Positions 1 to 64,000 of a stretch of DNA of 64,000 nt are shown in pieces (position 1 is the first letter of the stretch; every line of letters starts with the position of its first letter). The stretch is taken from positions 372,001 through 436,000 of the forward strand of contig JAUICH010000001.1 of the NCBI GenBank assembly GCA_030427505.1. Reading direction: 5' to 3'. The stretch is from Verrucomicrobiia bacterium (GTDB lineage: Bacteria; Verrucomicrobiota; Verrucomicrobiia; Verrucomicrobiales; DEV007). Under the pieces are notes generated by a model that saw only the letters and a program-made list of their open reading frames with translations, searched no databases and had not been told where the DNA came from. The position numbers and the translations under genes were made by a program.

Positions 1-2
1 GG

Positions 3-116
3 TTACCCCACATCTACCGCGGCGTGGTGCCCTTCATCCTGCTGCAACTCATCGCCCTCGGGCTGACGGTGCTGTTTCCCCAGTTGGTGACTTGGCTGCC
101 GGGGCTGCGGTATTAA
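3..116 (+). CDS. C-terminal end of a TRAP-type transporter large permease (partial)
   Basis: The first bases hold the last 37 codons of a gene whose start lies outside the window; it ends at TAA 114-116. The peptide has the order RGVVPF, a long hydrophobic helix, then FPQLVTWLPGL, which is how DctM-type large membrane subunits of tripartite (TRAP) transporters usually end: a final membrane helix and a short tail. These permeases import dicarboxylates, sugar acids or similar solutes with a periplasmic binding protein. The substrate cannot be judged from this piece, and the family call rests on the tail only. Confidence 0.6.
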   Translation, partial: LPHIYRGVVPFILLQLIALGLTVLFPQLVTWLPGLRY

Positions 117-218
117 ATGGTAGCCAAAGGAGTAAAACTTACAGAATCACCGGAAACCTAACGGGGAAGCGAAGCTTCCCCGAGCCCATAGAGATAGAAG
201 AAAACCAAAAAGCGAATG

Positions 219-3200
219 CTACTTCTCAAAATTCGGCGCTCCCGGGCTTCCGCCCGCCTCAATAAACGCCAGCAGATTCAGGATGTCTTCCTGGCTGAGG
301 GTGTTGAGCAGGCCGGGCGGCATGGGGGAGATTTTGCTGGGCTGACGGGACTGGATGTTGGCTAGGGGGACTTCGGTTCGTTGCTGGGTGGCGGCGTCGG
401 TGATGAGGGTCAGGTGATCGTCTGTTTCCTCAATCAGGCGGCCGTTGAGGGTGGTGCCGTCTTTCAGGGTGACGGAGGTGTTGTGATACTGCTCCATGAC
501 GGTTTTCGAGGGATCGAGAATGGCCTCCAAAATGTCGCGGCGGCTGAAGCGGCTGGCCACGGCGGAGAGATCGGGACCGATGGCGCCGCCTTCGTTGAAC
601 ATGCGGTGACAGGTCAGGCACATGGCATCCCGGAAAGCGGCTTTGCCTTGGGAATAGTCCCGGCCACGGGCGACTTCCTCCAGGTGAGGTTCCAACTCGG
701 CGAGGGTCCACGCTTTCACGAAGGGCCGGATCTGCGGTGCGGCGGGCGGGGCGGTTTCGAAGTTGGCGATGATGGCCTCGCCCAAGGCGGCGCGTTCCGC
801 TTCGGTGAGGGTGGCGACGGCGTCTTCTTTGAAGTTGGCGAGGTACTTGTAGAAGCTGACCCCGCCACGGTAGTTCGCGGCGGCGTGGTCGAACCAGGCG
901 AAGTACTGTTTCCGCTGTTCGAGAGTCCAGCCGAATTTCATGTTCCGCAGCACGGTAATGTAGTGAATCTCCTCTTCCTGGGTCTTCGCGTTTTCGACTA
1001 AGGCCAGGCACTTGGCAATGGTGTCAGGGTGTTCCAGGAAGACCAGGAGGCGGGCGAGTTCCCGGTTGAGATCAAAGGCATCGTCCGGCGCGGGGAAGCG
1101 GGCGTTTAACTCGTTGCCCAAAGCGGTTCGAGTTTTCGCATCCGGCGGCCCGAGACGGCTAAAGGCGACCTGGTAGGTGCGGAGGAGCGAGAGCTTTTGG
1201 GGCTTGGACAAAGCGGGCCAATCCAATCGAGAAAGCAGGGTTAACAATTCGGGCAGATCTTCCCCACTGCCCAGGCGGGCCAGGGCGAGCATGGCGGTCA
1301 GGGTGGCGTCCGGTTCTTTTGGGTCCTGCGCCAGGGCGCGTGCTTTCCATTCCTCTACCGGCCGGGTTTCGAGAGCCACGCGGGAGGCGTAGCGGAGCCA
1401 GCGGTCGCCGTCGCCTAGGTGATCCCAGGCGGTTTCGTACGTCATTTCCCGGCGCCGTTTGCGGGCTGCCGCGCCTTCGGATTCTTCAGAAGTTGAAAGA
1501 GTGGGCTCGGTCTTGTCCTTCCCGGTGTAGGTCACGCGGTAAAGGGCGGACTGGGTGTCGTTTCCGCCGGTGATGAATATCAAGGCGCCGTCGTCCGCGA
1601 AGGCGAGGTCCATGGCGTTGAGCGGTTTGCCCTCGGCGAAGATCTTAAAGTCCCCCCGGTAAGTGGCGCCGTCGGGTTCGGTGAAGACCGCGTAAATCTT
1701 CCCGTATGCCCAGTCGCACATGAGGAGGGCGTCTTTCCAGGGCTGAGGGAAGTGGCTGGCATAGGCGAACTTCACGCCGCAGGGCGAGCCGAGGCCAATG
1801 TCCGTGATCGGGGGCAGGGAGTCCGGGTAGTAGTAAGGCCACTTGCCGGTGCCTTCGCGGTGGCCGTAGTCGCCCCCTGGCACCAGGTGATAGACGCGGG
1901 TGGGGCGGTACCAGGGCAGGCCGATGTCGTACTCCATATCCGCGTCGTAGGTGAAAAGCTCGGCGTCGCGGTTGAAGGCCAGGCCGTAGGGATTTCGGAG
2001 GCCGCCGCAGACGAGTTCCCAAGTCTTCCCGTCCGGGGTGAAACGCTGGACGTGACCGCAGGGCGCCATGACGCCGCGTCCGTGCCCGGTGGCGTCCCAG
2101 CGCCGGGGGAGGAGCAGGTCTTCCGCATAGTGCTGAAAAGGGGAAGAGTCGGCCAAAGCATCCACCGGTTTCGAGTAGTCGCCCGAAACATGATAGATCC
2201 ACCCATCCGGCCCGATGGTCAGGCTGTGCGGACCGTGAGAACCGCCCCGATTGAAGACTTCCTTCAGAAATTCGGAGGTGTCGTAGCGGTCGTCCCCATC
2301 CGAGTCGGTCAGGCGGTAAATCCCCAAACCCTCCGGTCCTTCGCCCTGGACGTAAAGCGCGCCGAAGCCGTAGGCGAGCCCTTGAGCAGCGCCCACGGGC
2401 AGTTCGATCCGTTCTTCCGTGGCGATTTGGCCGTCGCCGCTGAGGGTGACGCGCAGCAGACCGCCCCATTCCTCCGAGGGCGCGTGCTGGGCACCAAGGA
2501 TGAACCGCCCCTGATCGTCCCGCGTCAGGGAGACCCAGGTGTCCTCGCCTTCCTTGGCCACGCGCAGCACCTCCGCCCGGAAACCCTCGGGCAAGGTCAG
2601 AGCGTCTCCTTCCGCCACGGCGGGTGGAGTCAGGACCTGAAACCAGGGATTGTCCCCTTCCTCCGCGACGACGAGGGCGGGTTTCCAGCCCGCGGACGCC
2701 GCGTCGAACTCCGCGGCGGCCCAGGTTTCCGTGATCTGTTTGTCATCGTCCGCCGCCCCAGTGGTCAGCCAGGTGTCATCCGAGCGAATGGTGAGGCGTT
2801 GACCATCTTCCGTGACGACTTTCAGTTCCAGGAGAAACCCGTAGGGACCGCCCCGGTTCTTCGCGGCCACAAGACAGGCATTCTCGCCGGGTTGAAGCAG
2901 AGACGCCACGTCCCGCACCTCCGCCCGGTAGCGCGGCCCGGTGGGTTCCTTGCTGCGGACGCTCAATTCGCCCAGGGATTGGCCGTTGAGAAAAACTTCC
3001 GCGGAATCGTCGGCGGCGACTTTGAGTTGGGCGCTTTCCAGTTTTCCCGGGATGTCGAAGCGCTTCCAAAGGTGGACGGCCTCTTCACCGCCCGGGGGCA
3101 GGTCCGAGTCCGTGGCGTGCCAGATCCACTTCGGAAGAGGACTGGGCGAGTCGTCAGACTGAGCGGAGACCTTTCCAGTTGTGGAAATAAAAACCAGGAC

Positions 3201-3251
3201 CAGGAAACATTGTGGCAGGACTTGACCAGCGAGGCGGGCGGCGGGTGACAT
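219..3251 (-). CDS. Secreted PVC-type heme-binding protein with beta-propeller domain
   Basis: A 1010-residue exported protein with an N-terminal signal peptide (about residues 1-30). Residues about 40-200 look like a jelly-roll/sugar-binding module (WIWHATDSD, then an LNG motif). About 220-590 resemble the glucose/sorbosone dehydrogenase-type propeller of 'membrane-bound dehydrogenase' proteins of Planctomycetes and Verrucomicrobia. About 600-850 look helical and repeat-like. The C terminus is a PVC-type heme domain with C878-L-T-C-H882, a GPDL motif and a later SPMPPGLL segment that could supply the axial Met. Such proteins are thought to work in periplasmic redox or carbohydrate oxidation, but substrates are unknown. 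It is divergent from the DUF1553 gene across 417 bp, and both encode exported heme proteins, so a shared control region is plausible. Confidence 0.85.
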   Translation of the reverse strand: MSPAARLAGQVLPQCFLVLVFISTTGKVSAQSDDSPSPLPKWIWHATDSDLPPGGEEAVHLWKRFDIPGKLESAQLKVAADDSAEVFLNGQSLGELSVRSKEPTGPRYRAEVRDVASLLQPGENACLVAAKNRGGPYGFLLELKVVTEDGQRLTIRSDDTWLTTGAADDDKQITETWAAAEFDAASAGWKPALVVAEEGDNPWFQVLTPPAVAEGDALTLPEGFRAEVLRVAKEGEDTWVSLTRDDQGRFILGAQHAPSEEWGGLLRVTLSGDGQIATEERIELPVGAAQGLAYGFGALYVQGEGPEGLGIYRLTDSDGDDRYDTSEFLKEVFNRGGSHGPHSLTIGPDGWIYHVSGDYSKPVDALADSSPFQHYAEDLLLPRRWDATGHGRGVMAPCGHVQRFTPDGKTWELVCGGLRNPYGLAFNRDAELFTYDADMEYDIGLPWYRPTRVYHLVPGGDYGHREGTGKWPYYYPDSLPPITDIGLGSPCGVKFAYASHFPQPWKDALLMCDWAYGKIYAVFTEPDGATYRGDFKIFAEGKPLNAMDLAFADDGALIFITGGNDTQSALYRVTYTGKDKTEPTLSTSEESEGAAARKRRREMTYETAWDHLGDGDRWLRYASRVALETRPVEEWKARALAQDPKEPDATLTAMLALARLGSGEDLPELLTLLSRLDWPALSKPQKLSLLRTYQVAFSRLGPPDAKTRTALGNELNARFPAPDDAFDLNRELARLLVFLEHPDTIAKCLALVENAKTQEEEIHYITVLRNMKFGWTLEQRKQYFAWFDHAAANYRGGVSFYKYLANFKEDAVATLTEAERAALGEAIIANFETAPPAAPQIRPFVKAWTLAELEPHLEEVARGRDYSQGKAAFRDAMCLTCHRMFNEGGAIGPDLSAVASRFSRRDILEAILDPSKTVMEQYHNTSVTLKDGTTLNGRLIEETDDHLTLITDAATQQRTEVPLANIQSRQPSKISPMPPGLLNTLSQEDILNLLAFIEAGGSPGAPNFEK

Positions 3252-3668
3252 GGGGGTAGTCGTGAGAGGTTCGGGGGTCTTTTAACAGACAACGGCACCC
3301 CAGCGCTCGCTCGGAATTTGAGTCCGGGAATTAAGCCGGGCAGGTCTTTCCCTTCTCCCGAAGACTGCACGGGGGCTCCAATATTCCGAACGTCCCTTTC
3401 TGAGAACGCGTCTAACCAGAGTGAAAGGGGATTTCCGCAAATTGTGGGGGAGGGTCTTTTCCCGTAAGATCGGGCGATTTCGGGAGTTACGTCATTGCGC
3501 GGCTTTATTTGGCTCCTGAAAACGTGGTAAATTAACATGACCAAGCCCCGAGACTGGTCAGGGGAGTTGCAAATTTCGTAATTTCCCTTCCCCCGAGACA
3601 TTTCCTTTCACAAAGGCCGTCGCGCCTTTCCGAAAAATATCCCTGCCTAGCCCACCTAGCTACTCCAC
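3252..3668. promoter_or_regulatory. Divergent intergenic region between two exported heme-protein genes
   Basis: No gene is visible in these 417 bp. The stretch lies between two divergent starts and becomes AT-rich around 3500-3640, where promoters for the right-hand gene would be expected. No confident -35/-10 pair or operator was recognised. Confidence 0.4.
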
Positions 3669-6600
3669 ATGACGACGATAGAGGTCCCCCGATTCCTTCG
3701 CCTTCCCACCCTTTGCGCGGCCGCCACTGGTCTGTCGCTGAGCGCCGCGTTTTTCCTGACGGCCCCACTTTCATCCGCCGCCGAAGGTGATGGAAAGATG
3801 GCCAAAGAAGGCAGCACCGAGATAAAAAAGGTCAGTTACTGGGAAGAAGTGCGGCCCGTGCTCCAGGCGAAATGCCAGGGCTGTCACCAGCCGGCCAAGT
3901 CCAAAGGCGGCTACATCATGACCGAGGTCGCGAAGCTGATCGCCGGGGGCGAAACGGACAAAGCCGTTGTCCCGCACGAGCCGGACAAGAGTTTCCTCGT
4001 CGAGCTGACGACGCCGGTGGATGGCGAGGTGGAAATGCCTCCCAAGGGCGACGCGCTGACCGAAGCCGAGCTTCACTTGGTGCGCCAGTGGATCGCCGAG
4101 GGCGCGGTGGACGACACGCCGGACAATGCCCGGCAGCAGTTCGACATGAATCACCCGCCGAAGTACGCCGTGGCGCCGGTGATCACCTCCATGGACTTTT
4201 CCCCGGACGGCAAGCTGCTCGCGGTGTCCGGTTTCCACGAAGTGCTCCTGCACAAGGCGGACGGTTCCGGCCTGGTGGCCCGGCTGGTCGGCCTTTCCGA
4301 GCGCATTGAAAGTGTCCGCTTCTCTCCGGACGGCAAATCGCTGGCCGTGACCGGTGGCCTGCCCGCCCGGATGGGGGAAGTACAGATCTGGGACGTGGCG
4401 AAGAAGGAGCTGACGCTCTCCAAGCCCGTGGGCTACGACACCGCCTACGGCGCCAGCTGGTCGCCGGATGGAAAACTGGTCGCCTTTGGCCAGCCGGACA
4501 AGACCGTGCGTGCCATCAATGCCTCCAGTGGCGAGCAAGTCCTCTTCATGGGCGGTCACGATGACTGGGTACTGGACACGGTTTTCTCCGTGAAGGGCGA
4601 TCACCTCGTCTCCGTCGGCCGCGATATGGCGGCAAAATTGACCAAGGTGGAGACCGAACGCTTCATGGACAACATCACGTCCATTACGCCCGGCGCCCTC
4701 CGCGGCGGACTGCTGGCGATCGACCGTCACCCCGGGAAAGACGAGATCCTTATCGGGGGCGCGGACGGCGTGCCGCAGATCTACCGCATGTATCGCGAAA
4801 CCGCCCGGCGCATTGGGGACAACGCGAACCTGATCCGCAAGTTCCCCGCCATGAAAGGCCGCATCTGGGGCGTGGCCTACAGCCCGGATGGAAAGCAGAT
4901 CGTGGCCGCCAGCAGCCTGGACGGGAAAGGTTATGTGAACATCTACTCCGCGGACTTCGACAGCGCCCTGCCGGAGATCGTGAAAACCGCTTTCGGCAAG
5001 GTTGCCACCACCCGTACCGCTGAAGAAGTGAAAGCGGTGGAGGAGTATTCCACGAAAGACGTGAAGCTCATCGCGGGCCTGGAGTTCCCCGAAAGCCGGG
5101 GCATTTACTCCGTGGCCTACAGCCCGGACGGAAAGACCATCGTCGTGGGCGGCGCGGACGGACAAGTGCGCTTCCTGAATGCCGCGGACGGTAAGCTGGC
5201 CAAGGCCATGACGCCCGTGACCGTGGATGGAGGCAAAGCCATGGCTAAGCGCGATGCCAAGCCGGTGAAGCTGGATGAAGGAACCGCCGACCGCAGCGAT
5301 CCGCTGCCGAAAGGCGATCCGGTGGTGGCCCTGGACGTGGTGCCGAAGACCATCGATTTGTCCGCGCCGAACGCCTACAACCAGCTCGTCGTGACGGCTC
5401 AACTCAAATCCGGCGCGAAGACGGATGCCACGCGGAACGTGAAATGGGAGCAGGCCACGCCGCTGCTGGAGATCAGCCGCCGGGGCATCGCCAAGCCGGT
5501 GAAAGAGGGTGAAGCCGTACTGATCGCCGCCCTGGGCGACATCAAGACGGAAGTGCCGGTCAAAATCAGCGGTCTAAACCAGGAATTTCACCCGGACTTT
5601 GTGCGCGATGTGAACCCCGTCATTTCCAAGCTTGGCTGTAACGCTGGTACTTGCCACGGGGCCAAAGACGGGAAGGAAGGGTTCAAGCTTTCCCTGCGCG
5701 GCTACGATCCGATCTTCGACGTGCGCGCCTTTGGCGACGACCACGCCGCCCGCCGCGTAAACTACGCCTCTCCCGACGACAGCCTGATGCTGCTGAAAGC
5801 CACCGCCGCCGTGCCTCACGAGGGCGGTCAGGTGACCAAGCCGCACTCCGAGTACTACGACATCGTCCGCCAGTGGATCTCCAATGGAACGATGCTGGAT
5901 CTCACCACGCCGAAGGTGAAGCAGATCGAGCTGTTTCCCAAGAACCCCGTGCTCCAGCGGATCGGGGAGCGTCAGCAGATCCGCGTGGTCGCTACCTACG
6001 CCGATGGGGCGAAGCGCGATGTGACGGCGGAAGCCTTTGTGGAAAGCGGCAACCTGGAAGTCGCCACCCATGACAAGTCCTGCCTCATCACCACCATCCG
6101 CCGCGGTGAAGCGCCCGTGCTGGCCCGGTATGAAGGCGCCTACGCGGCTACCACGGTCACCGTGATGGGCAAACGGGACGGCTTTACCTGGACCGAGCAA
6201 CCCGAGTGGAACCCGGTGGACAAGTTCGTCGCCAATAAGTGGCAGCGCATGAAGATCCTGCCTTCCGGGCTGTGCACGGATGAGGAATTTCTCCGCCGCA
6301 TATATCTGGACCTGACTGGCCTGCCGCCGAGCGCGGATCAGGTGCGCGCCTTCGTGGCCGATAAACAGGAAACCCGTCAGAAGCGGGACGCCGTGGTGGA
6401 CAAGCTGATCGGCTCGCCGGAGTTCGTGGACCACTGGACCAACAAGTGGTGCGACCTGCTCCAGGTGAACAGTAAGTTCCTGGGGAAAGAGGGGGCCGAA
6501 GGTTTCCGTACCTGGATCAAGAACCATGTGGAGAAGAACACGCCGTATGACGAGTTCGTGTATTCCATTGTGGATGCCTCCGGCTCGAACGCGGACAACC

Positions 6601-8849
6601 CGGCGGCCTCATACTACAAGATCCTTCGCACCCCGGAAGAGCTGGTGGAAAACACGACCCACCTTTTCCTGGCCACGCGCTTCAACTGTAACAAGTGCCA
6701 CGACCATCCCTTCGAGCGGTGGACGCAGGACCAGTACTACGAGACTGCCGCCTACTTTGCCCGGGTGGATCTGAAGACCGATAACAAGAACAGCGCTGGC
6801 AAGAAGATTGGCGGCACGGCGGTGGAAGGCGCGAAACCGCTTTACGAGATTGTGTCCGATAAAGCGGAGGGCGAAGTGAAGCACGACCGCACCGGAGAGA
6901 TTGCCGCGCCCGAGTTTCCCTACCCGGTGAAGTTTGAAGAGCCGAAAGAAGACACCCGCCGCGCCGAACTGGCCGCCTGGATCACCAGCCCGGACAACCA
7001 GTATTTCGCGATGAGCTACGCCAACCGCCTGTGGGGCTACCTCATCGGCACGGGAGTCATCGAGCCTCTGGACGACATCCGCGCCGGTAACCCGCCGAGC
7101 AATCCGGAACTGTTGAACTGGCTGACCAGCGAGTTCGTTAATTCCGGCTTCGACGCGCGGCACGTCATGCGCCTCATTTGCAAGAGCCGCACCTATCAGT
7201 TGTCCGTGGCGAGCAATGAATGGAACGAGGACGACACCATCAACTTCTCTCACGCCAAGGCTCGCCGCCTGCCGGCGGAGGTGCTCTTCGATGCCGTGTA
7301 TGCCTCTACCGGTTCCGTGCCGAATATCCCCGGCGCCAAGCCCGGCATGCGCGCCGCGCAGTTGGCGGATTCTCAGACCGACCTGGCGAGTGGCTTCCTG
7401 GCTGGCTTGGGCCGGCCTCCACGGGAAAGCGCCTGCGAATGCGAGCGCAGCAACGACGTGCAACTTGGCAACGTGATGTCGCTGCTCAGCGGCCCGACCA
7501 TCGCCGACGCGGTGGGCGATGAGAAGAACGCCATCGCCAAGCTGGTGAAGCAGCAGCCCGACGACAAGAAACTGGTGGAGGAAATCTTCCTCCGCATCCT
7601 GAATCGCAAACCTTCCGAAGCCGAAGTGAAGGCCGCGCTGGAAAGCATGTCTCAGATCGAGGAAGACCATATGCTGCTGGTTGCTTCGCTTGCCAAGAAA
7701 GAAGGGGAGTGGGTGCCGGTCCGCGCCGAGCGCGAGCGGAACCGTCTCATCGCCATCGACAAGGCCACCGCTGATATCGCGGCTTACCAGCCCGAGCACG
7801 ACAAAAAGGTGAAGGAAGCCGAGGCCGCGCAGAAGACGCGTATCGCCGAGGCGGATGCCGTGCTGAAGAAGTATGAGGAGCAACTGCCGGGCCTCGCCCA
7901 GGCGTGGGAGAAAGAGCTGAAGTTGGATCGCCTTTGGACCACTTGGCAGCCGCTCATGCCGAAAGACGTGAAGGCAAGCAAAGCCTACGAGGCCAAGACC
8001 CTGGAGAATGGCGCCGTCCTGATCAGCGGCCAGCCGGCTAACAACGCCGACTACGTCGTGACCATTCCCGCCAGCCAGAAAAATATTACCGGTCTTATGG
8101 TGGAAGCCCTTCCGCACGATGACCTTCCTGGCTTTGGACCGGGCATCAATCCGAACGGAAACTTCGTGGTCTCCGAAATAGAGCTTCAGTACAAAGACGC
8201 CGGCGATCCGAAGGCCAAGGCCGTGAAAGCGAAGTTTGTCAAAGCCGAGGCGGACTTCAATCAGAGCAGCTTCGACGTGAAGCGCGTCATCGATGGCGAC
8301 GTGGCCCGGAACAACAAGGCCTGGGCCGTTGGGGGTAAAGAGAAGAACCCGCATTGGGCCCGGCTTCAGCTCGACAAGCCCATCGCCTTCGAGAAGGGCG
8401 CCGAGCTGACGGTGACCATTCGCTGCCGCTACAGCAATGGCGATTACCCGCTGGGACACTTCCGCCTCTGGATGACGGATTCCGCGCAACCGCTGAACCT
8501 CGGCCTGCCGGAAGCCGTGGCCGCCGCGATGAAGGTGGCTCCGGAAGCGCGGAGCGCCGAGCAGAAGCAGGCCCTGGTGGCTTACTACCGCGATCAAGAC
8601 AACGAGTATCTGAAGCGTCGCCATGCGCTGGCTGGCGAAAAGCGGCCCTTGCCCGCCGACCCGAAGATGGTCGGCCTGAAAGGCGCCTTGGCGAAGGCCG
8701 AACGGCCCATTCAGCAGGACGGCCAGTTGCTGCAACTCCGTAAGGATGTGGACATGAGCATCCAGCAGTCAGCCAACCGCCGCCTGACCGCCGCGCAGGA
8801 CTTGACTTGGGCGCTCATCAATTCACCGGCCTTCCTGTTCAATCACTAG
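3669..8849 (+). CDS. Secreted cytochrome c / WD40 / DUF1549-DUF1553 protein
   Basis: A 1726-residue exported protein. After a signal peptide (about 1-38) comes a planctomycete-type cytochrome motif C69-Q-G-C-H73, then a WD40-like propeller (about 150-500; repeated FSPDGK or YSPDGK blades). A second heme-like motif C657-N-A-G-T-C-H663 has three residues between its cysteines. An Ig-like stretch (about 710-830) follows, then DUF1549 (about 850-1050) with a third motif C1007-N-K-C-H1011, then DUF1553 (about 1100-1250; ELAAWITS, NRLWGYLIG). The tail (about 1290-1726) has a charged, probably coiled-coil part and a possible carbohydrate-binding domain. DUF1549/DUF1553 proteins are abundant in Planctomycetes and Verrucomicrobia and poorly characterised. 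The DUF1501 gene follows after 172 bp, the usual pairing. Confidence 0.9.
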   Translation: MTTIEVPRFLRLPTLCAAATGLSLSAAFFLTAPLSSAAEGDGKMAKEGSTEIKKVSYWEEVRPVLQAKCQGCHQPAKSKGGYIMTEVAKLIAGGETDKAVVPHEPDKSFLVELTTPVDGEVEMPPKGDALTEAELHLVRQWIAEGAVDDTPDNARQQFDMNHPPKYAVAPVITSMDFSPDGKLLAVSGFHEVLLHKADGSGLVARLVGLSERIESVRFSPDGKSLAVTGGLPARMGEVQIWDVAKKELTLSKPVGYDTAYGASWSPDGKLVAFGQPDKTVRAINASSGEQVLFMGGHDDWVLDTVFSVKGDHLVSVGRDMAAKLTKVETERFMDNITSITPGALRGGLLAIDRHPGKDEILIGGADGVPQIYRMYRETARRIGDNANLIRKFPAMKGRIWGVAYSPDGKQIVAASSLDGKGYVNIYSADFDSALPEIVKTAFGKVATTRTAEEVKAVEEYSTKDVKLIAGLEFPESRGIYSVAYSPDGKTIVVGGADGQVRFLNAADGKLAKAMTPVTVDGGKAMAKRDAKPVKLDEGTADRSDPLPKGDPVVALDVVPKTIDLSAPNAYNQLVVTAQLKSGAKTDATRNVKWEQATPLLEISRRGIAKPVKEGEAVLIAALGDIKTEVPVKISGLNQEFHPDFVRDVNPVISKLGCNAGTCHGAKDGKEGFKLSLRGYDPIFDVRAFGDDHAARRVNYASPDDSLMLLKATAAVPHEGGQVTKPHSEYYDIVRQWISNGTMLDLTTPKVKQIELFPKNPVLQRIGERQQIRVVATYADGAKRDVTAEAFVESGNLEVATHDKSCLITTIRRGEAPVLARYEGAYAATTVTVMGKRDGFTWTEQPEWNPVDKFVANKWQRMKILPSGLCTDEEFLRRIYLDLTGLPPSADQVRAFVADKQETRQKRDAVVDKLIGSPEFVDHWTNKWCDLLQVNSKFLGKEGAEGFRTWIKNHVEKNTPYDEFVYSIVDASGSNADNPAASYYKILRTPEELVENTTHLFLATRFNCNKCHDHPFERWTQDQYYETAAYFARVDLKTDNKNSAGKKIGGTAVEGAKPLYEIVSDKAEGEVKHDRTGEIAAPEFPYPVKFEEPKEDTRRAELAAWITSPDNQYFAMSYANRLWGYLIGTGVIEPLDDIRAGNPPSNPELLNWLTSEFVNSGFDARHVMRLICKSRTYQLSVASNEWNEDDTINFSHAKARRLPAEVLFDAVYASTGSVPNIPGAKPGMRAAQLADSQTDLASGFLAGLGRPPRESACECERSNDVQLGNVMSLLSGPTIADAVGDEKNAIAKLVKQQPDDKKLVEEIFLRILNRKPSEAEVKAALESMSQIEEDHMLLVASLAKKEGEWVPVRAERERNRLIAIDKATADIAAYQPEHDKKVKEAEAAQKTRIAEADAVLKKYEEQLPGLAQAWEKELKLDRLWTTWQPLMPKDVKASKAYEAKTLENGAVLISGQPANNADYVVTIPASQKNITGLMVEALPHDDLPGFGPGINPNGNFVVSEIELQYKDAGDPKAKAVKAKFVKAEADFNQSSFDVKRVIDGDVARNNKAWAVGGKEKNPHWARLQLDKPIAFEKGAELTVTIRCRYSNGDYPLGHFRLWMTDSAQPLNLGLPEAVAAAMKVAPEARSAEQKQALVAYYRDQDNEYLKRRHALAGEKRPLPADPKMVGLKGALAKAERPIQQDGQLLQLRKDVDMSIQQSANRRLTAAQDLTWALINSPAFLFNH

Positions 8850-9021
8850 GCCCCGCCAAGACTTGAATCGAATTTAGAAACGACGGTTTTCAAACCAATC
8901 GCTGACAAACTGACACTCCATTGAACTCATCCGGCCCCGGGGTTGCGGCAGCGATTTAGGCTGTTCACCCTGAGGCGGTTGTGATTCACTCCTCTCCAAC
9001 CACCTAACCCTGTTTACTACC

Positions 9022-10491
9022 ATGTTCCGGATCAAAGGCGCCAAAGGACTCGACCTCTGTGACTCTCACCTGAAGCCGACCCGGCGCGATGTCATTCGCA
9101 TCGGCGGCGCGGGCATGCTGGGCATGAGCCTGAACACCATCATGCGGGCCCAGGCCGCCAGCGAGCATAGCGCCCGCGCTGGCGCTCCCGGCTGGGGCAA
9201 GGCCAAGAGCGTCATCATGGTTTACCTCCAGGGCGGTCCCAGCCACCTGGACCTGTGGGACCCGAAAGAGAACGTGCCGGACAACATCCGTTCCGAGTTC
9301 AAGACCATCCCGACGAAGATCCCGGGCGTGCACTACACGGAGATCCTGCCGAACCTGGCGAAGATCAACGACAAGTTCACGATGATCAATTCGATGAGCT
9401 ATACGCCGAACGGTCTCTTCAATCACACGGCGGCCATCTACCAGATCATGACCGGCTACACCACGGACAAGGTGAGCCCCTCCGGCCAGCTCGAACCGCC
9501 GAGCCCGAAAGACTACCCGAACTTCGGCTCCAACATCATTCGCCTGAAGCCGGTGGACGAGCCCATGCTGCCCTTCGTCATGATGCCCCGGCCTCTCCAG
9601 GAGTCGAACGTGGTAAACAAGGCGGGCACCGCCGGTTTCCTCGGAAAGGCTTTCGATCCCTACTACCTCTTCCCCGAGGGGGATGACATGGACATGGACA
9701 AGATGTCCAAGATCAAGATCGAAGACCTTCAACTCCGGCCCGACGTGTTCTCCGTGCGCCTGCAGCGCCGCGCGAACCTGCGCGAGGCCATCAGCGCTCA
9801 GATGCCCGTCATCGACAAAGCCGTGGAGGACTACAACCTGGACGAATATTACAGCCGTGCGCTAAACCTCATCGTCTCCGGCCGGGCCCGCGAGGCCTTC
9901 AACCTGGGAGCCGAGACTGAAGACATGAAGGAGCGTTACGGCAGAAACACCTTCGGCCAAAGCTGCCTCCTGGCCCGCCGCCTGGTGGAAGCCGGCACCC
10001 GCGTGGTGGAAGTGATCTGGCCGAAAGTAGCGAACTCCGACAACCACAGCTGGGACCACCACGTGGGCCTGACCAAGCGCATGAAAGACCAGTCCGGCCC
10101 CATGCTGGACAAAGGCCTCAGCGCGCTCATCGCGGACCTCGACAGCCGCGGTCTGCTGGACGAAACGCTGGTGGTCGCCATCGGCGAGTTTGGCCGCAGC
10201 CCGGAAAAAGGCGTCAGCACCTCCGGCAACAGCAACAGCGCCGACGGCCGCGACCACTGGCCCTACTGCTACACCTCCGTGGTGGCCGGCGCGGGCATCA
10301 AGCGTGGCTACGTGCACGGCAAGTCCGACAAAACCGGCTCCGCCCCGGTGGAAGATCCGGTTCACCCCGGCGAACTCCTCGCCACCATCTACCACGCCGT
10401 CGGCATCGATCCCGAAACCATCATGCTGAACCACCTGCAACAGCCCCGCGAACTCGTGAAGGCTCAGGCGGTGACGGAGTTGTTTGGGTGA
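9022..10491 (+). CDS. Tat-exported DUF1501 protein (alkaline-phosphatase-like fold)
   Basis: A 489-residue protein of the DUF1501 family, related in fold to sulfatases and alkaline phosphatases. The N terminus carries a twin-arginine signal (T20-R-R-D-V, then a hydrophobic stretch ending near AQAAS), so it is exported folded. Family signatures are visible: [12 protein letters not shown] near residue 75, AIGEFGRSP near 390 and a DHWPYCY segment near 410. It follows the DUF1549/DUF1553 gene by 172 bp and is probably co-transcribed; the two families are almost always adjacent. No reaction has been established for the family that I can state with confidence. A strong hairpin 50 bp after the stop ends the unit. 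Confidence 0.9.
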
Positions 10492-10541
10492 GATTGAATG
10501 CCGGATTGGAAAGAACCCGGCAAGAGTAGCAGAAATCTTGT

Positions 10542-10575
10542 AAGAACCACTGTCCTTTGCTGGGCAGTGGTTCTT
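10542..10575 (+). terminator. Intrinsic terminator after the DUF1553-DUF1501 unit
   Basis: A 14-bp stem (aagaaccactgtcc with gggcagtggttctt, one G-T pair) closes a 6-base loop, followed by a short pyrimidine-rich run (tccatttcc). It lies 50 bp downstream of the DUF1501 stop. Confidence 0.75.
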
Positions 10576-10725
10576 TCCATTTCCGGGATACCGGCAATCC
10601 GGAGGGGCATTGCCATTTGGGCAAAGACTTCGTTCGGTGCCCCGGAAATAGAAACCTCGCCAGTTGATACAAGTCTGGTCGATTCTTGAGCCCAAAACCA
10701 GAGTTGACAGCCTCGGTCGCATCGC

Positions 10726-12204
10726 TTGGTATGCCCGGTGATCTTTTTCTCGCGGAGGCTTTCGGTGCCGGTATGGCTGGTATTACTCTTGGCGATCCTG
10801 GTCGTCTTGGGCGCGCTGGCGGGTATCCGTCAGATGGCGAAATTTCAGGAGGAAATTACCGCCTTGAAAGACCGGCCAGCGTTCACTCCGGTATCCGTTG
10901 ATCCTGAAGCGCGGAACAACAAGCAGCGCCTGATCGTGCATGCCGCCGTGGTGGAGGTTTCGGACATTCCCGAGGATCTGGAAAAGAATCCTTATCCGGA
11001 TGCCTTCCGGCTCATCCGGGTGGAACCGGTGCGGGTGCTGCACGGTACCTTGCCCGCGAAGAAATTGACTGTTGCCGCCTGGGCCATGCGGCAGCGGAAG
11101 GTTCTGTCCGGCAGGGACTTCAAGGTGGGCGACTTTGTGACCTTTGACCTCCTGCCAGCCGAGCTGGCCTATGGAAACGTCACCTCCATCCGGCAGATTG
11201 ACACCATGGAGCCGGACTTCGAGTCTCCGCTCTACTATGAGTCGGCGGAACACGCCCTCAGGATGAATGCCCTGACCGCAGCGGACTGGCGGGAGACCGG
11301 GCGCTTTCGGCGGGAAGTCATTCCCCGGGCGGAGTTCGACCACCAACGAGAGGAGATTTTCCAAGCCTACCAGCAGGACGTGCTGCCGGGTCTGGTGAAG
11401 GCCTCCAAGGAAAACAAGATCGATTCCTATTCTTTGAACTACCTGAAGGCGACCGATCTGTTTCAACCCGTCTATGGCGGCACCACCCCAGCGGCTGTGA
11501 TGGTGGACTTTGCCAGCTTTCTCGAAAGCCGCGGCGTGGATTTCCTCCTGGTGTCCATTCCCTCCGAAGTGGAAGTCTATCCGGAACACTTCGCCTCGCC
11601 GGTGGCCTTTCCCCAGTGGATGGCGCCGCAGCGCTACGAATTCCTGGCCGCCCTGTCAGACGCCGGCATCCGCGTGGTGGATGGCGCGCAAAGCCTCCGC
11701 GAAGCCAAAGCCACCGCCTCTGGGCCCCTGTTCATGCCGGAAAAGGATCCTCACTTGTCCAGCGAGGGCTGCCGGGTGGTAGCCAAAGCGATGGCCGCTC
11801 CTCTCCGCGACTACGTGGAAACCACCCAGGCGTTCACGGAGAAGACCGTGGACTACAAGACAGGAGACCACAAGCTGAAGGCCTACCAGGTGCAAGCCGA
11901 TCCGGGTGACCTCTACCAGCCAGACAATACCTCGCCCATCGTGCTTTGTGGAGATTCGAATTTGTTCTGGTGGCAGTCCATGCACTGCGGTTCCGCCGGG
12001 ATTGGGGCGCATGTCGCCAAGGAACTTCAAACGCCCATCCAGGAAATCGCCGGGGCTGGTCTCCAGCCCCAGACCCTGCGTTCCCGTTCCAAGGAATTGG
12101 CCACCAAAAAGTGCGTGGTTTATATCAGCTCCTCCTGGGTGCTATGGGACGACCGGAACCCCTGGCGTCTCTATTCGGACGGCCATTCCACGGATCTGAA
12201 ATAG
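10726..12204 (+). CDS. Membrane-anchored SGNH/AlgX-like protein
   Basis: A 492-residue protein with one N-terminal membrane helix (about residues 14-35) and an extracytoplasmic remainder. The C-terminal half resembles the SGNH-like domains of AlgX/AlgJ acetyltransferases: VDFLLVSIPS near residue 270, DPHLSSEG near 343 (the D-x-H part of the site) and VLCGDSN near 405 (the G-D-S nucleophile part). This circularly ordered arrangement, D-x-H before GDS, is typical of the AlgJ/AlgX group. It may modify a surface polysaccharide, but no alginate-type synthesis genes are nearby. The listed start is TTG at 10726; GTG at 10738 is an equally good start, and neither has a clear Shine-Dalgarno sequence. 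Confidence 0.65.
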   Translation: MVCPVIFFSRRLSVPVWLVLLLAILVVLGALAGIRQMAKFQEEITALKDRPAFTPVSVDPEARNNKQRLIVHAAVVEVSDIPEDLEKNPYPDAFRLIRVEPVRVLHGTLPAKKLTVAAWAMRQRKVLSGRDFKVGDFVTFDLLPAELAYGNVTSIRQIDTMEPDFESPLYYESAEHALRMNALTAADWRETGRFRREVIPRAEFDHQREEIFQAYQQDVLPGLVKASKENKIDSYSLNYLKATDLFQPVYGGTTPAAVMVDFASFLESRGVDFLLVSIPSEVEVYPEHFASPVAFPQWMAPQRYEFLAALSDAGIRVVDGAQSLREAKATASGPLFMPEKDPHLSSEGCRVVAKAMAAPLRDYVETTQAFTEKTVDYKTGDHKLKAYQVQADPGDLYQPDNTSPIVLCGDSNLFWWQSMHCGSAGIGAHVAKELQTPIQEIAGAGLQPQTLRSRSKELATKKCVVYISSSWVLWDDRNPWRLYSDGHSTDLK

Positions 12205-12330
12205 GGAAAGGACGGCGAAAGTTCCCATTGTATTCAGGGAACCAACCTCATAGAAATGCGGTTGGAGAATTCCTTCCGCTTTCGCTCAGTCCTTAACCGG
12301 CATGTCCCCATGCCAAAACCCATCCTGCTC

Positions 12331-13086
12331 ATGATCCGTCGCTTTATTCTCTGCGTGGCGCTTGCCGCCGCTGTTTCCTCTGTCTGTGCCATCGCCGCCG
12401 ATCTTCCCCGCGTTCCCAGGAAACCGTTGGCCGAAAAGAAAGAGCTGCTGTTCTCCGATGACTTCTCAAGTGCCGAACTGGCGGCGCCCTGGCACAAAGT
12501 CGTTCCTACGTTTGCGGTCGAAGACGGCGCTCTGAAGGGAACTCAGACGCGTGACAAGACGATCCCGGCGGCGGATGGAAAACCCGAAGTCAGAGCCCAC
12601 GCCGCCGTGCATGGCCTGGAGGTTCCCACCGGAGACAGCATCGTCGAGGTCCGCATCAAGTTTGAAGGCGCTACCATGATTGATGTCGAGTTTGACGACC
12701 GGCAGTACACCGGTTCCCACTACGGGCATCTCTGCCGCGCTCAGGTAAGGCTCGATGGCGTGACGGTCATAGACGAGCGCGACGGAACGATGGCCAACGC
12801 GGTGTACGAAATGAAGAACGATCCCACCAAGAAGGCAGAGGTCGCAAAGCTACTGGAAGGGCGTCGCGTCACCTATCCCGCCGAGCTGGAGACCGGAAAA
12901 TGGTACGACCTCTGTGTCGAAACCGTGGGCGACGAAATGCGCGTGACGATTGACGGCAAACCCGCCGCTTACCTGAAATCTTCCGGCATCGCTCACGCCA
13001 CTAAGTCCAAGATCGAACTCGGCGTGGCGGGGAAGGACGGCTACTTCGACGACATCAAGGTCTGGAAGGCTGAAGCCGCGAATTGA
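12331..13086 (+). CDS. Exported jelly-roll protein, DUF1080-like
   Basis: A 251-residue exported protein. The segment after the signal peptide (MIRRFILCVALAAAV..) starts with LLFSDDFSS, and the end contains GYFDDIKVWKA; both are typical of concanavalin-like (laminin G / DUF1080) beta-sandwich proteins that bind or cleave glycans. GKWYDLCVETVGDEMRVTI near residue 190 fits the same fold. In-frame ATGs at 12256 and 12310 would lengthen the N terminus. The 12331 start is preferred because it gives a compact Arg-Arg n-region directly followed by a hydrophobic core. No catalytic residues can be assigned. It may be transcribed with the upstream SGNH-like gene (126 bp gap). Confidence 0.65.
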   Translation: MIRRFILCVALAAAVSSVCAIAADLPRVPRKPLAEKKELLFSDDFSSAELAAPWHKVVPTFAVEDGALKGTQTRDKTIPAADGKPEVRAHAAVHGLEVPTGDSIVEVRIKFEGATMIDVEFDDRQYTGSHYGHLCRAQVRLDGVTVIDERDGTMANAVYEMKNDPTKKAEVAKLLEGRRVTYPAELETGKWYDLCVETVGDEMRVTIDGKPAAYLKSSGIAHATKSKIELGVAGKDGYFDDIKVWKAEAAN

Positions 13087-13206
13087 GGGAGAGCCAGCAC
13101 TTCGTCAACTTTCCGGTTTCCGAAGAAGTACCTGGCGCAGACCAAAGCGGAAAACGGTGAAGTTTCGTCCCGGCCTCTTCGTTTTCGAGCCGTGGCGGAA
13201 AGTTTC

Positions 13207-13241
13207 CGCGAAACAATTCATCCGAAATTTCGCAAGCACTA
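13207..13241. repeat. Dispersed 33-35 bp repeat, copy 1
   Basis: The segment cgcgaaa..attcatcc..atttcgcaagcacta closely matches a second segment at 57470-57502 (cgcgaaa, ttcgtcc, atttcgcaaacacta), with differences in the spacers. It lies in the 249-bp gap upstream of the beta-helix gene. Function unknown; it may be a shared regulatory site or a relic of a mobile element. Confidence 0.4.
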
Positions 13242-13335
13242 TTGGTGAGTTCGCTCTGCCAGTGGGGTCGGCGGTAAGTTTCCGGAACCGGGCGAACGTA
13301 CCCCTCCTTCACCAACAGCATCAGTCTTTCGCTTT

Positions 13336-14463
13336 ATGAAAACAGTCAGTCATTCCGTGAGCGGTCTAATTGCCCTCATTCTGCTGAACCCGGTGATTCT
13401 CGCGTGGAATTGCCAAGGCGCGGACGAAACCACTCCTCCCGTGTTGCTGACGCCTCAGTCGAACTGGCACGAAACGCTGCAACAGATGCCTAACGGTACG
13501 GAGGTTCGTTTCGCTCCGGGTGATTACATCACCCCGCCAGACGGACTGAGTCTGGTTGGAAAGCGCGAGATTACTCTGATCGCGGAAGGACAGGTTTCGA
13601 TCGTGTGCGAACGCATCGACCGGGTGGTGATGACTCTGCAAGACTGCAGCAACGTGGTACTCCAGGGACTGCATCTGACGCACCGTCCGCCGGTGTCTGA
13701 CGGAAACTGCGCCGGTGGCGTGCTCGATATTCAGAGGAGTAGTTTGATCTACCTGACAGACTGCCATCTGGACGGTTGCGGCGCCTACGCCATCACTTCC
13801 AGCGAGAGCTATAACATCAGCGTTTGGGGCGGCAAAGCCACTCACAATTCCCTGGGCGTTTTCTGGTTCGGTCAGTCAGGCTCTGTCCGCATTGTAGGCG
13901 TGGAGGTCTCGGGGAATTACAAACCCGGCGACAGCCAGTGGACTCACCCGGTCTTGTCGGGCTACGACACCTACCGGGTGCTCTTCTCGAACAATTTGGT
14001 GAAGGACAACAAGAATGGCGTGTTCTTCGATCAAGGGCTGAATGACATGGGGATTTTCAATAATGAATTTTCTGGGAACGAGTTCGAGATCTACTACCAG
14101 TCGGAGTTGCCCAGCATGGGTTTGCTAGGGCGGTGGAAAGACGAGGGAGGGCAGCGCTACGACATTGATATGGAGCCCACGAGCGAATACGTGAGCCGCT
14201 ACTATCTGACGGTGGTTCCTGTTTCTCCCGAAGCACGCCGCATCTGGACCATGGGAACCGGGTTCTTGGCCGGGGCGCAATTGAGAATGGACAAGATTCC
14301 CGCCGGGAGGTTTGAGGAAGAAGAGTATGAAGGCGAATCCTTTGACGGGGAGCCGGGGTTACTTCTGGAGCAGGCCGACGGCAGCGCCACCATTCAGTGG
14401 GAGAGCGGTGAGATCTGGACCCGCGAAGTTCCCGCTTACGCCGGTGGAGCGATCGGCAACTAG
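13336..14463 (+). CDS. Exported right-handed beta-helix protein
   Basis: A 375-residue protein with a signal peptide ending near residue 29 (CQGAD). Residues about 45-260 show the short strand repeats of pectate-lyase-like parallel beta-helices: NVVLQGLHLTHRP, LIYLTDCHLDGCGAYAI, NISVWGGKATHNS, VRIVGVEVSGN, VLFSNNLVKDNKNGVFF and MGIFNNEFSGNEFEIY. Such folds occur in polysaccharide lyases and glycoside hydrolases, but no family-specific catalytic residues are recognisable here, so enzyme activity is unproven. The C-terminal 110 residues are not helix-like and are rich in Glu and Gly. Confidence 0.75.
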   Translation: MKTVSHSVSGLIALILLNPVILAWNCQGADETTPPVLLTPQSNWHETLQQMPNGTEVRFAPGDYITPPDGLSLVGKREITLIAEGQVSIVCERIDRVVMTLQDCSNVVLQGLHLTHRPPVSDGNCAGGVLDIQRSSLIYLTDCHLDGCGAYAITSSESYNISVWGGKATHNSLGVFWFGQSGSVRIVGVEVSGNYKPGDSQWTHPVLSGYDTYRVLFSNNLVKDNKNGVFFDQGLNDMGIFNNEFSGNEFEIYYQSELPSMGLLGRWKDEGGQRYDIDMEPTSEYVSRYYLTVVPVSPEARRIWTMGTGFLAGAQLRMDKIPAGRFEEEEYEGESFDGEPGLLLEQADGSATIQWESGEIWTREVPAYAGGAIGN

Positions 14464-14702
14464 TGTTCTGTCAGGCCCGGTCCAGCCGTATCCAGGAGGC
14501 AAAGCAAACCTCTCTTTCATCAGCTGTTGAGGGGGGGCGCCATACATGGTCCTGAAGCCGGGAGCGCCATTGGGAAAATTCAGATCGAGTGGCGATTCGG
14601 GATGAAAGATAGGCTTGCTAACCTATTCGGAACTGCCTAGCCTCCGGGCAATGGTTTGGTAATCAGGTGGTTACCGGCCAGCACAAAAATCTCATCTAAA
14701 CT

Positions 14703-14966
14703 ATGGAAATACTTGGGTTCGCACTCCTGGCCATCGGCGTCATTATCGGGTTGATCTATGGTATCATCCTCCTCGTGAAAGCGTTTCAAACCTCCGTGTG
14801 GTGGGGGCTTGGGTATCTGTTGCTGTCGTTTCCTGTAGGTCTCATTTTCATCATCAAGTACTGGGATGAGACCAAGAAACCGTTCTTGATGTCCCTGCTG
14901 TCGATTCCTTTCATGGTGGGGGGAGTACTGCTGATCGGACCTGCCTTGGAACAGCCAGCCGCGTAA
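14703..14966 (+). CDS. Small membrane protein, unknown function
   Basis: An 87-residue hydrophobic protein with two or three predicted membrane helices (about 4-27, 33-52 and 63-80), a short charged loop (KYWDETKKP) and a Pro-Ala tail. Its pattern resembles small integral proteins annotated only as hypothetical in many bacteria. The ATG at 14703 is the first in frame. Neighbours give no hint of a role. Confidence 0.55.
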   Translation: MEILGFALLAIGVIIGLIYGIILLVKAFQTSVWWGLGYLLLSFPVGLIFIIKYWDETKKPFLMSLLSIPFMVGGVLLIGPALEQPAA

Positions 14967-15234
14967 CCGGGCGACGGGATACGGAAAATACCGGTTTGCT
15001 GGGTGGAGTAACCCGCGGGCTGGAATGGTTTCTTGAGTGGAGGGCAGTCCCCAAAAGACTGCTCCGGTGGAGCGTTCGCTTCTTCGGAGTTGAAATCCGT
15101 TGGCCGGAATGATCTGACCGGTGCGGATTACGTGGATTCCGCTTCCAGACGTGTGGAAGTTTTTTCCAGGGTTGCGCGTGGGAAAGGAATCCCCCATCTT
15201 GGCAGACTTTATCCCCCCTTGTTTGCAATCCCCG

Positions 15235-15756
15235 ATGGATGGTTCGTTTTGTAACAGCGGCTTTAGCCGCTCCGCAGCCTTTGGATTACTGGTTCTCGCT
15301 CTAGTCGCGGCTGGCTGTTCGGCGCCGAAACTGCCAGAGGTGAATCTTGGAGAAGTGGCCACCTTCCCGGCCAAGATACCGGGTCTGCTCAATCCCTTCG
15401 ACAAGAGTTCGAAGGAAAAGAAAGAGCTCCGGGCCGAGGCGGAAGAGCATTTGACCCAGCCGCGTAACCTTACCGTGGGAACCATTCAGTTGGTGCATCA
15501 GTCAGGGCAATTCGTCCTGATCCGGACCCAGGGAGGTATGGACCTGCCCGCCACGGGAACCTTGTTCAGCTATGGGCCTGACATGCGTCCCACCGCCGAA
15601 TTGCGGCTCAGTGGCGAGCGGAAGAGCGGTTTCCTGGTGGCGGACATCGTCAAGGGCGATCCGGTGGCCGGGGACTCCGTAATTTTTCACCAAGACCCCG
15701 TCTTGCCTCCCGCGCGTAGTAGCGATACGGGGACGGAAATCCAGTATTTGGAATGA
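15235..15756 (+). CDS. Lipoprotein overlapping moeA
   Basis: A 173-residue protein with a lipoprotein signal: a short n-region, a hydrophobic core and lipobox LVAAGC with the lipidated Cys at residue 28. A further in-frame GTG at 15121 would add 38 residues before the signal, which is unlikely. The body has a small beta-rich domain (VGTIQLVHQSGQFVLI, GTLFSYG, SGERKSGFLVADIVKGDPVAGD) reminiscent of short beta-barrel modules seen in other verrucomicrobial lipoproteins. Its last base pairs overlap the moeA start (ATGA at 15753), so the two are translationally coupled, although a functional link to molybdenum cofactor is not obvious. Confidence 0.75.
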   Translation: MDGSFCNSGFSRSAAFGLLVLALVAAGCSAPKLPEVNLGEVATFPAKIPGLLNPFDKSSKEKKELRAEAEEHLTQPRNLTVGTIQLVHQSGQFVLIRTQGGMDLPATGTLFSYGPDMRPTAELRLSGERKSGFLVADIVKGDPVAGDSVIFHQDPVLPPARSSDTGTEIQYLE

Positions 15757-16982
15757 TAGAAGAAGACGAAGCGCGGAACAAAATCTTGGAACGTACTCCG
15801 ATCGGATCCGCGGTTCGGATTCCGTTGGATGAAGCGTGCGGCGCATACCTGGCGAAGGAGTTGTTGGCCACGGTGGATCTGCCTGGCTTCGATAATTCGT
15901 CCATGGATGGCTACGCGATCCGGGCGGCGGACCAGCAGAATTTCGAGACCCTCCGTGTCGGGGGCGAACAGCCCGCGGGCCCAGTCTTGCCGCTGCCCGT
16001 GGCGGAGGGAGAAGCCATTCGCATTTTCACCGGGGCTCCCATTCCCGATGAAGCGGACGCGGTGGTCATGCAGGAAGACACCCAGGTGGAAGAAGGCGCC
16101 GATGGGGAAAGATGGCTGCGGATTACGGACCCCGTGGAAAAGGGAGAAAACATTCGCGCCTGTGGCGGCGATCTTTGCGTGGGTCAGAAGATCCTCAGCG
16201 CGCATGATTTGCTGACGTCCTCTCGAATCGGCTTGCTCGCCTCGCAAGGTCTGGACTGGGTGGACGTGATTGGGAGCCCGCGAGTGGCCATCGTCGTCAC
16301 GGGCGACGAACTGGTGCCAGTGGGCCGGCCGCTTCGCAAAGGGCAGATCTACAACAGCAATGGCCCCATGTTGCAAACCCTGGTTCGCCAGGCTGGCGCC
16401 AAAGTGGAAAGAGTCTTTCACGCCAAGGATGACGTGGAGACCGTGGAGTTTTTCCTGAGCGAAGCCCTGGAGCACTGCGACATCACAATAGTGACGGGTG
16501 GGGTTTCCGTGGGAGAGCGGGACTTGGTCAAAGACCGGCTCAATGCGCTGGGAGTCGATACTGGCTTCTGGCGGGTGAAAGTGAAGCCAGGCAAGCCCTT
16601 CCTGTTCGGCACCCGTGGTGAGGACCGGCTGGTCTTTGGCCTGCCGGGAAATCCGGTTTCCTCTTACGTGACCTTCCTGCTGTTCGTATTGCCGGCTCTA
16701 CTCAAGTGGCGGGGCAGGGTCCTTGACGACGAGAAGGCAACCGTCCCGCTTCAGAAGTTCAAGGCCCGTCTCCTGACGGAGATGAGCAATCCGGGCGACC
16801 GCCCGCATTACATTCGCGGGCGAGTGAATGTGGAAAGAGCCACCTTTGAACCCCTGGGGCTACAGGAGTCCCACGCGGTGTTTGGGTTGAGCCAGGCGAA
16901 CGCGCTGCTGCGCCTGGATCCGCAAGTGGAACTGAAGAAACACGCCCGGAGGGACGTCTTCCTACTCGATCCCGCCTGGTAA
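15753..16982 (+). CDS. moeA: Molybdopterin molybdenumtransferase MoeA
   Basis: A 409-residue cytoplasmic enzyme that inserts molybdate into adenylylated molybdopterin in the last step of molybdenum cofactor synthesis. Family landmarks are in order: NSSMDGYAI near residue 50, GAPIPDEADAVVMQED near 95, VVTGDELVP near 180, YNSNGPML near 200, GGVSVGERD near 250 and GLPGNPVSSYVTF near 300. The length matches full MoeA with its C-terminal domain IV. The start codon overlaps the stop of the upstream lipoprotein gene. No other cofactor-synthesis genes are seen in the window. Confidence 0.95.
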   Translation: MIEEDEARNKILERTPIGSAVRIPLDEACGAYLAKELLATVDLPGFDNSSMDGYAIRAADQQNFETLRVGGEQPAGPVLPLPVAEGEAIRIFTGAPIPDEADAVVMQEDTQVEEGADGERWLRITDPVEKGENIRACGGDLCVGQKILSAHDLLTSSRIGLLASQGLDWVDVIGSPRVAIVVTGDELVPVGRPLRKGQIYNSNGPMLQTLVRQAGAKVERVFHAKDDVETVEFFLSEALEHCDITIVTGGVSVGERDLVKDRLNALGVDTGFWRVKVKPGKPFLFGTRGEDRLVFGLPGNPVSSYVTFLLFVLPALLKWRGRVLDDEKATVPLQKFKARLLTEMSNPGDRPHYIRGRVNVERATFEPLGLQESHAVFGLSQANALLRLDPQVELKKHARRDVFLLDPAW

Positions 16983-16997
16983 GGAGGAAAGTGCAGG

Positions 16998-17609
16998 CTA
17001 GAGGGCCGGTTGCTCGCGCTGGCCGGCCCGTGGCACGAAGACGCTGGCCATGCCCGCGGCGGCGGCGGCCCGCAGGCCGGACTGGCCGTCTTCAAAGACC
17101 AGGCATTCTTCCGGTGCTACCTGCATGCGGCTGGCCGCGAGGAGAAACATGTCCGGGGCCGGTTTCCCGCGCTCCACGTCCTTGGGCGTGATGACGATCT
17201 CGAAAAAGTCCCAGAGTCCAATGTGTCTCAGTTCCGGCTCCACGATGGAAAGATCGCTGCCTGAAGCCACCGAGACGGGCTTCTTCCCGTGGATGGAGCG
17301 AAGCTGCTCCTCCACCTCCGGCACGCTTTCCAATTCGTTCATGTGTTCGACGAAGAAAGACTTCTTGTATTCGTGAACTTCGTGAGGATCCAGGGAGCAG
17401 CCAAACTCCTGGTTCATGATCTCCACGATGGTCGCGTCCGGCACGCCCGCCAGGGAGTAGAACCGCTCTTCGGTGAACTCGAACGGAGCGCGATGGTGGA
17501 CGAAAGACGCCGTCCAGGCCCGGAAATGGAGCGGCATGGAATCCACCAGCGTACCGTCGCAGTCAAAGATGTAGCCGGCGAAATCGCCTTCCGGAAGGAT
17601 CAGAGACAT
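16998..17609 (-). CDS. HAD-superfamily phosphatase (beta-phosphoglucomutase-like)
   Basis: A 203-residue hydrolase of the haloacid dehalogenase superfamily. Motif I is FDCDGTLVDS (about residues 15-24), motif II is VASGSD near 115, motif III includes Lys in RGKPAPDMF near 148, and motif IV is FEDGQSGLRAA near 170. The helical cap between motifs I and II and the short length place it with the YqaB/PGMB-like subgroup, which dephosphorylates small sugar phosphates. The frame is open upstream, but the ATG at 17609 gives the normal N terminus. It converges with moeA (15 bp apart). Confidence 0.85.
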   Translation of the reverse strand: MSLILPEGDFAGYIFDCDGTLVDSMPLHFRAWTASFVHHRAPFEFTEERFYSLAGVPDATIVEIMNQEFGCSLDPHEVHEYKKSFFVEHMNELESVPEVEEQLRSIHGKKPVSVASGSDLSIVEPELRHIGLWDFFEIVITPKDVERGKPAPDMFLLAASRMQVAPEECLVFEDGQSGLRAAAAAGMASVFVPRAGQREQPAL

Positions 17610-17655
17610 AGGGGCAGGGGAGGAAAGAGAAGAATCGTGGGGAAAAGGGCCTCGA

Positions 17656-17674
17656 CTCGCCTGCGCGAGGCGAG
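17656..17674. terminator. GC-rich hairpin between two minus-strand genes
   Basis: A perfect 7-bp stem (ctcgcct / aggcgag) around a 5-base loop lies within a larger imperfect stem, in the 106-bp gap between the coiled-coil gene stop and the HAD gene start. There is no long T run, so it may attenuate rather than end transcription. Confidence 0.4.
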
Positions 17675-17715
17675 CTGATCGAGCTTCCGTGAAGGGCAAA
17701 GCAGCTTTCGGCGGG

Positions 17716-18369
17716 TTACGCCGTGGCGCTGCTCTCCGCTTTTTCCGTGCTTTCCTTCGGGGCGTATTTGGAGGGTTCGGCCGAGGCGGAGCTGCTGCTG
17801 TTGGACGGCTGCGGAACGCTCTCGTTGACCGGGCTGGGAGCCTTCTTCTCCGTGCTTTCCGGCTTTTCCGGGGTGCTTTCCACGTCCCGGTAATTGTCAG
17901 AGGTGCTAGGCAAGTTCTTCCGCGAGTCCTGGGCTCCGCTGCCCCCGGCAAAGATTTTTCGGAAGATTCGCCGGGGCAGGCTCTTTCCCTGCTCTTCCGC
18001 CTCGATCTCTTCCATGGCGCGGTTCTTGGCCGTTTCCCACGCGGGCGCAAAACCGGGAGCGTTCATGACCATGGTCTTTTCGGCGCGGGCATAGATTTCC
18101 AGGTCCCGTTCCACGTTGGCGCCGTTTTGGCTGGAGCTGCTGCCGATCTTCAGGCGCAGGTTTTCGTTCTCCTGCTTGAGCTGGTCTTTTTCTTTCTTCA
18201 GAAGTTCGAACTGCTGGGCCTCAATCTCCAGCTTGTCGCTCAGGTGTTTTTGATACCGCTTGAGTTCGCGCTTGGTTTTCAGGTGCGCGAAAAAGGCCAT
18301 ACCCCAGAAGATCAGGCCCAAGACCAGGCCCCAAACAAAAGGGTTGGTGACGATGTCTTTGAATTCCAT
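17716..18369 (-). CDS. Membrane-anchored coiled-coil protein
   Basis: A 217-residue protein with one N-terminal membrane helix (about residues 8-27), then a Lys/Glu/Gln-rich coiled coil (about 28-78). A conserved-looking helical patch follows (ERDLEIYARAEKTMV, WETAKNRAMEEIEAEE), and the tail is Ser/Pro/Glu-rich and probably disordered (about 150-217). The frame continues upstream to 18591, but that extension runs through the AT-rich promoter region; ATG 18369 is the sensible start. It is divergent from the large ATPase gene, so the two may share control. Function unknown; the layout suits a scaffold or tether. Confidence 0.7.
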   Translation of the reverse strand: MEFKDIVTNPFVWGLVLGLIFWGMAFFAHLKTKRELKRYQKHLSDKLEIEAQQFELLKKEKDQLKQENENLRLKIGSSSSQNGANVERDLEIYARAEKTMVMNAPGFAPAWETAKNRAMEEIEAEEQGKSLPRRIFRKIFAGGSGAQDSRKNLPSTSDNYRDVESTPEKPESTEKKAPSPVNESVPQPSNSSSSASAEPSKYAPKESTEKAESSATA

Positions 18370-18601
18370 ATGCCAAACTATACGAGCGGGAGAGGTGGAA
18401 ATCCACCAGGCAACCGGGCCGATTGAGGCTGAAATGCAAAAAAACTGGCGCAAAACAAGTAAGACATCTAAATACTTTAGATTACTTAAGTAATTATTCC
18501 TTCTATTATAACTATAAAAAATTTGCAAAATGCCCGGTTTTTTCTCATAAGAGAGTCCAGCGCTGGAGAATCTAACGCTTTTTCCTCTCAACTACAGGAC
18601 C
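18370..18601. promoter_or_regulatory. AT-rich divergent promoter region
   Basis: These 232 bp separate two divergent genes. About 18420-18560 is strikingly AT-rich compared with the GC-rich surroundings. There are TATAAC and TATAAA hexamers at about 18507-18518 that could serve as -10 elements, an 8-bp palindrome (acttaagt) near 18484 and a small hairpin ggtggaaatccacc near 18394. Exact promoters cannot be fixed by eye. Confidence 0.5.
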
Positions 18602-21358
18602 ATGCCCAATCCTTACCAGGAAGACGTGTATTCGTCTGTTAGCACCTCAGTACCAGGTGTTCCGGAAATACAAAATAATGCTTTTTCCCGCTGTATCGGT
18701 ATTTTGGAACGCTTAGTCCGGGACGGTGAACCGGGCTTTTCGTGGGGTCAGGTGGGCCGGACGGTGCTGATTGCGGCGCCCCGGGCGGGGTATGGGAAGA
18801 GTCATTTGGTGGGCCGTCTGCGTTCCGTGGCGGGTCACCTGGTGGCGATGACGGATCTCCATTTTGGGCGGGAGATTGGGATTTCCTGGCGGGACACCCT
18901 GGAAAGGACCGTTCGTCAGTACGCTGGTTTGCGTTGCCCTGGCGGCGCTTGCGCGCTGCTGGACGAAGTGGGCCGGTGGTTTTTTGCCCGGATGGCATTT
19001 CCCACGGCGAGCCGCGCCCCGGAAAGCTGCCCGCTCCCTTCAGATGAGGCGGCGTTGAATGGGCAATTCCGTGAGATTTTTGACCCAAACGCCTCCACGG
19101 CGGGCCTTTCCTGGCTGGACAGCCACTACGACTCCCTCCTGGAGGACGCGGAACATGAGTTGGCTCGGCGCTGGCAAATGCCGCTCGATTCCGTCCGGTT
19201 CTGGGCCCGTGTGCTTCAGGACTACGCCGGCACCGCCTCCACGGAGTTGGAGAAGCGGGAAGAAGCCCTGCGCGAGGCGGCTTCCGGGCACAATGGCGAG
19301 TCTCCCGGCGAGAATGCCGAAGGCCTGGCCAGGCGGCGCTTTGGGGAGTTTTTCCGGCTGGCCTCGGAGGTTCGGCCCGTGGCTTTTGTGGTCGACCATC
19401 TGGACGCTTTTTTCGACGACAGCTCCGCCGGCATGGACATCGCCAATCTCCTGGTGGCGATTCAGGAACAGGTGCCCCGCAGCGTGACCCTTCTGTGCCT
19501 GAATGAGGATATCTGGGACGCCATTTTCCAGGACCGGGTGCCCAGTGCCTGGGTGGACCGGCTGACCCGGGACAGCGCTTCCCTGACGGCGGTCAGTCCC
19601 ACCATGGCGGAGAGTCTGGTCCGGCAGCGGCTCCTGGAGCGGGGGTATTCCGAAGAAGTGGCGAACCGTTTCGCGAGAGATCTGAGGTCCGGTCAGCGGT
19701 GGGATTTCGCGGCGCCCGGGACTCTCTATCCGCGTTTCGTTCTACGTCAGGCCTGCGAGGCATGGGAGGCCTTTCACGCCATGCCGGATACCGGCGTGGA
19801 GACTTCCGCCGAGGAATTTTTCCGGCGGGACACCCCAGAGGCGGCTCCGGCAGTTGGACCGGTGGGCATCGTGGCGCTGCCGGAACCCGGACCGGAGACT
19901 TCCCCGGAGACCCTGAACGCTGGCGAATCGTCCGGGGGCGTGGCCTCGGAGCCGGAGGTCGAGTCCGACATCATGCCCGAACCTGTCAGCGAACCCTTTC
20001 CAGTGGCTGAGTTTGCGCAATACGAGTCCGAATACCAGTGGATGGCGGTCGAACCGTTTGAGAACAACGGGGAGCCCGGGAACCCAGATGAGGCGGGGAA
20101 TCAGCCCGAAACTCCCGAGGTCCCAGCCCTGGAAGGGCCAGTGGCCGAACCGCTCGAGTCGGCGGTGGAATCTTCTCACCAAGAACCGGTGACCGAGCCA
20201 GAGCCATCCGAGCCGTCCGCCGAACCGGTTGTTGAGGAAGTTTACGCCGGACTGACCGAACCAGCCGCCGAACCCCAGGCCGAGGAAATTGCTGCGGAGC
20301 AGCCCGAGCCGGAGCGCGAATCTGAAAATGAGGAGATGGCGGCGGAAGCGGCTCCAGACTCTGAGCCAGCCTTTGAGACTGAGTTCGTTTCCACCGCCGG
20401 GAACGTGCCGCTGCCCTCGGCTTGGAAAGAGCCCGAGGCTGAGATGGACGTAGAGCCGGAAGATCTGGAATTTGCTGAAGCCGAGACGTCCGGGGTCAGG
20501 CCGGCTTCAGAGGCGTTTGGAATCTACTCCTTCGAAAGTTCCGGAAAATTTACTGATGAGGACGAGGAGGAAGAGGAACCGAAGGGCATCCCGCACCCCC
20601 GGGTACCGGTGGACCTGGACGCCATTGTGGCGGAAATCCGGCGCGGAGCGCACCGGGTGAGCGACATCCAGGAAGGCCAACGAAACGGCATCGCCAACGG
20701 CCGGCATCGCCGGAACGAGCCCGCCATCAGTCCGGTGGAGGCTCGCCTGGAAGGATTGCGCCTTTCCTACCTCCGCCGCATGGACACCCTGGCCTGGCGG
20801 CCGCGGTGTCTCGGTTACCTGATCCAGACGGTGGGAGATCACTACCCGGCAGTTTCACAGCGGCGGGTAAACCTAGCCGAAGCCACGGAAGCTTCCGGCG
20901 CGATTCAGTGGGTGGTGAACGGAAACGGCGTCTTGATGGGCTTTGCCCCGCCCGCGAATCACTCCTTCTGGCGGGAGTTGCTGGAGCACACCGTTCATGT
21001 GGACCGGCTTATTGCGGACTCGGGGCATGGAAAAGCGAAGCTGGCGGTGTTTTCCCACCGTTCCGCCCCCTACACACCTGGTGGCTGGCTCACGGAGGAC
21101 GATCCGGAGACGATGCAGCAGCAGTTCATCGATGTCGTGGAATTGGATGATGACGAGCTTTCTCTGCTCTACGCCGCCAGCGACCTGCTGAATGAAGTGC
21201 ATGCCGAGGCTAAGAATGGCGATTTCCGGCACGCGGTGGAAAGCGTGGCGCGCCGGCTGGACGACTTTTGGAGGCGGATCACTCAGCCCATGGTGGAATC
21301 ATCGGACCCAGGGTTCTCCCCCTCTCCCCCTCTCCCGCCGAACCGGATGAGGTCGTGA
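18602..21358 (+). CDS. Large P-loop ATPase with acidic repeat linker, uncharacterised
   Basis: A 918-residue protein. Residues about 1-410 form an ATPase domain: a Walker A-like loop APRAGYGKS near residue 62 (Pro stands where G or A is usual at the first position), a Walker B-like FVVDHLDAFF near 265, and LLCLNEDIW near 300 that could act as sensor 1. Residues about 410-650 are a low-complexity linker of Glu, Pro and Ala with many EP repeats. A third part (about 690-890) is compact and rich in Trp and His (WVVNGNGVLMGF, ELLEHTVHVDRLI, LAVFSHRSAPY) and matches no family I recognise. It stands alone on the plus strand. Nucleotide-driven regulation or mechanical work is plausible, but the target is unknown. 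Confidence 0.7.
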   Translation: MPNPYQEDVYSSVSTSVPGVPEIQNNAFSRCIGILERLVRDGEPGFSWGQVGRTVLIAAPRAGYGKSHLVGRLRSVAGHLVAMTDLHFGREIGISWRDTLERTVRQYAGLRCPGGACALLDEVGRWFFARMAFPTASRAPESCPLPSDEAALNGQFREIFDPNASTAGLSWLDSHYDSLLEDAEHELARRWQMPLDSVRFWARVLQDYAGTASTELEKREEALREAASGHNGESPGENAEGLARRRFGEFFRLASEVRPVAFVVDHLDAFFDDSSAGMDIANLLVAIQEQVPRSVTLLCLNEDIWDAIFQDRVPSAWVDRLTRDSASLTAVSPTMAESLVRQRLLERGYSEEVANRFARDLRSGQRWDFAAPGTLYPRFVLRQACEAWEAFHAMPDTGVETSAEEFFRRDTPEAAPAVGPVGIVALPEPGPETSPETLNAGESSGGVASEPEVESDIMPEPVSEPFPVAEFAQYESEYQWMAVEPFENNGEPGNPDEAGNQPETPEVPALEGPVAEPLESAVESSHQEPVTEPEPSEPSAEPVVEEVYAGLTEPAAEPQAEEIAAEQPEPERESENEEMAAEAAPDSEPAFETEFVSTAGNVPLPSAWKEPEAEMDVEPEDLEFAEAETSGVRPASEAFGIYSFESSGKFTDEDEEEEEPKGIPHPRVPVDLDAIVAEIRRGAHRVSDIQEGQRNGIANGRHRRNEPAISPVEARLEGLRLSYLRRMDTLAWRPRCLGYLIQTVGDHYPAVSQRRVNLAEATEASGAIQWVVNGNGVLMGFAPPANHSFWRELLEHTVHVDRLIADSGHGKAKLAVFSHRSAPYTPGGWLTEDDPETMQQQFIDVVELDDDELSLLYAASDLLNEVHAEAKNGDFRHAVESVARRLDDFWRRITQPMVESSDPGFSPSPPLPPNRMRS

Positions 21359-21412
21359 AAGGCCGCCAAGAATCCTGATCCAGCCCGCGACGGGAACTCC
21401 GAACCAGCGCGG

Positions 21413-21979
21413 TTAGTTCAGTGACACGTCGTCTGGCTCGTCAGCCAGCAACGCGTACCAGGGGCTCAACCCCCGAAGCAGGCGATTCCAAAGCGTGTCC
21501 AGGTTTTCCGTTTCCAGGACGCGTTTTTCCGGTTTGTGAGTGATCCAGGCACGTTGACGCATTTCATTCTCCAACTGACCTTCGGACCAGCCGGAGTAGC
21601 CTACAAAGGCGCGGATGGAGAAGCCTTCCGCCTGGTGGCAGAGCGCTTGTTTGGCGGAGAGATGCGTGGTGTATTGCAGCGAATTTTCCACGTCCGACCA
21701 GCCTAGAGAACTGAAGGTCAAGTGCTCGGCGCTAACGGGGCCACCGATAAAAACGGGTACGTGTGCTAGGTCCTCAAACTCTTCCGCGGCCAGCAGGTCG
21801 CCCACGGTCTTGCCGAGGGGACGATTCAGGATGTAGCCATGGGCTCCGTCTTCCTGCGAGTGCTCGGTCAGGAGCAGCACCGTATGGCGGAAAGTGGGCT
21901 CCCGCAGGCTCGGGTCGGCCAGGATGAGAGAGCCTTTTAACAAGGCTGGCTGTGTGGTTTTTTCTTCGCCAGACTTCAC
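21413..21979 (-). CDS. YqgE/AlgH family protein
   Basis: A 188-residue protein matching the YqgE/AlgH family in length and motifs: LKGSLILADPSL near residue 14, RHTVLLLTEHS near 32, GYILNRPLG near 50, VFIGGPV near 77 and FVGYSGWSEGQLENEM near 126. The family is widespread and often called a transcriptional regulator (AlgH in Pseudomonas), but no DNA-binding fold is evident and its role is unsettled. The start is GTG at 21979. It is divergent from trpD, 146 bp apart. Confidence 0.9.
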   Translation of the reverse strand: MKSGEEKTTQPALLKGSLILADPSLREPTFRHTVLLLTEHSQEDGAHGYILNRPLGKTVGDLLAAEEFEDLAHVPVFIGGPVSAEHLTFSSLGWSDVENSLQYTTHLSAKQALCHQAEGFSIRAFVGYSGWSEGQLENEMRQRAWITHKPEKRVLETENLDTLWNRLLRGLSPWYALLADEPDDVSLN

Positions 21980-22125
21980 CGTGAATGAGGTGTTGGATGG
22001 TGGGCTGCGGAATGCTTAAGAAGTCTAGAGTACATTGTGCCTGCCGCAAATATCTGTTGCATGTGGTGGTCAAATGTCGAGCATGCCCCTTTCAACCGCG
22101 TGCCACGGTGACGGAATCGACCCCT

Positions 22126-23166
22126 ATGAAAGCATTGATCGAAACCATCGAGAGCGGGGCTCATCTCAGCCGGGAACAGGTGTTTGCCGCCGGGGAAGCG
22201 CTCCTTTCGGAAGACGCCGGTTTGGAAGAAAAAGCCCGCTTTTTGACCGCCCTTTCGGAGCGGGGCGAGGCTCCCGAGGAGATCGCTTTTTTTGCCCAGT
22301 CTTTCCTGGAAAAAGCCGTGGATCCTGGCCTGAAACCGGGAGACGTGGGGGGCCCGCTCATGGACGTGTGCGGCACGGGCGGGGACAAACTGAACCTGTT
22401 CAATATATCCACCACATGGATGTTCGTCCTGGCGGCGGCGGGCGCCGTGGTGGTGAAACATGGGAACCGTGGCATCACCTCGAAGAGCGGCGGCGCGGAC
22501 GTTCTGGAATACCTGGGCGTGAAGCTGGACCTGCCGCCGGAACGCTTTGTGGAAGGGGTCAAGCAGACCGGTCTCGGCTTTCTCTTTGCCCCGGCCTACC
22601 ATCCGGCGTTCAAGTCCGTGGCGCCGGTGCGCAAGATGCTGGCGGAGCGAGGACAGCGCACCATGTTCAACATCCTGGGACCGCTGCTCAATCCCGTGCG
22701 GCCGGACTACCAGTTGATCGGTGTCTTCAGCGAACACCTTCAGCCCGGATTCGCGGAAATTCTGACTTTGTTAGGCCGAAAATCCGCCTGGGTGGTGCAT
22801 GGCAAGACCGAGGCCGGAGCCGGCATGGATGAAGTTTCCGTGAGCGGTCCGACCCAGGTCTGGAAAACGGAGAGCGGTAAAATTTCTCACGAGACCCTGG
22901 AGCCCGCTTCGCTGGGGGTGGAAGTCCGTCCCGTTGGCGAACTCAAAGGCGGTGATGCCGCCGCCAATGCGTCGTTGCTAACCGGCATCCTTTCTGGGGA
23001 AATCCGGGACGCGAAACGGGATGTCGTGCTGCTGAATGCCGCGGCGGGACTCACGGTGTGTGGCAAGGCCTCCAACATGGAAGAGGGCCTGCAACGGGCG
23101 GCGGAGTTGATCGACAGCGGCGCGGCGAAGCAGAAGCTGGACGCGTTTCTCGCCTTTCACTCGTAG
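22126..23166 (+). CDS. trpD: Anthranilate phosphoribosyltransferase
   Basis: A 346-residue enzyme that joins anthranilate to PRPP in tryptophan synthesis. Hallmarks: DVCGTGGDKLNLFNIST near residue 80 (PRPP-binding glycine loop), KHGNRGITSKSGGADVLE near 108, and NPVRPDYQLIGVF near 190. The frame is open to 21985, but ATG 22126 gives the typical N terminus (MKALIETIESG) and length. It stands apart from other trp genes here. Its 3' end overlaps the convergent NamZ-like gene by 10 bp. Confidence 0.95.
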   Translation: MKALIETIESGAHLSREQVFAAGEALLSEDAGLEEKARFLTALSERGEAPEEIAFFAQSFLEKAVDPGLKPGDVGGPLMDVCGTGGDKLNLFNISTTWMFVLAAAGAVVVKHGNRGITSKSGGADVLEYLGVKLDLPPERFVEGVKQTGLGFLFAPAYHPAFKSVAPVRKMLAERGQRTMFNILGPLLNPVRPDYQLIGVFSEHLQPGFAEILTLLGRKSAWVVHGKTEAGAGMDEVSVSGPTQVWKTESGKISHETLEPASLGVEVRPVGELKGGDAAANASLLTGILSGEIRDAKRDVVLLNAAAGLTVCGKASNMEEGLQRAAELIDSGAAKQKLDAFLAFHS

Positions 23167-24431
23167 AGCAGAAACGGCTGGCGCCGTTCTAGAAACTTTT
23201 CCGCGTCAGGCTGCCAGGTGGCCCGCATTTCCGCCAGGGAGCTTCCGCGGAGCACCGCTTCATAGGTGGGCGTGTGGTCCAGCAGGCGGTTCCCTCTTTC
23301 CGAAAAGTTGTACTGCTCCGGATACAAGCGGCAGAGTTCCCGGCCCACGGAAAGGCCCAGGTCCAGCGCGCGAAACGTTTTTCGGTTCGTTATCTTGAAT
23401 CGCACTCCGCCGCACGGCAGCCCTTCATGCACGCTGGACTCGGGGGTAAAGGAGACTGGTTTTATCTTCACCCCGGGCAGGTCCAAAGCATTCAAGCGGT
23501 CCGCGAGGAGCGGGCCATCGATGAAGGGAGCGCCCACGAGTTCGAAAGGCGTGTCCGTACCACGTCCGACGGAAAGGTTGGTAAATTCCAGCAGGCCGAT
23601 GCCGGGGTAGAGAATAGCTTCTTCCAGCGAACGCATGTTGGGCGAGGGATTCACCCAGCGCAGCCCGGTCTGGTCAAAGTAGCGGTTGCGCTTCCAGTGG
23701 GCCACGGGGATGACGGTCAGGTCCAGGCCCAGCTGCTTTTCGTGGTTAAAGAGTTGGGCCAATTCGCCCACCGTCATCCCATGCTGAATGGGGAGGGGAT
23801 GGTAGGCCGTGAAATCAAAACCGCCTTCGCGGATGGGGCCATCGACCCGGACGCCACCGATGGGGTTGACCCGGTCAAAGACGAAGAACTTCAGCCCGTG
23901 CGCCGCGGCGGCTTCCATGCACAGCCCCATGGTGGAGATGTAAGTGTAAAAGCGGCAGCCGATGTCCTGGATGTCGAAAGCCAGGGCATCCAGCCCGGCC
24001 AGTTGTTCCGCCGTGGGGCGGCGGTCTTCGGTTCTGTAGAGGCTGTAGATTGGAAGACCGGACTTTTCGTCGCGGCTGTCATCCACGGACTCGTCCGCCG
24101 TGCCGCGAATACCGTGCTCGGGTGAGAACAGCGCGACGAGATTTACGTCCGGAGCGGCGGCCAGGAGATCGATCGTGGAGTTTCCCTCCCGGTCGAGTCC
24201 CGTGTGATTGGTGACCAAACCAACCCGCAGTCCCTTCAAAGGAGCAAAGCTGTCACGGGCCAAGACATCGATGCCATTGAGGACCGGACTCCGGGCGAAT
24301 TGGGCGTGCCCCGCGGAAGGAAAACCGCAGGTCATTCCGATCAGGGCCAGAATCCAGAGCCATTCCTGGCAATGAGAAAAGCGGCCCTGGCGTTTCTGAA
24401 AACACGGGGGTTTGGGTGACGCAGCCCTCAT
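23157..24431 (-). CDS. Exported exo-N-acetylmuramidase, NamZ/DUF1343 family
   Basis: A 424-residue protein of the DUF1343 family, whose founding member NamZ removes non-reducing-end N-acetylmuramic acid from peptidoglycan fragments (GH171). Visible family features are [11 protein letters not shown] near residue 68, FSPEHGIRG near 95, [15 protein letters not shown] near 146, DRVNPIGG near 180 and NPSPNMRS near 258. A hydrophobic segment (about 22-44) ending at GHAQ looks like a signal peptide, so it acts outside the cytoplasm, probably in wall recycling or scavenging. ATG 24431 overlaps the upstream antiporter stop (ATGA), implying coupling. Confidence 0.85.
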
Positions 24432-25702
24432 GAATGACTGGTTTCGTTTGAGGGGTCTTGGATTTTTCCGTTCCGGGAAAGCCGCCGGTAAAGCTTGCCT
24501 ACCGTGAGTCCCTGAACCGCGATGGAGAAGACGACGACGACGTAGGTGAAATCCAGCAGGAAGTCCCGCCCGGCGGTTTCCGGCAGCGCCAGGGCCAGCG
24601 CGATGGAAATGCCGCCGCGCAGGCCGCCCCAGGTCAGCATGCGGGAAGCCCCCGGACTGAAAGCGCGGAAGGGACGCAGCATCGCGATGGGAATGCTGAC
24701 GGAGACAAAGCGCGCCCCGAGCACGAGCGGAATACAGATCAAGCCCACCAGCAGAGTCTGCCAGGTAAACGGCACCACCAGCAGTTCCAGGCCGATCAGG
24801 GCAAAGAGCAGCGCATTCAGGATTTCGTCCACCAGTTCCCAAAACAGGTCCAGATGCTCCCGCGTTGTGTCGGACATGGCCAGGGCCCGGCCGTGGTTCC
24901 CGATCATCAAGCCGGCCACCACCATGGCCAGGGGGCCGGAGGTGTGGAGGTAGTGCGCCAGGCTGTAGCCGCCCGTGACCAAGGCCAGCGTGATCAGCAC
25001 TTCCACCTGGTAGTTGTCGATCATCTTGAGCAGGTAGTAGCCCACGAAGCCCAGGGCAATGCCGAAGGCGATGCCGCCCACGGCTTCCACCAGGAAAAGA
25101 TGTCCCAAGTGGGCCCAACTGAATTCGTGCTCGCCCGTGGCGATCTCAAAGAGGGCCAGGAAGACCACCACGCCCACGCCGTCGTTGAAGAGAGACTCCC
25201 CCGTGACCTTGGTTTCCAGGCTCTTGGAAACGTTGGCTTTCTTCAAGATGCCCAGGACGGCCACGGGATCGGTGGGAGAAATCAGCGCGCCGAACAGCAG
25301 GCAGTAAATGTAGTCCAGCTCCATTCCGAAAAGGGGCAGCAGGAAATACAGCGCCGTGCCAACCAGGGCGGTGGAGATGACGACGCCCAGCGTGGCCATG
25401 GTGCCAATCAGGCGGCCCTGGCGGGCCAGGTCACTGAGATCCACATGCAGGGCGCCGGCGAACAGCAGGTAGCTGAGCATGACATCGAGCAGCGCGTCTT
25501 CGAAGTGGATTTCGGAGACGATCGTGCCGGCGACCTCGGTGATGATGGGAAAAAACTGGCCCGCCAGGATCAACAGGAGCGAAGCCATCAAGCTCATCAG
25601 CATGATGCCGATGGTCGTGGGCAGCCGGACATAGCGGATATTGATGTAGCCGAGGATGGCGGCAACGGTCAGCAGAAGGGCGACGAGGTCAAAGATGCTC
25701 AT
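24428..25702 (-). CDS. CPA1-family sodium/proton antiporter
   Basis: A 424-residue membrane protein with about a dozen hydrophobic segments. Signature motifs for the CPA1 (NhaP/NHE-like) family are clear: [15 protein letters not shown] near residue 140, the ion-binding [14 protein letters not shown] near 165, and a Gly-rich [16 protein letters not shown] near 370. It exchanges Na+ or K+ for H+ across the inner membrane for pH and ion balance. The frame extends to 25768, but ATG 25702 ([11 protein letters not shown]) begins directly with the first helix. The stop overlaps the start of the NamZ-like gene. Confidence 0.9.
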
Positions 25703-25798
25703 GGAAGTGGGAATGGTTGGCGGATGCGTCAGAGTGTCACCGGGTATCGTGCCAGGGCAAGCCGCCAATCGTGACGCTTTGCGGTTTTCCGCCGCGTC

Positions 25799-26776
25799 TC
25801 ACTGGATGAACATGCAATCGCCATAGCTGTAGAAACGGTAACGTTCCGCAATGGCGGACCGGTAGGCTTCTTCCATCAATTCTTTGCCGGCGAAGGCGGC
25901 CACCAGCATGAGCAGGGTGGAACGGGGCAAGTGAAAGTTGGTGAGCAGAGCGCCCACGCTCTTAAACTGGTAGGGCGGATAGATGAAGATCTCCGTGCTG
26001 CCGGACCCCGGTTGCAGGGGCAGTCCGTCTTGCGCCGCGCAGTGTTCCAGCACCCGGACCACGGTGGTACCGATGGCGATGACCCGCTGAGCGTCCCGGA
26101 TCGCCGCCGCCGTTTCGGGGCTGAGCGCATAGGTTTCCCGGTGCATGGGGTGGGTGGTCAGGTCTTCCACCTTCACCGGTTGAAACGTTCCCAGACCGAC
26201 GTGGAGGGTCACGAAGGCATGCGGAATTTGGGTCAACATTTCAGGAGTGAAGTGAAGTCCCGCGGTCGGAGCGGCGATGGCGCCTTCCTCCCGGGCAAAA
26301 ACGGTCTGATAGCGTTCGCGGTCCAGGGCCTCGTCTTCGCGGTTCATGTAGGGAGGAAGGGCCAGGTGCCCATGTTCCTGGGAATCGATCTCCCGGTCGA
26401 AGACGATGAGGCGTTCGCCCTGCTCCAGAATCTCCGTGACCGTGCCGGTGGCGTCGCCGATTTCGATCTGGCGCCCGATCTTCATTCGCTTGCCCGGTTT
26501 GACCAGGCACACCCACTCCAGAGGCGAGCGCCGGTCCAGGCAGAGGATCTCGAGCCGGTGGTCGTTGGAATAAAAACGCGCCGGGCGAACCCGCGTGTCA
26601 TTCATGACCGCCAGGTCGCCGTCCCGAAGCAGTCCGGGAAAGTCGCGAATGCTGCCGTGCTCGATGCAGCCGGTGGCGCGGTCGATCCGCATCATGCGGG
26701 CGTCTTCCCGGCGTTCGGGTGGACGGGCGGCGATCAGTTCGGATGGCAGGTGATAGTCGAAATCCGAAGTATTCAT
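25799..26776 (-). CDS. queA: tRNA queuosine synthesis enzyme QueA
   Basis: A 325-residue S-adenosylmethionine:tRNA ribosyltransferase-isomerase, which transfers the ribosyl part of SAM to 7-aminomethyl-7-deazaguanine in tRNA to give epoxyqueuosine. Family features: FDYHLPSELIA at the N terminus, VMNDTRVRPARF near residue 57, GAIAAPTAGLHFT near 165, HVGLGTFQPV near 190, IGTTVVRVLEH near 232 and LLTNFHLPRSTLLMLVAAFAG near 280. The start (ATG 26776) overlaps the upstream glycosyltransferase stop by 4 bp. No tgt gene is seen nearby. Confidence 0.95.
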   Translation of the reverse strand: MNTSDFDYHLPSELIAARPPERREDARMMRIDRATGCIEHGSIRDFPGLLRDGDLAVMNDTRVRPARFYSNDHRLEILCLDRRSPLEWVCLVKPGKRMKIGRQIEIGDATGTVTEILEQGERLIVFDREIDSQEHGHLALPPYMNREDEALDRERYQTVFAREEGAIAAPTAGLHFTPEMLTQIPHAFVTLHVGLGTFQPVKVEDLTTHPMHRETYALSPETAAAIRDAQRVIAIGTTVVRVLEHCAAQDGLPLQPGSGSTEIFIYPPYQFKSVGALLTNFHLPRSTLLMLVAAFAGKELMEEAYRSAIAERYRFYSYGDCMFIQ

Positions 26777-29268
26777 TTCATCACGTCAAAGCCCAGTGCC
26801 GCCGCTCGCTCGCCCACATGCCGCTGAATGCGGCGGTACCAGCCGTAGCGGGCCCAAACCGGGGCGGAAAAGAGGGCCGCCAATGCCAAGCCGAGGGGCC
26901 AGGTCAGTGTTCCCAGTTTCCAGAGTAGACCTGCCGCCAGGATGAGGAAAAATCTTAGCAAGATCGTCAGTCCCGTCGGCTCGGAGTCGATGCGAATGCG
27001 GGTGAGGACTCGATTTTGGGAATGATATTCCGAAACGGTGGCCAAATGCAGCGTCCAGAAGATGCTGAAAGAAAGCTGAAGATCCCAGGTTTGCCAGCCG
27101 TCCCCGGCGGAAACCGGCGCGCGTTCCGCCTCCCACTCGTCCTTCAGCCGGGCGAGGAGTTGATCGCGAGCCAGGCCTCCCTCGCTCCAATAGGTGAGAA
27201 GCCGGGCCGGATTCCAGAGTTGCAGCCGGGGGAGAAAAACGGGCTTACTTAACAAGGGAAGACCTAGCGGCAGCCGGGTATGAGGCAGGCTGCCAAAGTA
27301 GCGCCGGATGCCCCGGATGACCGGCTGCACCAGGGCCAGTCCGCTGACGCAGAGGCGAGAGCGCCACGAACGCTGCGGAAACGCGATCCTGGCGTGCCAG
27401 CCGAACTTCATGGCGGTGAACAGGGTCAGCAGCAGCATGGCCGCGCTGAGTAGGGCGGCCAGGAAGAATACCAGCCCCACCAGTCCCAGTGCGAAGGCCA
27501 GGAAGATCCACTGAAAACTGCTGAAAATGTAGCCCAGTCCACTGGTGGGCCCGCCATAGATCGCCTGGTAGGGGGCGTAGCCGAAGATGCCCTGGTAGAT
27601 GGCGCCCGCGGCATCCAGGTTTTGCACGAAAGTCTGGTCGTAGATGTACCCTTTCCACCGGGCGCCGCCCACCACGCCAAAGCGTTCCGGGTGCAGGGGG
27701 ATGAGAATGGCTTCCGCCTTTCCGTAGCCGATCTGCTGTTTGAAGTAGCCCTGAATACTGAAACGGCGGTAGTGCCAGACCATGGCCCCGCCGTGAAAGC
27801 CGATCCGGTAGCCGGCTTTTTCCAGCCGCCAGCAGAAATCGACATCGTCACCCGCCACCCAGAACCGTTTCCGGAATCCTCCGATCGCGTCCAGGGCCGC
27901 CTTGCGCACCGCCAGGTTGCAGCCCGGGACGTGCTCAGCCTCCCGGTCTGTCAGCAAGACGTGGGAGGGGCCGCCCGGGGCCGCCGCGACGCAAGCCTGC
28001 TCGAAGGTCTTGGGCGGGGGAGGAATGTTAGGACCGCCCAAGGCATCGACCGTTCCTCCTTCAAAACCCACCGCCAGGTAGGTCAGCCAGTCTTCGTCGG
28101 CCGCGCAGTCATCATCGGTATAGACGATGATGTCGCCGGCTGCGTGCATGGCTCCGAGATTTCGCGCGGCGCTCAGGCCCAAGTGCTCCATCGGCAGGTG
28201 GCGCACGCCGGGAAAACGCGTCGCAAGTTCCGCCACTGACGGAGTTCCGCCATCGTTGACCAGCAGGACTTCGTAGTCCGGATATTTCAGATCTTGCAGG
28301 GAACGCAGGCAACCCTCCAGCATGGGGTGGCCCTGGTAGGTGCAGACGACGACGGAGATTTTAGGTGGATTCGCCAGGGTCACGCCGTCCGCGGGCGATT
28401 CGACTCCGGACCATCGCCGCCGGACCACGTCGTACGCGGGCTTGGGATTTCCTTCGCGGCTGGTGATGCCAAAGTCCCACTCCAGGATTTCCCGCTCGCC
28501 GCGGTACCAGCGGTCCGACCAGGCATACACGGTGGCTCCAGCGGTTCCGGCCCGGCAGCACTCTTCCAGGTACCAGTCCAGCTTCTCCGCCTGCGCCTCC
28601 ACACCATGAGCCTGACTGTCCAGGCCGAACTCGGTAATGACGAGGGGTTTGTCTCCCGCCAGGTTTTGCAGGCGGCCCAGATAGTTGGTAAAGGTATGCC
28701 GATCCTCCAGGAAGACGTTGAACGACATGAAGTCGCTGTTCTCCGGGTTTAAATATTCCGTGGACGGGTAATTGGCGTAGGAGAAGAGAGCTTCAGGATC
28801 GATGGCCCGCCCAGCCTCGATCAGGGTCTCCAGGGTCTTCTTGACCCGGCCCGGTCCCATCCACCGCACCAGGGGGGAGGGGATTTCATTTCCGACAAGG
28901 TAAGCCGCAATGGTGGGGTTGCCCCGGAACCGCTCCACCGTCTCGCGCACCATGTCTATGCCCGCCTTCAGGCAGTCGTGGTTTGCAAAGAAATCCACAT
29001 GGTGCGCCCAGGGCAGGGTCAGGAGCAGGCGCAGCCCCGCCTCCGCGCAGTCTTCGACAAAGGCTTCGCTGGGAACTTCGTATAGGCGCAGCGTGTTCGC
29101 GCCGAGGTCCCGGACCGCCGCCAGATCGGCAAGACGGCGGGTTCTTTCCGCGTCATCCTCCGGGACCGGGGGAAACGGGCCGTAGGTGACTGCTTTCAGG
29201 AAGTGCTTGGCGGAACCAAGCCGGAAATATTTTCCCGCCGTCCGCGGGCGCTGTGGGTCCGCCGCCAT
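26773..29268 (-). CDS. Glycosidase-like domain fused to GT2 glycosyltransferase
   Basis: An 831-residue protein with two enzyme-like halves. Residues about 15-290 resemble a clan GH-A TIM barrel, with VGNEIP (candidate acid/base E128) and VITEFG (candidate nucleophile E213) plus a late AWSDRWY strand. Residues about 303-530 are a family 2 glycosyltransferase: SVVVCTYQG, TDDDC near 385-387 (metal/nucleotide site), PGCNLAVRKAAL, then GDDVDFCWRLEKAG as the catalytic region. The C terminus has several membrane helices (about 580-625 and 770-815). No signal peptide is seen. It probably makes a glycan and trims or senses it. The start codon lies in a small hairpin (ccgcc/ggcgg). The stop overlaps queA. 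Confidence 0.8.
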   Translation of the reverse strand: MAADPQRPRTAGKYFRLGSAKHFLKAVTYGPFPPVPEDDAERTRRLADLAAVRDLGANTLRLYEVPSEAFVEDCAEAGLRLLLTLPWAHHVDFFANHDCLKAGIDMVRETVERFRGNPTIAAYLVGNEIPSPLVRWMGPGRVKKTLETLIEAGRAIDPEALFSYANYPSTEYLNPENSDFMSFNVFLEDRHTFTNYLGRLQNLAGDKPLVITEFGLDSQAHGVEAQAEKLDWYLEECCRAGTAGATVYAWSDRWYRGEREILEWDFGITSREGNPKPAYDVVRRRWSGVESPADGVTLANPPKISVVVCTYQGHPMLEGCLRSLQDLKYPDYEVLLVNDGGTPSVAELATRFPGVRHLPMEHLGLSAARNLGAMHAAGDIIVYTDDDCAADEDWLTYLAVGFEGGTVDALGGPNIPPPPKTFEQACVAAAPGGPSHVLLTDREAEHVPGCNLAVRKAALDAIGGFRKRFWVAGDDVDFCWRLEKAGYRIGFHGGAMVWHYRRFSIQGYFKQQIGYGKAEAILIPLHPERFGVVGGARWKGYIYDQTFVQNLDAAGAIYQGIFGYAPYQAIYGGPTSGLGYIFSSFQWIFLAFALGLVGLVFFLAALLSAAMLLLTLFTAMKFGWHARIAFPQRSWRSRLCVSGLALVQPVIRGIRRYFGSLPHTRLPLGLPLLSKPVFLPRLQLWNPARLLTYWSEGGLARDQLLARLKDEWEAERAPVSAGDGWQTWDLQLSFSIFWTLHLATVSEYHSQNRVLTRIRIDSEPTGLTILLRFFLILAAGLLWKLGTLTWPLGLALAALFSAPVWARYGWYRRIQRHVGERAAALGFDVMK

Positions 29269-29337
29269 TCGGCGGCTATTCTGACATATCTTGCGGCGGT
29301 CACAAGGGGGCAGAGGATCCTCGCAGGGCTCCCCTTC

Positions 29338-29940
29338 TCAGGAGGTGGGGCCCTGCAGGCGCCGTTTCAGACGGGCCAGTCCACGGCGGACCCGGGCCTT
29401 GATGGTGCCAAGAGGCTCGCCGAGATCTTCCGCGATCATTTTGTGCGTCCAGCCTTCGAAGTAAGTCAGTTCAATGGCTTGACGTTGCTCCGGCGTCAAT
29501 TCCAGAACCGCGCGGCGGACCCGCTGAGCGTCGTCTTTGATCTGGGCCAGCTTGGTCGGGTCGTTATCGTGAATCTCAAAGCCGGTGGCATCGGCTTCAC
29601 TTTCATAGGCTCCGTAGTAGTTGGCGCGGCGTTGCTTCGAACGCAGACGGTCAATGGCGCGGTTCCGGGCCATGACCGTCAGCCAGGTGGCGGGCTTGCC
29701 TTTCTGGGCCCGGAAGAGGTGGGCCCGGCTCCAGACCCGGAAGAAGACTTCCTGGGTAACGTCTTCGGCGTCTTCGTGGTCGTTGAGCACTTTGAAAACC
29801 GTGGCATAGACCAAGCCGGCGTATCGATCGTGGAGGGCACGCAACGCGGGCCGGTCGCCATTGGCGATCGATTGAATGAGAGCGATGTCGTCGTCGCCAT
29901 CAGCTCTTTCTGGGGGAACAAGGGGATAAGCGGCGTTCAT
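29338..29940 (-). CDS. ECF-type RNA polymerase sigma factor
   Basis: A 200-residue sigma-70 family factor of the extracytoplasmic-function type. Region 2 runs from about residue 25 (DAEDVTQEVFFRVW near 59, core-binding and -10 recognition); region 4 (LTPEQRQAIELTYFEG, then MIAEDLGEPLGTIKARVRRGL) carries the helix-turn-helix for -35 recognition. The ATG at 29940 is chosen; the frame continues to 29976 but that adds an atypical Cys-rich start. No anti-sigma factor gene is adjacent: the next gene on the strand, 69 bp away, is the glycosidase-glycosyltransferase fusion. Confidence 0.9.
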   Translation of the reverse strand: MNAAYPLVPPERADGDDDIALIQSIANGDRPALRALHDRYAGLVYATVFKVLNDHEDAEDVTQEVFFRVWSRAHLFRAQKGKPATWLTVMARNRAIDRLRSKQRRANYYGAYESEADATGFEIHDNDPTKLAQIKDDAQRVRRAVLELTPEQRQAIELTYFEGWTHKMIAEDLGEPLGTIKARVRRGLARLKRRLQGPTS

Positions 29941-30109
29941 ATAAGCAGAGTTTATTTTAGGACAAAAAATGCACAATAAGAAACAGCATTAGAGTTTTTC
30001 ATGTCAGAATCAGGCTGAATTCAGTGGGCTTATACGCCTTTTTCAGATTGCTCTCTTGCGGCTCCTCCCGCCCTGCGGCTTGGTGAATTGAAACCTTCTT
30101 CGCCTTCCC

Positions 30110-31093
30110 GTGAAAGCCGTTCAGTTCCACGAATTTGGAAAGAATCCCGCCGATGCCGTGAGGGTCGAATCGAGCCCGGTACCCAAACCTGGCCCGGACG
30201 AATTGCTGCTGCGGATGCACTTCGCGCCTATCAACCCGGCGGACCTGAATTTCATACAAGGTACCTATGGGGTGCTGCCGGAGTTGCCGGCGGTCCCCGG
30301 AGGCGAAGGCTATGCCACGGTGGAAGACCTCGGTGGAAACCTGGAAGGGCGCTTCGCGGTGGGAGACCGGGTGATCGTGCTGGGCCGGATCGGCACTTGG
30401 CGGCAGTTCGTGCTGGCCGGCGCGGACGACGTGTTTCGGTTGCCATTTGAAATCGAACCGCAACAGGCCGCCATGCTGGGCGTCAATCCAGCCACCGCTT
30501 GGCTGATGATCGAGGAAAACGGCCCCTGGGAGCCGGGCGACTGGCTGGCACAGAACGCGGCGAACTCCGGCGTGGGCCGGTGCGTGATCCAGATTGCCCG
30601 CCAGAAGGGCTTGCGCACGGCGAATCTCGTCAGGCGGGAGTCCCTGGTCGAAGAACTCAAAGCCATCGGCGGCGACCTGGTATTGCTGGACCGCGAAGGC
30701 GTGGTGGAGGAGATTCGTCAGGCTGTGAACCCGGGTGCCGTGAAAGTGGCGCTAAATGCGGTGGGGGGAGACAGCGCCCTCCGCCTGCTGGGCGTGTTAG
30801 GTTCCGGCGGTCGCCACGTTACCTACGGAGCGATGAGCGGGCGCAGCCTGAAAGTGCCCAACGGCCTGTTGATTTTTCGGGAGCTCACGCTTCGCGGTTT
30901 CTGGGTGAGTCAGTGGAAGAAACGAAAGTCCACGGACGAGATTGCGGCCTTGTACCAGGAACTGGCGAAGATGGTGAAAGAAGAAACCCTGATCCAGCCG
31001 GTGGCGGCGGTCTATCCCATCGACGAAGCGCGGGAGGCCGTGGCCCATGCCGCGAAGGATTCCAGGGACGGGAAGATTTTGTTGAGCTTGTAA
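30110..31093 (+). CDS. Zinc-independent MDR reductase, 2-enoyl thioester reductase-like
   Basis: A 327-residue medium-chain dehydrogenase/reductase. The N-terminal GroES-like part has FAPINPADLNFIQGTYG near residue 40 and PGGEGYATVEDLG near 62, and the cofactor fold has NSGVGRCVIQIARQKG near 148. The Cys/His zinc ligands of alcohol dehydrogenases are absent. NPADLNFIQGTYG closely resembles mitochondrial-type enoyl-ACP reductases (MECR/Etr1), which reduce trans-2-enoyl thioesters with NADPH; a quinone reductase role is the alternative. The start is GTG 30110. xseA follows after 13 bp and is probably co-transcribed. Confidence 0.8.
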   Translation: MKAVQFHEFGKNPADAVRVESSPVPKPGPDELLLRMHFAPINPADLNFIQGTYGVLPELPAVPGGEGYATVEDLGGNLEGRFAVGDRVIVLGRIGTWRQFVLAGADDVFRLPFEIEPQQAAMLGVNPATAWLMIEENGPWEPGDWLAQNAANSGVGRCVIQIARQKGLRTANLVRRESLVEELKAIGGDLVLLDREGVVEEIRQAVNPGAVKVALNAVGGDSALRLLGVLGSGGRHVTYGAMSGRSLKVPNGLLIFRELTLRGFWVSQWKKRKSTDEIAALYQELAKMVKEETLIQPVAAVYPIDEAREAVAHAAKDSRDGKILLSL

Positions 31094-31106
31094 GACATCC
31101 CTTCGC

Positions 31107-32486
31107 ATGCCGCCCAGCCAGTCATCGGGAGATCAGGTCTATACCGTCAGCGAACTGACCGGAGGCATCCGGGAATTGCTGGAGGGGGAGTTCCACGACG
31201 TGTGGGTGGAAGGCGAAATCAGCAACTTCCGTCCGCACAGTTCCGGTCACCAATATTTCACGCTGAAAGATGCCTCGGCGCAGCTTTCCTGCGTGTTCTT
31301 CCGCGGCTATGCGCGCGCCGCCGGATTCCGATTGGAGGAAGGGCAGCAAATCCAGGCCTTTGGCGATGTCTCCATCTATGAGGCCCGGGGCCAGTATCAG
31401 TTGGTGGTGCGGATGGTGCAGCCGAAAGGGTTTGGAGCCCTTCAGGCCAAGTTCGAAGCGCTCAAACGCAAACTGGACGCGGAGGGGCTTTTCGATCCGG
31501 CCCGAAAACGGCCCATCCCCTTTTTCCCACGGACCGTGGCGGTGGTCACGTCTCCCACCGGGGCGGCGGTCCGGGACATTCTGAACATTCTGAGCCGCCG
31601 CGCGCCCTGGCTCCGGGTCTTGATCTGGCCGGTGCGCGTGCAGGGGGCAGGCACCCATGGCGAGATTGTGGAAGCCCTCCAGGAATTGGGCCAAAGGTCC
31701 GGTTCGGCCTTGCCGCGCATCGATACCGTCATCGTGGCTCGTGGTGGGGGCAGCATCGAAGATCTGTGGAGCTTTAATGAGGAAGACGTGGCCCGGGCTA
31801 TTCATGCCTGCCCGATCCCCGTGATCTCCGCCGTGGGGCATGAGATCGACTTCACGATTTCCGACTTCGTGGCCGACCTGCGCGCGCCCACGCCCAGTGC
31901 CGCCGCGGAACTCGTGGCGCCAGACGGGGGAGACTTGCGCCGCCGGCTTCAGGGGAACCTGGCGGCTCTGAACCAGGCCGCCGCCGGGCAGATGGAGCGC
32001 CGGCTGGCGACTCTGGGCCTGCTTCGTTCCACCCTGCGTGCCTACGCGCCCTCCCGGATGGTGGAAACCTACGCCCAGGAGCTCGACTACCTGATGGACG
32101 CCGCCGATTCCAGTTTGGGAGACCTCTTGAAAGATCACCAACTGCGCCACGAGTCCTTGGGGCGGCTCCTTCAGATGCTCCGCCCGGAACAGCGCATTCG
32201 GGACGGGCGGGAAACCGTTTGCGATTTGCGCCGGGCCTTGGATACAGCCTATTCCGTGCAGAGGGACCGCCGCGAGGCGAGGCTGGAGTCCCTGGGTGAC
32301 CTGCTTCAGTCCCTGAACCCGGAAGCGGTTCTGAAGCGTGGCTTTTCCATCACCTCCCTGGAAACGGGAGAACCTTTGGCTTCGGCGGAAGAGGCCGCGC
32401 CCGGCTCGACGGTCGTCACGCGTTTGTGGGACGGCAGCTTCCACAGCGTCGTGGAAGACGCTGGCGAGACGCCTGAAAACAACTGA
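31107..32486 (+). CDS. xseA: Exodeoxyribonuclease VII large subunit
   Basis: A 459-residue XseA, the catalytic subunit of the single-strand DNA exonuclease ExoVII. The N-terminal OB fold (YTVSELTGGIRELLEGEF, VWVEGEISNFR) binds DNA. The catalytic core has SPTGAAVRDILNIL near residue 150, ARGGGSIEDLWSFNEE near 212 and AVGHEIDFTISDFVADLRAPTPSAAAE near 247. A long helical region and a short C-terminal domain with LKRGFSIT near 410 complete it. No xseB is visible; the next gene is on the other strand. The terminator begins inside the stop codon. Confidence 0.95.
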   Translation: MPPSQSSGDQVYTVSELTGGIRELLEGEFHDVWVEGEISNFRPHSSGHQYFTLKDASAQLSCVFFRGYARAAGFRLEEGQQIQAFGDVSIYEARGQYQLVVRMVQPKGFGALQAKFEALKRKLDAEGLFDPARKRPIPFFPRTVAVVTSPTGAAVRDILNILSRRAPWLRVLIWPVRVQGAGTHGEIVEALQELGQRSGSALPRIDTVIVARGGGSIEDLWSFNEEDVARAIHACPIPVISAVGHEIDFTISDFVADLRAPTPSAAAELVAPDGGDLRRRLQGNLAALNQAAAGQMERRLATLGLLRSTLRAYAPSRMVETYAQELDYLMDAADSSLGDLLKDHQLRHESLGRLLQMLRPEQRIRDGRETVCDLRRALDTAYSVQRDRREARLESLGDLLQSLNPEAVLKRGFSITSLETGEPLASAEEAAPGSTVVTRLWDGSFHSVVEDAGETPENN

Positions 32487-32512
32487 GCCCCACTCGTGAA
32501 AGCGGGGCTCAG
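32483..32512. terminator. Bidirectional terminator between xseA and the prepilin gene
   Basis: A perfect 9-bp stem (ctgagcccc / ggggctcag) with a 12-base loop starts within the xseA stop codon. T-rich runs lie on both sides (caggtttt on the plus strand, ttgtttt on the minus), suiting the convergent genes. Confidence 0.8.
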
Positions 32513-32550
32513 CAGGTTTTCGGGGGTAAGGTAAGTATTTGGTCCGCTGC

Positions 32551-33234
32551 TTACGGCAGCAGGATGTTGCTGGTATCCGTGGCGAGCAGGCCGCCGCCGG
32601 AAGAACCACCTTCGTCATCGCCGGAGCGCTTCATGAAGATGTCCTTGATCCGGTTGTCCTTGGTGCGGACCGTGGCTCCAGGTTGGCTGTCGGTCAGGAA
32701 TTCCGCCGCGACGTTGCCGCCGCAGTAGCCGACCACTGCTTTTTTGGACTTCAACCAGGGATGGTTTTCTCCGTAAGTACCGGGGCTTTCCATCTCGTCG
32801 GCCACCAGGGGAGACCGGCTGAAGGTCGTGTTGGTCTGACCGCTCACATAGACATAGCTGTTCTCGCTTTGTTCCAGTTCGCTGTTTTCACTGGGGGCAC
32901 GCGGTTTGTCCGGGTTGCCCGCCGTGTAGAAGATGGACTCCTGGTCCACGTAGTCCGGAATCAGGACGTTGAACGCGTCCGTGGACGTACTGAACGAGGA
33001 ATCGTCACCTTCCGACTCGGGATCAAACGACGGGAACAAGCCGTCGTAATCGCTCGCGAAGGAGTTGCAGGACAGGATGATCTGCCGTGCGTTACTCACA
33101 TCCTTGGTGATTTTCGCGCTCTCTTGGATCTTGGTGTAAGCCGGCATGGCCAGGCTCGCCAGAATCGCAATGATCGTGATCACCACCAACAGTTCGATCA
33201 GGGTGAAACCCTGATTTCTGAGGTTTCCTTTCAT
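32551..33234 (-). CDS. Type II/IV prepilin-like protein
   Basis: A 227-residue protein with a class III signal: NQG followed by FTLIELLVVI, cleaved after Gly9 by a prepilin peptidase, with Glu at position +5 of the mature chain. The hydrophobic alpha helix is followed by a variable, Ser/Asp-rich extracellular domain with GENHPWLKSKKAVVGYCGGNVA near residue 165. Such lone, large-family prepilins are very common in Verrucomicrobiota and Planctomycetes and are not always pilus subunits; no pilus assembly genes are nearby. A short Gly/Ser-rich tail ends it. Confidence 0.85.
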   Translation of the reverse strand: MKGNLRNQGFTLIELLVVITIIAILASLAMPAYTKIQESAKITKDVSNARQIILSCNSFASDYDGLFPSFDPESEGDDSSFSTSTDAFNVLIPDYVDQESIFYTAGNPDKPRAPSENSELEQSENSYVYVSGQTNTTFSRSPLVADEMESPGTYGENHPWLKSKKAVVGYCGGNVAAEFLTDSQPGATVRTKDNRIKDIFMKRSGDDEGGSSGGGLLATDTSNILLP

Positions 33235-33421
33235 TGGGTTTACTTGGGGTTTAGTGTTTCGATTATGTAGTGCCTTTCGGCGTATTCACTGCAGTTAGAG
33301 ACGCTAGTACACCCTGAGGGCGCATGGCATGCTCTGTATTCACTGTGCCATTCCGAACGGTCCGTGGCAAGGAATTTGCAATTTGTGTCAAGGCGAATTT
33401 GGGCCGTAAACGAGCCAGGCA

Positions 33422-35662
33422 CTACCTCTCGAGCTTGAAAAACACCGCCGCCAGCGGGGGCAGCTTCACCTTGATGGAGCAGGGACGTCCGTTCCACGGA
33501 ATGTTCTCGGCGTGAACTCCCCCCATGTTTCCAATATTGGATCCGCCATAGATCTGGGAGTCTGAATTCACGATTTCGCGGTAGTAGCCCATCTCGGGGA
33601 CGCCGACACGGTGGCCGAGCCGCGGAATGGGGGTGGCGTTGATCAAAACGAGGACGGAGTCCCCGCCGCGGGACTTCCGGAGAAAAGCGAAGAAGCTGTT
33701 CGCGCTGTCCAGGTGATCCACCCACTCGAAACCGCCGGATTCGTGATCCAGATCGTGGAGGGCGGGCTCATTGACATAGGCGTGGTTCAAGTCCCGCACC
33801 AGTTTCTGAACGCCGCCGTGATCGGGCTGATCCTCCAGATGCCATTCCACGCTGTAGTTATGGTTCCACTCCGGTATCTGGGCCAGGTCGTTCCCCTGGA
33901 AGAGCAGCTTCTTGCCCGGGTGACCGAACATCCAGGCGTAGAACATCCGAAGGTTGGCGAACTTCTGCCAGCGGTCTCCGGGCATTTTCCCGAACATGGA
34001 ACTCTTCCCATGCACCACCTCATCGTGGCTCAGTACCAGCACGAAGTTTTCGTGATAGGCATAGATCATGGAGAAGGTGGCCTCGTTGTGGTGGAAGCGC
34101 CGGTGAATGGGGTCGCGGGAGACATATTGCAGGAAGTCGTGCATCCAGCCCATGTTCCACTTAAAGCCAAAGCCCAGACCGCCCTGGTCCACGGGCCGTG
34201 AGACGCCGCCGAAAGCGGTGGATTCTTCCGCGATCATCATGATGCCAGGGTGCGTCTCGTAACAGACCCGGTTCAGTTCCCGGAGGAAATGGATGGCCTC
34301 CAGGTTTTCCCGTCCGCCGTGCTGGTTGGGTAGCCACTGGCCCTCTTTCCTGGAGTAGTCCAGGTAGAGCATGGAGGCCACGGCGTCGACCCGCAGGCCG
34401 TCGATGTGGTATTTTTCCAGCCAGAACAGTGCATTGGAAATGAGGAAGTTACGCACTTCATTTCGGCCGTAGTTGAAGATGAGGGTACCCCAGTCTTGAT
34501 GCTCGCCGCGCCGCGGATCTTCGTGTTCGTACAAACCCGTGCCGTCAAAGCGGGCCAGGCCGTGCGGGTCTTTCGGGAAGTGGGCCGGCACCCAGTCCAG
34601 CACCACACCGATGCCGGCCTGGTGGCACTTATCGACAAGGTAGCGGAACTCGTCCGGCGTTCCGAAGCGGCTGGTGGGCGCGAAGTAGCCGCCCACCTGG
34701 TAGCCCCAGGAGCCGTCGAAAGGAAATTCCGAAACGGGCATCAGTTCCAGGTGGGTGTAGCCCATTTCCGAGACGTAGCGGACCAGCTTGTCCGCCATTT
34801 CCTGGTAGGTCAGGAAACGGTCGCCCTCTTCCGGGACGCGGGCCCAGGAACCCAGGTGCGCTTCGTAAAAGCTGACAGGCTTGTGATAGAGATCGTGGGT
34901 TTTCCGGCGCTCCATCCAGTCGGAGTCGCCCCACTCATACTCTTCCAGAGACCAGGTGATAGACGCCGTGGAAGGTCCGTGTTGGGAAAAGAAGGCGAAG
35001 GGGTCCGCCTTGTTGAAGAGATTTCCGTGGGTGCCGACCAGCTCGAATTTGTAGTGGTGTCCGGAGTTGACGCCTGGCAGGAAGATTTCCCAGATGCCGC
35101 TTTCCACTCGCTTCCGCATGGGGTTCACGCGGCCATCCCAGTTGTTGAAATCGCCCACGACGCTGACGCGGCGGGCATTGGGAGCCCACACGGCAAAGGC
35201 CGTGCCCGTCACGCCATCCACGGTCTTCAAATGCGCGCCCAGGACGTCATAGGCCCGCTGGTGCGTGCCTTCGGAGAAGTAGTAGCAGTCCTGCTCGCCC
35301 AGAACGGTGCCGAAACTGTAGGGGTCCGCCGCTGGTTCGGTCTCCGTGCCATCATCGTAGCGGAAGACCAGGCGGTAAGAAAACGCGCTCCCGGCGTCAG
35401 GCAGAACGATTTCGAAAAAGCCCTCCGTGTGAATGCGAGTCAGTTCCAGGCCTTCGCCGGGCTGGTCCGTCTTGATGACTTTGACGGAAGAAGCTCCGGG
35501 GCGGAACACACGCAGCACGTACCCTCCCGAAGGTAGAGTGTGAAGGCCCAATACGCCGAAGGGATCGTGGTGGATCGCCTGCAGGATCAGGTCAAGGTCG
35601 CTGGGATCAGTGGTGGCGGGAGACGCCGGGCCTGGATTGGAATTACCGGTCAGATCGTTCAA
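33422..35662 (-). CDS. glgB: 1,4-alpha-glucan branching enzyme
   Basis: A 746-residue GH13 enzyme that makes alpha-1,6 branches in glycogen. The N-terminal CBM48-type modules are visible (FGVLGLHTLPSGGYVLRVFRPGA, then FAVWAPNARRVSVVGDFNNWDG). Catalytic landmarks: DGLRVDAVASMLYLDYSR (nucleophile Asp) near residue 422, MMIAEESTAFGGVSRP (acid/base Glu) near 475 and VLVLSHDEVVHGK (HD motif) near 542. Length is normal for GlgB with an extra N-terminal module. A GT4 glycosyltransferase gene lies 36 bp upstream on the same strand, suggesting a glycogen-related pair. Confidence 0.97.
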   Translation of the reverse strand: MNDLTGNSNPGPASPATTDPSDLDLILQAIHHDPFGVLGLHTLPSGGYVLRVFRPGASSVKVIKTDQPGEGLELTRIHTEGFFEIVLPDAGSAFSYRLVFRYDDGTETEPAADPYSFGTVLGEQDCYYFSEGTHQRAYDVLGAHLKTVDGVTGTAFAVWAPNARRVSVVGDFNNWDGRVNPMRKRVESGIWEIFLPGVNSGHHYKFELVGTHGNLFNKADPFAFFSQHGPSTASITWSLEEYEWGDSDWMERRKTHDLYHKPVSFYEAHLGSWARVPEEGDRFLTYQEMADKLVRYVSEMGYTHLELMPVSEFPFDGSWGYQVGGYFAPTSRFGTPDEFRYLVDKCHQAGIGVVLDWVPAHFPKDPHGLARFDGTGLYEHEDPRRGEHQDWGTLIFNYGRNEVRNFLISNALFWLEKYHIDGLRVDAVASMLYLDYSRKEGQWLPNQHGGRENLEAIHFLRELNRVCYETHPGIMMIAEESTAFGGVSRPVDQGGLGFGFKWNMGWMHDFLQYVSRDPIHRRFHHNEATFSMIYAYHENFVLVLSHDEVVHGKSSMFGKMPGDRWQKFANLRMFYAWMFGHPGKKLLFQGNDLAQIPEWNHNYSVEWHLEDQPDHGGVQKLVRDLNHAYVNEPALHDLDHESGGFEWVDHLDSANSFFAFLRKSRGGDSVLVLINATPIPRLGHRVGVPEMGYYREIVNSDSQIYGGSNIGNMGGVHAENIPWNGRPCSIKVKLPPLAAVFFKLER

Positions 35663-35698
35663 GGTTCTCGAAGGCTGGGTTACGATGGTTACTTTGGC

Positions 35699-36919
35699 TC
35701 AGTTCTGGGTTTGGAAAAGCGGCGCGAGGTGTTGTTCGAATAAGGAGGACCAAGCGTACTTTCGCAGCATTTCCTTTCGCTGCTGGTGGGAACCGTCTTG
35801 GAGGAGTTTTTGTAACATCCACGCGGCTATGGTGTCAGGAGAGTCGTTCAGTGGAAAGAAGTGAATCCGGGGCGAGCGAATTTCATCCAGGGGTGGAATG
35901 CCGGAACAAAACACTGGCAACCGGGCCAGGCTGCCCTCAATCAGCGGAAGGCCAAAGCCTTCCTGGCGTGAAGGATAGAGAAGAGCGTCACTCAAAACAT
36001 ACAACGAAGCCAAGTCGGCATCGGAAACCGGAAAGCGCTCCGAAAGGAAGAAGAACGAATCTTCGAGCCCTTTTTCGGCAATGGCTCGCCGCAAGCTCTC
36101 CCGATAGGCCTGGGAGTCCGCATTATGCGGGTCCGCGGCTCCCGTGACCAGGCAGGCAGCGTTTTGGCCCGTGGCGCGGATGGCGGCCAGGATCTCGATG
36201 GCAAATTCCACGTTTTTCCGCCGCAGGAGGCGGGCCGGATAGAAGAACACGATGTCCCGCTCGAAGAGCGCGCGGTCCCGGGCGAGCTGGGCGACCGGTT
36301 CCGTCAGGCCGAGAATCTCCGAGGGGTCGATGCCATTGGGAACCACACGGCAGCCATCGCCGGAAAGTCCAAAGAGACCGTCCGCTTCTTTCTTTCGATG
36401 TCTGGAAACGGCGATGGGAAGCATGCGTGGATGGCAGTGGGTCAACAAGTCCCAGGGTGGGCGGGAATAAGGCAGTGGATAGTCCGGGTTCGTGGCGGCC
36501 AAATCATGTATCCAATTGAAAAAGCGCGCGTTAAGCATATCGGATGCCAGATTCCACAGGGCGGCGGTCGCCGCCGGGTTAAAAGGCATCGTCATCAGGT
36601 TGTGAACGAAGACGTACTGGCAACCCTCCAGTTCGCGGCGAAGGTCTGCTTGCAGGGCGTTTCGCAAGGCCGGGAAATCTTGCGGCGTTTCTTCTTCCAA
36701 GAGCGCCTCACGCATGGCCTTCGCCACGGGATCCGCCGAGGAAAGCCCAGGCACCACGCGCAGGCTGATTTCCGGAACCGTATTTTCGCCCGAACCGGCC
36801 AAGACGCGAACCTTGAACCGGCCGCGGTCCGCCAGCAGCCGGGCGTGTTCCGCCACGACCCTTTCCACGCCCCCAATGGTGGGCGGGTAGCTGTAGTGGA
36901 TGAGCGCAATTTCGATCAT
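35699..36919 (-). CDS. GT4-family glycosyltransferase
   Basis: A 406-residue two-domain (GT-B) glycosyltransferase. The N terminus has HYSYPPTIGGVERVVAEHARLLADRG, a typical acceptor-domain start; the C terminus has the nucleotide-sugar region, FFYPARLLRRKNVEFAIEIL near residue 230 and DALLYPSRQEGFGLPLIEG near 335, including the E-x7-E motif. It lies 36 bp upstream of glgB and is probably co-transcribed, so it may act in glycogen or another glucan, though GT4 enzymes use many donors and the acceptor is unknown. Confidence 0.85.
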   Translation of the reverse strand: MIEIALIHYSYPPTIGGVERVVAEHARLLADRGRFKVRVLAGSGENTVPEISLRVVPGLSSADPVAKAMREALLEEETPQDFPALRNALQADLRRELEGCQYVFVHNLMTMPFNPAATAALWNLASDMLNARFFNWIHDLAATNPDYPLPYSRPPWDLLTHCHPRMLPIAVSRHRKKEADGLFGLSGDGCRVVPNGIDPSEILGLTEPVAQLARDRALFERDIVFFYPARLLRRKNVEFAIEILAAIRATGQNAACLVTGAADPHNADSQAYRESLRRAIAEKGLEDSFFFLSERFPVSDADLASLYVLSDALLYPSRQEGFGLPLIEGSLARLPVFCSGIPPLDEIRSPRIHFFPLNDSPDTIAAWMLQKLLQDGSHQQRKEMLRKYAWSSLFEQHLAPLFQTQN

Positions 36920-37067
36920 GCGGCGGGCCGAAAAGGCAAGGTGGAGGCAGTGCTGCTCCTGGCCAAAGAGAAAAACAACCGTTTGGTTCTAAAAGGCAGG
37001 ATTGCCCTGCGTCCTTCGTAAGCCCTTGAGACGAGAAGGGCGAGTACTACTAATTTGGCTTTCTTGT

Positions 37068-37141
37068 GCCATCGCCGGGAATCGGACCCTGACATTTATC
37101 CCAAATTCACAAGGTTTCACGCAATTGCGCGGGCCGCTGGC
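37068..37141 (-). other. Degenerate tRNA-like segment
   Basis: Read on the minus strand, the 74 bases start gccagcg and end cgatggc, which pair at 6 of 7 positions like an acceptor stem. A T-arm-like caggg-tccgatt-cccgg (one mismatch) sits just before the 3' acceptor strand. Position 33 is T and the triplet after it is gaa. The D arm and anticodon stem do not fold properly and the GG of the D loop is missing, so this is at best a decayed tRNA or half of an attachment site, and may be chance. Confidence 0.2.
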
Positions 37142-37284
37142 ATTCCGGGTGCTCAAGGAGTGGATAGGGTTTAGCCGGGACTTGAGCGTCGAGCTTTCGT
37201 CCCGGGGTTTTGATTTGAGACAGTTTTGTGTTTCTCCTTTTTCGAAGCAAAGAAACACGTGCTCGATACTACTACTACTGGATG

Positions 37285-37311
37285 CCCTGTCTCGCTGGCA
37301 GCGAGACAGGG
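37285..37311 (+). terminator. Strong orphan terminator
   Basis: A perfect 12-bp stem (ccctgtctcgct / agcgagacaggg) with a 3-base loop is followed by tctcttgtttt. It is oriented for the plus strand, yet the nearest plus-strand gene upstream is xseA, almost 5 kb away and already terminated. Confidence 0.75.
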
Positions 37312-37403
37312 TCTCTTGTTTTCAGGATGGGAGCGGAGCCGGAATCCCATTCCCTTGATTGATTCGCGTTGCCGGGGTGCGGGGCGTCGATTAGGTAGGT
37401 GCC

Positions 37404-39005
37404 ATGGGCAGTTTGGGGCGTGTTGAAACCGTGGATGTGATCCTGCCTTTGGAGAAATCCGAAGACCAGCAGGCGTGGCGGCGGGCCGTGGCCGCCAAGC
37501 TGGAGATCGACCCCGGCAGGATTGGCGGAATGAAGCTCCGCAAGCATTCCATCGATGCGCGGAAGCAGCGGATCAAAGTGCAACTGCGGCTGGAGGTGGG
37601 CATCGACGGCGGCGAGCCGGAGGAACGATCCCTGGTGGCGTCCTACCCGCCGGTCAGTGCCGGGGCTCCCGCTGTCGTCATCGTGGGCTGCGGTCCGGCG
37701 GGACTGTTCGCGGCTCTGCGCTGCCTGGAACTTGGAATGCGGCCCATCGTGCTGGAGCGGGGGAAAGACGCCTCCGCGCGCCGCTTCGATCTGGCGCCCA
37801 TTATGAGGCACGGCACGGTGATCGAGGACTCCAACTACTGCTTTGGAGAAGGCGGCGCGGGAACGTTTTCCGATGGCAAACTCTACACCCGTGCCACCAA
37901 GCGGGGACCGGTGGCCAAGGTCTATGAAACCCTGGTGGTCCATGGCGCGCCGGAAAGAATCTTGATCGACGCGCACCCTCACATTGGGTCGAACCTGCTG
38001 CCTAATGTGGTGAAAGCCCTGCGCGAGAGCATCCTCCAGGCAGGTGGCGAAGTGCACTTCGAGACTAAGGTCTCGGACTTTCTAATGGAAGAGGAAAGCC
38101 GGCGCACCCACGGGGTCGTGACGGCTGACGGCCGGGAGTTCCGGGGAGAGGCCGTCATCCTGGCGACTGGTCACTCGGCACGGGACATTTACCGATTGCT
38201 GAATGAGAAGGGAATCTTGCTGGAGCAGAAACCTTTCGCCATGGGCGTGCGCGTGGAGCACCCGCAGCCCTTGATCGACAGTCTGCAATACAGTTACCCG
38301 CGTGGGGAGAAACGGCCCCTGCTCCTGCCGGCGGCGAGCTACAGCCTGGCGACGAAGATTCACGGACGGGGCGTGCATTCTTTCTGTATGTGCCCTGGCG
38401 GCATCATCGTTCCGGCGGCCACGGAGAATGACGAGGTCGTGGTGAACGGGATGAGCCTTTCCAAGCGGGATTCCCCCTTTGCCAACAGCGGCATGGTGGT
38501 GAGCGTCGAACCTTCCGATACCAAAAAGTACCTGGCCGAACATGGCGTTCTCGCGGGGATGGCCATGCAGAAAGCGTTGGAGCAGTCCGCCAAAGCCGCG
38601 GGCGGTGGAGGTCAAGTGGCCCCCGCGCAGCGGCTGACGGATTTCCTGAATGGGCGCGACTCCGCCGATCTGCCGGAATGCAGTTACCACCCCGGCCTGC
38701 GTCCGGCCCGGTTGGATGAGATCCTGCCCAACTGGATGGTGGGCCGCTTCAAGGAAGGGCTGTCGTTTTTCGGCCGGAAAATGCGTGGCTACGTCACAAG
38801 GGAGGCGGTCCTGGTGGGATTTGAAACCCGCACCAGCTCTCCGGTGCGGATTCCCAGAAAAGAAGACACCCTGGAGCATCCGGACGTGCCGGGGCTGTTC
38901 CCCTGCGGGGAAGGGGCGGGTTACGCGGGCGGGATTGTCAGCGCGGCGTTGGACGGCATGCGGTGCGCGGAGGCGGCAGAAGCCGCGGTTCACCACCTGA
39001 CCTGA
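37404..39005 (+). CDS. FAD-dependent dehydrogenase (COG2509-like)
   Basis: A 533-residue flavoprotein. After an N-terminal alpha/beta domain (about 1-85; LEIDPGRIGGMKLRKHSIDARKQ) comes the dinucleotide-binding VIVGCGPAGLFAALRCLELG near residue 92 and LERGK near 117. CFGEGGAGTFSDGKLYTR near 148 and the C-terminal GLFPCGEGAGYAGGIVSAALDG near 495 are typical of a widespread bacterial family annotated only as FAD-dependent dehydrogenases. The substrate is unknown. ATG 37404 gives the family-length N terminus. Confidence 0.85.
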   Translation: MGSLGRVETVDVILPLEKSEDQQAWRRAVAAKLEIDPGRIGGMKLRKHSIDARKQRIKVQLRLEVGIDGGEPEERSLVASYPPVSAGAPAVVIVGCGPAGLFAALRCLELGMRPIVLERGKDASARRFDLAPIMRHGTVIEDSNYCFGEGGAGTFSDGKLYTRATKRGPVAKVYETLVVHGAPERILIDAHPHIGSNLLPNVVKALRESILQAGGEVHFETKVSDFLMEEESRRTHGVVTADGREFRGEAVILATGHSARDIYRLLNEKGILLEQKPFAMGVRVEHPQPLIDSLQYSYPRGEKRPLLLPAASYSLATKIHGRGVHSFCMCPGGIIVPAATENDEVVVNGMSLSKRDSPFANSGMVVSVEPSDTKKYLAEHGVLAGMAMQKALEQSAKAAGGGGQVAPAQRLTDFLNGRDSADLPECSYHPGLRPARLDEILPNWMVGRFKEGLSFFGRKMRGYVTREAVLVGFETRTSSPVRIPRKEDTLEHPDVPGLFPCGEGAGYAGGIVSAALDGMRCAEAAEAAVHHLT

Positions 39006-39198
39006 CGGTTTTTTCCGTTGCCGGCAGCCAGTTACTCGCCGTGAAAAAGCGTGAAGTAACCGGCGAGCACAAAGATCAATCCAAAGACCAGGAGTGAGGT
39101 CTTTCATTGCAGGCAGGACTTCCAGATAGACGGAACCATGAAATCAGAAGATACCGGTTGCCCGTTTCAAACAAGGGCGGTCACAGAAGGATTACTTC

Positions 39199-39729
39199 TC
39201 AGTTCACAAAGAACACATCCGCGACATACCAGGCGATCATCGCGATGGCGATGACCAATTTGAAGGCCATGCCGGTGAGTCCCCCCACCACGGTACCCCA
39301 GGTGGATTTGGTGGCGGCCTGCCATTCGCGCCGGGCAAAGATGAGTTCGCCCGCGAACGCGCCGACCAGGGGGCCCACAATCAGCCCGGGAAACGGGAAA
39401 AAGATTCCGGCGATGCCGCCAACGATGGCGCCAATGGCGCCCCACTTGGTGGCGCCGTAATACTTGGCTCCCAGGGCGCCGCTGACGTAGTCCACCACGA
39501 CGGACAGGATGAGGAGCAGGCCCATCGGGATGAAGCTCCACACCGAAAAACGGCTCTCTTCCATGCCGAAGAGAAAGTAGTGGGCCACGGCGGCGAGGAC
39601 GATGAAAACCGCGCCGGGAATGATGGGAATGAAGGTGCCGAGGAACCCGCCGACAAGGAGCATCAAGACGAGGAACCACTTAAGGATGTCCAGAGTGCCG
39701 CTGCCGAGGTTGGAAAACCATTCCGCCAT
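39199..39729 (-). CDS. DUF456 membrane protein
   Basis: A 176-residue integral membrane protein with about five helices. The alternating Gly-rich helices (LGTFIPIIPGAVFIVLAA near residue 30, DYVSGALGAKYYGATKWGAIGAIVGGIAG near 80, FPFPGLIVGPLVGAFAGEL near 110) are the signature of the DUF456 family. Function is unknown; the glycine zipper-like helices suggest tight packing or oligomer formation. It may be co-transcribed with the nitroreductase gene 21 bp upstream. Confidence 0.9.
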   Translation of the reverse strand: MAEWFSNLGSGTLDILKWFLVLMLLVGGFLGTFIPIIPGAVFIVLAAVAHYFLFGMEESRFSVWSFIPMGLLLILSVVVDYVSGALGAKYYGATKWGAIGAIVGGIAGIFFPFPGLIVGPLVGAFAGELIFARREWQAATKSTWGTVVGGLTGMAFKLVIAIAMIAWYVADVFFVN

Positions 39730-39750
39730 ATCAGGTCTACGTGGCGGACC

Positions 39751-40398
39751 TTACGGCTGGCTTTCGCCGCCATCAAGCCACGTTACCTTTTCCGACATGG
39801 GATTGCGTTGCCCCTCGGGCCAGGCGTCGTCCCGGGGCCAGCCCAGATAGAAAAGGCCCAGGCACTGGTCCTGGGGGCCCAAACCCATGAACTGAGCCAT
39901 CTCTGGCGTATAGACGATGGGCGGGGTGGACCAGAACCCGCCGATGCCGATGGCACAGGCGGTCAGGTGCATGTTCTGCACGGCGCAGGCCACGGCTTCC
40001 ACTTCCTCGATGGCCGGGATCTTTTCGATATCCTGCCGCTTCATGCCCACCAGAATGGCGACGGGGGCCTGGAGCGGACTGGCGCCGAGCTTTTCGAATT
40101 TGTCGTCGCGGAACTCTTCCTTGGGCGTCTTTTCCCGGTAGAGGGCCTGGAGGAACCCCGCCAGCCGTTCGCGGGCGTCGCCGGTGAACACGGTAAAGCG
40201 CCAGGGTTCCGTACGCCCGTGGGTGGGGGCCCAGTTGGCGTTTTCCAGAATGGCGGCCAGGTGGACGCGTTCCACGGGCCGGGGGTCCATGTCCGCCGGC
40301 TTAATGCTGCGCCGCCGCCGGATGAGGGCATTGGCGGCGGTCAAGCGGAGCGTGAGCGGGTCCAGTGAAGGCCGGGGGGACTCGGAGTCATCCATCAT
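39751..40398 (-). CDS. Nitroreductase-family protein
   Basis: A 215-residue FMN-dependent enzyme of the nitroreductase family, which reduces nitro compounds, quinones or related substrates with NAD(P)H. It has the FMN-contacting RRRRSIKP near residue 27, ANWAPTHGRTEPWRF near 55 and the C-terminal half with AVQNMHLTACAIGIGGFW near 140 and FYLGWPRDD near 186. ATG 40398 is chosen; TTG 40404 and ATG 40395 are also in frame. It is divergent from the DksA-like gene. Confidence 0.85.
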   Translation of the reverse strand: MMDDSESPRPSLDPLTLRLTAANALIRRRRSIKPADMDPRPVERVHLAAILENANWAPTHGRTEPWRFTVFTGDARERLAGFLQALYREKTPKEEFRDDKFEKLGASPLQAPVAILVGMKRQDIEKIPAIEEVEAVACAVQNMHLTACAIGIGGFWSTPPIVYTPEMAQFMGLGPQDQCLGLFYLGWPRDDAWPEGQRNPMSEKVTWLDGGESQP

Positions 40399-40495
40399 GG
40401 GCAAGCTTTCGCCGGGGCCTCTGCCGGTGTCAAGAAAGGGAGCCCCTTTGTCCAGTCTGGCCCCGGGCTGGCGGTTCTGATAGGGTAGTGGGGTT

Positions 40496-40831
40496 ATGTT
40501 GAATGGCGATCAGTTGATTGAGCTGGAGGTGCGGATCGGGGAAGAGATCGAGCGGCTTCGGGCGGAAATGGATTCGACCCAGGAAGAACGGGAAGCGGTG
40601 GCGCCGGACGCCGCCATCGGGCGCTTGTCCCGGCTGGACTCCATGCAGATGCAGGAAGTGGCGAAGGACGCGCAACGCCGGCGGGAGGAACGGCTCAGTC
40701 TGCTGGAGACGGCTCAGGAACGCATGGACGCCGGGGAATACGGCCTCTGCGAAGTCTGCGGTGGGGACATTTCCTGGGAACGGCTGGACGCCAAGCCGGA
40801 AGCGGTCCGCTGCGGGAAGTGCGCGGGGTGA
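40496..40831 (+). CDS. DksA/TraR-type zinc-finger protein
   Basis: A 111-residue protein with a coiled-coil N terminus (about 5-75) and a C-terminal C4 zinc finger (LCEVCGG, then RCGKC about 19 residues later). The family (DksA, TraR, YbiI-like) reaches into the RNA polymerase secondary channel, often with ppGpp. The coiled-coil tip region contains DAAIGRLSRLDSMQ, similar to the DNADxA-type tip of short TraR-like members, so a transcription-modulating role is likely but unproven. Confidence 0.85.
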   Translation: MLNGDQLIELEVRIGEEIERLRAEMDSTQEEREAVAPDAAIGRLSRLDSMQMQEVAKDAQRRREERLSLLETAQERMDAGEYGLCEVCGGDISWERLDAKPEAVRCGKCAG

Positions 40832-40944
40832 GGCGGGAACGCGCGGGTGGGTCAGGGATTTCACGGTTGACCCTCCATTGGCACTTCTTATAGTGGCCGG
40901 ACTTTCACTCCCGTAACATTCAACCAGACCAAACCACACATTTT

Positions 40945-41439
40945 ATGGCACTTTCAGTCGGCGAAAAAGCACCGGACTTCGCACTCACCACTCTGGGCGC
41001 CGGTGGCCCGGAAATTCTGAAGCTGAGCGACAAGATCGGCTCCTCCAACATTCTGCTCCTCTTTGTGCCCATGGCCTTTACCGGCAAATGCACGGAAGAG
41101 TTCTGCGCCATCAGCAACGAGCTGGAAGAATTCACCAAGCTGAACGCCACGGTCATCGGCATCAGTGGCGACAATCCTTTTGCTCAAAAGGCGTGGGCGG
41201 ACAAAGAAGGCATCACTCTCACGCTGGCCAGCGATTACGAGCACGATACCGCCAAAGCCTACGGCGTGGCCTACGACTCCTTCCTGCCGGCCAAGAACCT
41301 GACCATGGGTGGCGTGCCGAAACGCTCCGCCTTCATCGTGGATAAGGAAGGCGTGATCCAGTACGCCGAAAGTAACGATGATCCGGGCCAGTTGCCCAAC
41401 TTCGAGGCCATCAAGGCCAAGTTGGGAGAACTAGGCTGA
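40945..41439 (+). CDS. Peroxiredoxin (AhpE/Bcp-like)
   Basis: A 164-residue thiol peroxidase. The active-site stretch is VPMAFTGKCTEEFC near residue 42: P43, T47 and peroxidatic C50, with a second Cys at 55. G-E-K-A-P-D-F near the N terminus and GGVPKRSAFIVDKEGV near 122 complete the fold. It reduces hydrogen or organic peroxides in the cytoplasm, perhaps protecting the Fe-S aconitase encoded next. It has its own strong terminator. Confidence 0.9.
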   Translation: MALSVGEKAPDFALTTLGAGGPEILKLSDKIGSSNILLLFVPMAFTGKCTEEFCAISNELEEFTKLNATVIGISGDNPFAQKAWADKEGITLTLASDYEHDTAKAYGVAYDSFLPAKNLTMGGVPKRSAFIVDKEGVIQYAESNDDPGQLPNFEAIKAKLGELG

Positions 41440-41480
41440 GCCACCGATGTTCGCGGCTTCTGAAGCCATTTTTGAAGTGG

Positions 41481-41502
41481 GGGCAGGACGAAAGTTCTGC
41501 CC
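41481..41502 (+). terminator. Intrinsic terminator after the peroxiredoxin gene
   Basis: A 9-bp stem (gggcaggac / gttctgccc) capped by a gaaa tetraloop is followed by tttcttttt, a textbook Rho-independent terminator 41 bp past the stop. Confidence 0.95.
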
Positions 41503-41662
41503 TTTCTTTTTGCATACCCGGAGTCCGTATCGGCTGGCACTCTCTCTCTTGCCGAATACGCTGTTCGCGCTAGTATAGAGCGCCTTTTTCGGGGGAAAGG
41601 AGGGGATTTTCCCGATTCCTGCTACGGAAGAGGCGTAACAGATTAATACCGCCACTTAGACC

Positions 41663-44515
41663 ATGAGCACATTTGACGTCGTCCGCTCCTTTACCACCGG
41701 TTCCGGTGCCGAAGGAAAGCTGTATTCCCTGCCCGCGCTAAAAGAACAGGGGTTCGAAAAGCTTTCCCGGCTGCCCGTGAGCATCCGCATCGTATTGGAG
41801 TCGTTGCTGCGGAATTGTGACGGCAAGAAGGTCTCGGATGACGACATCAAAAACCTGGCCGGCTACAATGCTCAGGCCCCGGGCGACTACGAAATTCCGT
41901 TCACCGTGGCGCGAATTGTCCTGCAGGACTTTACGGGTGTGCCGCTGCTGGTGGACCTGGCGGCCATGCGCAGCGCGGTGGACCGGATGGGCAAAGACGC
42001 CACGATGATCGAACCGCTCGTGCCGGTGGACTTGGTGGTGGACCACTCCGTGCAGGTGGACTTCGCGGGTTCGGCCCTGGCTTTGCAGAGGAATCTGGAC
42101 ATCGAGTTCATCCGCAACCGGGAGCGTTACGAGTTTCTCAAGTGGGGTCAGCAGGCCTTCAGCACCTTCAGCGTGGTGCCTCCGGGCATTGGCATCGTGC
42201 ACCAGGTGAACCTGGAGTACCTGGCCAAGGGCGTGCTGAGCAAGGATAGCGTTTTTTATCCCGATACCCTGGTGGGCACGGACTCCCACACCACGATGAT
42301 CAACGGCATCGGCGTGGTGGGCTGGGGCGTCGGCGGCATCGAGGCGGAAGCCGGCATGCTGGGTCAGCCGGTGACCTTCCTGGTGCCGGAAGTGGTGGGC
42401 GTTTACTTGAGTGGTGAACTCCAGGAAGGCGTGACCGCCACCGACCTGACGCTGAGCGTGACCCAGATGCTGCGCAAGCACGGCGTGGTCGGCAAGTTCG
42501 TGGAATTCTACGGCCCCGGCACGAAGAGCCTGCCGGTACCGGACCGCGCCACCATAGCCAACATGGCCCCCGAGTATGGCGCGACGATGGGCTTCTTCCC
42601 CGTGGACGAGGCGACCGCGACCTATCTGCGCCAAACGGGACGTAGCGACGAGTCCGTGACGACCTTCGAGAATTACTTCAAAGCACAGGACCTGTGGGGC
42701 ATTCCGGACCGTGGCGACATTGACTACACGGCGGACCTGGAATTGGACCTGGCGACGGTGAAGCCTTCCGTGGCGGGACCGAAGCGGCCGCAGGACCGGA
42801 TCGAGGTGAGCGCCTTGACGGAGAAATTCAACGCGCTGTTTGAAGCGCCGGTGAGCGAAGGCGGGTATGGCAAGTCCGCGGCGGACCGCGAGGCTAAAGC
42901 GGCCGTTGTAATGGCCGAGCCCGCCGGGGTTTCGGTGGATTCCCTGCTTTCCACGGATGAGAACCACGCGTCCTTTGAAGGCGAGTCGCGGAACCAGACG
43001 GAAATGGTATCCAACCGTCCGACGCCGGACTCCGTTTCCAACGCGGATGCCTTCCCGGACGGTCCGCGCGAGATCGAGATCGGACACGGTTCCGTGCTGA
43101 TCGCCGCCATCACCTCCTGCACCAACACCTCGAACCCGAGCGTCATGTTGGGCGCGGGCCTGCTGGCGAAGAAGGCGGTGGAGAAAGGCCTGGAAGTTCC
43201 CGCGTATGTGAAGACTTCCCTGGCCCCGGGCTCCCGCGTGGTAACCGACTATCTGAGCAAGACTGGCTTGAGCGAATACCTCGACCAACTGGGCTTCCAG
43301 ACCGTGGGCTACGGCTGCACGACCTGTATTGGAAACTCCGGACCGCTGCATCCCGCGCTGGAAGAAGGCATTAAGAGTAAAGACCTGGTCTGCGCGTCGG
43401 TGCTTTCCGGGAACCGGAATTTCGAAGCTCGCGTGCACCAGAACATTAAGGCGAACTTCCTGATGTCTCCGCCGCTGGTGGTGGCCTTTGCCCTGGCGGG
43501 CCGGGTGGACTTGGACTTGGTCAACGAGCCGCTGGGCGAAGACAAGGACGGCAATCCGGTGTTCCTGAAAGACATCTGGCCCTCGCTGGATGAGATCAAG
43601 GCCGAGATGCAGGCCGCTCTGAAGCCGGAAGTGTTCCAGAAGCTCTACAGCGATTTCGCGGAGCAGAATCCGAAGTGGAATAACATTTCCAGCAGTACGG
43701 GCGAAGTCTATTCCTGGAACGAAAGTTCCACCTACATCCAGGAGCCGCCGTTCTTCGACGACTTCCAGATGGAGCCGAAGGACATCGTGGAAATCAAGGG
43801 CGCGCGTCCGCTGGGCATCTTTGGCGACAGCGTCACGACGGACCACATTTCTCCCGCTGGCGCCATTAAAGAAGAGTCTCCCGCCGGCCGCTACCTCAAG
43901 GCCAACGGCGTGGAGAAGGCACAGTTTAACAGCTATGGCAGCCGCCGTGGCAACGACCGCATCATGACGCGTGGCACCTTTGCCAACGTGCGCATCAAGA
44001 ACTTGATGGTGCCCGGCGTGGAAGGCGGGGTGACAAAATTCTTCAACGGCGACCCGGAAGGGGAGAAGCTGGACATTTTTGACGCCGCTGAAAAATACGC
44101 CAAGGAAGGCAAGCCGCTCATCGTGGTGGGCGGTGAAGACTACGGCATGGGTTCGTCCCGTGACTGGGCCGCGAAAGGCACCCGCCTGCTGGGCGTGGAA
44201 GCCGTCGTCACCAAGAGCTTCGAGCGCATCCACCGCTCCAACCTCATCGGCATGGGCGTGCTGCCGCTGAACTTCAAAGATCCCTCTGATTACGAGAAGT
44301 TAGGTCTGGAAGGAACGGAGACCTTTGACGTCATCGGCATCGACAACGGCCTGAAGCCTCGTGGCGACGCCACTCTGGTGGTGCACCGTAAAGACGGTTC
44401 CACGGACGAAGTTCCCGTGGTGGTGCGCCTGGATACCCCGGTGGAAATCGACTACTACCGGGCCGGCGGCATCTTGCCGTATGTCCTGGCGCAGATCCTG
44501 AAGGGAGCGGAATAA
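41663..44515 (+). CDS. acnA: Aconitate hydratase
   Basis: A 950-residue aconitase A/IRP-type enzyme that interconverts citrate and isocitrate with a [4Fe-4S] cluster. Cluster and substrate motifs are visible: [26 protein letters not shown] near residue 210, [12 protein letters not shown] near 485 with the first cluster Cys, [14 protein letters not shown] near 550 with the other two, and the swivel domain [11 protein letters not shown] near 828. It is longer than the usual near-900 residues because of an extra segment at about 390-460 just before the SCTNTSNP loop, rich in Ser, Asp and Glu. Confidence 0.97.
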
Positions 44516-44532
44516 GGACGGAAAACAGGTTT

Positions 44533-44561
44533 GGAGCCCGGGTGGTTCAGCCCGGTGCTCC
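44533..44561 (+). terminator. Probable acnA terminator, first hairpin
   Basis: An imperfect stem (ggagc-ccggg with cccgg-t-gctcc, one bulged T) sits 18 bp after the acnA stop, followed by ccctacatttt. Confidence 0.6.
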
Positions 44562-44589
44562 CCTACATTTTCTACAAATTCTAAAGCGG

Positions 44590-44610
44590 GAGGCGGTCGT
44601 TGACTGCCTC
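44590..44610 (+). terminator. Probable acnA terminator, second hairpin
   Basis: A 9-bp stem (gaggcggtc / gactgcctc, one G-T pair) with a 3-base loop is followed by ttt. It lies 29 bp beyond the first hairpin, so read-through of the first would be caught here. The rest of the 309-bp gap to the next gene holds nothing else recognisable. Confidence 0.55.
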
Positions 44611-44824
44611 TTTGCGTATGGCCTTGGCAAAGATCCTGATCCGGGTGCGCTTGTTACTTTTCTCAACCACGACAAGTGCTATTGATAGACCTCTGGGACG
44701 GGTTCTTGGCGGGCCAGCATTCTGAATTTCGGTATGGTGGCGCCAGACTCGTCCTTATTGCTGCTGCTGTTCTTGGTTGATTGAAGCTTCCCTTTGTGAG
44801 CCGATCAGTCATCATAACATTCAA

Positions 44825-46042
44825 ATGATAGAATTCTTTCGGCGTCTCTTCGAAACCGAAGGGTTTCCCCCTAGGTGGAATTGCGGGACGGCCTGGTCTG
44901 AGACGCCCGCGTTGGGTTGGCTTCACATTGTTTCCGATCTGGTCATCGCCACGGCGTACTTCGCGATTCCCGTGCTGCTTGGCTACCTTGCCATCAGGAA
45001 GAACAAAGACATGCCGTTCATCCCTCTCTACTGGTTGTTTGCCGCCTTTATTCTCAGTTGCGGCACAGTACACTTGGTAGAAGCTATTTTGTTCTGGGAT
45101 CCGATCTACCGGTTTTCGGGTCTGGTGAAGGTCATTACCGCGGTGGTATCCGTGACTGCCGTCATCGTATTAGCTCCTTCGCTACCTAGGATGCTGGCAT
45201 TGCCGGGTTTGCTGGCGGTGAAAAAGCAACTCAATGAAGAGACGGACCACCGCAGGGAAACAGAAAACCGGCTGAGAGTCATCTTTCAGTCCGCCAGCGA
45301 TGGTCTTTGGGAATGGAATGTTGCGAAGGACCGGCTGTGGTATTCGGATCAATTTTTGAGAATCTTGGGACTTAGAGAAGAGGAAGCGCCCGTGATGTTG
45401 GAGCGGTTCCTGACACGCTTGGTTCACCCGGAGGATATCGTGGCTACCCGGGAAATGCTGGAGAAGCATCTCAAGGGCGACACGCCGTATGACATCGAGC
45501 ACCGGCTGAGACACAAGGACGGCTACTACCTTTGGCTGCACTGCACGGGGCGGTGCGTCAGAGATGAAGAAGGAAAACCGCTCTACATGGGTGGCTACAT
45601 AAAGGATCTGACGGACAAAAGGCAGCAGGAGCAGCGGTTTCAGGCGGTCTTCGAACAGGCGGCCGTCGGAATCGCCCGCGTCAGCCCCTCGGGAGACTGG
45701 CTGGAGGTGAATCAAAAGATCTGCGATATCGTCGGGTATTCCCGAGAAGAATTGATGGCGCTGACGTTTCAGGAAATCACTCATCCTGAAGACTTGGATA
45801 AGGACCTGAAGTTGTATCAGCAACTGAAGGCGGGAAAGATAAAGAACTACTCCATGCGGAAACGCTACTACCACAAGACTGGGCGAATCGTGTGGATCAA
45901 TCTGACCGTGAGCCTGGTCCGCAACAGCGAAGGCGTGCCACTCTACGCGGTGTCCGTCGTGGAAGATATCACGGAAAAGATACAACTGGAAATGCTGGCG
46001 GGAATGGCGCCGGAACCGAACGATTCGGGATTTTCGGTGTGA
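44825..46042 (+). CDS. Ethylene-receptor-like membrane sensor with two PAS domains, no kinase
   Basis: A 405-residue protein. The first 130 residues form three membrane helices matching the ethylene-binding domain of plant ETR1 and cyanobacterial homologues. All seven residues known to matter in ETR1 align with the same spacing: D38, Y45, I48, P49, I76, and the copper ligands C79 and H83 (ETR1 D25, Y32, I35, P36, I62, C65, H69). After a linker come two PAS/PAC domains (about 155-265 and 280-395; ending YIKDLTDKR and VVEDITEKI). There is no GAF, kinase or receiver domain, so output must pass through a partner. TTG 44777 is in frame upstream, but ATG 44825 is better. It converges with the MFS pseudogene. 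Confidence 0.85.
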
Positions 46043-46052
46043 ACCGTGAGTT

Positions 46053-47513
46053 TCAGTCCGGTGTGTTTTTCCCGTGGTGGGGAATGTCAGAGTTTGGCTG
46101 ATCGGTTTCCAGGTTCATGGGCAACCCCGAGGCGGAGGCAGCCGCCAGATCGCTCAGGTCCACTGCATCGGCGGGGGCGAGTTTCTCGGCGGCTTCCGCT
46201 GTTTCCACTCCTCGCCGCAGATTGACCAGGAGCCATAGCAGAACCATTCCAATGACGAAGAAGAGCGTGAGGATCGTGAGGGAAGAGACCGATCCCAAGC
46301 GCGAACGGATGGCGCCAAAAACCGGCAGGCCAATGACGCCGGCCATCTTGTAAACCAGCCCCCACAGGCCGAAAAACTCCGCCGAACGGTGGCTGGGGGT
46401 AAAGACGCCCACGGAGGCTCGCGTGGCGGTCCCCAGTCCCCCCAGTCCCGCTCCGATGCCCAGGCCCACCAGCCAGACGGGTCAGACCGGGAAGCTTTCT
46501 GGATTCGCGGAAATAGACCGCAAGTGGGTGATGAGAGTCAGGCCCAGGCAGGTGACCGTCCAAATGACAAGGAAAGCGGTGAGCGTCGTCTTATGGCCGA
46601 TACGGTCCTGGATGAAACTCGTGGAAATGGCGCCGGCCCCCGCGGCCAGGGTGACCACGGCGGAGAAGACGAGGATCTTCAGCGTGTCGAATCCGAAATC
46701 GTCCTGCGCGATGACCCCGGCAAAGAAGATCACTACCTGCATGCCCATGGCATAGACCAGAAAGGCGATCAGCAGTCCGGAGAGATCGCGGAAGGAACTT
46801 ACTTCGCGGACGGTTTTGACCGTGCACCGGACGGCTTCCTTGACCACCGAGACTTGGCCCGCGTTTTTTGCGCGTTGCTTCTTCTCCGGCAGGAAGAGGG
46901 CGGTGGGGGTCATCATGAGGGCGAACCAGGCGCCCGCGAAGAACAGGATGGGGCGGAAATCTTTCGGGCCGTCCAAGCCAAAGATCAGGCTGGCGATAAC
47001 CACCGAAACCAGCAGAATCAGCGCGCCCACGTAGCCCATGGTCCAGCCAATGGCGGAGATGCGGCCCATCGTTTCCCGCCGAGAGATCTCCGGCAGGAAT
47101 GAAGCCAGGATGTTTTCCCCCACATTGAAGCAAATATTGGCCGGCACATAGACCAGCACCGCCACGGTCAGCGCCGTACGGATTCCGACGGAGGCGGATG
47201 CGGGGAGAAAGGCCAGGCAAGCAGTGAGCACGGCGCAGCAAATCCCCGTGGTGATCAGGATGCGCTTCTTGGCTGCATACACATCCGCCAGTGCCCCGAT
47301 GATCGGTGCCGTCAGCGCCACGATGGCTAAGCTGACCGAGCCCATGAGAGACCAGGCAAGGTCTCCATCTTGGTGGCCGCCCACGATCACCTCTTTCAAA
47401 AAGAGGGAAAAGAGCAGCGTATTGATGAGCAGGGTAAAGGACTGGTTGGCCAGGTCAAACATGCCCCAGGCCCAAACCTGCTTCTTATTTTCGATGCCTT
47501 TAAAAGGATTCAA
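46053..47513 (-). pseudogene. MFS transporter of the UMF1/Atg22-like group, split by an in-frame TGA
   Basis: The reading frame encodes a 486-residue transporter in one frame except for TGA at codon 344 (46482-46484). The first part has the UMF1-type start VWAWGMFDLANQSFTLLINT and about nine helices. The second part continues in the same frame with VWLVGLGIGAGLGGLGTATRASVGVFTP and SAEFFGLWGLVYKMAG, exactly what follows in this family. There is no frameshift or deletion, so a single base change separates it from an intact gene. Options: true nonsense mutation, sequencing error, or read-through. The substrate is unknown. Confidence 0.85.
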
Positions 47514-47611
47514 GGGGAGTGAAAATCGGAACAGGTGGAAATGCCGGACTTGGTCTCACCGCTCATCGCCTTTGCCCGAATCCGTGGTTTCAGACAGTTA
47601 ACAGCAAGAGA

Positions 47612-47642
47612 GTCCGCCGGGAAGCGATTTCCCCGCGCGGAC
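47612..47642 (-). terminator. Probable sulfatase terminator
   Basis: On the minus strand, a stem of gtccg/cggac plus gggaa/ttccc with small bulges is followed by tctcttgctgtt, 28 bp past the sulfatase stop. Confidence 0.5.
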
Positions 47643-47670
47643 GGCAATTCCAAGCGTTTGAGAAGGGTGC

Positions 47671-49167
47671 CTACTCTTTGCCCTTCCCCTTTTTGGGAAG
47701 CGGCTCGATCTGATCCCGGAGGGCATCGTATTCCGGGTTTACACAACGGTCGCCCCATTGGTAAAGAACCTGGATCAGGCCGGAATCCGGCTCCGGTTCC
47801 AGACCGCCGCCGCCCGTTTCCTGGATCCAGCCGGAAAGCAGCTGACGGTGCTTCTCTAGCGCGTCCCGGTAGGCCGGGTCTCCAGCCAGATTGTGAATCT
47901 GGTGGGGATCGTTTTCCAGGTCGTAGAGTTCTTCCTCCGGCTTCGTGTCTCCAAAGAAGATGAGCTGTGTTTCGTTCATCTCGCCGTTGGCCATCATTTC
48001 GCGGAATTTCTGGGAAACCGGCCAGGGATCTTTGTAGCTGGGTTGCATGTAGGGACGGCCGGTCAGGTAGTTTTTCAGGTATTGGAACTTCGGCGTCACG
48101 ATGGTGCGGATGCGTTCGATGGTGTAGTCGCAGCGGTCGCGGGCGGCGACGATGAAGTCCCGCGGCGTGTAGTCCTTCGCCAGGAAATCGCGGCCTTCCA
48201 TCCACTCCGGCACGGGCAGCCCGGCGGCGGCGAGGGAGGCCGGGGCCAGGTCTATCCCGGAGATGAGATCCTCGCGCACCTGGCCGGGCGCGATGCCGGG
48301 GCCGGTGACGATGAGAGGCATGTGGATGCCGCCCTGATACAGGAACTGTTTGTGGCGGTGCAGCTTGTAGCCGTGGTCGGAGTGAAGAAAGATGTAGGTC
48401 TTTCCGTAGAGCCCCTCTTCCTTCAAGGCCGCGATGATTTCACCGACCTGACGGTCCGTCTCCAGGATGCAGTCGTAGTGGTGCGCGATCTCTTCGCGCA
48501 CGAGATCGATGTCCGGGTAGTAGGGTGGGACAGGCACGGAAGCGCGATCGATGACGGTGGGCGCCTGGCCTCCGAGCTTTCCGCCCTTCAGCTGGATCTG
48601 GCCAAACCAGGGCCGGCCTTCCGGGGCATGGTGCCAGAGGGGCTCGTCTCCGCCACCGGTCAGGCCCCAGCCTTTGCCCCGGCCGAATTCGCCGGGGAAG
48701 TCATAGAGATCCTCGGCGGACCAGACAAAGTTGTAGTCGTCTTTGGCGCCGCTGTTGTAGGCGAAGTAACCGCCCGCGCGGAAAAGTCCGGGTAGCGTCT
48801 TAACTCCTTCGGGCAGGTGAATCATGCCCACGCCGTCGTGCTTCGTGCCCGCGGCGATGTTCCGGGAACTGCGGTGCTGGTGCACCCCAAAGGTCGTCTG
48901 CATGGTACCCAGGATCTGGCCGGACCGGGTCGCGGAACACACGCCGGCCGGGGTGTAAAAGCGGTCGAACCGGATGCCGTCCGCGGCCAGGGCGTCAATG
49001 TTCGGGGTCTCGATCAATTCCTCGCCATAACAACTGAACCAGCCGGACACGTCTTCCAGGTAGATCCAGAGCACATTGGGCTTGGGCGGAGCGTCCGCCG
49101 CGTTGGCCCCTGGGATGAAAAAGAGCGCTGAAAGCGCGATGAGAGCGAGAAGGAGGTTTCGTTTCAT
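47671..49167 (-). CDS. Exported sulfatase
   Basis: A 498-residue family S1 sulfatase with a signal peptide (cut near residue 23). The formylglycine motif is C77-S-A-T-R81, the C-x-A-x-R variant. PNVLWIYLEDVSG near residue 30 supplies metal ligands (Glu-Asp in place of the usual Asp-Asp), and LHSDHGYKLHRHKQFLYQGGIHMPLIV near 275 supplies the rest of the site. It hydrolyses sulfate esters or sulfamates on a glycan in the periplasm; the sequence cannot tell which. It is divergent from the Tat-exported TIM-barrel gene. No maturase gene is in the window. Confidence 0.9.
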   Translation of the reverse strand: MKRNLLLALIALSALFFIPGANAADAPPKPNVLWIYLEDVSGWFSCYGEELIETPNIDALAADGIRFDRFYTPAGVCSATRSGQILGTMQTTFGVHQHRSSRNIAAGTKHDGVGMIHLPEGVKTLPGLFRAGGYFAYNSGAKDDYNFVWSAEDLYDFPGEFGRGKGWGLTGGGDEPLWHHAPEGRPWFGQIQLKGGKLGGQAPTVIDRASVPVPPYYPDIDLVREEIAHHYDCILETDRQVGEIIAALKEEGLYGKTYIFLHSDHGYKLHRHKQFLYQGGIHMPLIVTGPGIAPGQVREDLISGIDLAPASLAAAGLPVPEWMEGRDFLAKDYTPRDFIVAARDRCDYTIERIRTIVTPKFQYLKNYLTGRPYMQPSYKDPWPVSQKFREMMANGEMNETQLIFFGDTKPEEELYDLENDPHQIHNLAGDPAYRDALEKHRQLLSGWIQETGGGGLEPEPDSGLIQVLYQWGDRCVNPEYDALRDQIEPLPKKGKGKE

Positions 49168-49305
49168 GAGCCGGTGAGCGGTTTGGGGAGGAAAAGGCCC
49201 CTATCTCAACCGCGAAGAGGTCTTCCGTCAAGGAATGCCGGGAACGCCGCGCGCCGCGAAAATGGGTTTTTCCGTTTCGTGGACCGTGCTACATAAGGAA
49301 AAACC

Positions 49306-50244
49306 ATGAATGCCATGAAACCCTCTTCGACTTCTCCCTTTTCCCGCCGGAATTTTCTGATTCGCAGTTCGCGGGCCGCCGCCGTGGCGGCGGTGTCCGC
49401 GTCTTTGTTCGAGCGTTTGTCCGCTGAAGAAAAAGCGGCCAAGGAAGCGGGCGGCGGGACGCCAGTGCATCACTCCGTGTGCAAGTGGTGTTACAAGGGC
49501 ATCGAGCTGGAAGACCTCTGCGTGGCGGGGAAGGAATTCGGCCTGGAGTCGGTGGAACTCTTGAACCCGGAAGATTTCCCGGCGCTGAAGAAGCACGGCA
49601 TGCACTGCGCCATGGTCAGTTTCCCCACCGGCGCCACCCCGGATGGGACGAAGGTGGGCGGCATCCCGAAAGCCTTCAACCGGGTAGAACACCACGACAC
49701 CCTGGTGGAAATTTACGAGCCGCTCATCACCGCCTCAGCGGAAGCGGGCTTCGACAAAGTCATCTGCTTCTCCGGCAATCGCGACGGCATGGACGATGAG
49801 GAAGGCCTGAAAAACTGCGCCACCGGTCTGAAGCGCCTCATGAAACTGTGCGAGGACAAAGGCGTGACCCTCTGCATGGAACTGCTGAACAGCAAAGTGA
49901 ACCACAAAGACTACATGTGCGACCACACCGCCTGGGGCGTGGAACTCTGCAAGGCCATCGGTTCGGAGCGTTTCAAACTGCTCTACGACATCTACCACAT
50001 GCAGATCATGGAAGGCGACGTCATCCACACCATCCAGGACTCCCACGACTACCTGGCCCACTACCACACCGGCGGCGTTCCCGGCCGTCATGAGATCGAC
50101 GAGACCCAGGAACTCTACTATCCCGCCATCGTCCGCGCCATCCAGGAAACCGGCTACACCGGCTACGTCGGCCAGGAGTTCATCCCCGCCAGGGAAGACA
50201 AAATCGCAAGCCTCCGGCAGGGGGTGGAGATTTGTACGGTTTGA
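49306..50244 (+). CDS. Tat-exported TIM-barrel protein, hydroxypyruvate isomerase-like
   Basis: A 312-residue protein of the AP endonuclease-2/xylose isomerase-like TIM barrel fold. The N terminus has a twin-arginine signal (SRRNFLIRSS, then Ala-rich). VCKWCYKGIELEDLC near residue 58, metal-ligand candidates in LCMELLNSK near 190 and KLLYDIYHMQIMEGD near 225, and YVGQEFIPARED near 290 resemble hydroxypyruvate isomerases. Verrucomicrobia and Planctomycetes have many exported members of unknown substrate, so sugar isomerisation or epimerisation outside the cytoplasm is the best guess. It is divergent from the sulfatase gene. Confidence 0.85.
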   Translation: MNAMKPSSTSPFSRRNFLIRSSRAAAVAAVSASLFERLSAEEKAAKEAGGGTPVHHSVCKWCYKGIELEDLCVAGKEFGLESVELLNPEDFPALKKHGMHCAMVSFPTGATPDGTKVGGIPKAFNRVEHHDTLVEIYEPLITASAEAGFDKVICFSGNRDGMDDEEGLKNCATGLKRLMKLCEDKGVTLCMELLNSKVNHKDYMCDHTAWGVELCKAIGSERFKLLYDIYHMQIMEGDVIHTIQDSHDYLAHYHTGGVPGRHEIDETQELYYPAIVRAIQETGYTGYVGQEFIPAREDKIASLRQGVEICTV

Positions 50245-50343
50245 AGATTTTCGGGTCGCCAGGCCGGGCCAGTTTGGCTTGAGCCTGGACTCTGACGTGC
50301 GGATGACCGGTGCCGTCGCATCGGCATAGCGCCAGTACATGGA

Positions 50344-50369
50344 AACGGCCTGCGGTGAAGCAGGCCGTT
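50344..50369. terminator. Bidirectional terminator
   Basis: A perfect 10-bp stem (aacggcctgc / gcaggccgtt) with a 6-base loop lies between two convergent genes and is followed on the plus strand by gcgtgggttttctggg. Confidence 0.8.
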
Positions 50370-50429
50370 GCGTGGGTTTTCTGGGTTAAATCTGGTTTTT
50401 CGGGGCTGGCCCGAAGGTTGACCTTGCGA

Positions 50430-50693
50430 TCAATCCTTGTCGTCGTCTTCCAGGTTGTCGTAGATCAGGTAGGCGACACCGGCGACGAGCAGGAGGGTGA
50501 GGAGGCCGTAACCATTGGCCAGACCGGCCGTGGTGCCTTGAAGCTCTTCCTGGTCGGCGGCCTGCTGCTGGTTCAGGGCAGCCATCTCATTGAGCTGAAG
50601 CGGCTTTTTCTGGGCTTCCGCGCCGAAACAGAACTGGGCGACGCTCAGGTTCATGAACGCGAAGATGGAGAAAATCGTGATGAGGAGCTTCAT
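50430..50693 (-). CDS. Small exported or membrane protein, unknown
   Basis: An 87-residue protein starting at ATG 50693 (MKLLITIFSIFAF) with a signal-like hydrophobic segment, a Gln-rich middle (LNQQQAADQEELQG), a second hydrophobic segment (GYGLLTLLLVAGVAYLIY) and an acidic tail. It is not recognised; the layout suits a small periplasmic protein held by a C-terminal helix. Confidence 0.6.
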   Translation of the reverse strand: MKLLITIFSIFAFMNLSVAQFCFGAEAQKKPLQLNEMAALNQQQAADQEELQGTTAGLANGYGLLTLLLVAGVAYLIYDNLEDDDKD

Positions 50694-50778
50694 AGAGGCG
50701 GCGATTATTGCCTTTGGCGGAGGAATGTCAAGCCTAGTACCGGTTTCAAATCGCATCAAATCGCGCGATTTCCGGGCC

Positions 50779-51474
50779 TTACAGGGACGAACAAATGAGC
50801 GCGGCGTAGCCTTCCAGGCTCCAGAAGCGGAGGAAATCTTCGCTATCGATGCGGACGATGCCGTATTTCGGGTCCATGCAGAGCACTTCCCGCAGGCTGC
50901 GGCCGATGACGACCACGTAGTGAGATTTCCACTCGTTCCCGGTGGTCAGCAGGGTGCGCCGGTCCAGGGTTTCCACCAGGGGCACTTTATCGCCAAAGTA
51001 ACGGCCCCGGGGGCACTGGATGGCGGCGATGACGGGCCGGCCCTGCTCCACATGCTCGGTGAGCTGGCGCCAGGGATTTTCATCCAGCTTCACGGCAAAC
51101 GCGGCGAAGCCCTTCAGCGCGGCGATGTCCCGCAGTTGAAAGAGGGGATAGCCCTCCTCGGAGGCGGCGGGGAATTCCTCCTGGATGGCGGGCTCTTCGA
51201 AGGGGGGCTGGGACTCGTCTTTCCAATAGTTCATGACCGCCACCAGCGCGGCGGCGCCACAGGATCTCTGGGAGGACTGCTCCACGGGCTCCACCAGGCA
51301 GTAGCGGAAAGCGCTGTATTCGCGGGCGAAAGCGCCGGGATCCAGAGACTTCCGGGCCGAAGAGCAGCCCACTAGAAATGCCGGTCCGAAAAGCAGGCAC
51401 CCCATCCCTATCACTTTCCAAAGACCGCACCGCGCATTCCTTGGCCCTGTCCGTGCATTCCAAGCCCTAAGCAT
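50779..51474 (-). CDS. C39-like cysteine peptidase-fold lipoprotein
   Basis: A 231-residue lipoprotein with lipobox FLVGC near residue 37. The body has the papain-like C39 order: QSSQRSCGAAALVAVMNYW near 67 (candidate nucleophile Cys after Gln), SHYVVVIG near 185 (His) and VLCMDPKYG near 200 (Asp). C39 domains process leader peptides or, in lone proteins, have unknown substrates. It is probably anchored at the outer or inner membrane and faces the periplasm. No bacteriocin-type gene is adjacent. It is divergent from pckG. Confidence 0.75.
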   Translation of the reverse strand: MLRAWNARTGPRNARCGLWKVIGMGCLLFGPAFLVGCSSARKSLDPGAFAREYSAFRYCLVEPVEQSSQRSCGAAALVAVMNYWKDESQPPFEEPAIQEEFPAASEEGYPLFQLRDIAALKGFAAFAVKLDENPWRQLTEHVEQGRPVIAAIQCPRGRYFGDKVPLVETLDRRTLLTTGNEWKSHYVVVIGRSLREVLCMDPKYGIVRIDSEDFLRFWSLEGYAALICSSL

Positions 51475-51584
51475 GGTTCAATATTAGCCAGAAAGGTCAC
51501 CGCCTCAAGAAAGTGCCTTGATGCGTTCTGGAGACGAACGAAGAGTGAAAGCAACCCGGTTTGAATCGGGAAAGTTTACCCACC

Positions 51585-53372
51585 ATGACACAACATTCTG
51601 AGCTGAACGCCTGGGTCGAAAAGATCGCGGCCCTCTGTAAACCGGACAAGATCGAGTGGTGCGATGGATCGGAGGAAGAGTATGACCGGCTCTGTCAGGT
51701 GCTGGTGGACAGCGGCACGTTTCGCTGGCTGAATCCCGAAAAACGGCCTAACAGCTACTTGGCTTGGAGCGATCCCGGCGACGTGGCGCGCGTCGAGGAC
51801 CGGACCTTCATCTGCAGCCGCCGCAAGGAATCCGCCGGACCCACCAACAACTGGATGGCGCCCGCCGAAATGCGGAAGGTGCTGAAAGGCGTTTTCGATG
51901 GCTGCATGAAAGGACGGACCCTGTACGTGGTGCCTTTCTGCATGGGGCCGCTGGGATCGAAACGCTCCATCGTGGGCGTGGAAATCACGGACTCTCCCTA
52001 CGTGGTGGTGAACATGCGGATCATGACCCGGATGGGTAGCGCGGCGCTGGAACAGTTGGGAACGGACGGGCGCTTTGTTCCCTGTGTCCACTCCGTGGGC
52101 AAGCCCCTGGAACCGGGTGAAGCAGACGTGCCCTGGCCCTGCAACGAGACCAAGTACATTGTCCATTTCCCCATCGAACGGGAAATCTGGTCCTACGGCA
52201 GCGGTTACGGGGGGAATGCATTGCTCGGCAAGAAATGCCTGGCGTTACGCATTGCCAGCGTGATGGGCCGGGAGGAAGGCTGGATGGCGGAGCACATGCT
52301 GATCACCGGGGTGGAAAGCCCGGACGGCAACAAGATCTACGTGACCGCCGCTTTCCCCAGCGCCTGTGGGAAGACGAACTTCGCCATGCTCATTCCGCCG
52401 GAAACCTACCAGAAAAAAGGCTGGAAGGTGACCACCGTGGGAGACGACATCGCCTGGATGTGGCCCGGAGATGACGGGCGCCTCTACGCCATCAATCCCG
52501 AGGCGGGCTACTTCGGCGTGGCGCCGGGCACGAACTGGGAGAGCAACCCCAACGCCATGGAGTCCATGCGGGCGAACACCATTTTCACCAACGTGGCCCT
52601 GACCGAAGACGGAGACGTGTGGTGGGAAGGCCTGACGCCGGAGCCTCCGGCCAACCTGACCGACTGGCACGGCAATCCCTGGACTCCTGACAAAGGCTCC
52701 ACCGCCGCCCACCCAAACAGCCGCTTTACCGCGCCCGCCAGCCAGTGCCCGACCATCGATCCCGAATGGGAAAACCCAGAGGGCGTGCCCATCAATGCCA
52801 TCGTCTTTGGCGGCCGGCGGGCCACGACCATGCCGCTGGTGTTCCAGGCCTTTAACTGGCTGCACGGCGTCTTCCTGGGCGCGAACATGGGCTCCGAAAC
52901 CACCGCCGCGGCGGAGGGGGCGGCGGGCCGCTTGAGGCACGACCCCATGGCCATGCTGCCTTTCTGCGGCTACAACATGGGCGACTACTTCGCCCACTGG
53001 CTGGGCATGCGGCGGAAGATCAAGCAATTGCCCCGCATCTTCCACGTAAACTGGTTCCGGAAAGACAAAGAGGGGAACTTCCTGTGGCCCGGCTTCCGCG
53101 AAAACATGCGGGTGCTGGAGTGGATGGTGCGCCGTTGCCAGGGCCGGGCGGCGGGCCACGAAACCGCCATCGGCTGGATGCCTCGCTTTGACGAACTGAC
53201 CCTGGACGATCTGGACGGCTTTACCGAGGAGCAATTCGACAAGCTGATGGCCATCAACTACCTGGACTTCCGGCAGGAACTGCTGTCAGAAGCGGAACTT
53301 TACCTCCGGCTCTACGATCACCTGCCGAAGGAGCTCATTTTCCAGCGGGAACTGCTGGCGGCCCGGATCTAA
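51585..53372 (+). CDS. pckG: Phosphoenolpyruvate carboxykinase (GTP)
   Basis: A 595-residue GTP-dependent PEPCK that converts oxaloacetate to PEP for gluconeogenesis. It has the P-loop [13 protein letters not shown] near residue 260, the metal region [27 protein letters not shown] near 285, and [16 protein letters not shown] near 405. Length and motifs match the GTP class, not the ATP class. ATG 51585 is used; an in-frame start at 51561 would add eight residues. It follows a divergent 110-bp promoter gap. Confidence 0.97.
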
Positions 53373-53387
53373 TTTGGAAAAAGAGAA

Positions 53388-53426
53388 GCCATCGCGCGGC
53401 CTTCGATGAAAGACCGGCGCGATGGC
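53388..53426. terminator. Bidirectional terminator between pckG and the cytochrome gene
   Basis: A 10-bp stem (gccatcgcgc / gcgcgatggc) with a loop of about 19 bases lies between convergent genes. On the minus strand it is followed by ttctctttttcc, which suits ending the cytochrome transcript. Confidence 0.65.
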
Positions 53427-53447
53427 CAAAGGCGGAGCATTCTACCT

Positions 53448-53894
53448 TCAACCCTTCTTCAGGGAGCGCAGGTAGCCGACGATGTCCTCGGCGTCTTCCT
53501 GGCGGAGTTGGTAGGCCGGCATCGGAGGGCGCGGCATGACGCCGTTGGCGCGCTTTCCAGTCATGAAGAACTGAACGGCTTCCTCGTCCGTGGGGAAGGA
53601 CGGCAGCCCGGCGATCGGTAGAGCGGCCTCTGCCCACACCGGCATGGGCACCGTGGGCGCGAAGGTCAGCGGGCCGCCCAGGAGCCACAGTTCCTGGATG
53701 AATTCCCCCTTCTCATTGCGTTGCGAATGGCAGTCTGCGCAGGCCCCCAGATGGGTGACAAGGTATTCGCCCCGCCCGATATCCGGCGTGCGGGCAGGAG
53801 CCGCCGATCCCGCGTGTGAGCGCAGGCTGAAGACTCCGGAAGAGACGGCTGCGAGAGCCGCAATAGCGATGACCAGACGATGCGTGTTTTTCAT
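53448..53894 (-). CDS. Small exported c-type cytochrome
   Basis: A 148-residue exported monoheme cytochrome. A signal peptide (about 1-28) precedes the heme motif C-A-D-C-H near residue 52; MPRPPMPAYQL near 120 offers the axial Met. The C-terminal helix (EDAEDIVGYLRSLKKG) is usual for class I cytochromes. It is probably a periplasmic electron carrier. Its promoter region lies in the gap that contains two MITE-like elements. Confidence 0.9.
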   Translation of the reverse strand: MKNTHRLVIAIAALAAVSSGVFSLRSHAGSAAPARTPDIGRGEYLVTHLGACADCHSQRNEKGEFIQELWLLGGPLTFAPTVPMPVWAEAALPIAGLPSFPTDEEAVQFFMTGKRANGVMPRPPMPAYQLRQEDAEDIVGYLRSLKKG

Positions 53895-54037
53895 AGGTGG
53901 CGGCGGGCCCCACGCGATTTGCGATTAGGTGGATGGTTTGTAAGACAGACTCAGAACATGCGCGCAGCCCGCACGGGAATATCTGTAATCCGCGGAATCT
54001 TTCTGGCAACGGGATGGTGACAGTCCCGTGAAAAATT

Positions 54038-54256
54038 CTAGGCAGTGTGGACAAATTGGGGAAGGACCGGGGCGAGACCACTTTTGGGCTGGCAAGGCGC
54101 CGTGAACGGCATTGGGCCTACCCCCAATAGAGAGAGCGGGAACAAAGCCAGGCTAAAAATGGGCCGCCTCTCCAGGTATTCGCCGCTTTGCGGCGCTGAG
54201 TTCACTGTCCCTTTCTTCATTTCCGGTCCGTTCTCCAATTTGTCCACGCTGCCTAG
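54038..54256. mobile_element. MITE-like element A, flanked by CTAG
   Basis: Terminal inverted repeats of about 30 bp: the left end reads gcagtgtggacaaattgg, the right end reversed reads gcagcgtggacaaattgg (one mismatch), and the match continues after a one-base gap to ggaccgg. Both ends abut CTAG (54038-54041 and 54253-54256), a 4-bp target duplication. About 211 bp inside, no transposase, so it is non-autonomous. Confidence 0.75.
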
Positions 54257-54454
54257 TGCTCTGACCGCCTTAAAATGATGAGCGCTTGGTCTGAAAAAAG
54301 AGCCGCTGGCGGCAGGGCGGGAACCGGTCTTTTTGGCTGGGTTCTTCGTTGCTCTTCAGTCAGTTATGATTCACATAGCCTCCTTCATCGCGCCTTGCCC
54401 CCAGCCAAAAATCCTCGCCAATCACCCATCATCTTAAGGCGGTCAGAGCACTAG
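54253..54454. mobile_element. MITE-like element B, sharing CTAG with element A
   Basis: Terminal inverted repeats of about 24 bp with one mismatch: the left end reads tgctctgaccgccttaa, and the right end is its exact reverse complement over this stretch. It is flanked by CTAG at 54253-54256 and 54451-54454, and the left CTAG is also the right one of element A. The core is 194 bp and encodes nothing. Its end sequence differs from that of A, so A and B belong to different families with the same target preference. Confidence 0.75.
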
Positions 54455-54704
54455 GGCTTTTGTTACCGGTGAGAAGCGCGGCGCGGGGAGGTTGGAGAGT
54501 ACTTCGACGAGCCAGAAGCAACTTTTGCTTGATAATCCGGCGGGGACGGCCATTTATTACCGCTCCGCCAAAAAGCGAACCGCCTGAGCCCAGGGCAAGT
54601 GCCTGAAGCTCAGTCCGCGACTGGCGGACCTTCCGGGTCAATTCCTCTTCGTTTCGCCACCAGGCGTTTCGGGGACGAGACGGTCCGGAAAAATCAAAAA
54701 AACT

Positions 54705-54786
54705 GGGTAGGTACCGAAGCGGTCAAACGGGGCAGACTGTAAATCTGTTGGCTACGCCTTCGCAGGTTCGAATCCTGCCCTGCCCA
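54705..54786 (+). tRNA. tRNA-Tyr (anticodon GTA)
   Basis: A class II tRNA of 82 bases. The acceptor stem gggtagg pairs with cctgccc (one G-T), the anticodon stem gcaga/tctgt carries loop ctgtaaa with GTA at 54739-54741, a long variable arm follows, and the T arm gcagg-ttcgaat-cctgc is perfect. The discriminator is A; the final CCA is not encoded. A T run (ttttttt) follows directly and can end the transcript. Confidence 0.97.
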
Positions 54787-54871
54787 CTTTTTTGTTCTTC
54801 ATACTGGCTGTTGGCCGGTGAATTATCCGGCGGCGTGCCGGGCCTGGAGGGTGTGAAGAGGTGGCTTCCGG

Positions 54872-56539
54872 TCACTTCGTTTCCGCGAGGCACACTAACT
54901 CCCGCATGGTATGCGCGTAGAGACACCCCTTCGCATAGGTCAGAGAGGCGAGGGTCCACGTCTCTCCGCCGGGGCCGAGGTCGTTGACCGCCAGCAGCGA
55001 GTCCGGTGACAGTGCTTCGGTCCGGGAGTCGATGACATAGACCGTTCCCGTCACCACGGGGAGAAACAGGTAGGGGCCCACGCGGGTTGGACTGGCGGCG
55101 GAGATGTGCCCCCAACCGGTGCCGGTGTTGCCCTTGTCGCCCACGGCGAAGCCGGCGGCGTTCTTAGGAAGATTGTCAGGATTTCCTTTTCCCCAGAGCC
55201 AGGTGTCGCGGTCGCGGCCTTCGGAACTGGGCATGAGTTGGGCTGGTAGTTCGAGGTATTCCACGACGCCCGTTTTCACATTCACCCGGCCCAGGTAGTG
55301 AACGTTGTGAGAGAGAAACCAGTGCCAGTCGCCAATGACGATGTTTGCCTGGTCGGTGAGAGGGAGGGCTTTCCCTGCCTGCACTGGCACTCCGGTCTGC
55401 ATTATCCAATCTTTCCGCGCGGATTCATATTTCCACAGGTTAGCGCTTTCGTAGAGTGGCTGTTCCCGGAGCAGATTTCCCGTGGCGGCATCCATCACGA
55501 GGTGTCTCCCCTGATTGAAGCCGTAAACGTATCGCGCGTCCCAGTGGCAGATGAAGGAGGGATTGTAGCCGGGAAGTTCCGTGTTCCACAGGGTCCGGCC
55601 TTCTTCCCCAGGAGCGAGGCTGGTCAGGCTATGCCCGTAGGGGCTTTCCAGCGCGCCGTGCGGACCGCCGCGCGCATGGGAAATGGCTGGCTTACCATCC
55701 GCCGTCAGGCCAACGGCTGGGCAGGTGTGAACGGACGTGCCCACTTCTTCCCGCCACAGGATCTCGCCGGTGTGTTTGTCGATGCCATGTACGTAGGTCC
55801 ACACTTCCTGTTCCTCTACTCCTTCCGGCACGGGAACGTCTTTGCTGGCTACGACACCGGGCGCCGCCCACTTCTGCATTAGCGCTCCGGCTTCTTTGTT
55901 CGCGACCTCTACATAGAGAATCGTGTCGCCAGCGACGCAGGGTTCCGCCTGCCGGTTGTTGTGTTTGAAGCGCGGTGTCCACTCGCGGAGCCAGACTTCC
56001 TTGCCGGAAAAGTCATAGCAGCCCATGGATCCACAGCGATTGAAGAACCACACGTGTTCCCCATCCGCTATTGGCGCGAACACCGTGCCGTCCGTGTAGC
56101 CGCCCGCCAGGGAGATGAAAACGTGTCCCGGCAGTGTCACCCGCCAGAGGATCTCACCCGTACTGGCATCGAGGCAGTAGCCGATGATGTCTTTGACTCC
56201 TTCCTTCTCTGCCGGGGTGTGAATTGGCACATGCGTGGTCACGAAGACCCGGCCGTCCCAGACGGTGACATTGCTCATGCCCGCCTCTGGTAAAGCGGTG
56301 CGCCAACGCACGTTTTCGCCCCGCGTCACGCTCCACGTCACGGGCGGACTTTCCCTGTTGGCCGAGCCGTCCAGCTCCACCTGCCAGTTCCCATTCGGAC
56401 CCGCCGCCTGGTGCCAGTTCCGCGCCGCTCCCGCCGCAGCCAGGGCTGGTGGAGACGCTGGTTCTCCGGCATTTGTTCCGGCCCCTGGCAGGAGAATGAA
56501 TCCGGCCGCTAGCAGCGGAATGAAAGTGGAAGGCCGCAT
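54872..56539 (-). CDS. Exported PQQ-like beta-propeller protein
   Basis: A 555-residue exported protein with a signal peptide (cut near residue 24). The body has the blade pattern of PQQ-like propellers: [44 protein letters not shown] and [16 protein letters not shown], each ending in a strand with W. Such proteins in Verrucomicrobia often lack enzyme activity assignments and may bind partners or quinones. No PQQ-type cofactor residues can be confirmed. The DUF2959 gene lies 9 bp upstream, so they are likely one transcript. Confidence 0.85.
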
Positions 56540-56548
56540 GCTGGGTCC

Positions 56549-57205
56549 CTACTCCATGGCCCTGATGAAAGCCTTGGCCTCGGCGATGGAACGGTTCATT
56601 TCCTGGATCAGCGAAGCAGTGTTCGCTTCCACGGAGCGGAGTTCTCCCTGGAGCGATCCGATGGCGCGGGCGTTCAGGTTGTGCTTGAGGAAGAGCATCT
56701 GGTCGCGGAAGACGTCCAGCACGGGATCCAGGCGGGACTCGGCCCGGCGCATCGCGGTCATGAGTTGCTTGTAGCGGACCTTGGTATCGGAAAGCTGCCG
56801 GGCGCTGGCCTGGCGGAGCGAAGGATCGCTGTATTGTTTGAGTTCGCCTTCCCACTCCCGGAAGAGAGCCTTGGCGACGTCTTCGACTTCGTCATTGCGG
56901 GCTTTGACCGCATTGGCGCGGGACTCGGCCAGTTCGAATTCGCGATTCAGCTTGTCATACTTCGCCTGCAGATCCCCGCCATCCACGCGAACGACGGAGG
57001 CGAACTGCTCCAGGGCGGACTGAAACTGTTCCTTCGTGTCTTCTTGCGTCTTGATGGCTTTAGTGATCCGGCTGACCAGAACATCCCGCTTGTGAATGCC
57101 TAGTTGCTCCAGCCCGGAATACATGATGGAGGAACAACCCGTCAGGGTGCTGAGGATGGCGGCGAGGAGGATAGACGGGAACGGAAGGGAATCGAAACGG
57201 CTCAT
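56549..57205 (-). CDS. DUF2959 lipoprotein
   Basis: A 218-residue protein with a lipoprotein signal (LLAAILSTLTGC, Cys near residue 24) and a long, almost fully helical body (KTQEDTKEQFQSALEQFASVV, LNREFELAESRANAVKARNDEVEDVAKALFREWEGEL). These match the DUF2959 family, exported coiled-coil proteins of unknown role. It is the first gene of a probable two-gene unit with the PQQ-like protein. Confidence 0.85.
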   Translation of the reverse strand: MSRFDSLPFPSILLAAILSTLTGCSSIMYSGLEQLGIHKRDVLVSRITKAIKTQEDTKEQFQSALEQFASVVRVDGGDLQAKYDKLNREFELAESRANAVKARNDEVEDVAKALFREWEGELKQYSDPSLRQASARQLSDTKVRYKQLMTAMRRAESRLDPVLDVFRDQMLFLKHNLNARAIGSLQGELRSVEANTASLIQEMNRSIAEAKAFIRAME

Positions 57206-57469
57206 TGTCGGACTGAAGCGAAGGAAGAAAGGAGACTCAAGGAATATTGAGTGGGGAGTGGGGCCGAGACTCTTTTAGAAATGGTCTGGAGGTGAAGGGA
57301 AAAGCCAGCGGCCAGTGTGGTGATTGCGAAATATCTAGACGAAATCAAATAAGTTATAGAACCGGAAATTTTTATGATCGCGGTCTTCTTTTCCAATTCC
57401 CGCGTTGCTCGATCAGTCGTTGAGCTTGCTCAACTCCCTCCTCGCTCCTTGGATCTGAAAAAGAATCCT

Positions 57470-57502
57470 CGCGAAATTCGTCCACCTATTTCGCAAACAC
57501 TA
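57470..57502. repeat. Dispersed 33-35 bp repeat, copy 2
   Basis: It matches 13207-13241 in three blocks (cgcgaaa; ttcgtcc against ttcatcc; atttcgcaaacacta against atttcgcaagcacta). It ends at the left border of the MITE-like element's target duplication, so the element inserted just beside or into it. Confidence 0.4.
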
Positions 57503-57511
57503 CACTAGGAA

Positions 57512-57768
57512 GAATGGCACTCGGTTAAGCGCGGCGACCGGTCAAGTCGAGCCCTTTGACGGCGGCGACTGGCACTGACAGATCGCCGATGAAATCGCTT
57601 AACCGGGCCCTTGGCGCTCATCACCGGCGGAGTACGATCAGCCAGGCCCGTCGCGCGAAACTTTGGGGCACACATCCGGCGAGAAGGCCACGCGATACCT
57701 GTCCGGCAATTCCATCGCAATTGGTTCCCGTGAAAGACCCGGTCACCACGCTTATCCGAGTGCCATTC
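57512..57768. mobile_element. MITE-like element C with 10-bp target duplication
   Basis: Terminal inverted repeats of 20 bp (left gaatggcactcggttaagcg; right reversed has a single mismatch, A for T in the middle). Direct 10-bp flanks acactaggaa (57502-57511) and acacttggaa (57769-57778) differ by one base and look like a target-site duplication. The 257-bp body encodes no transposase; an internal cgcttaaccggg partly echoes the ends. A 10-bp duplication suggests mobilisation by an IS4- or ISAs1-type transposase. Confidence 0.75.
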
Positions 57769-57893
57769 ACACTTGGAATGTCATTCGGAGCGGTAAGCGG
57801 CAGATAACCAACCGATTGTAACCGAATCTGGTGGCGCGAGGCAGCGCTACCATAACTACTCAGCGATAAAATAATTTACATTAATTATGGCAA

Positions 57894-59570
57894 TTGTGTA
57901 AAATTAAGGCATCTTCGGGAAACTTATTCCCAATACCAGCTTTTCGACTCGTGGCCGAGCATTACCTAAGACGTGAGCTCTATGAGCGCTTTTCTCGAGA
58001 GCCAGCCATTTTTGACTTCCTTCAGGCGGGGTCTTTGGACGGGGTCTGGTACTGGGACATTGAGAATCCAGAATCGGAGTGGTTGAGTCCCCGGTTCAAA
58101 GAGCTTTTCGGATTCGAAGATCACGAGATGCCAAACACCACGGAGTGGTGGCAAAAGAACATTCATCCTGACGATTTGCAGGTCGTCATCGAAAACTTCC
58201 ACAAGCACTGCGAGAATCCCGACCATCCCTATGACCAGATCGTCCGCTACCGGCACCGGAACGGTTCGACGGTCTGGGTGCGCTGCCGGGGAATCGCCAT
58301 CCGCGACGAGACTGGGCGCGCGATCCGGATGCTCGGAGCGCATACGGACATTACGGCTTTGAAGGAAGCCGAAGCACGAATTCAGGAAAATCAGGAAAAG
58401 CTGAGAAAAGTTCTGCTCAGCCTGACCAAAGCCCAGCAAAATCTGGTGGAGGTGGAAAGACTCAAGGCTTTGGGCCAGTTGAGCAGTGGGGTGGCCCACG
58501 AACTCAACAATATCCTAATCAAGCTACTAAGCAAGATAGAGTTGTCGAAGCATGACCATCCGGACTTGAGAGAAGACTTCGCGGTCATGCAGTCACTGGC
58601 CGTGGAAGGCGGAAAAGTACTGGGGCGGATGCGCCACTTCCACGCCAGGCGCACCGTGCCGGATTCCTACCAGGCGGTGCCTTTGCTTCCTCTGGTGGCG
58701 GAGACGGTAGAAATTACCAAACCCAAGTGGAAGAGCGAGTTGGAGATGGAAGGCACCCATCTGGACATGCGGGTTTCGATCGACCCCGATCTGGCCGTGA
58801 TGGGAGATCCCGCCCAACTGAGAGAGGTCTTCACGAATCTCGTCTTCAATGCCTGCGACGCGTTGGAGGGGCAGGGGGCAATCGTGATAACGGCGGATGA
58901 AGTCGAGGAGGTGGTGAGTATCCAGGTTGAGGACAACGGCTCGGGAATGAGCGCGGAGACGTTGAGCCAGTGTACGGAACCCCTTTACACCACCCGCGCC
59001 GCCGATCGCAGTGGGTTGGGATTGTCTCTCGCGAAGGGGATTGCGCTGAGTTGTGGGGGAGATTTGACGGTCGAATCCGAACTGGGACAGGGTACCCGTG
59101 TCACCGTCAGGCTGCCAGCAGCCAAGATGCCGCAGTCTCCCGTGACCGTTCCTCCGGCATCGATGGATCCGGAGGCCATGCCACTCAAGTCCGTAAGGGT
59201 GCTGCTGGTGGACGATGAATTCATGGTGACGGAGATTGTCGGTCAGCTCCTGCGCATCAGCGGTTTCGAGTGTGAAGCGGTGAACACAGGCGCGGAAGCC
59301 CTGGCGCTGCTGGAGACGAAGGCCTTCGATGTCGTGGTGACGGACCGGTCCATGCCAGGAATAAATGGCGACGAGTTAGCCCTGCACGTCAGCCGAAATT
59401 TTTCCACTATTCCGGTGATCATGGCTACCGGCTATGGTGAGATCATGAAAGCCAATCGGGAAGTGCCTGAAGGCGTCGCCCTGGTATTGCCCAAGCCGTT
59501 TACCAACGAAGCCCTGCGGGACGCGATCCACACCGTGGCGAGGGAGTCGGGTGTCGCTCTTACGGCCTAG
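57894..59570 (+). CDS. Hybrid PAS histidine kinase with receiver domain
   Basis: A 558-residue cytoplasmic sensor protein. A PAS domain (about 43-160; DGVWYWDIENPE, HPDDLQVVIE, GAHTDITALKEAE) leads through a coiled coil to the H box SSGVAHELNNIL with candidate phospho-accepting H202. The ATPase has an N box (LVFNACDAL), VEDNGSGM and GLGLSLAKGI. A C-terminal receiver (about 432-550) has DDE, phospho-acceptor D484 in TDRSMPG and the Lys in LPKPF. No membrane helix. The start is uncertain: TTG 57894, or GTG 57951 which removes 19 residues and keeps the whole PAS. No response regulator is adjacent. Confidence 0.85.
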   Translation: MCKIKASSGNLFPIPAFRLVAEHYLRRELYERFSREPAIFDFLQAGSLDGVWYWDIENPESEWLSPRFKELFGFEDHEMPNTTEWWQKNIHPDDLQVVIENFHKHCENPDHPYDQIVRYRHRNGSTVWVRCRGIAIRDETGRAIRMLGAHTDITALKEAEARIQENQEKLRKVLLSLTKAQQNLVEVERLKALGQLSSGVAHELNNILIKLLSKIELSKHDHPDLREDFAVMQSLAVEGGKVLGRMRHFHARRTVPDSYQAVPLLPLVAETVEITKPKWKSELEMEGTHLDMRVSIDPDLAVMGDPAQLREVFTNLVFNACDALEGQGAIVITADEVEEVVSIQVEDNGSGMSAETLSQCTEPLYTTRAADRSGLGLSLAKGIALSCGGDLTVESELGQGTRVTVRLPAAKMPQSPVTVPPASMDPEAMPLKSVRVLLVDDEFMVTEIVGQLLRISGFECEAVNTGAEALALLETKAFDVVVTDRSMPGINGDELALHVSRNFSTIPVIMATGYGEIMKANREVPEGVALVLPKPFTNEALRDAIHTVARESGVALTA

Positions 59571-59732
59571 ATGTTGCCCTGCCGCCATTCGGTCTGACTT
59601 CAGGTGGGAAAATGGGCTTTTCGAAGGCTGGAGCCTGAGTCCGAAGGATACCCATCCGCTTTGCGCTGGCGGAAAAAGCGCGGGATTGATATTTCCGCGA
59701 GGAGAATCGTTCCGAATTCTTAACTTCCCCAA

Positions 59733-60506
59733 ATGTTCCCGCTGAAACCGTTTGTTTCCCTACTGCCCGGTCTTTTGGGCACCGTCTTGTTTCCGTGCGT
59801 GGTTCGGAGCGAGCTTTTGTTGGAGGCGGCCTTCGAGTCCGGGCAGATCTCCGATCAGGGGCTCGGGCTGCAGAAGTGCTGTGACGACTCATTGGAGATC
59901 GTTGCGGAACCTGTGAGGTCGGGCCGGTATGCCGCGCGGACCTTGCTTCGAAACACGGATGAGAAAGTTCACAAAGGCCAGCGGAGTGAATTTTCGGATG
60001 GCGAGACCCCCATCCAGATGAGCGCGGAATATTGGTATGGGCTGAGCATCTTTGTTCCTGAAGACTTCGAAGCGCCGCCGAGCACGGATGGCGTCTTGTT
60101 TCAATGGCACACGCAACAGGGAGGTCCGAGCCCGATGTTGGCCATCCGGGTCAGTGGAAAGGATTGGAAGATCACCACGGACGCGCAAAGCCCGCGCCGC
60201 ACGCTGGCCAGGCTGCCCATGGAGAAGGGGAAGTGGACCGACTGGGTCGTCCAGGTAAAGTGGTCTCCGGACGCGGAAGGGTATTGGACGATCTGGAAGG
60301 ATGGGGAGGAAGTCGCGCGGGAAACCGGTATCGTGACGGACTATCCCGAAGAAGAGGGGCCCTACGCGAAGTTTGGGCAATACCACAGCGTAGACAGGGA
60401 GACCCCCCGGAACGTGGTCTTCTTTGACGAATACCGGGTAGCGGGTCCGGGTGGAAGTTTCGAGATGGTGGCGCCGGGCGGTGGCGCGAAGGAACAGGGT
60501 GAGTAG
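59733..60506 (+). CDS. Exported polysaccharide lyase (heparin-lyase-like fold)
   Basis: A 257-residue exported protein with a signal peptide (about 1-26) and a concanavalin-like body. LFQWHTQQGGPSPMLAIRV near residue 121, KWTDWVVQVKWSPDAEGYWTIWKDG near 167 and GPYAKFGQYHS near 210 match the alginate/heparin-type polysaccharide lyase family (PF14099-like). Residues RSEFSD near 85 and the Gln-His pair in QWH could line the active site. It would cleave an acidic polysaccharide outside the cell. The 3' 425 bp are duplicated at 61277-61701. Confidence 0.8.
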   Translation: MFPLKPFVSLLPGLLGTVLFPCVVRSELLLEAAFESGQISDQGLGLQKCCDDSLEIVAEPVRSGRYAARTLLRNTDEKVHKGQRSEFSDGETPIQMSAEYWYGLSIFVPEDFEAPPSTDGVLFQWHTQQGGPSPMLAIRVSGKDWKITTDAQSPRRTLARLPMEKGKWTDWVVQVKWSPDAEGYWTIWKDGEEVARETGIVTDYPEEEGPYAKFGQYHSVDRETPRNVVFFDEYRVAGPGGSFEMVAPGGGAKEQGE

Positions 60507-60760
60507 CCGGAAAAGGGGGCACCGAACGCAATGCTTGAGTCTTCCGCGCTACAAAAACCAGTTGGCGCTCCGTTCGGTTCAACGATGCGGTGGTGAGAAT
60601 GATACTCCTCGCGCGGCAGAGAAGCTCGCATTCCGTTGACGCTCACCCTTTCGTATTACCTTGGGGGCAAACTGAGTATCTAGAATGTAGCAGATGACGG
60701 CTACGGACTCATTGACAACCGCTGGCAAACGTGCGAATTTTACCGAAATAAGTAAGCACA

Positions 60761-61111
60761 ATGAGCCTAGAGCACCCTTCCCAAGATTCGCCCGACATGC
60801 TATATATGACGACTTCCGATGAGGTCCCTGTTCTGCCTATGCACAAATTCATCTCCGAATCGAGTACATACCAAGTTCTTGTTTCGGGAAAGCACAAGGT
60901 CGTGCTATATACCATCAACACTCCAGTCAACGTAGTTGTGGAGAATTCGGGAGGAGACCTACCTTGGAAAACCCCTATTTTGTTTCACGGGATGGCAATC
61001 TTAGTGGAATGCACGGCGGACGAGAAGATTAAGGTTTCCCCGGCAAATGCACATTTTCCCGCAGGTGAGCCGAAGGACAGGATGGAAATATACTATCGAA
61101 TCGTCGATTGA
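60761..61111 (+). CDS. Hypothetical protein
   Basis: A 116-residue protein with no signal peptide. It is Ser/Asp-rich at the start, then mostly beta-strand-like (YQVLVSGKHKVVLYTINTPVNVVVEN, ILFHGMAILVECTADEKIKVS) and ends with MEIYYRIVD. It lies between a lyase gene and its truncated copy; base composition is less GC-rich than neighbours, so it may be acquired. No family recognised. Confidence 0.45.
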   Translation: MSLEHPSQDSPDMLYMTTSDEVPVLPMHKFISESSTYQVLVSGKHKVVLYTINTPVNVVVENSGGDLPWKTPILFHGMAILVECTADEKIKVSPANAHFPAGEPKDRMEIYYRIVD

Positions 61112-61276
61112 TCGGGAAAGTCGGCGAGTCTATTGCTTGAGGTTTCCAGCTCCTGTTTCGAAAAGAGATGCCAAAGCCGCGCTTCAAGGGCAATCGCCTT
61201 GTCGATAAGTAACGGAATACTAGCGAGAAGGTTCATAGGTTACAGTGGAGCTAATTTTCCGATGGAAAGACGCTTT

Positions 61277-61701
61277 GCACGGATGGCGTCTTGTTCCAAT
61301 GGCACACGCAACAGGGCGGTCCGAGCCCGATGTTGGCCATCCGGGTCAGTGGAAAGGATTGGAAGATCACCACGGACGCGCAAAGCCCGCGCCGCACGCT
61401 GGCCAGGCTGCCCATGGAAAAGGGGAAATGGACCGACTGGGTCGTCCAGGTGAAATGGTCCCCGGAGGAGGATGGCTTTTGGACAATTTGGAAGGACGGA
61501 GCGGAAGTGGTTCGGGAAACCGGCATCGTGACGGACTACCCCGAAGAACAGGGCCCCTACGCGAAATTTGGCCAATACCACAGCGTGGATGAGAAAGCCG
61601 CGCGGAATGTGGTCTATTTTGACGAATACCGGGTGGCGGGTCCGGGTGGAAGTTTTGAGGCAGTGGCGCCGGGCGGTGGCGCGAAAAAACAGGGTGAGTA
61701 G
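61277..61701 (+). pseudogene. Truncated duplicate of the polysaccharide lyase gene
   Basis: This 425-bp stretch aligns without gaps to 60082-60506, including the stop codon, and encodes the last 141 residues of the lyase. The first 190 bases are nearly identical (a run of about 100 bases has no change), while later parts differ more. A stop (61252-61254) lies just upstream and the only in-frame start is TTG 61291, so the signal peptide and N-terminal half are missing. Confidence 0.85.
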
Positions 61702-61725
61702 AAGCTTCCGGAAAGCGGATGCCTT

Positions 61726-62487
61726 TCATTCAAAGCGGGTTCCCAGCAGCCAACCGGAAACCAGTCTGCTTTCCGAAGTCAGCTTACCCAGAACCCGATA
61801 GCGGGAAGAGCTGAGGATGGAAGAGGCAGCCGCCGCTTCCGCGCGGACTGCCTTGGGCTCGACAAAGGCGGAGTGAAGAAAGGTTACTTCGCCGGTGCTG
61901 GAGCAGTAGATAAAGCCGGTGTGATTGTCCAAACCCACGACGTAAAGTCCCGGCCCCCAATCTTCAATCGAAGCCACGAAGTTCCCGATAGGAACATCGC
62001 TGTAGCGCTTGATGGACTCGTCAGTCACGAGGCGGCGGATCATGACCTCGGAAGCTTGTTGCGCCAGGAAGACACGATCCAAATTGAGGCCGGCGTCGCG
62101 AAGCAACGTGGTCACGAAGTAGCCGCACGCGATGGTTCCCTTTCCGGGAACTTCGGACGTTCCACTGTAGGCCCACGGTGTGCCATACCAGAAAGGCGCC
62201 AGTTCTCCGGCGATGCCGAAGCCAAGCGCGTTACCGGCTTTGGAAAGAATCTGTTCCTGTTCGGTTTCGGATTCGGACGCCAGATAGGCTTGTTGTAGTT
62301 CGAGCCTCAGCTGGTTTAGGGAGGATATGGTTTCCTGATAGGTGGCTTGGGTTTCGGAATCTTGCGTGGGGAGAGATGGAAAGTCTGCGCTGGGCTGTTT
62401 CGGTGTCTCTTTTGAACAAGTTGGAAGGCATGTCCAAATCAGCCAAGCTAACGTGATGGTGGAAAATTTGCGGCAAATCCGGTTCAT
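61726..62487 (-). CDS. Lipoprotein with NlpC/P60-like cysteine-histidine pattern
   Basis: A 253-residue protein with a hydrophobic start and Cys near residue 24 (LPTC), possibly lipidated. After a Gln/Glu-rich helical part (about 45-85) is a domain with TIACGYFVTTLLRDAGL around C121 and LDNHTGFIYCSSTGEVTFLHS around H189. C followed by a helix and a later H-x-G strand is the order of NlpC/P60-type peptidoglycan peptidases, though C-G replaces the usual C-S. Cell-wall cleavage is possible. Alternatively it only keeps the fold. Confidence 0.6.
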   Translation of the reverse strand: MNRICRKFSTITLAWLIWTCLPTCSKETPKQPSADFPSLPTQDSETQATYQETISSLNQLRLELQQAYLASESETEQEQILSKAGNALGFGIAGELAPFWYGTPWAYSGTSEVPGKGTIACGYFVTTLLRDAGLNLDRVFLAQQASEVMIRRLVTDESIKRYSDVPIGNFVASIEDWGPGLYVVGLDNHTGFIYCSSTGEVTFLHSAFVEPKAVRAEAAAASSILSSSRYRVLGKLTSESRLVSGWLLGTRFE

Positions 62488-62583
62488 CCCTAATAGGTTA
62501 GGATATGAGGTAGTCTGGAGGGCCGGCGGCTGGTTTGCCGGAGGCCGCTTTTACCAGGAAACGGAATTTCGGGCCGAAGTCTT

Positions 62584-64000
62584 TCAGGAAACTGTCTTTC
62601 CAAGAAGGGCGGCTTGTTGCCTTCCAATCCGGACGACAAGCTCTGGCAAGGCTAGAACGTCCTGCAACGCGGTGCGGAAGTTCACGATGCAGGCGCGGAG
62701 GACGTAGTCCCCTTTCAGCACGGCATTGGAGACAAAGGCGTCTCCCTCCTTCTGAAGCTGTTCGAGGAGCGCTTCGTTGAGTTGGTTTAGGTAGGCTTGC
62801 CGGGTTTCCCCGGTCATGTCCAGGCCGTGGGGAACGTAGCGAAAGGTAACGATGCTGAGGTGGCGGGTAAACGCTTCCAACTCCGGATGCTCGTGAACGG
62901 CGGCGTGTATGGCCTGGGCGAGCCGGATGTCCTGCCGGATCATCTTGACGAAAGCCTTGCTGCCCACTTGGCGGAAAGCCAGCCAGACTTTCAGGGCGCG
63001 AAAGCCGCGGGAATTTTGCAAACCCAGCTCGTAGAAATTCGTGGGCGGTTCCTCGCCTTCCAGGTCAAAACGGTAGTAATCCGGGTGAAAGCTGAACGCG
63101 TCTGGTAGCGCTTTGGGATCGCGAACCAGGACGCAGCCGGCCTCCAGCGGGCTATATAGCCACTTGTGCGGGTCCAGTGCGAGGGAATCCGCGCGGCGGA
63201 TGGCCTTCAGGTCGTCGCTGGCCTCGGGTAGGGCCGCGGCGGGACCGCCGTAGGCGCCGTCCACATGCAGCCATAGATTGTAGCGTTCGCAGACGTTCGC
63301 GATCGCCTGAATGGGATCGACCGCACCGGTGCCGACCGTGCCGGCGGTGGCCGCGACCAGGAGGGGAATCGTACCCTTTTCCAAGTCGGCGGCGATCTGG
63401 GTTTCCAGGGCGGCTACATCCATTCGCTGATCGCGGTCGCTGGGTATCCACCGGATGGCGCCGGTGCCCAGGCCAAAAAGATCGGCGGCCTTCTGGACCC
63501 AGGTATGGGTGGCGTCCGAGCAGTAAACGCACACCGGTGTGGTGTGGTTTTGCAGGCCTTCCTTGCGAATGTCCCAGGGCGTCTTGGCTTTTCGTCCCGC
63601 CAGGAAGCCGGCGAAATTCGCCATATTGCCACCGCTGACCATGAGACCGCCGCAACCTTCCGGGTACCCCACAAACTCGGCAATCCAGCGGATGGTCTGG
63701 ACCTCGATCTCGCTGGCCAGAGGCGAAAGCTGCCAGGCCCCTACGTTCGGGTTCAGGGTGGAGGCGAGGAAATCCCCCAGGGCTCCGATAGGCGCGGCGG
63801 AAGAGGTGACGTAGCCCCAGAAACGCGGGTGACCGTTGAAGAGGGAATGCGCCACCATCTGCGCGGTGACTTCCTTGAGCAGCCCCAGAGTGTCTGTTCC
63901 TTCGTGTGGCAGGGGCGCCTGGCCCAGTAGAGACTTGAGACTCGATACAGTGGGCGAAGACGTGACTTTTCTGCTGGGCAGGGAACCGAGAAAGTCCGCG
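62584..64000 (-). CDS. PLP-dependent group II decarboxylase (5' end outside the window)
   Basis: An enzyme of the pyridoxal-phosphate group II decarboxylase family (glutamate, aromatic amino acid or diaminobutyrate decarboxylases). At least 471 residues are seen and the frame is open to the window end, so the start lies beyond. Landmarks: HPRFWGYVTSSAAPIG, ASEIEVQTIRWIAEFVGYP, GLMVSGGNMANFAGF, VDGAYGGPAAAL and SLALDPHKWLYSPLEAG with the PLP-binding Lys. Substrate specificity cannot be told. Confidence 0.9.
   Translation of the reverse strand, partial: ADFLGSLPSRKVTSSPTVSSLKSLLGQAPLPHEGTDTLGLLKEVTAQMVAHSLFNGHPRFWGYVTSSAAPIGALGDFLASTLNPNVGAWQLSPLASEIEVQTIRWIAEFVGYPEGCGGLMVSGGNMANFAGFLAGRKAKTPWDIRKEGLQNHTTPVCVYCSDATHTWVQKAADLFGLGTGAIRWIPSDRDQRMDVAALETQIAADLEKGTIPLLVAATAGTVGTGAVDPIQAIANVCERYNLWLHVDGAYGGPAAALPEASDDLKAIRRADSLALDPHKWLYSPLEAGCVLVRDPKALPDAFSFHPDYYRFDLEGEEPPTNFYELGLQNSRGFRALKVWLAFRQVGSKAFVKMIRQDIRLAQAIHAAVHEHPELEAFTRHLSIVTFRYVPHGLDMTGETRQAYLNQLNEALLEQLQKEGDAFVSNAVLKGDYVLRACIVNFRTALQDVLALPELVVRIGRQQAALLGKTVS

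Follow-up and report, generated by a model that had tools for sequence, protein, structure and literature searches.

Analysis of a 64,000-nucleotide stretch of the genome of a Verrucomicrobiia bacterium (here called the window) identified a gene whose product, as judged from its sequence, carries a three-helix domain of the ETR1 type with every residue that ETR1 requires, followed by two PAS domains and a stop. With a probability of about one half, this protein (P0001, the window protein) is considered to sit in the membrane as a true sensor of ethylene or a small alkene like it and, lacking an enzymatic part, to act in trans. The gene and its features are as follows (EBD, ethylene-binding domain):

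44825..46042, + strand: CDS of a kinase-less ethylene-receptor-like sensor (EBD-PAS-PAS), 405 aa (ORF and Pfam)
44906..44998, + strand: predicted membrane helix 1, residues 28-58, with D38, Y45, I48 and P49 (AlphaFold model and alignment)
44912..45202, + strand: ETR1_N ethylene-binding domain, residues 30-126 (Pfam PF25487, E 5.7e-32; ETR1 alignment)
45020..45088, + strand: predicted membrane helix 2, residues 66-88, with I76, C79 and H83 (AlphaFold model and alignment)
45059..45061, + strand: codon for C79, a predicted ligand of copper (C65 in ETR1); all 71 aligned proteins have Cys here
45071..45073, + strand: codon for H83, a predicted ligand of copper (H69 in ETR1); 70 of the 71 aligned proteins have His here
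45107..45196, + strand: predicted membrane helix 3, residues 95-124, with K102 (ETR1 K91) (AlphaFold model and alignment)
45338..45598, + strand: PAS domain 1 (PAS_3), residues 172-258 (Pfam)
45635..45970, + strand: PAS domain 2 (PAS), residues 271-382 (Pfam, profile positions 2-113 of 113)
45995..46042, + strand: 15-residue tail and stop; three examined PAS2 relatives continue into further domains here

The frame given in a first-pass annotation of the sequence, from an ATG at 44825 to a stop at 46042, was borne out, and its start is backed by aligned relatives whose N-termini begin alike. It is unbroken over 405 codons and the functional residues are kept. The codon-position G+C values of 0.56/0.37/0.69 are close to those of two EBD-kinases encoded in the same genome (0.57/0.43/0.72 and 0.58/0.42/0.69), so that relative to these paralogues no sign of decay or foreign composition was seen. 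A foreign origin had been considered, the gene having a G+C content of 54% against 60% for the window, yet this idea was dropped as the EBD-kinase paralogues (56-58%) deviate likewise. Scanning for promoters and terminators returned no promoter-like and one terminator-like site, which is not above shuffled sequences (means of 1.0 and 1.7). The genome also carries ACACCTACGGGTGGCAGC, the 16S rRNA site recognized by the Verrucomicrobiota probe EUB338-III; the assignment of the bacterium to the PVC group, and probably to the Verrucomicrobiota, is based solely on this signature.

The ETR1_N family (PF25487) matched the window protein with 110.3 bits against a curated cut-off of 27, and at an E-value of 5.7e-32 this match is not due to chance. 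Alignment with residues 1-130 of ETR1 gave 32% identity and placed all seven ethylene-binding residues at the positions named in the first-pass annotation: D38, Y45, I48, P49, I76, C79 and H83 pair with D25, Y32, I35, P36, I62, C65 and H69 of ETR1. In addition, K102 aligns with Lys91 of ETR1 (K91), a residue linked by modelling to D25 and to the output of the receptor (PMC11819568). Conservation was analyzed in an alignment of 71 proteins (A1), in which P0001 was combined with 70 EBD proteins out of the 75 collected up to that point; L080, which is the window itself, and the divergent or N-terminally incomplete L123, L124, L193 and L194 were omitted. Cys79 is present in all 71 proteins, followed by His83 and Tyr45 (70 each), Ile48 (69), Ile76 (67), Asp38 and Lys102 (66 each) and Pro49 (58). 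All seven binding residues occur together in 51 proteins, the window protein included, and at least one is missing in the other 20.

An AlphaFold model contains three helices (residues 28-58, 66-88 and 95-124) with block pLDDT values of 86-98 across the EBD. D38, Y45, I48 and P49 are located in predicted helix 1, and C79 and H83 both fall in predicted helix 2; the earlier placing of the Cys/His pair in the second and third helices is therefore wrong. ETR1 C65 likewise lies in helix 2 and, since the same holds for H69, the slip leaves the claim of an ethylene-binding domain standing. The helix 2 position of H69 is given in PMC11819568. The comparison with ETR1 and the aligned relatives supports an intact predicted copper site in the window protein. 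At E <= 10 no solved structure matches the EBD by sequence. The 50 entries listed in a PDB fold search were PAS-containing with low TM-scores and included no EBD fold match; the low scores go with the poor PAS part of the model, which in turn results from the limit of at most 160 residues on the other rows of the input alignment.

The description of the protein as an EBD joined to two PAS domains and then stopping was likewise verified. Pfam assigned these domains and returned no HisKA or HATPase_c match in the window protein at E <= 1. Reading of the three frames downstream of the stop revealed no kinase-like sequence, and loss of a kinase to a frameshift was rejected. The transporter gene on the opposite strand ends 10 bases past the stop at 46042. 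Three PAS2 homologues (L023, L128 and L135), which share 36-50% identity over the best stretch, all run on into further domains, the kinase part being identified by Pfam in L128 and by reading in L023 and L135.

The genes surrounding the sensor gene include a peroxiredoxin-like gene (named by reading), an aconitase gene 309 bases upstream on the same strand, the downstream transporter gene on the opposite strand and a sulfatase gene. According to the ORF list and the Pfam analysis of the window, no kinase or receiver gene adjoins 44825-46042. The ATG22/MFS transporter (46053-47513, - strand) contains a frame break near 46470-46485 that separates an N part (46482-47513) from a C part (46053-46469), and it represents either a pseudogene or a sequencing error. 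The hybrid kinase at 57894 had been guessed to be a partner of the sensor. This partnership was discarded, as the kinase is 12 kb away, resembles the window protein detectably in the PAS part alone (32% over residues 133-278) and has no other support. For the genes in between, Pfam names a transporter, a sulfatase, a xylose-isomerase-like protein, PEP carboxykinase, a cytochrome c, a PQQ_2 protein and a DUF2959 protein, with one tested ORF giving no match.

The genome encodes three ETR1_N proteins, namely the window protein and two kinases of the layout EBD-HisKA-HATPase_c. One kinase is located on contig C48 (L087, 3788-5366, - strand), where a receiver-domain gene overlaps its 3' end, and the other on contig C11 (L083, 4923-6107, + strand). 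A transposase-like ORF, named by reading, is found just upstream of the L087 kinase gene. The sensor halves of the two kinases are 49 and 57% identical to that of the window protein; the C11 kinase has a Ser at the position of P49, a residue present there in 11 of the 71 aligned proteins. Among the matches listed in a search of genome contigs with the whole protein, all begin at query residue 116 or later and no EBD relative is named.

Within the order, 43 of 386 genomes had an ETR1_N match, which in 40 of them exceeded the cut-off; for the phylum, 24 of 387 genomes had a match and 23 exceeded the cut-off, these two genome sets overlapping. Matches were also obtained in the cyanobacterial phylum (64 of 244 genomes), in the phylum of a gammaproteobacterial genome (28 of 398) and in that of a Brocadia genome (20 of 199), while 14 control genomes gave zero matches in every one of the order and phylum searches. 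These counts mark the domain as an ordinary known bacterial family. The searches of the window's own order and phylum gave 57 proteins that exceed the cut-off, and at least one kinase box was detected by pattern in 51 of them. The six without such a box are the window protein, L071, L090, L118, L123 and L069; L118 is a HisKA_2 kinase by Pfam, and L123 has a divergent EBD, a sub-threshold HisKA and a receiver, with no HATPase_c. A search for the same domain order in other Verrucomicrobiota, as the first-pass annotation had proposed, yielded no second certain case: EBD-PAS-PAS-stop was seen once among the 57 proteins. L069, the closest EBD in A1 (63% identity, 65% over 109 residues), runs off the edge of its contig and may or may not have this layout. 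A whole-protein search of 74 genomes of the window's family at E <= 1e-15 gave no other full-length match. With no relative of the same full layout found, nothing shows that selection maintains it.

Kinase-less EBD proteins beside separate signalling genes were detected at six other loci, two in the window's family (L071 and L090), two from the Planctomycetota search (L242 and L243) and two in the cyanobacterial phylum (L178 and L179). Pfam identifies a kinase in five of the six neighbours, and the neighbour of L243 is cut within a PAS domain by the contig end. In L071 (locus 3923-6596), the EBD protein of 187 aa overlaps a hybrid-kinase ORF. The gene for the L090 EBD protein of 195 aa (locus 2712-6604) has a receiver-kinase gene on one side and a PAS-kinase gene on the other, with a receiver gene coming after the latter. 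L242 and L243 (reverse strand) are arranged similarly, L242 being followed by a PAS-HisKA-HATPase_c gene. The EBD proteins of L071, L242 and L243 are 55-63% identical to that of L090, and all four share a tail with the consensus REDRVIELKREVNELLxELGRxPRY. The N-termini of their neighbours are hydrophobic (by reading) and have in common S-P-x-G, an Arg and S-x-x-E-D-L-R. These four pairs are candidate split ethylene receptors. L178 and L179, which adjoin kinase genes, have an Asn at the D38 position, and L179 retains just the Tyr, Cys and His of the seven residues, which makes ethylene binding doubtful for both.

The window gene has no directly adjacent kinase gene of the kind that characterizes the split pairs, and a tail of the REDRVIELKREVNELLxELGRxPRY type is absent from P0001 by reading. 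A search of the window's genome for the partner-kinase N-terminus, run without a positive control, gave no match at E <= 1; such an empty result has no evidential value by itself, and within the scope of this search the window protein does not appear to be a member of a split pair. In the EBD tree (83 of 90 sequences; L123, L124, L193, L194, L239, L247 and L248 omitted), the six split proteins need three changes, at least two of them forced by the starred branches; since 252 of 500 shuffles reach the same value, it is not unusually low and the split EBDs are not claimed to cluster. Other outputs were found in genomes of the cyanobacterial phylum, where L181 is an EBD-GGDEF and L183 an EBD-SpoIIE protein by Pfam, and L177 adjoins a GGDEF piece. 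From this phylum 18 of 161 matches were fetched, as were 8 of 31 and 7 of 25 from the phyla of the gammaproteobacterial and Brocadia genomes, all picked for short frames, and the kinase-less counts in these phyla are therefore not rates. By reading, L241 (reverse strand) is an EBD-PAS-kinase split by a frame break before the kinase part, which cautions against calling short EBD frames kinase-less unchecked.

Plant ethylene receptors combine the EBD with a GAF domain and a kinase, with or without a receiver, whereas the window protein has PAS-PAS only. It shares with plant ETR1/ERS the three-helix domain, the seven residues and the lysine corresponding to K91, at 32% identity. The GAF and kinase layout of ERS is described in PMC6682694. 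Among bacterial receptors, AzoEtr1 of Azospirillum brasilense likewise keeps the seven residues in its EBD and continues into PAS; in contrast to the window protein with its two PAS domains, it has a single PAS before a histidine kinase, and a response regulator is encoded immediately downstream (PMC11819568). SynEtr1 (slr1212), GeiEtr1 and GeiEtr2 share the N-terminal EBD and GeiEtr2 also a PAS, but their remaining domains differ from the PAS-PAS of the window protein, being a cyanobacteriochrome and kinase in SynEtr1, GAF and kinase in GeiEtr1, and PAS, GAF and receiver in GeiEtr2 (PMC6682694). Ethylene receptor kinases of the ETR1, SynEtr1 and AzoEtr1 type carry on the same chain a histidine kinase or a kinase domain derived from it, which the window protein lacks. 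The six split EBD proteins resemble it in having no kinase of their own; unlike it, they end in a coil (with the common tail in L071, L090, L242 and L243) and are encoded immediately ahead of a signalling gene. L181 and L183 are also without a histidine kinase, but have another enzyme domain on the same chain. A literature search of limited coverage found neither the EBD-PAS-PAS-stop layout nor split pairs of sensor and kinase described, and no paper on EBD with GGDEF or on EBD with Planctomycetes; judging by the titles listed, none concerns ethylene receptors in Verrucomicrobia. Bacterial proteins of this family whose outputs depart from the plant layout have already been published (PMC7700396).

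If the window protein is a trans-acting sensor, Cu(I) held by C79 and H83 would bind ethylene, and the resulting change would travel via helix 3 with K102 and a linker helix to the PAS pair. The latter would offer a surface for contacts with other proteins and might also serve as a second sensor, and the output would come from another protein, either one of the genome's two EBD-kinases via mixed dimers or a kinase whose gene lies elsewhere. GST fusions of the EBD fragments 1-130 from AzoEtr1 and SynEtr1 bind ethylene (PMC11819568 and PMC6682694), which indicates that binding is independent of the kinase. That the window protein may form mixed dimers with the two EBD-kinases is an attractive idea, given that plant receptors dimerize and that heterodimers have been considered possible (PMC3485614). 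The gene pairs of an EBD and a kinase in relatives provide a precedent for placing sensing and catalysis on separate chains. The absence of any relative with the same full layout among those searched, the lack of an adjacent kinase or receiver gene, the lack of the split-EBD tail and the continuation of the PAS2 homologues count against a sensor acting in trans.

The main and serious rival, which we regard as rather unlikely, is a truncated relic: a rearrangement would have removed the 3' end of a gene for an EBD-PAS-PAS-kinase or a hybrid kinase, leaving a protein that is inactive or acts only as a decoy by taking up ethylene or poisoning dimers. The single occurrence of the layout fits a relic, as do the three PAS2 homologues that continue into further domains, the frame break in the adjoining transporter gene and the EBD tree, which groups the window protein weakly (90/53) with L096, an EBD-PAS-HisKA-HATPase-receiver protein. 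Yet no downstream frame holds a kinase remnant by reading, the 405-codon frame is intact with its functional residues kept, and the composition is near that of the EBD-kinase paralogues. An assembly or frame error that conceals a gene running on into a kinase is very improbable: the broken transporter ORF and the frame break in the relative L241 speak for it, but no kinase-like frame follows the stop and the opposite-strand gene ends 10 bases on. It is also improbable that the domain, though sound, has a signal other than ethylene (CO, a different alkene or copper itself) and binds ethylene as a side ligand. For this organism neither a source of ethylene nor a response to it is known, and the named surrounding genes (peroxiredoxin-like, aconitase, transporter and sulfatase) do not point to ethylene; against this, the window protein keeps all seven binding residues, of which 20 of the 71 aligned proteins miss at least one, and the EBDs of AzoEtr1 and SynEtr1 do bind ethylene according to the reports cited above.

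Beyond the window protein as a trans-acting sensor, a broader and doubtful idea is that bacterial ethylene receptors may consist of separate polypeptides, in which a stand-alone EBD drives a membrane kinase; the window protein would then be an orphan of this kind, and its tandem PAS domains would modulate the two EBD-kinases or some other kinase. A separate EBD subunit would offer a small and tractable target for structural work. If the sensor reading is true, ethylene sensing would extend to a group for which the searched literature holds no such report, the gas-binding unit need not be fused to a kinase, and bacterial ethylene sensing may make use of separate proteins.
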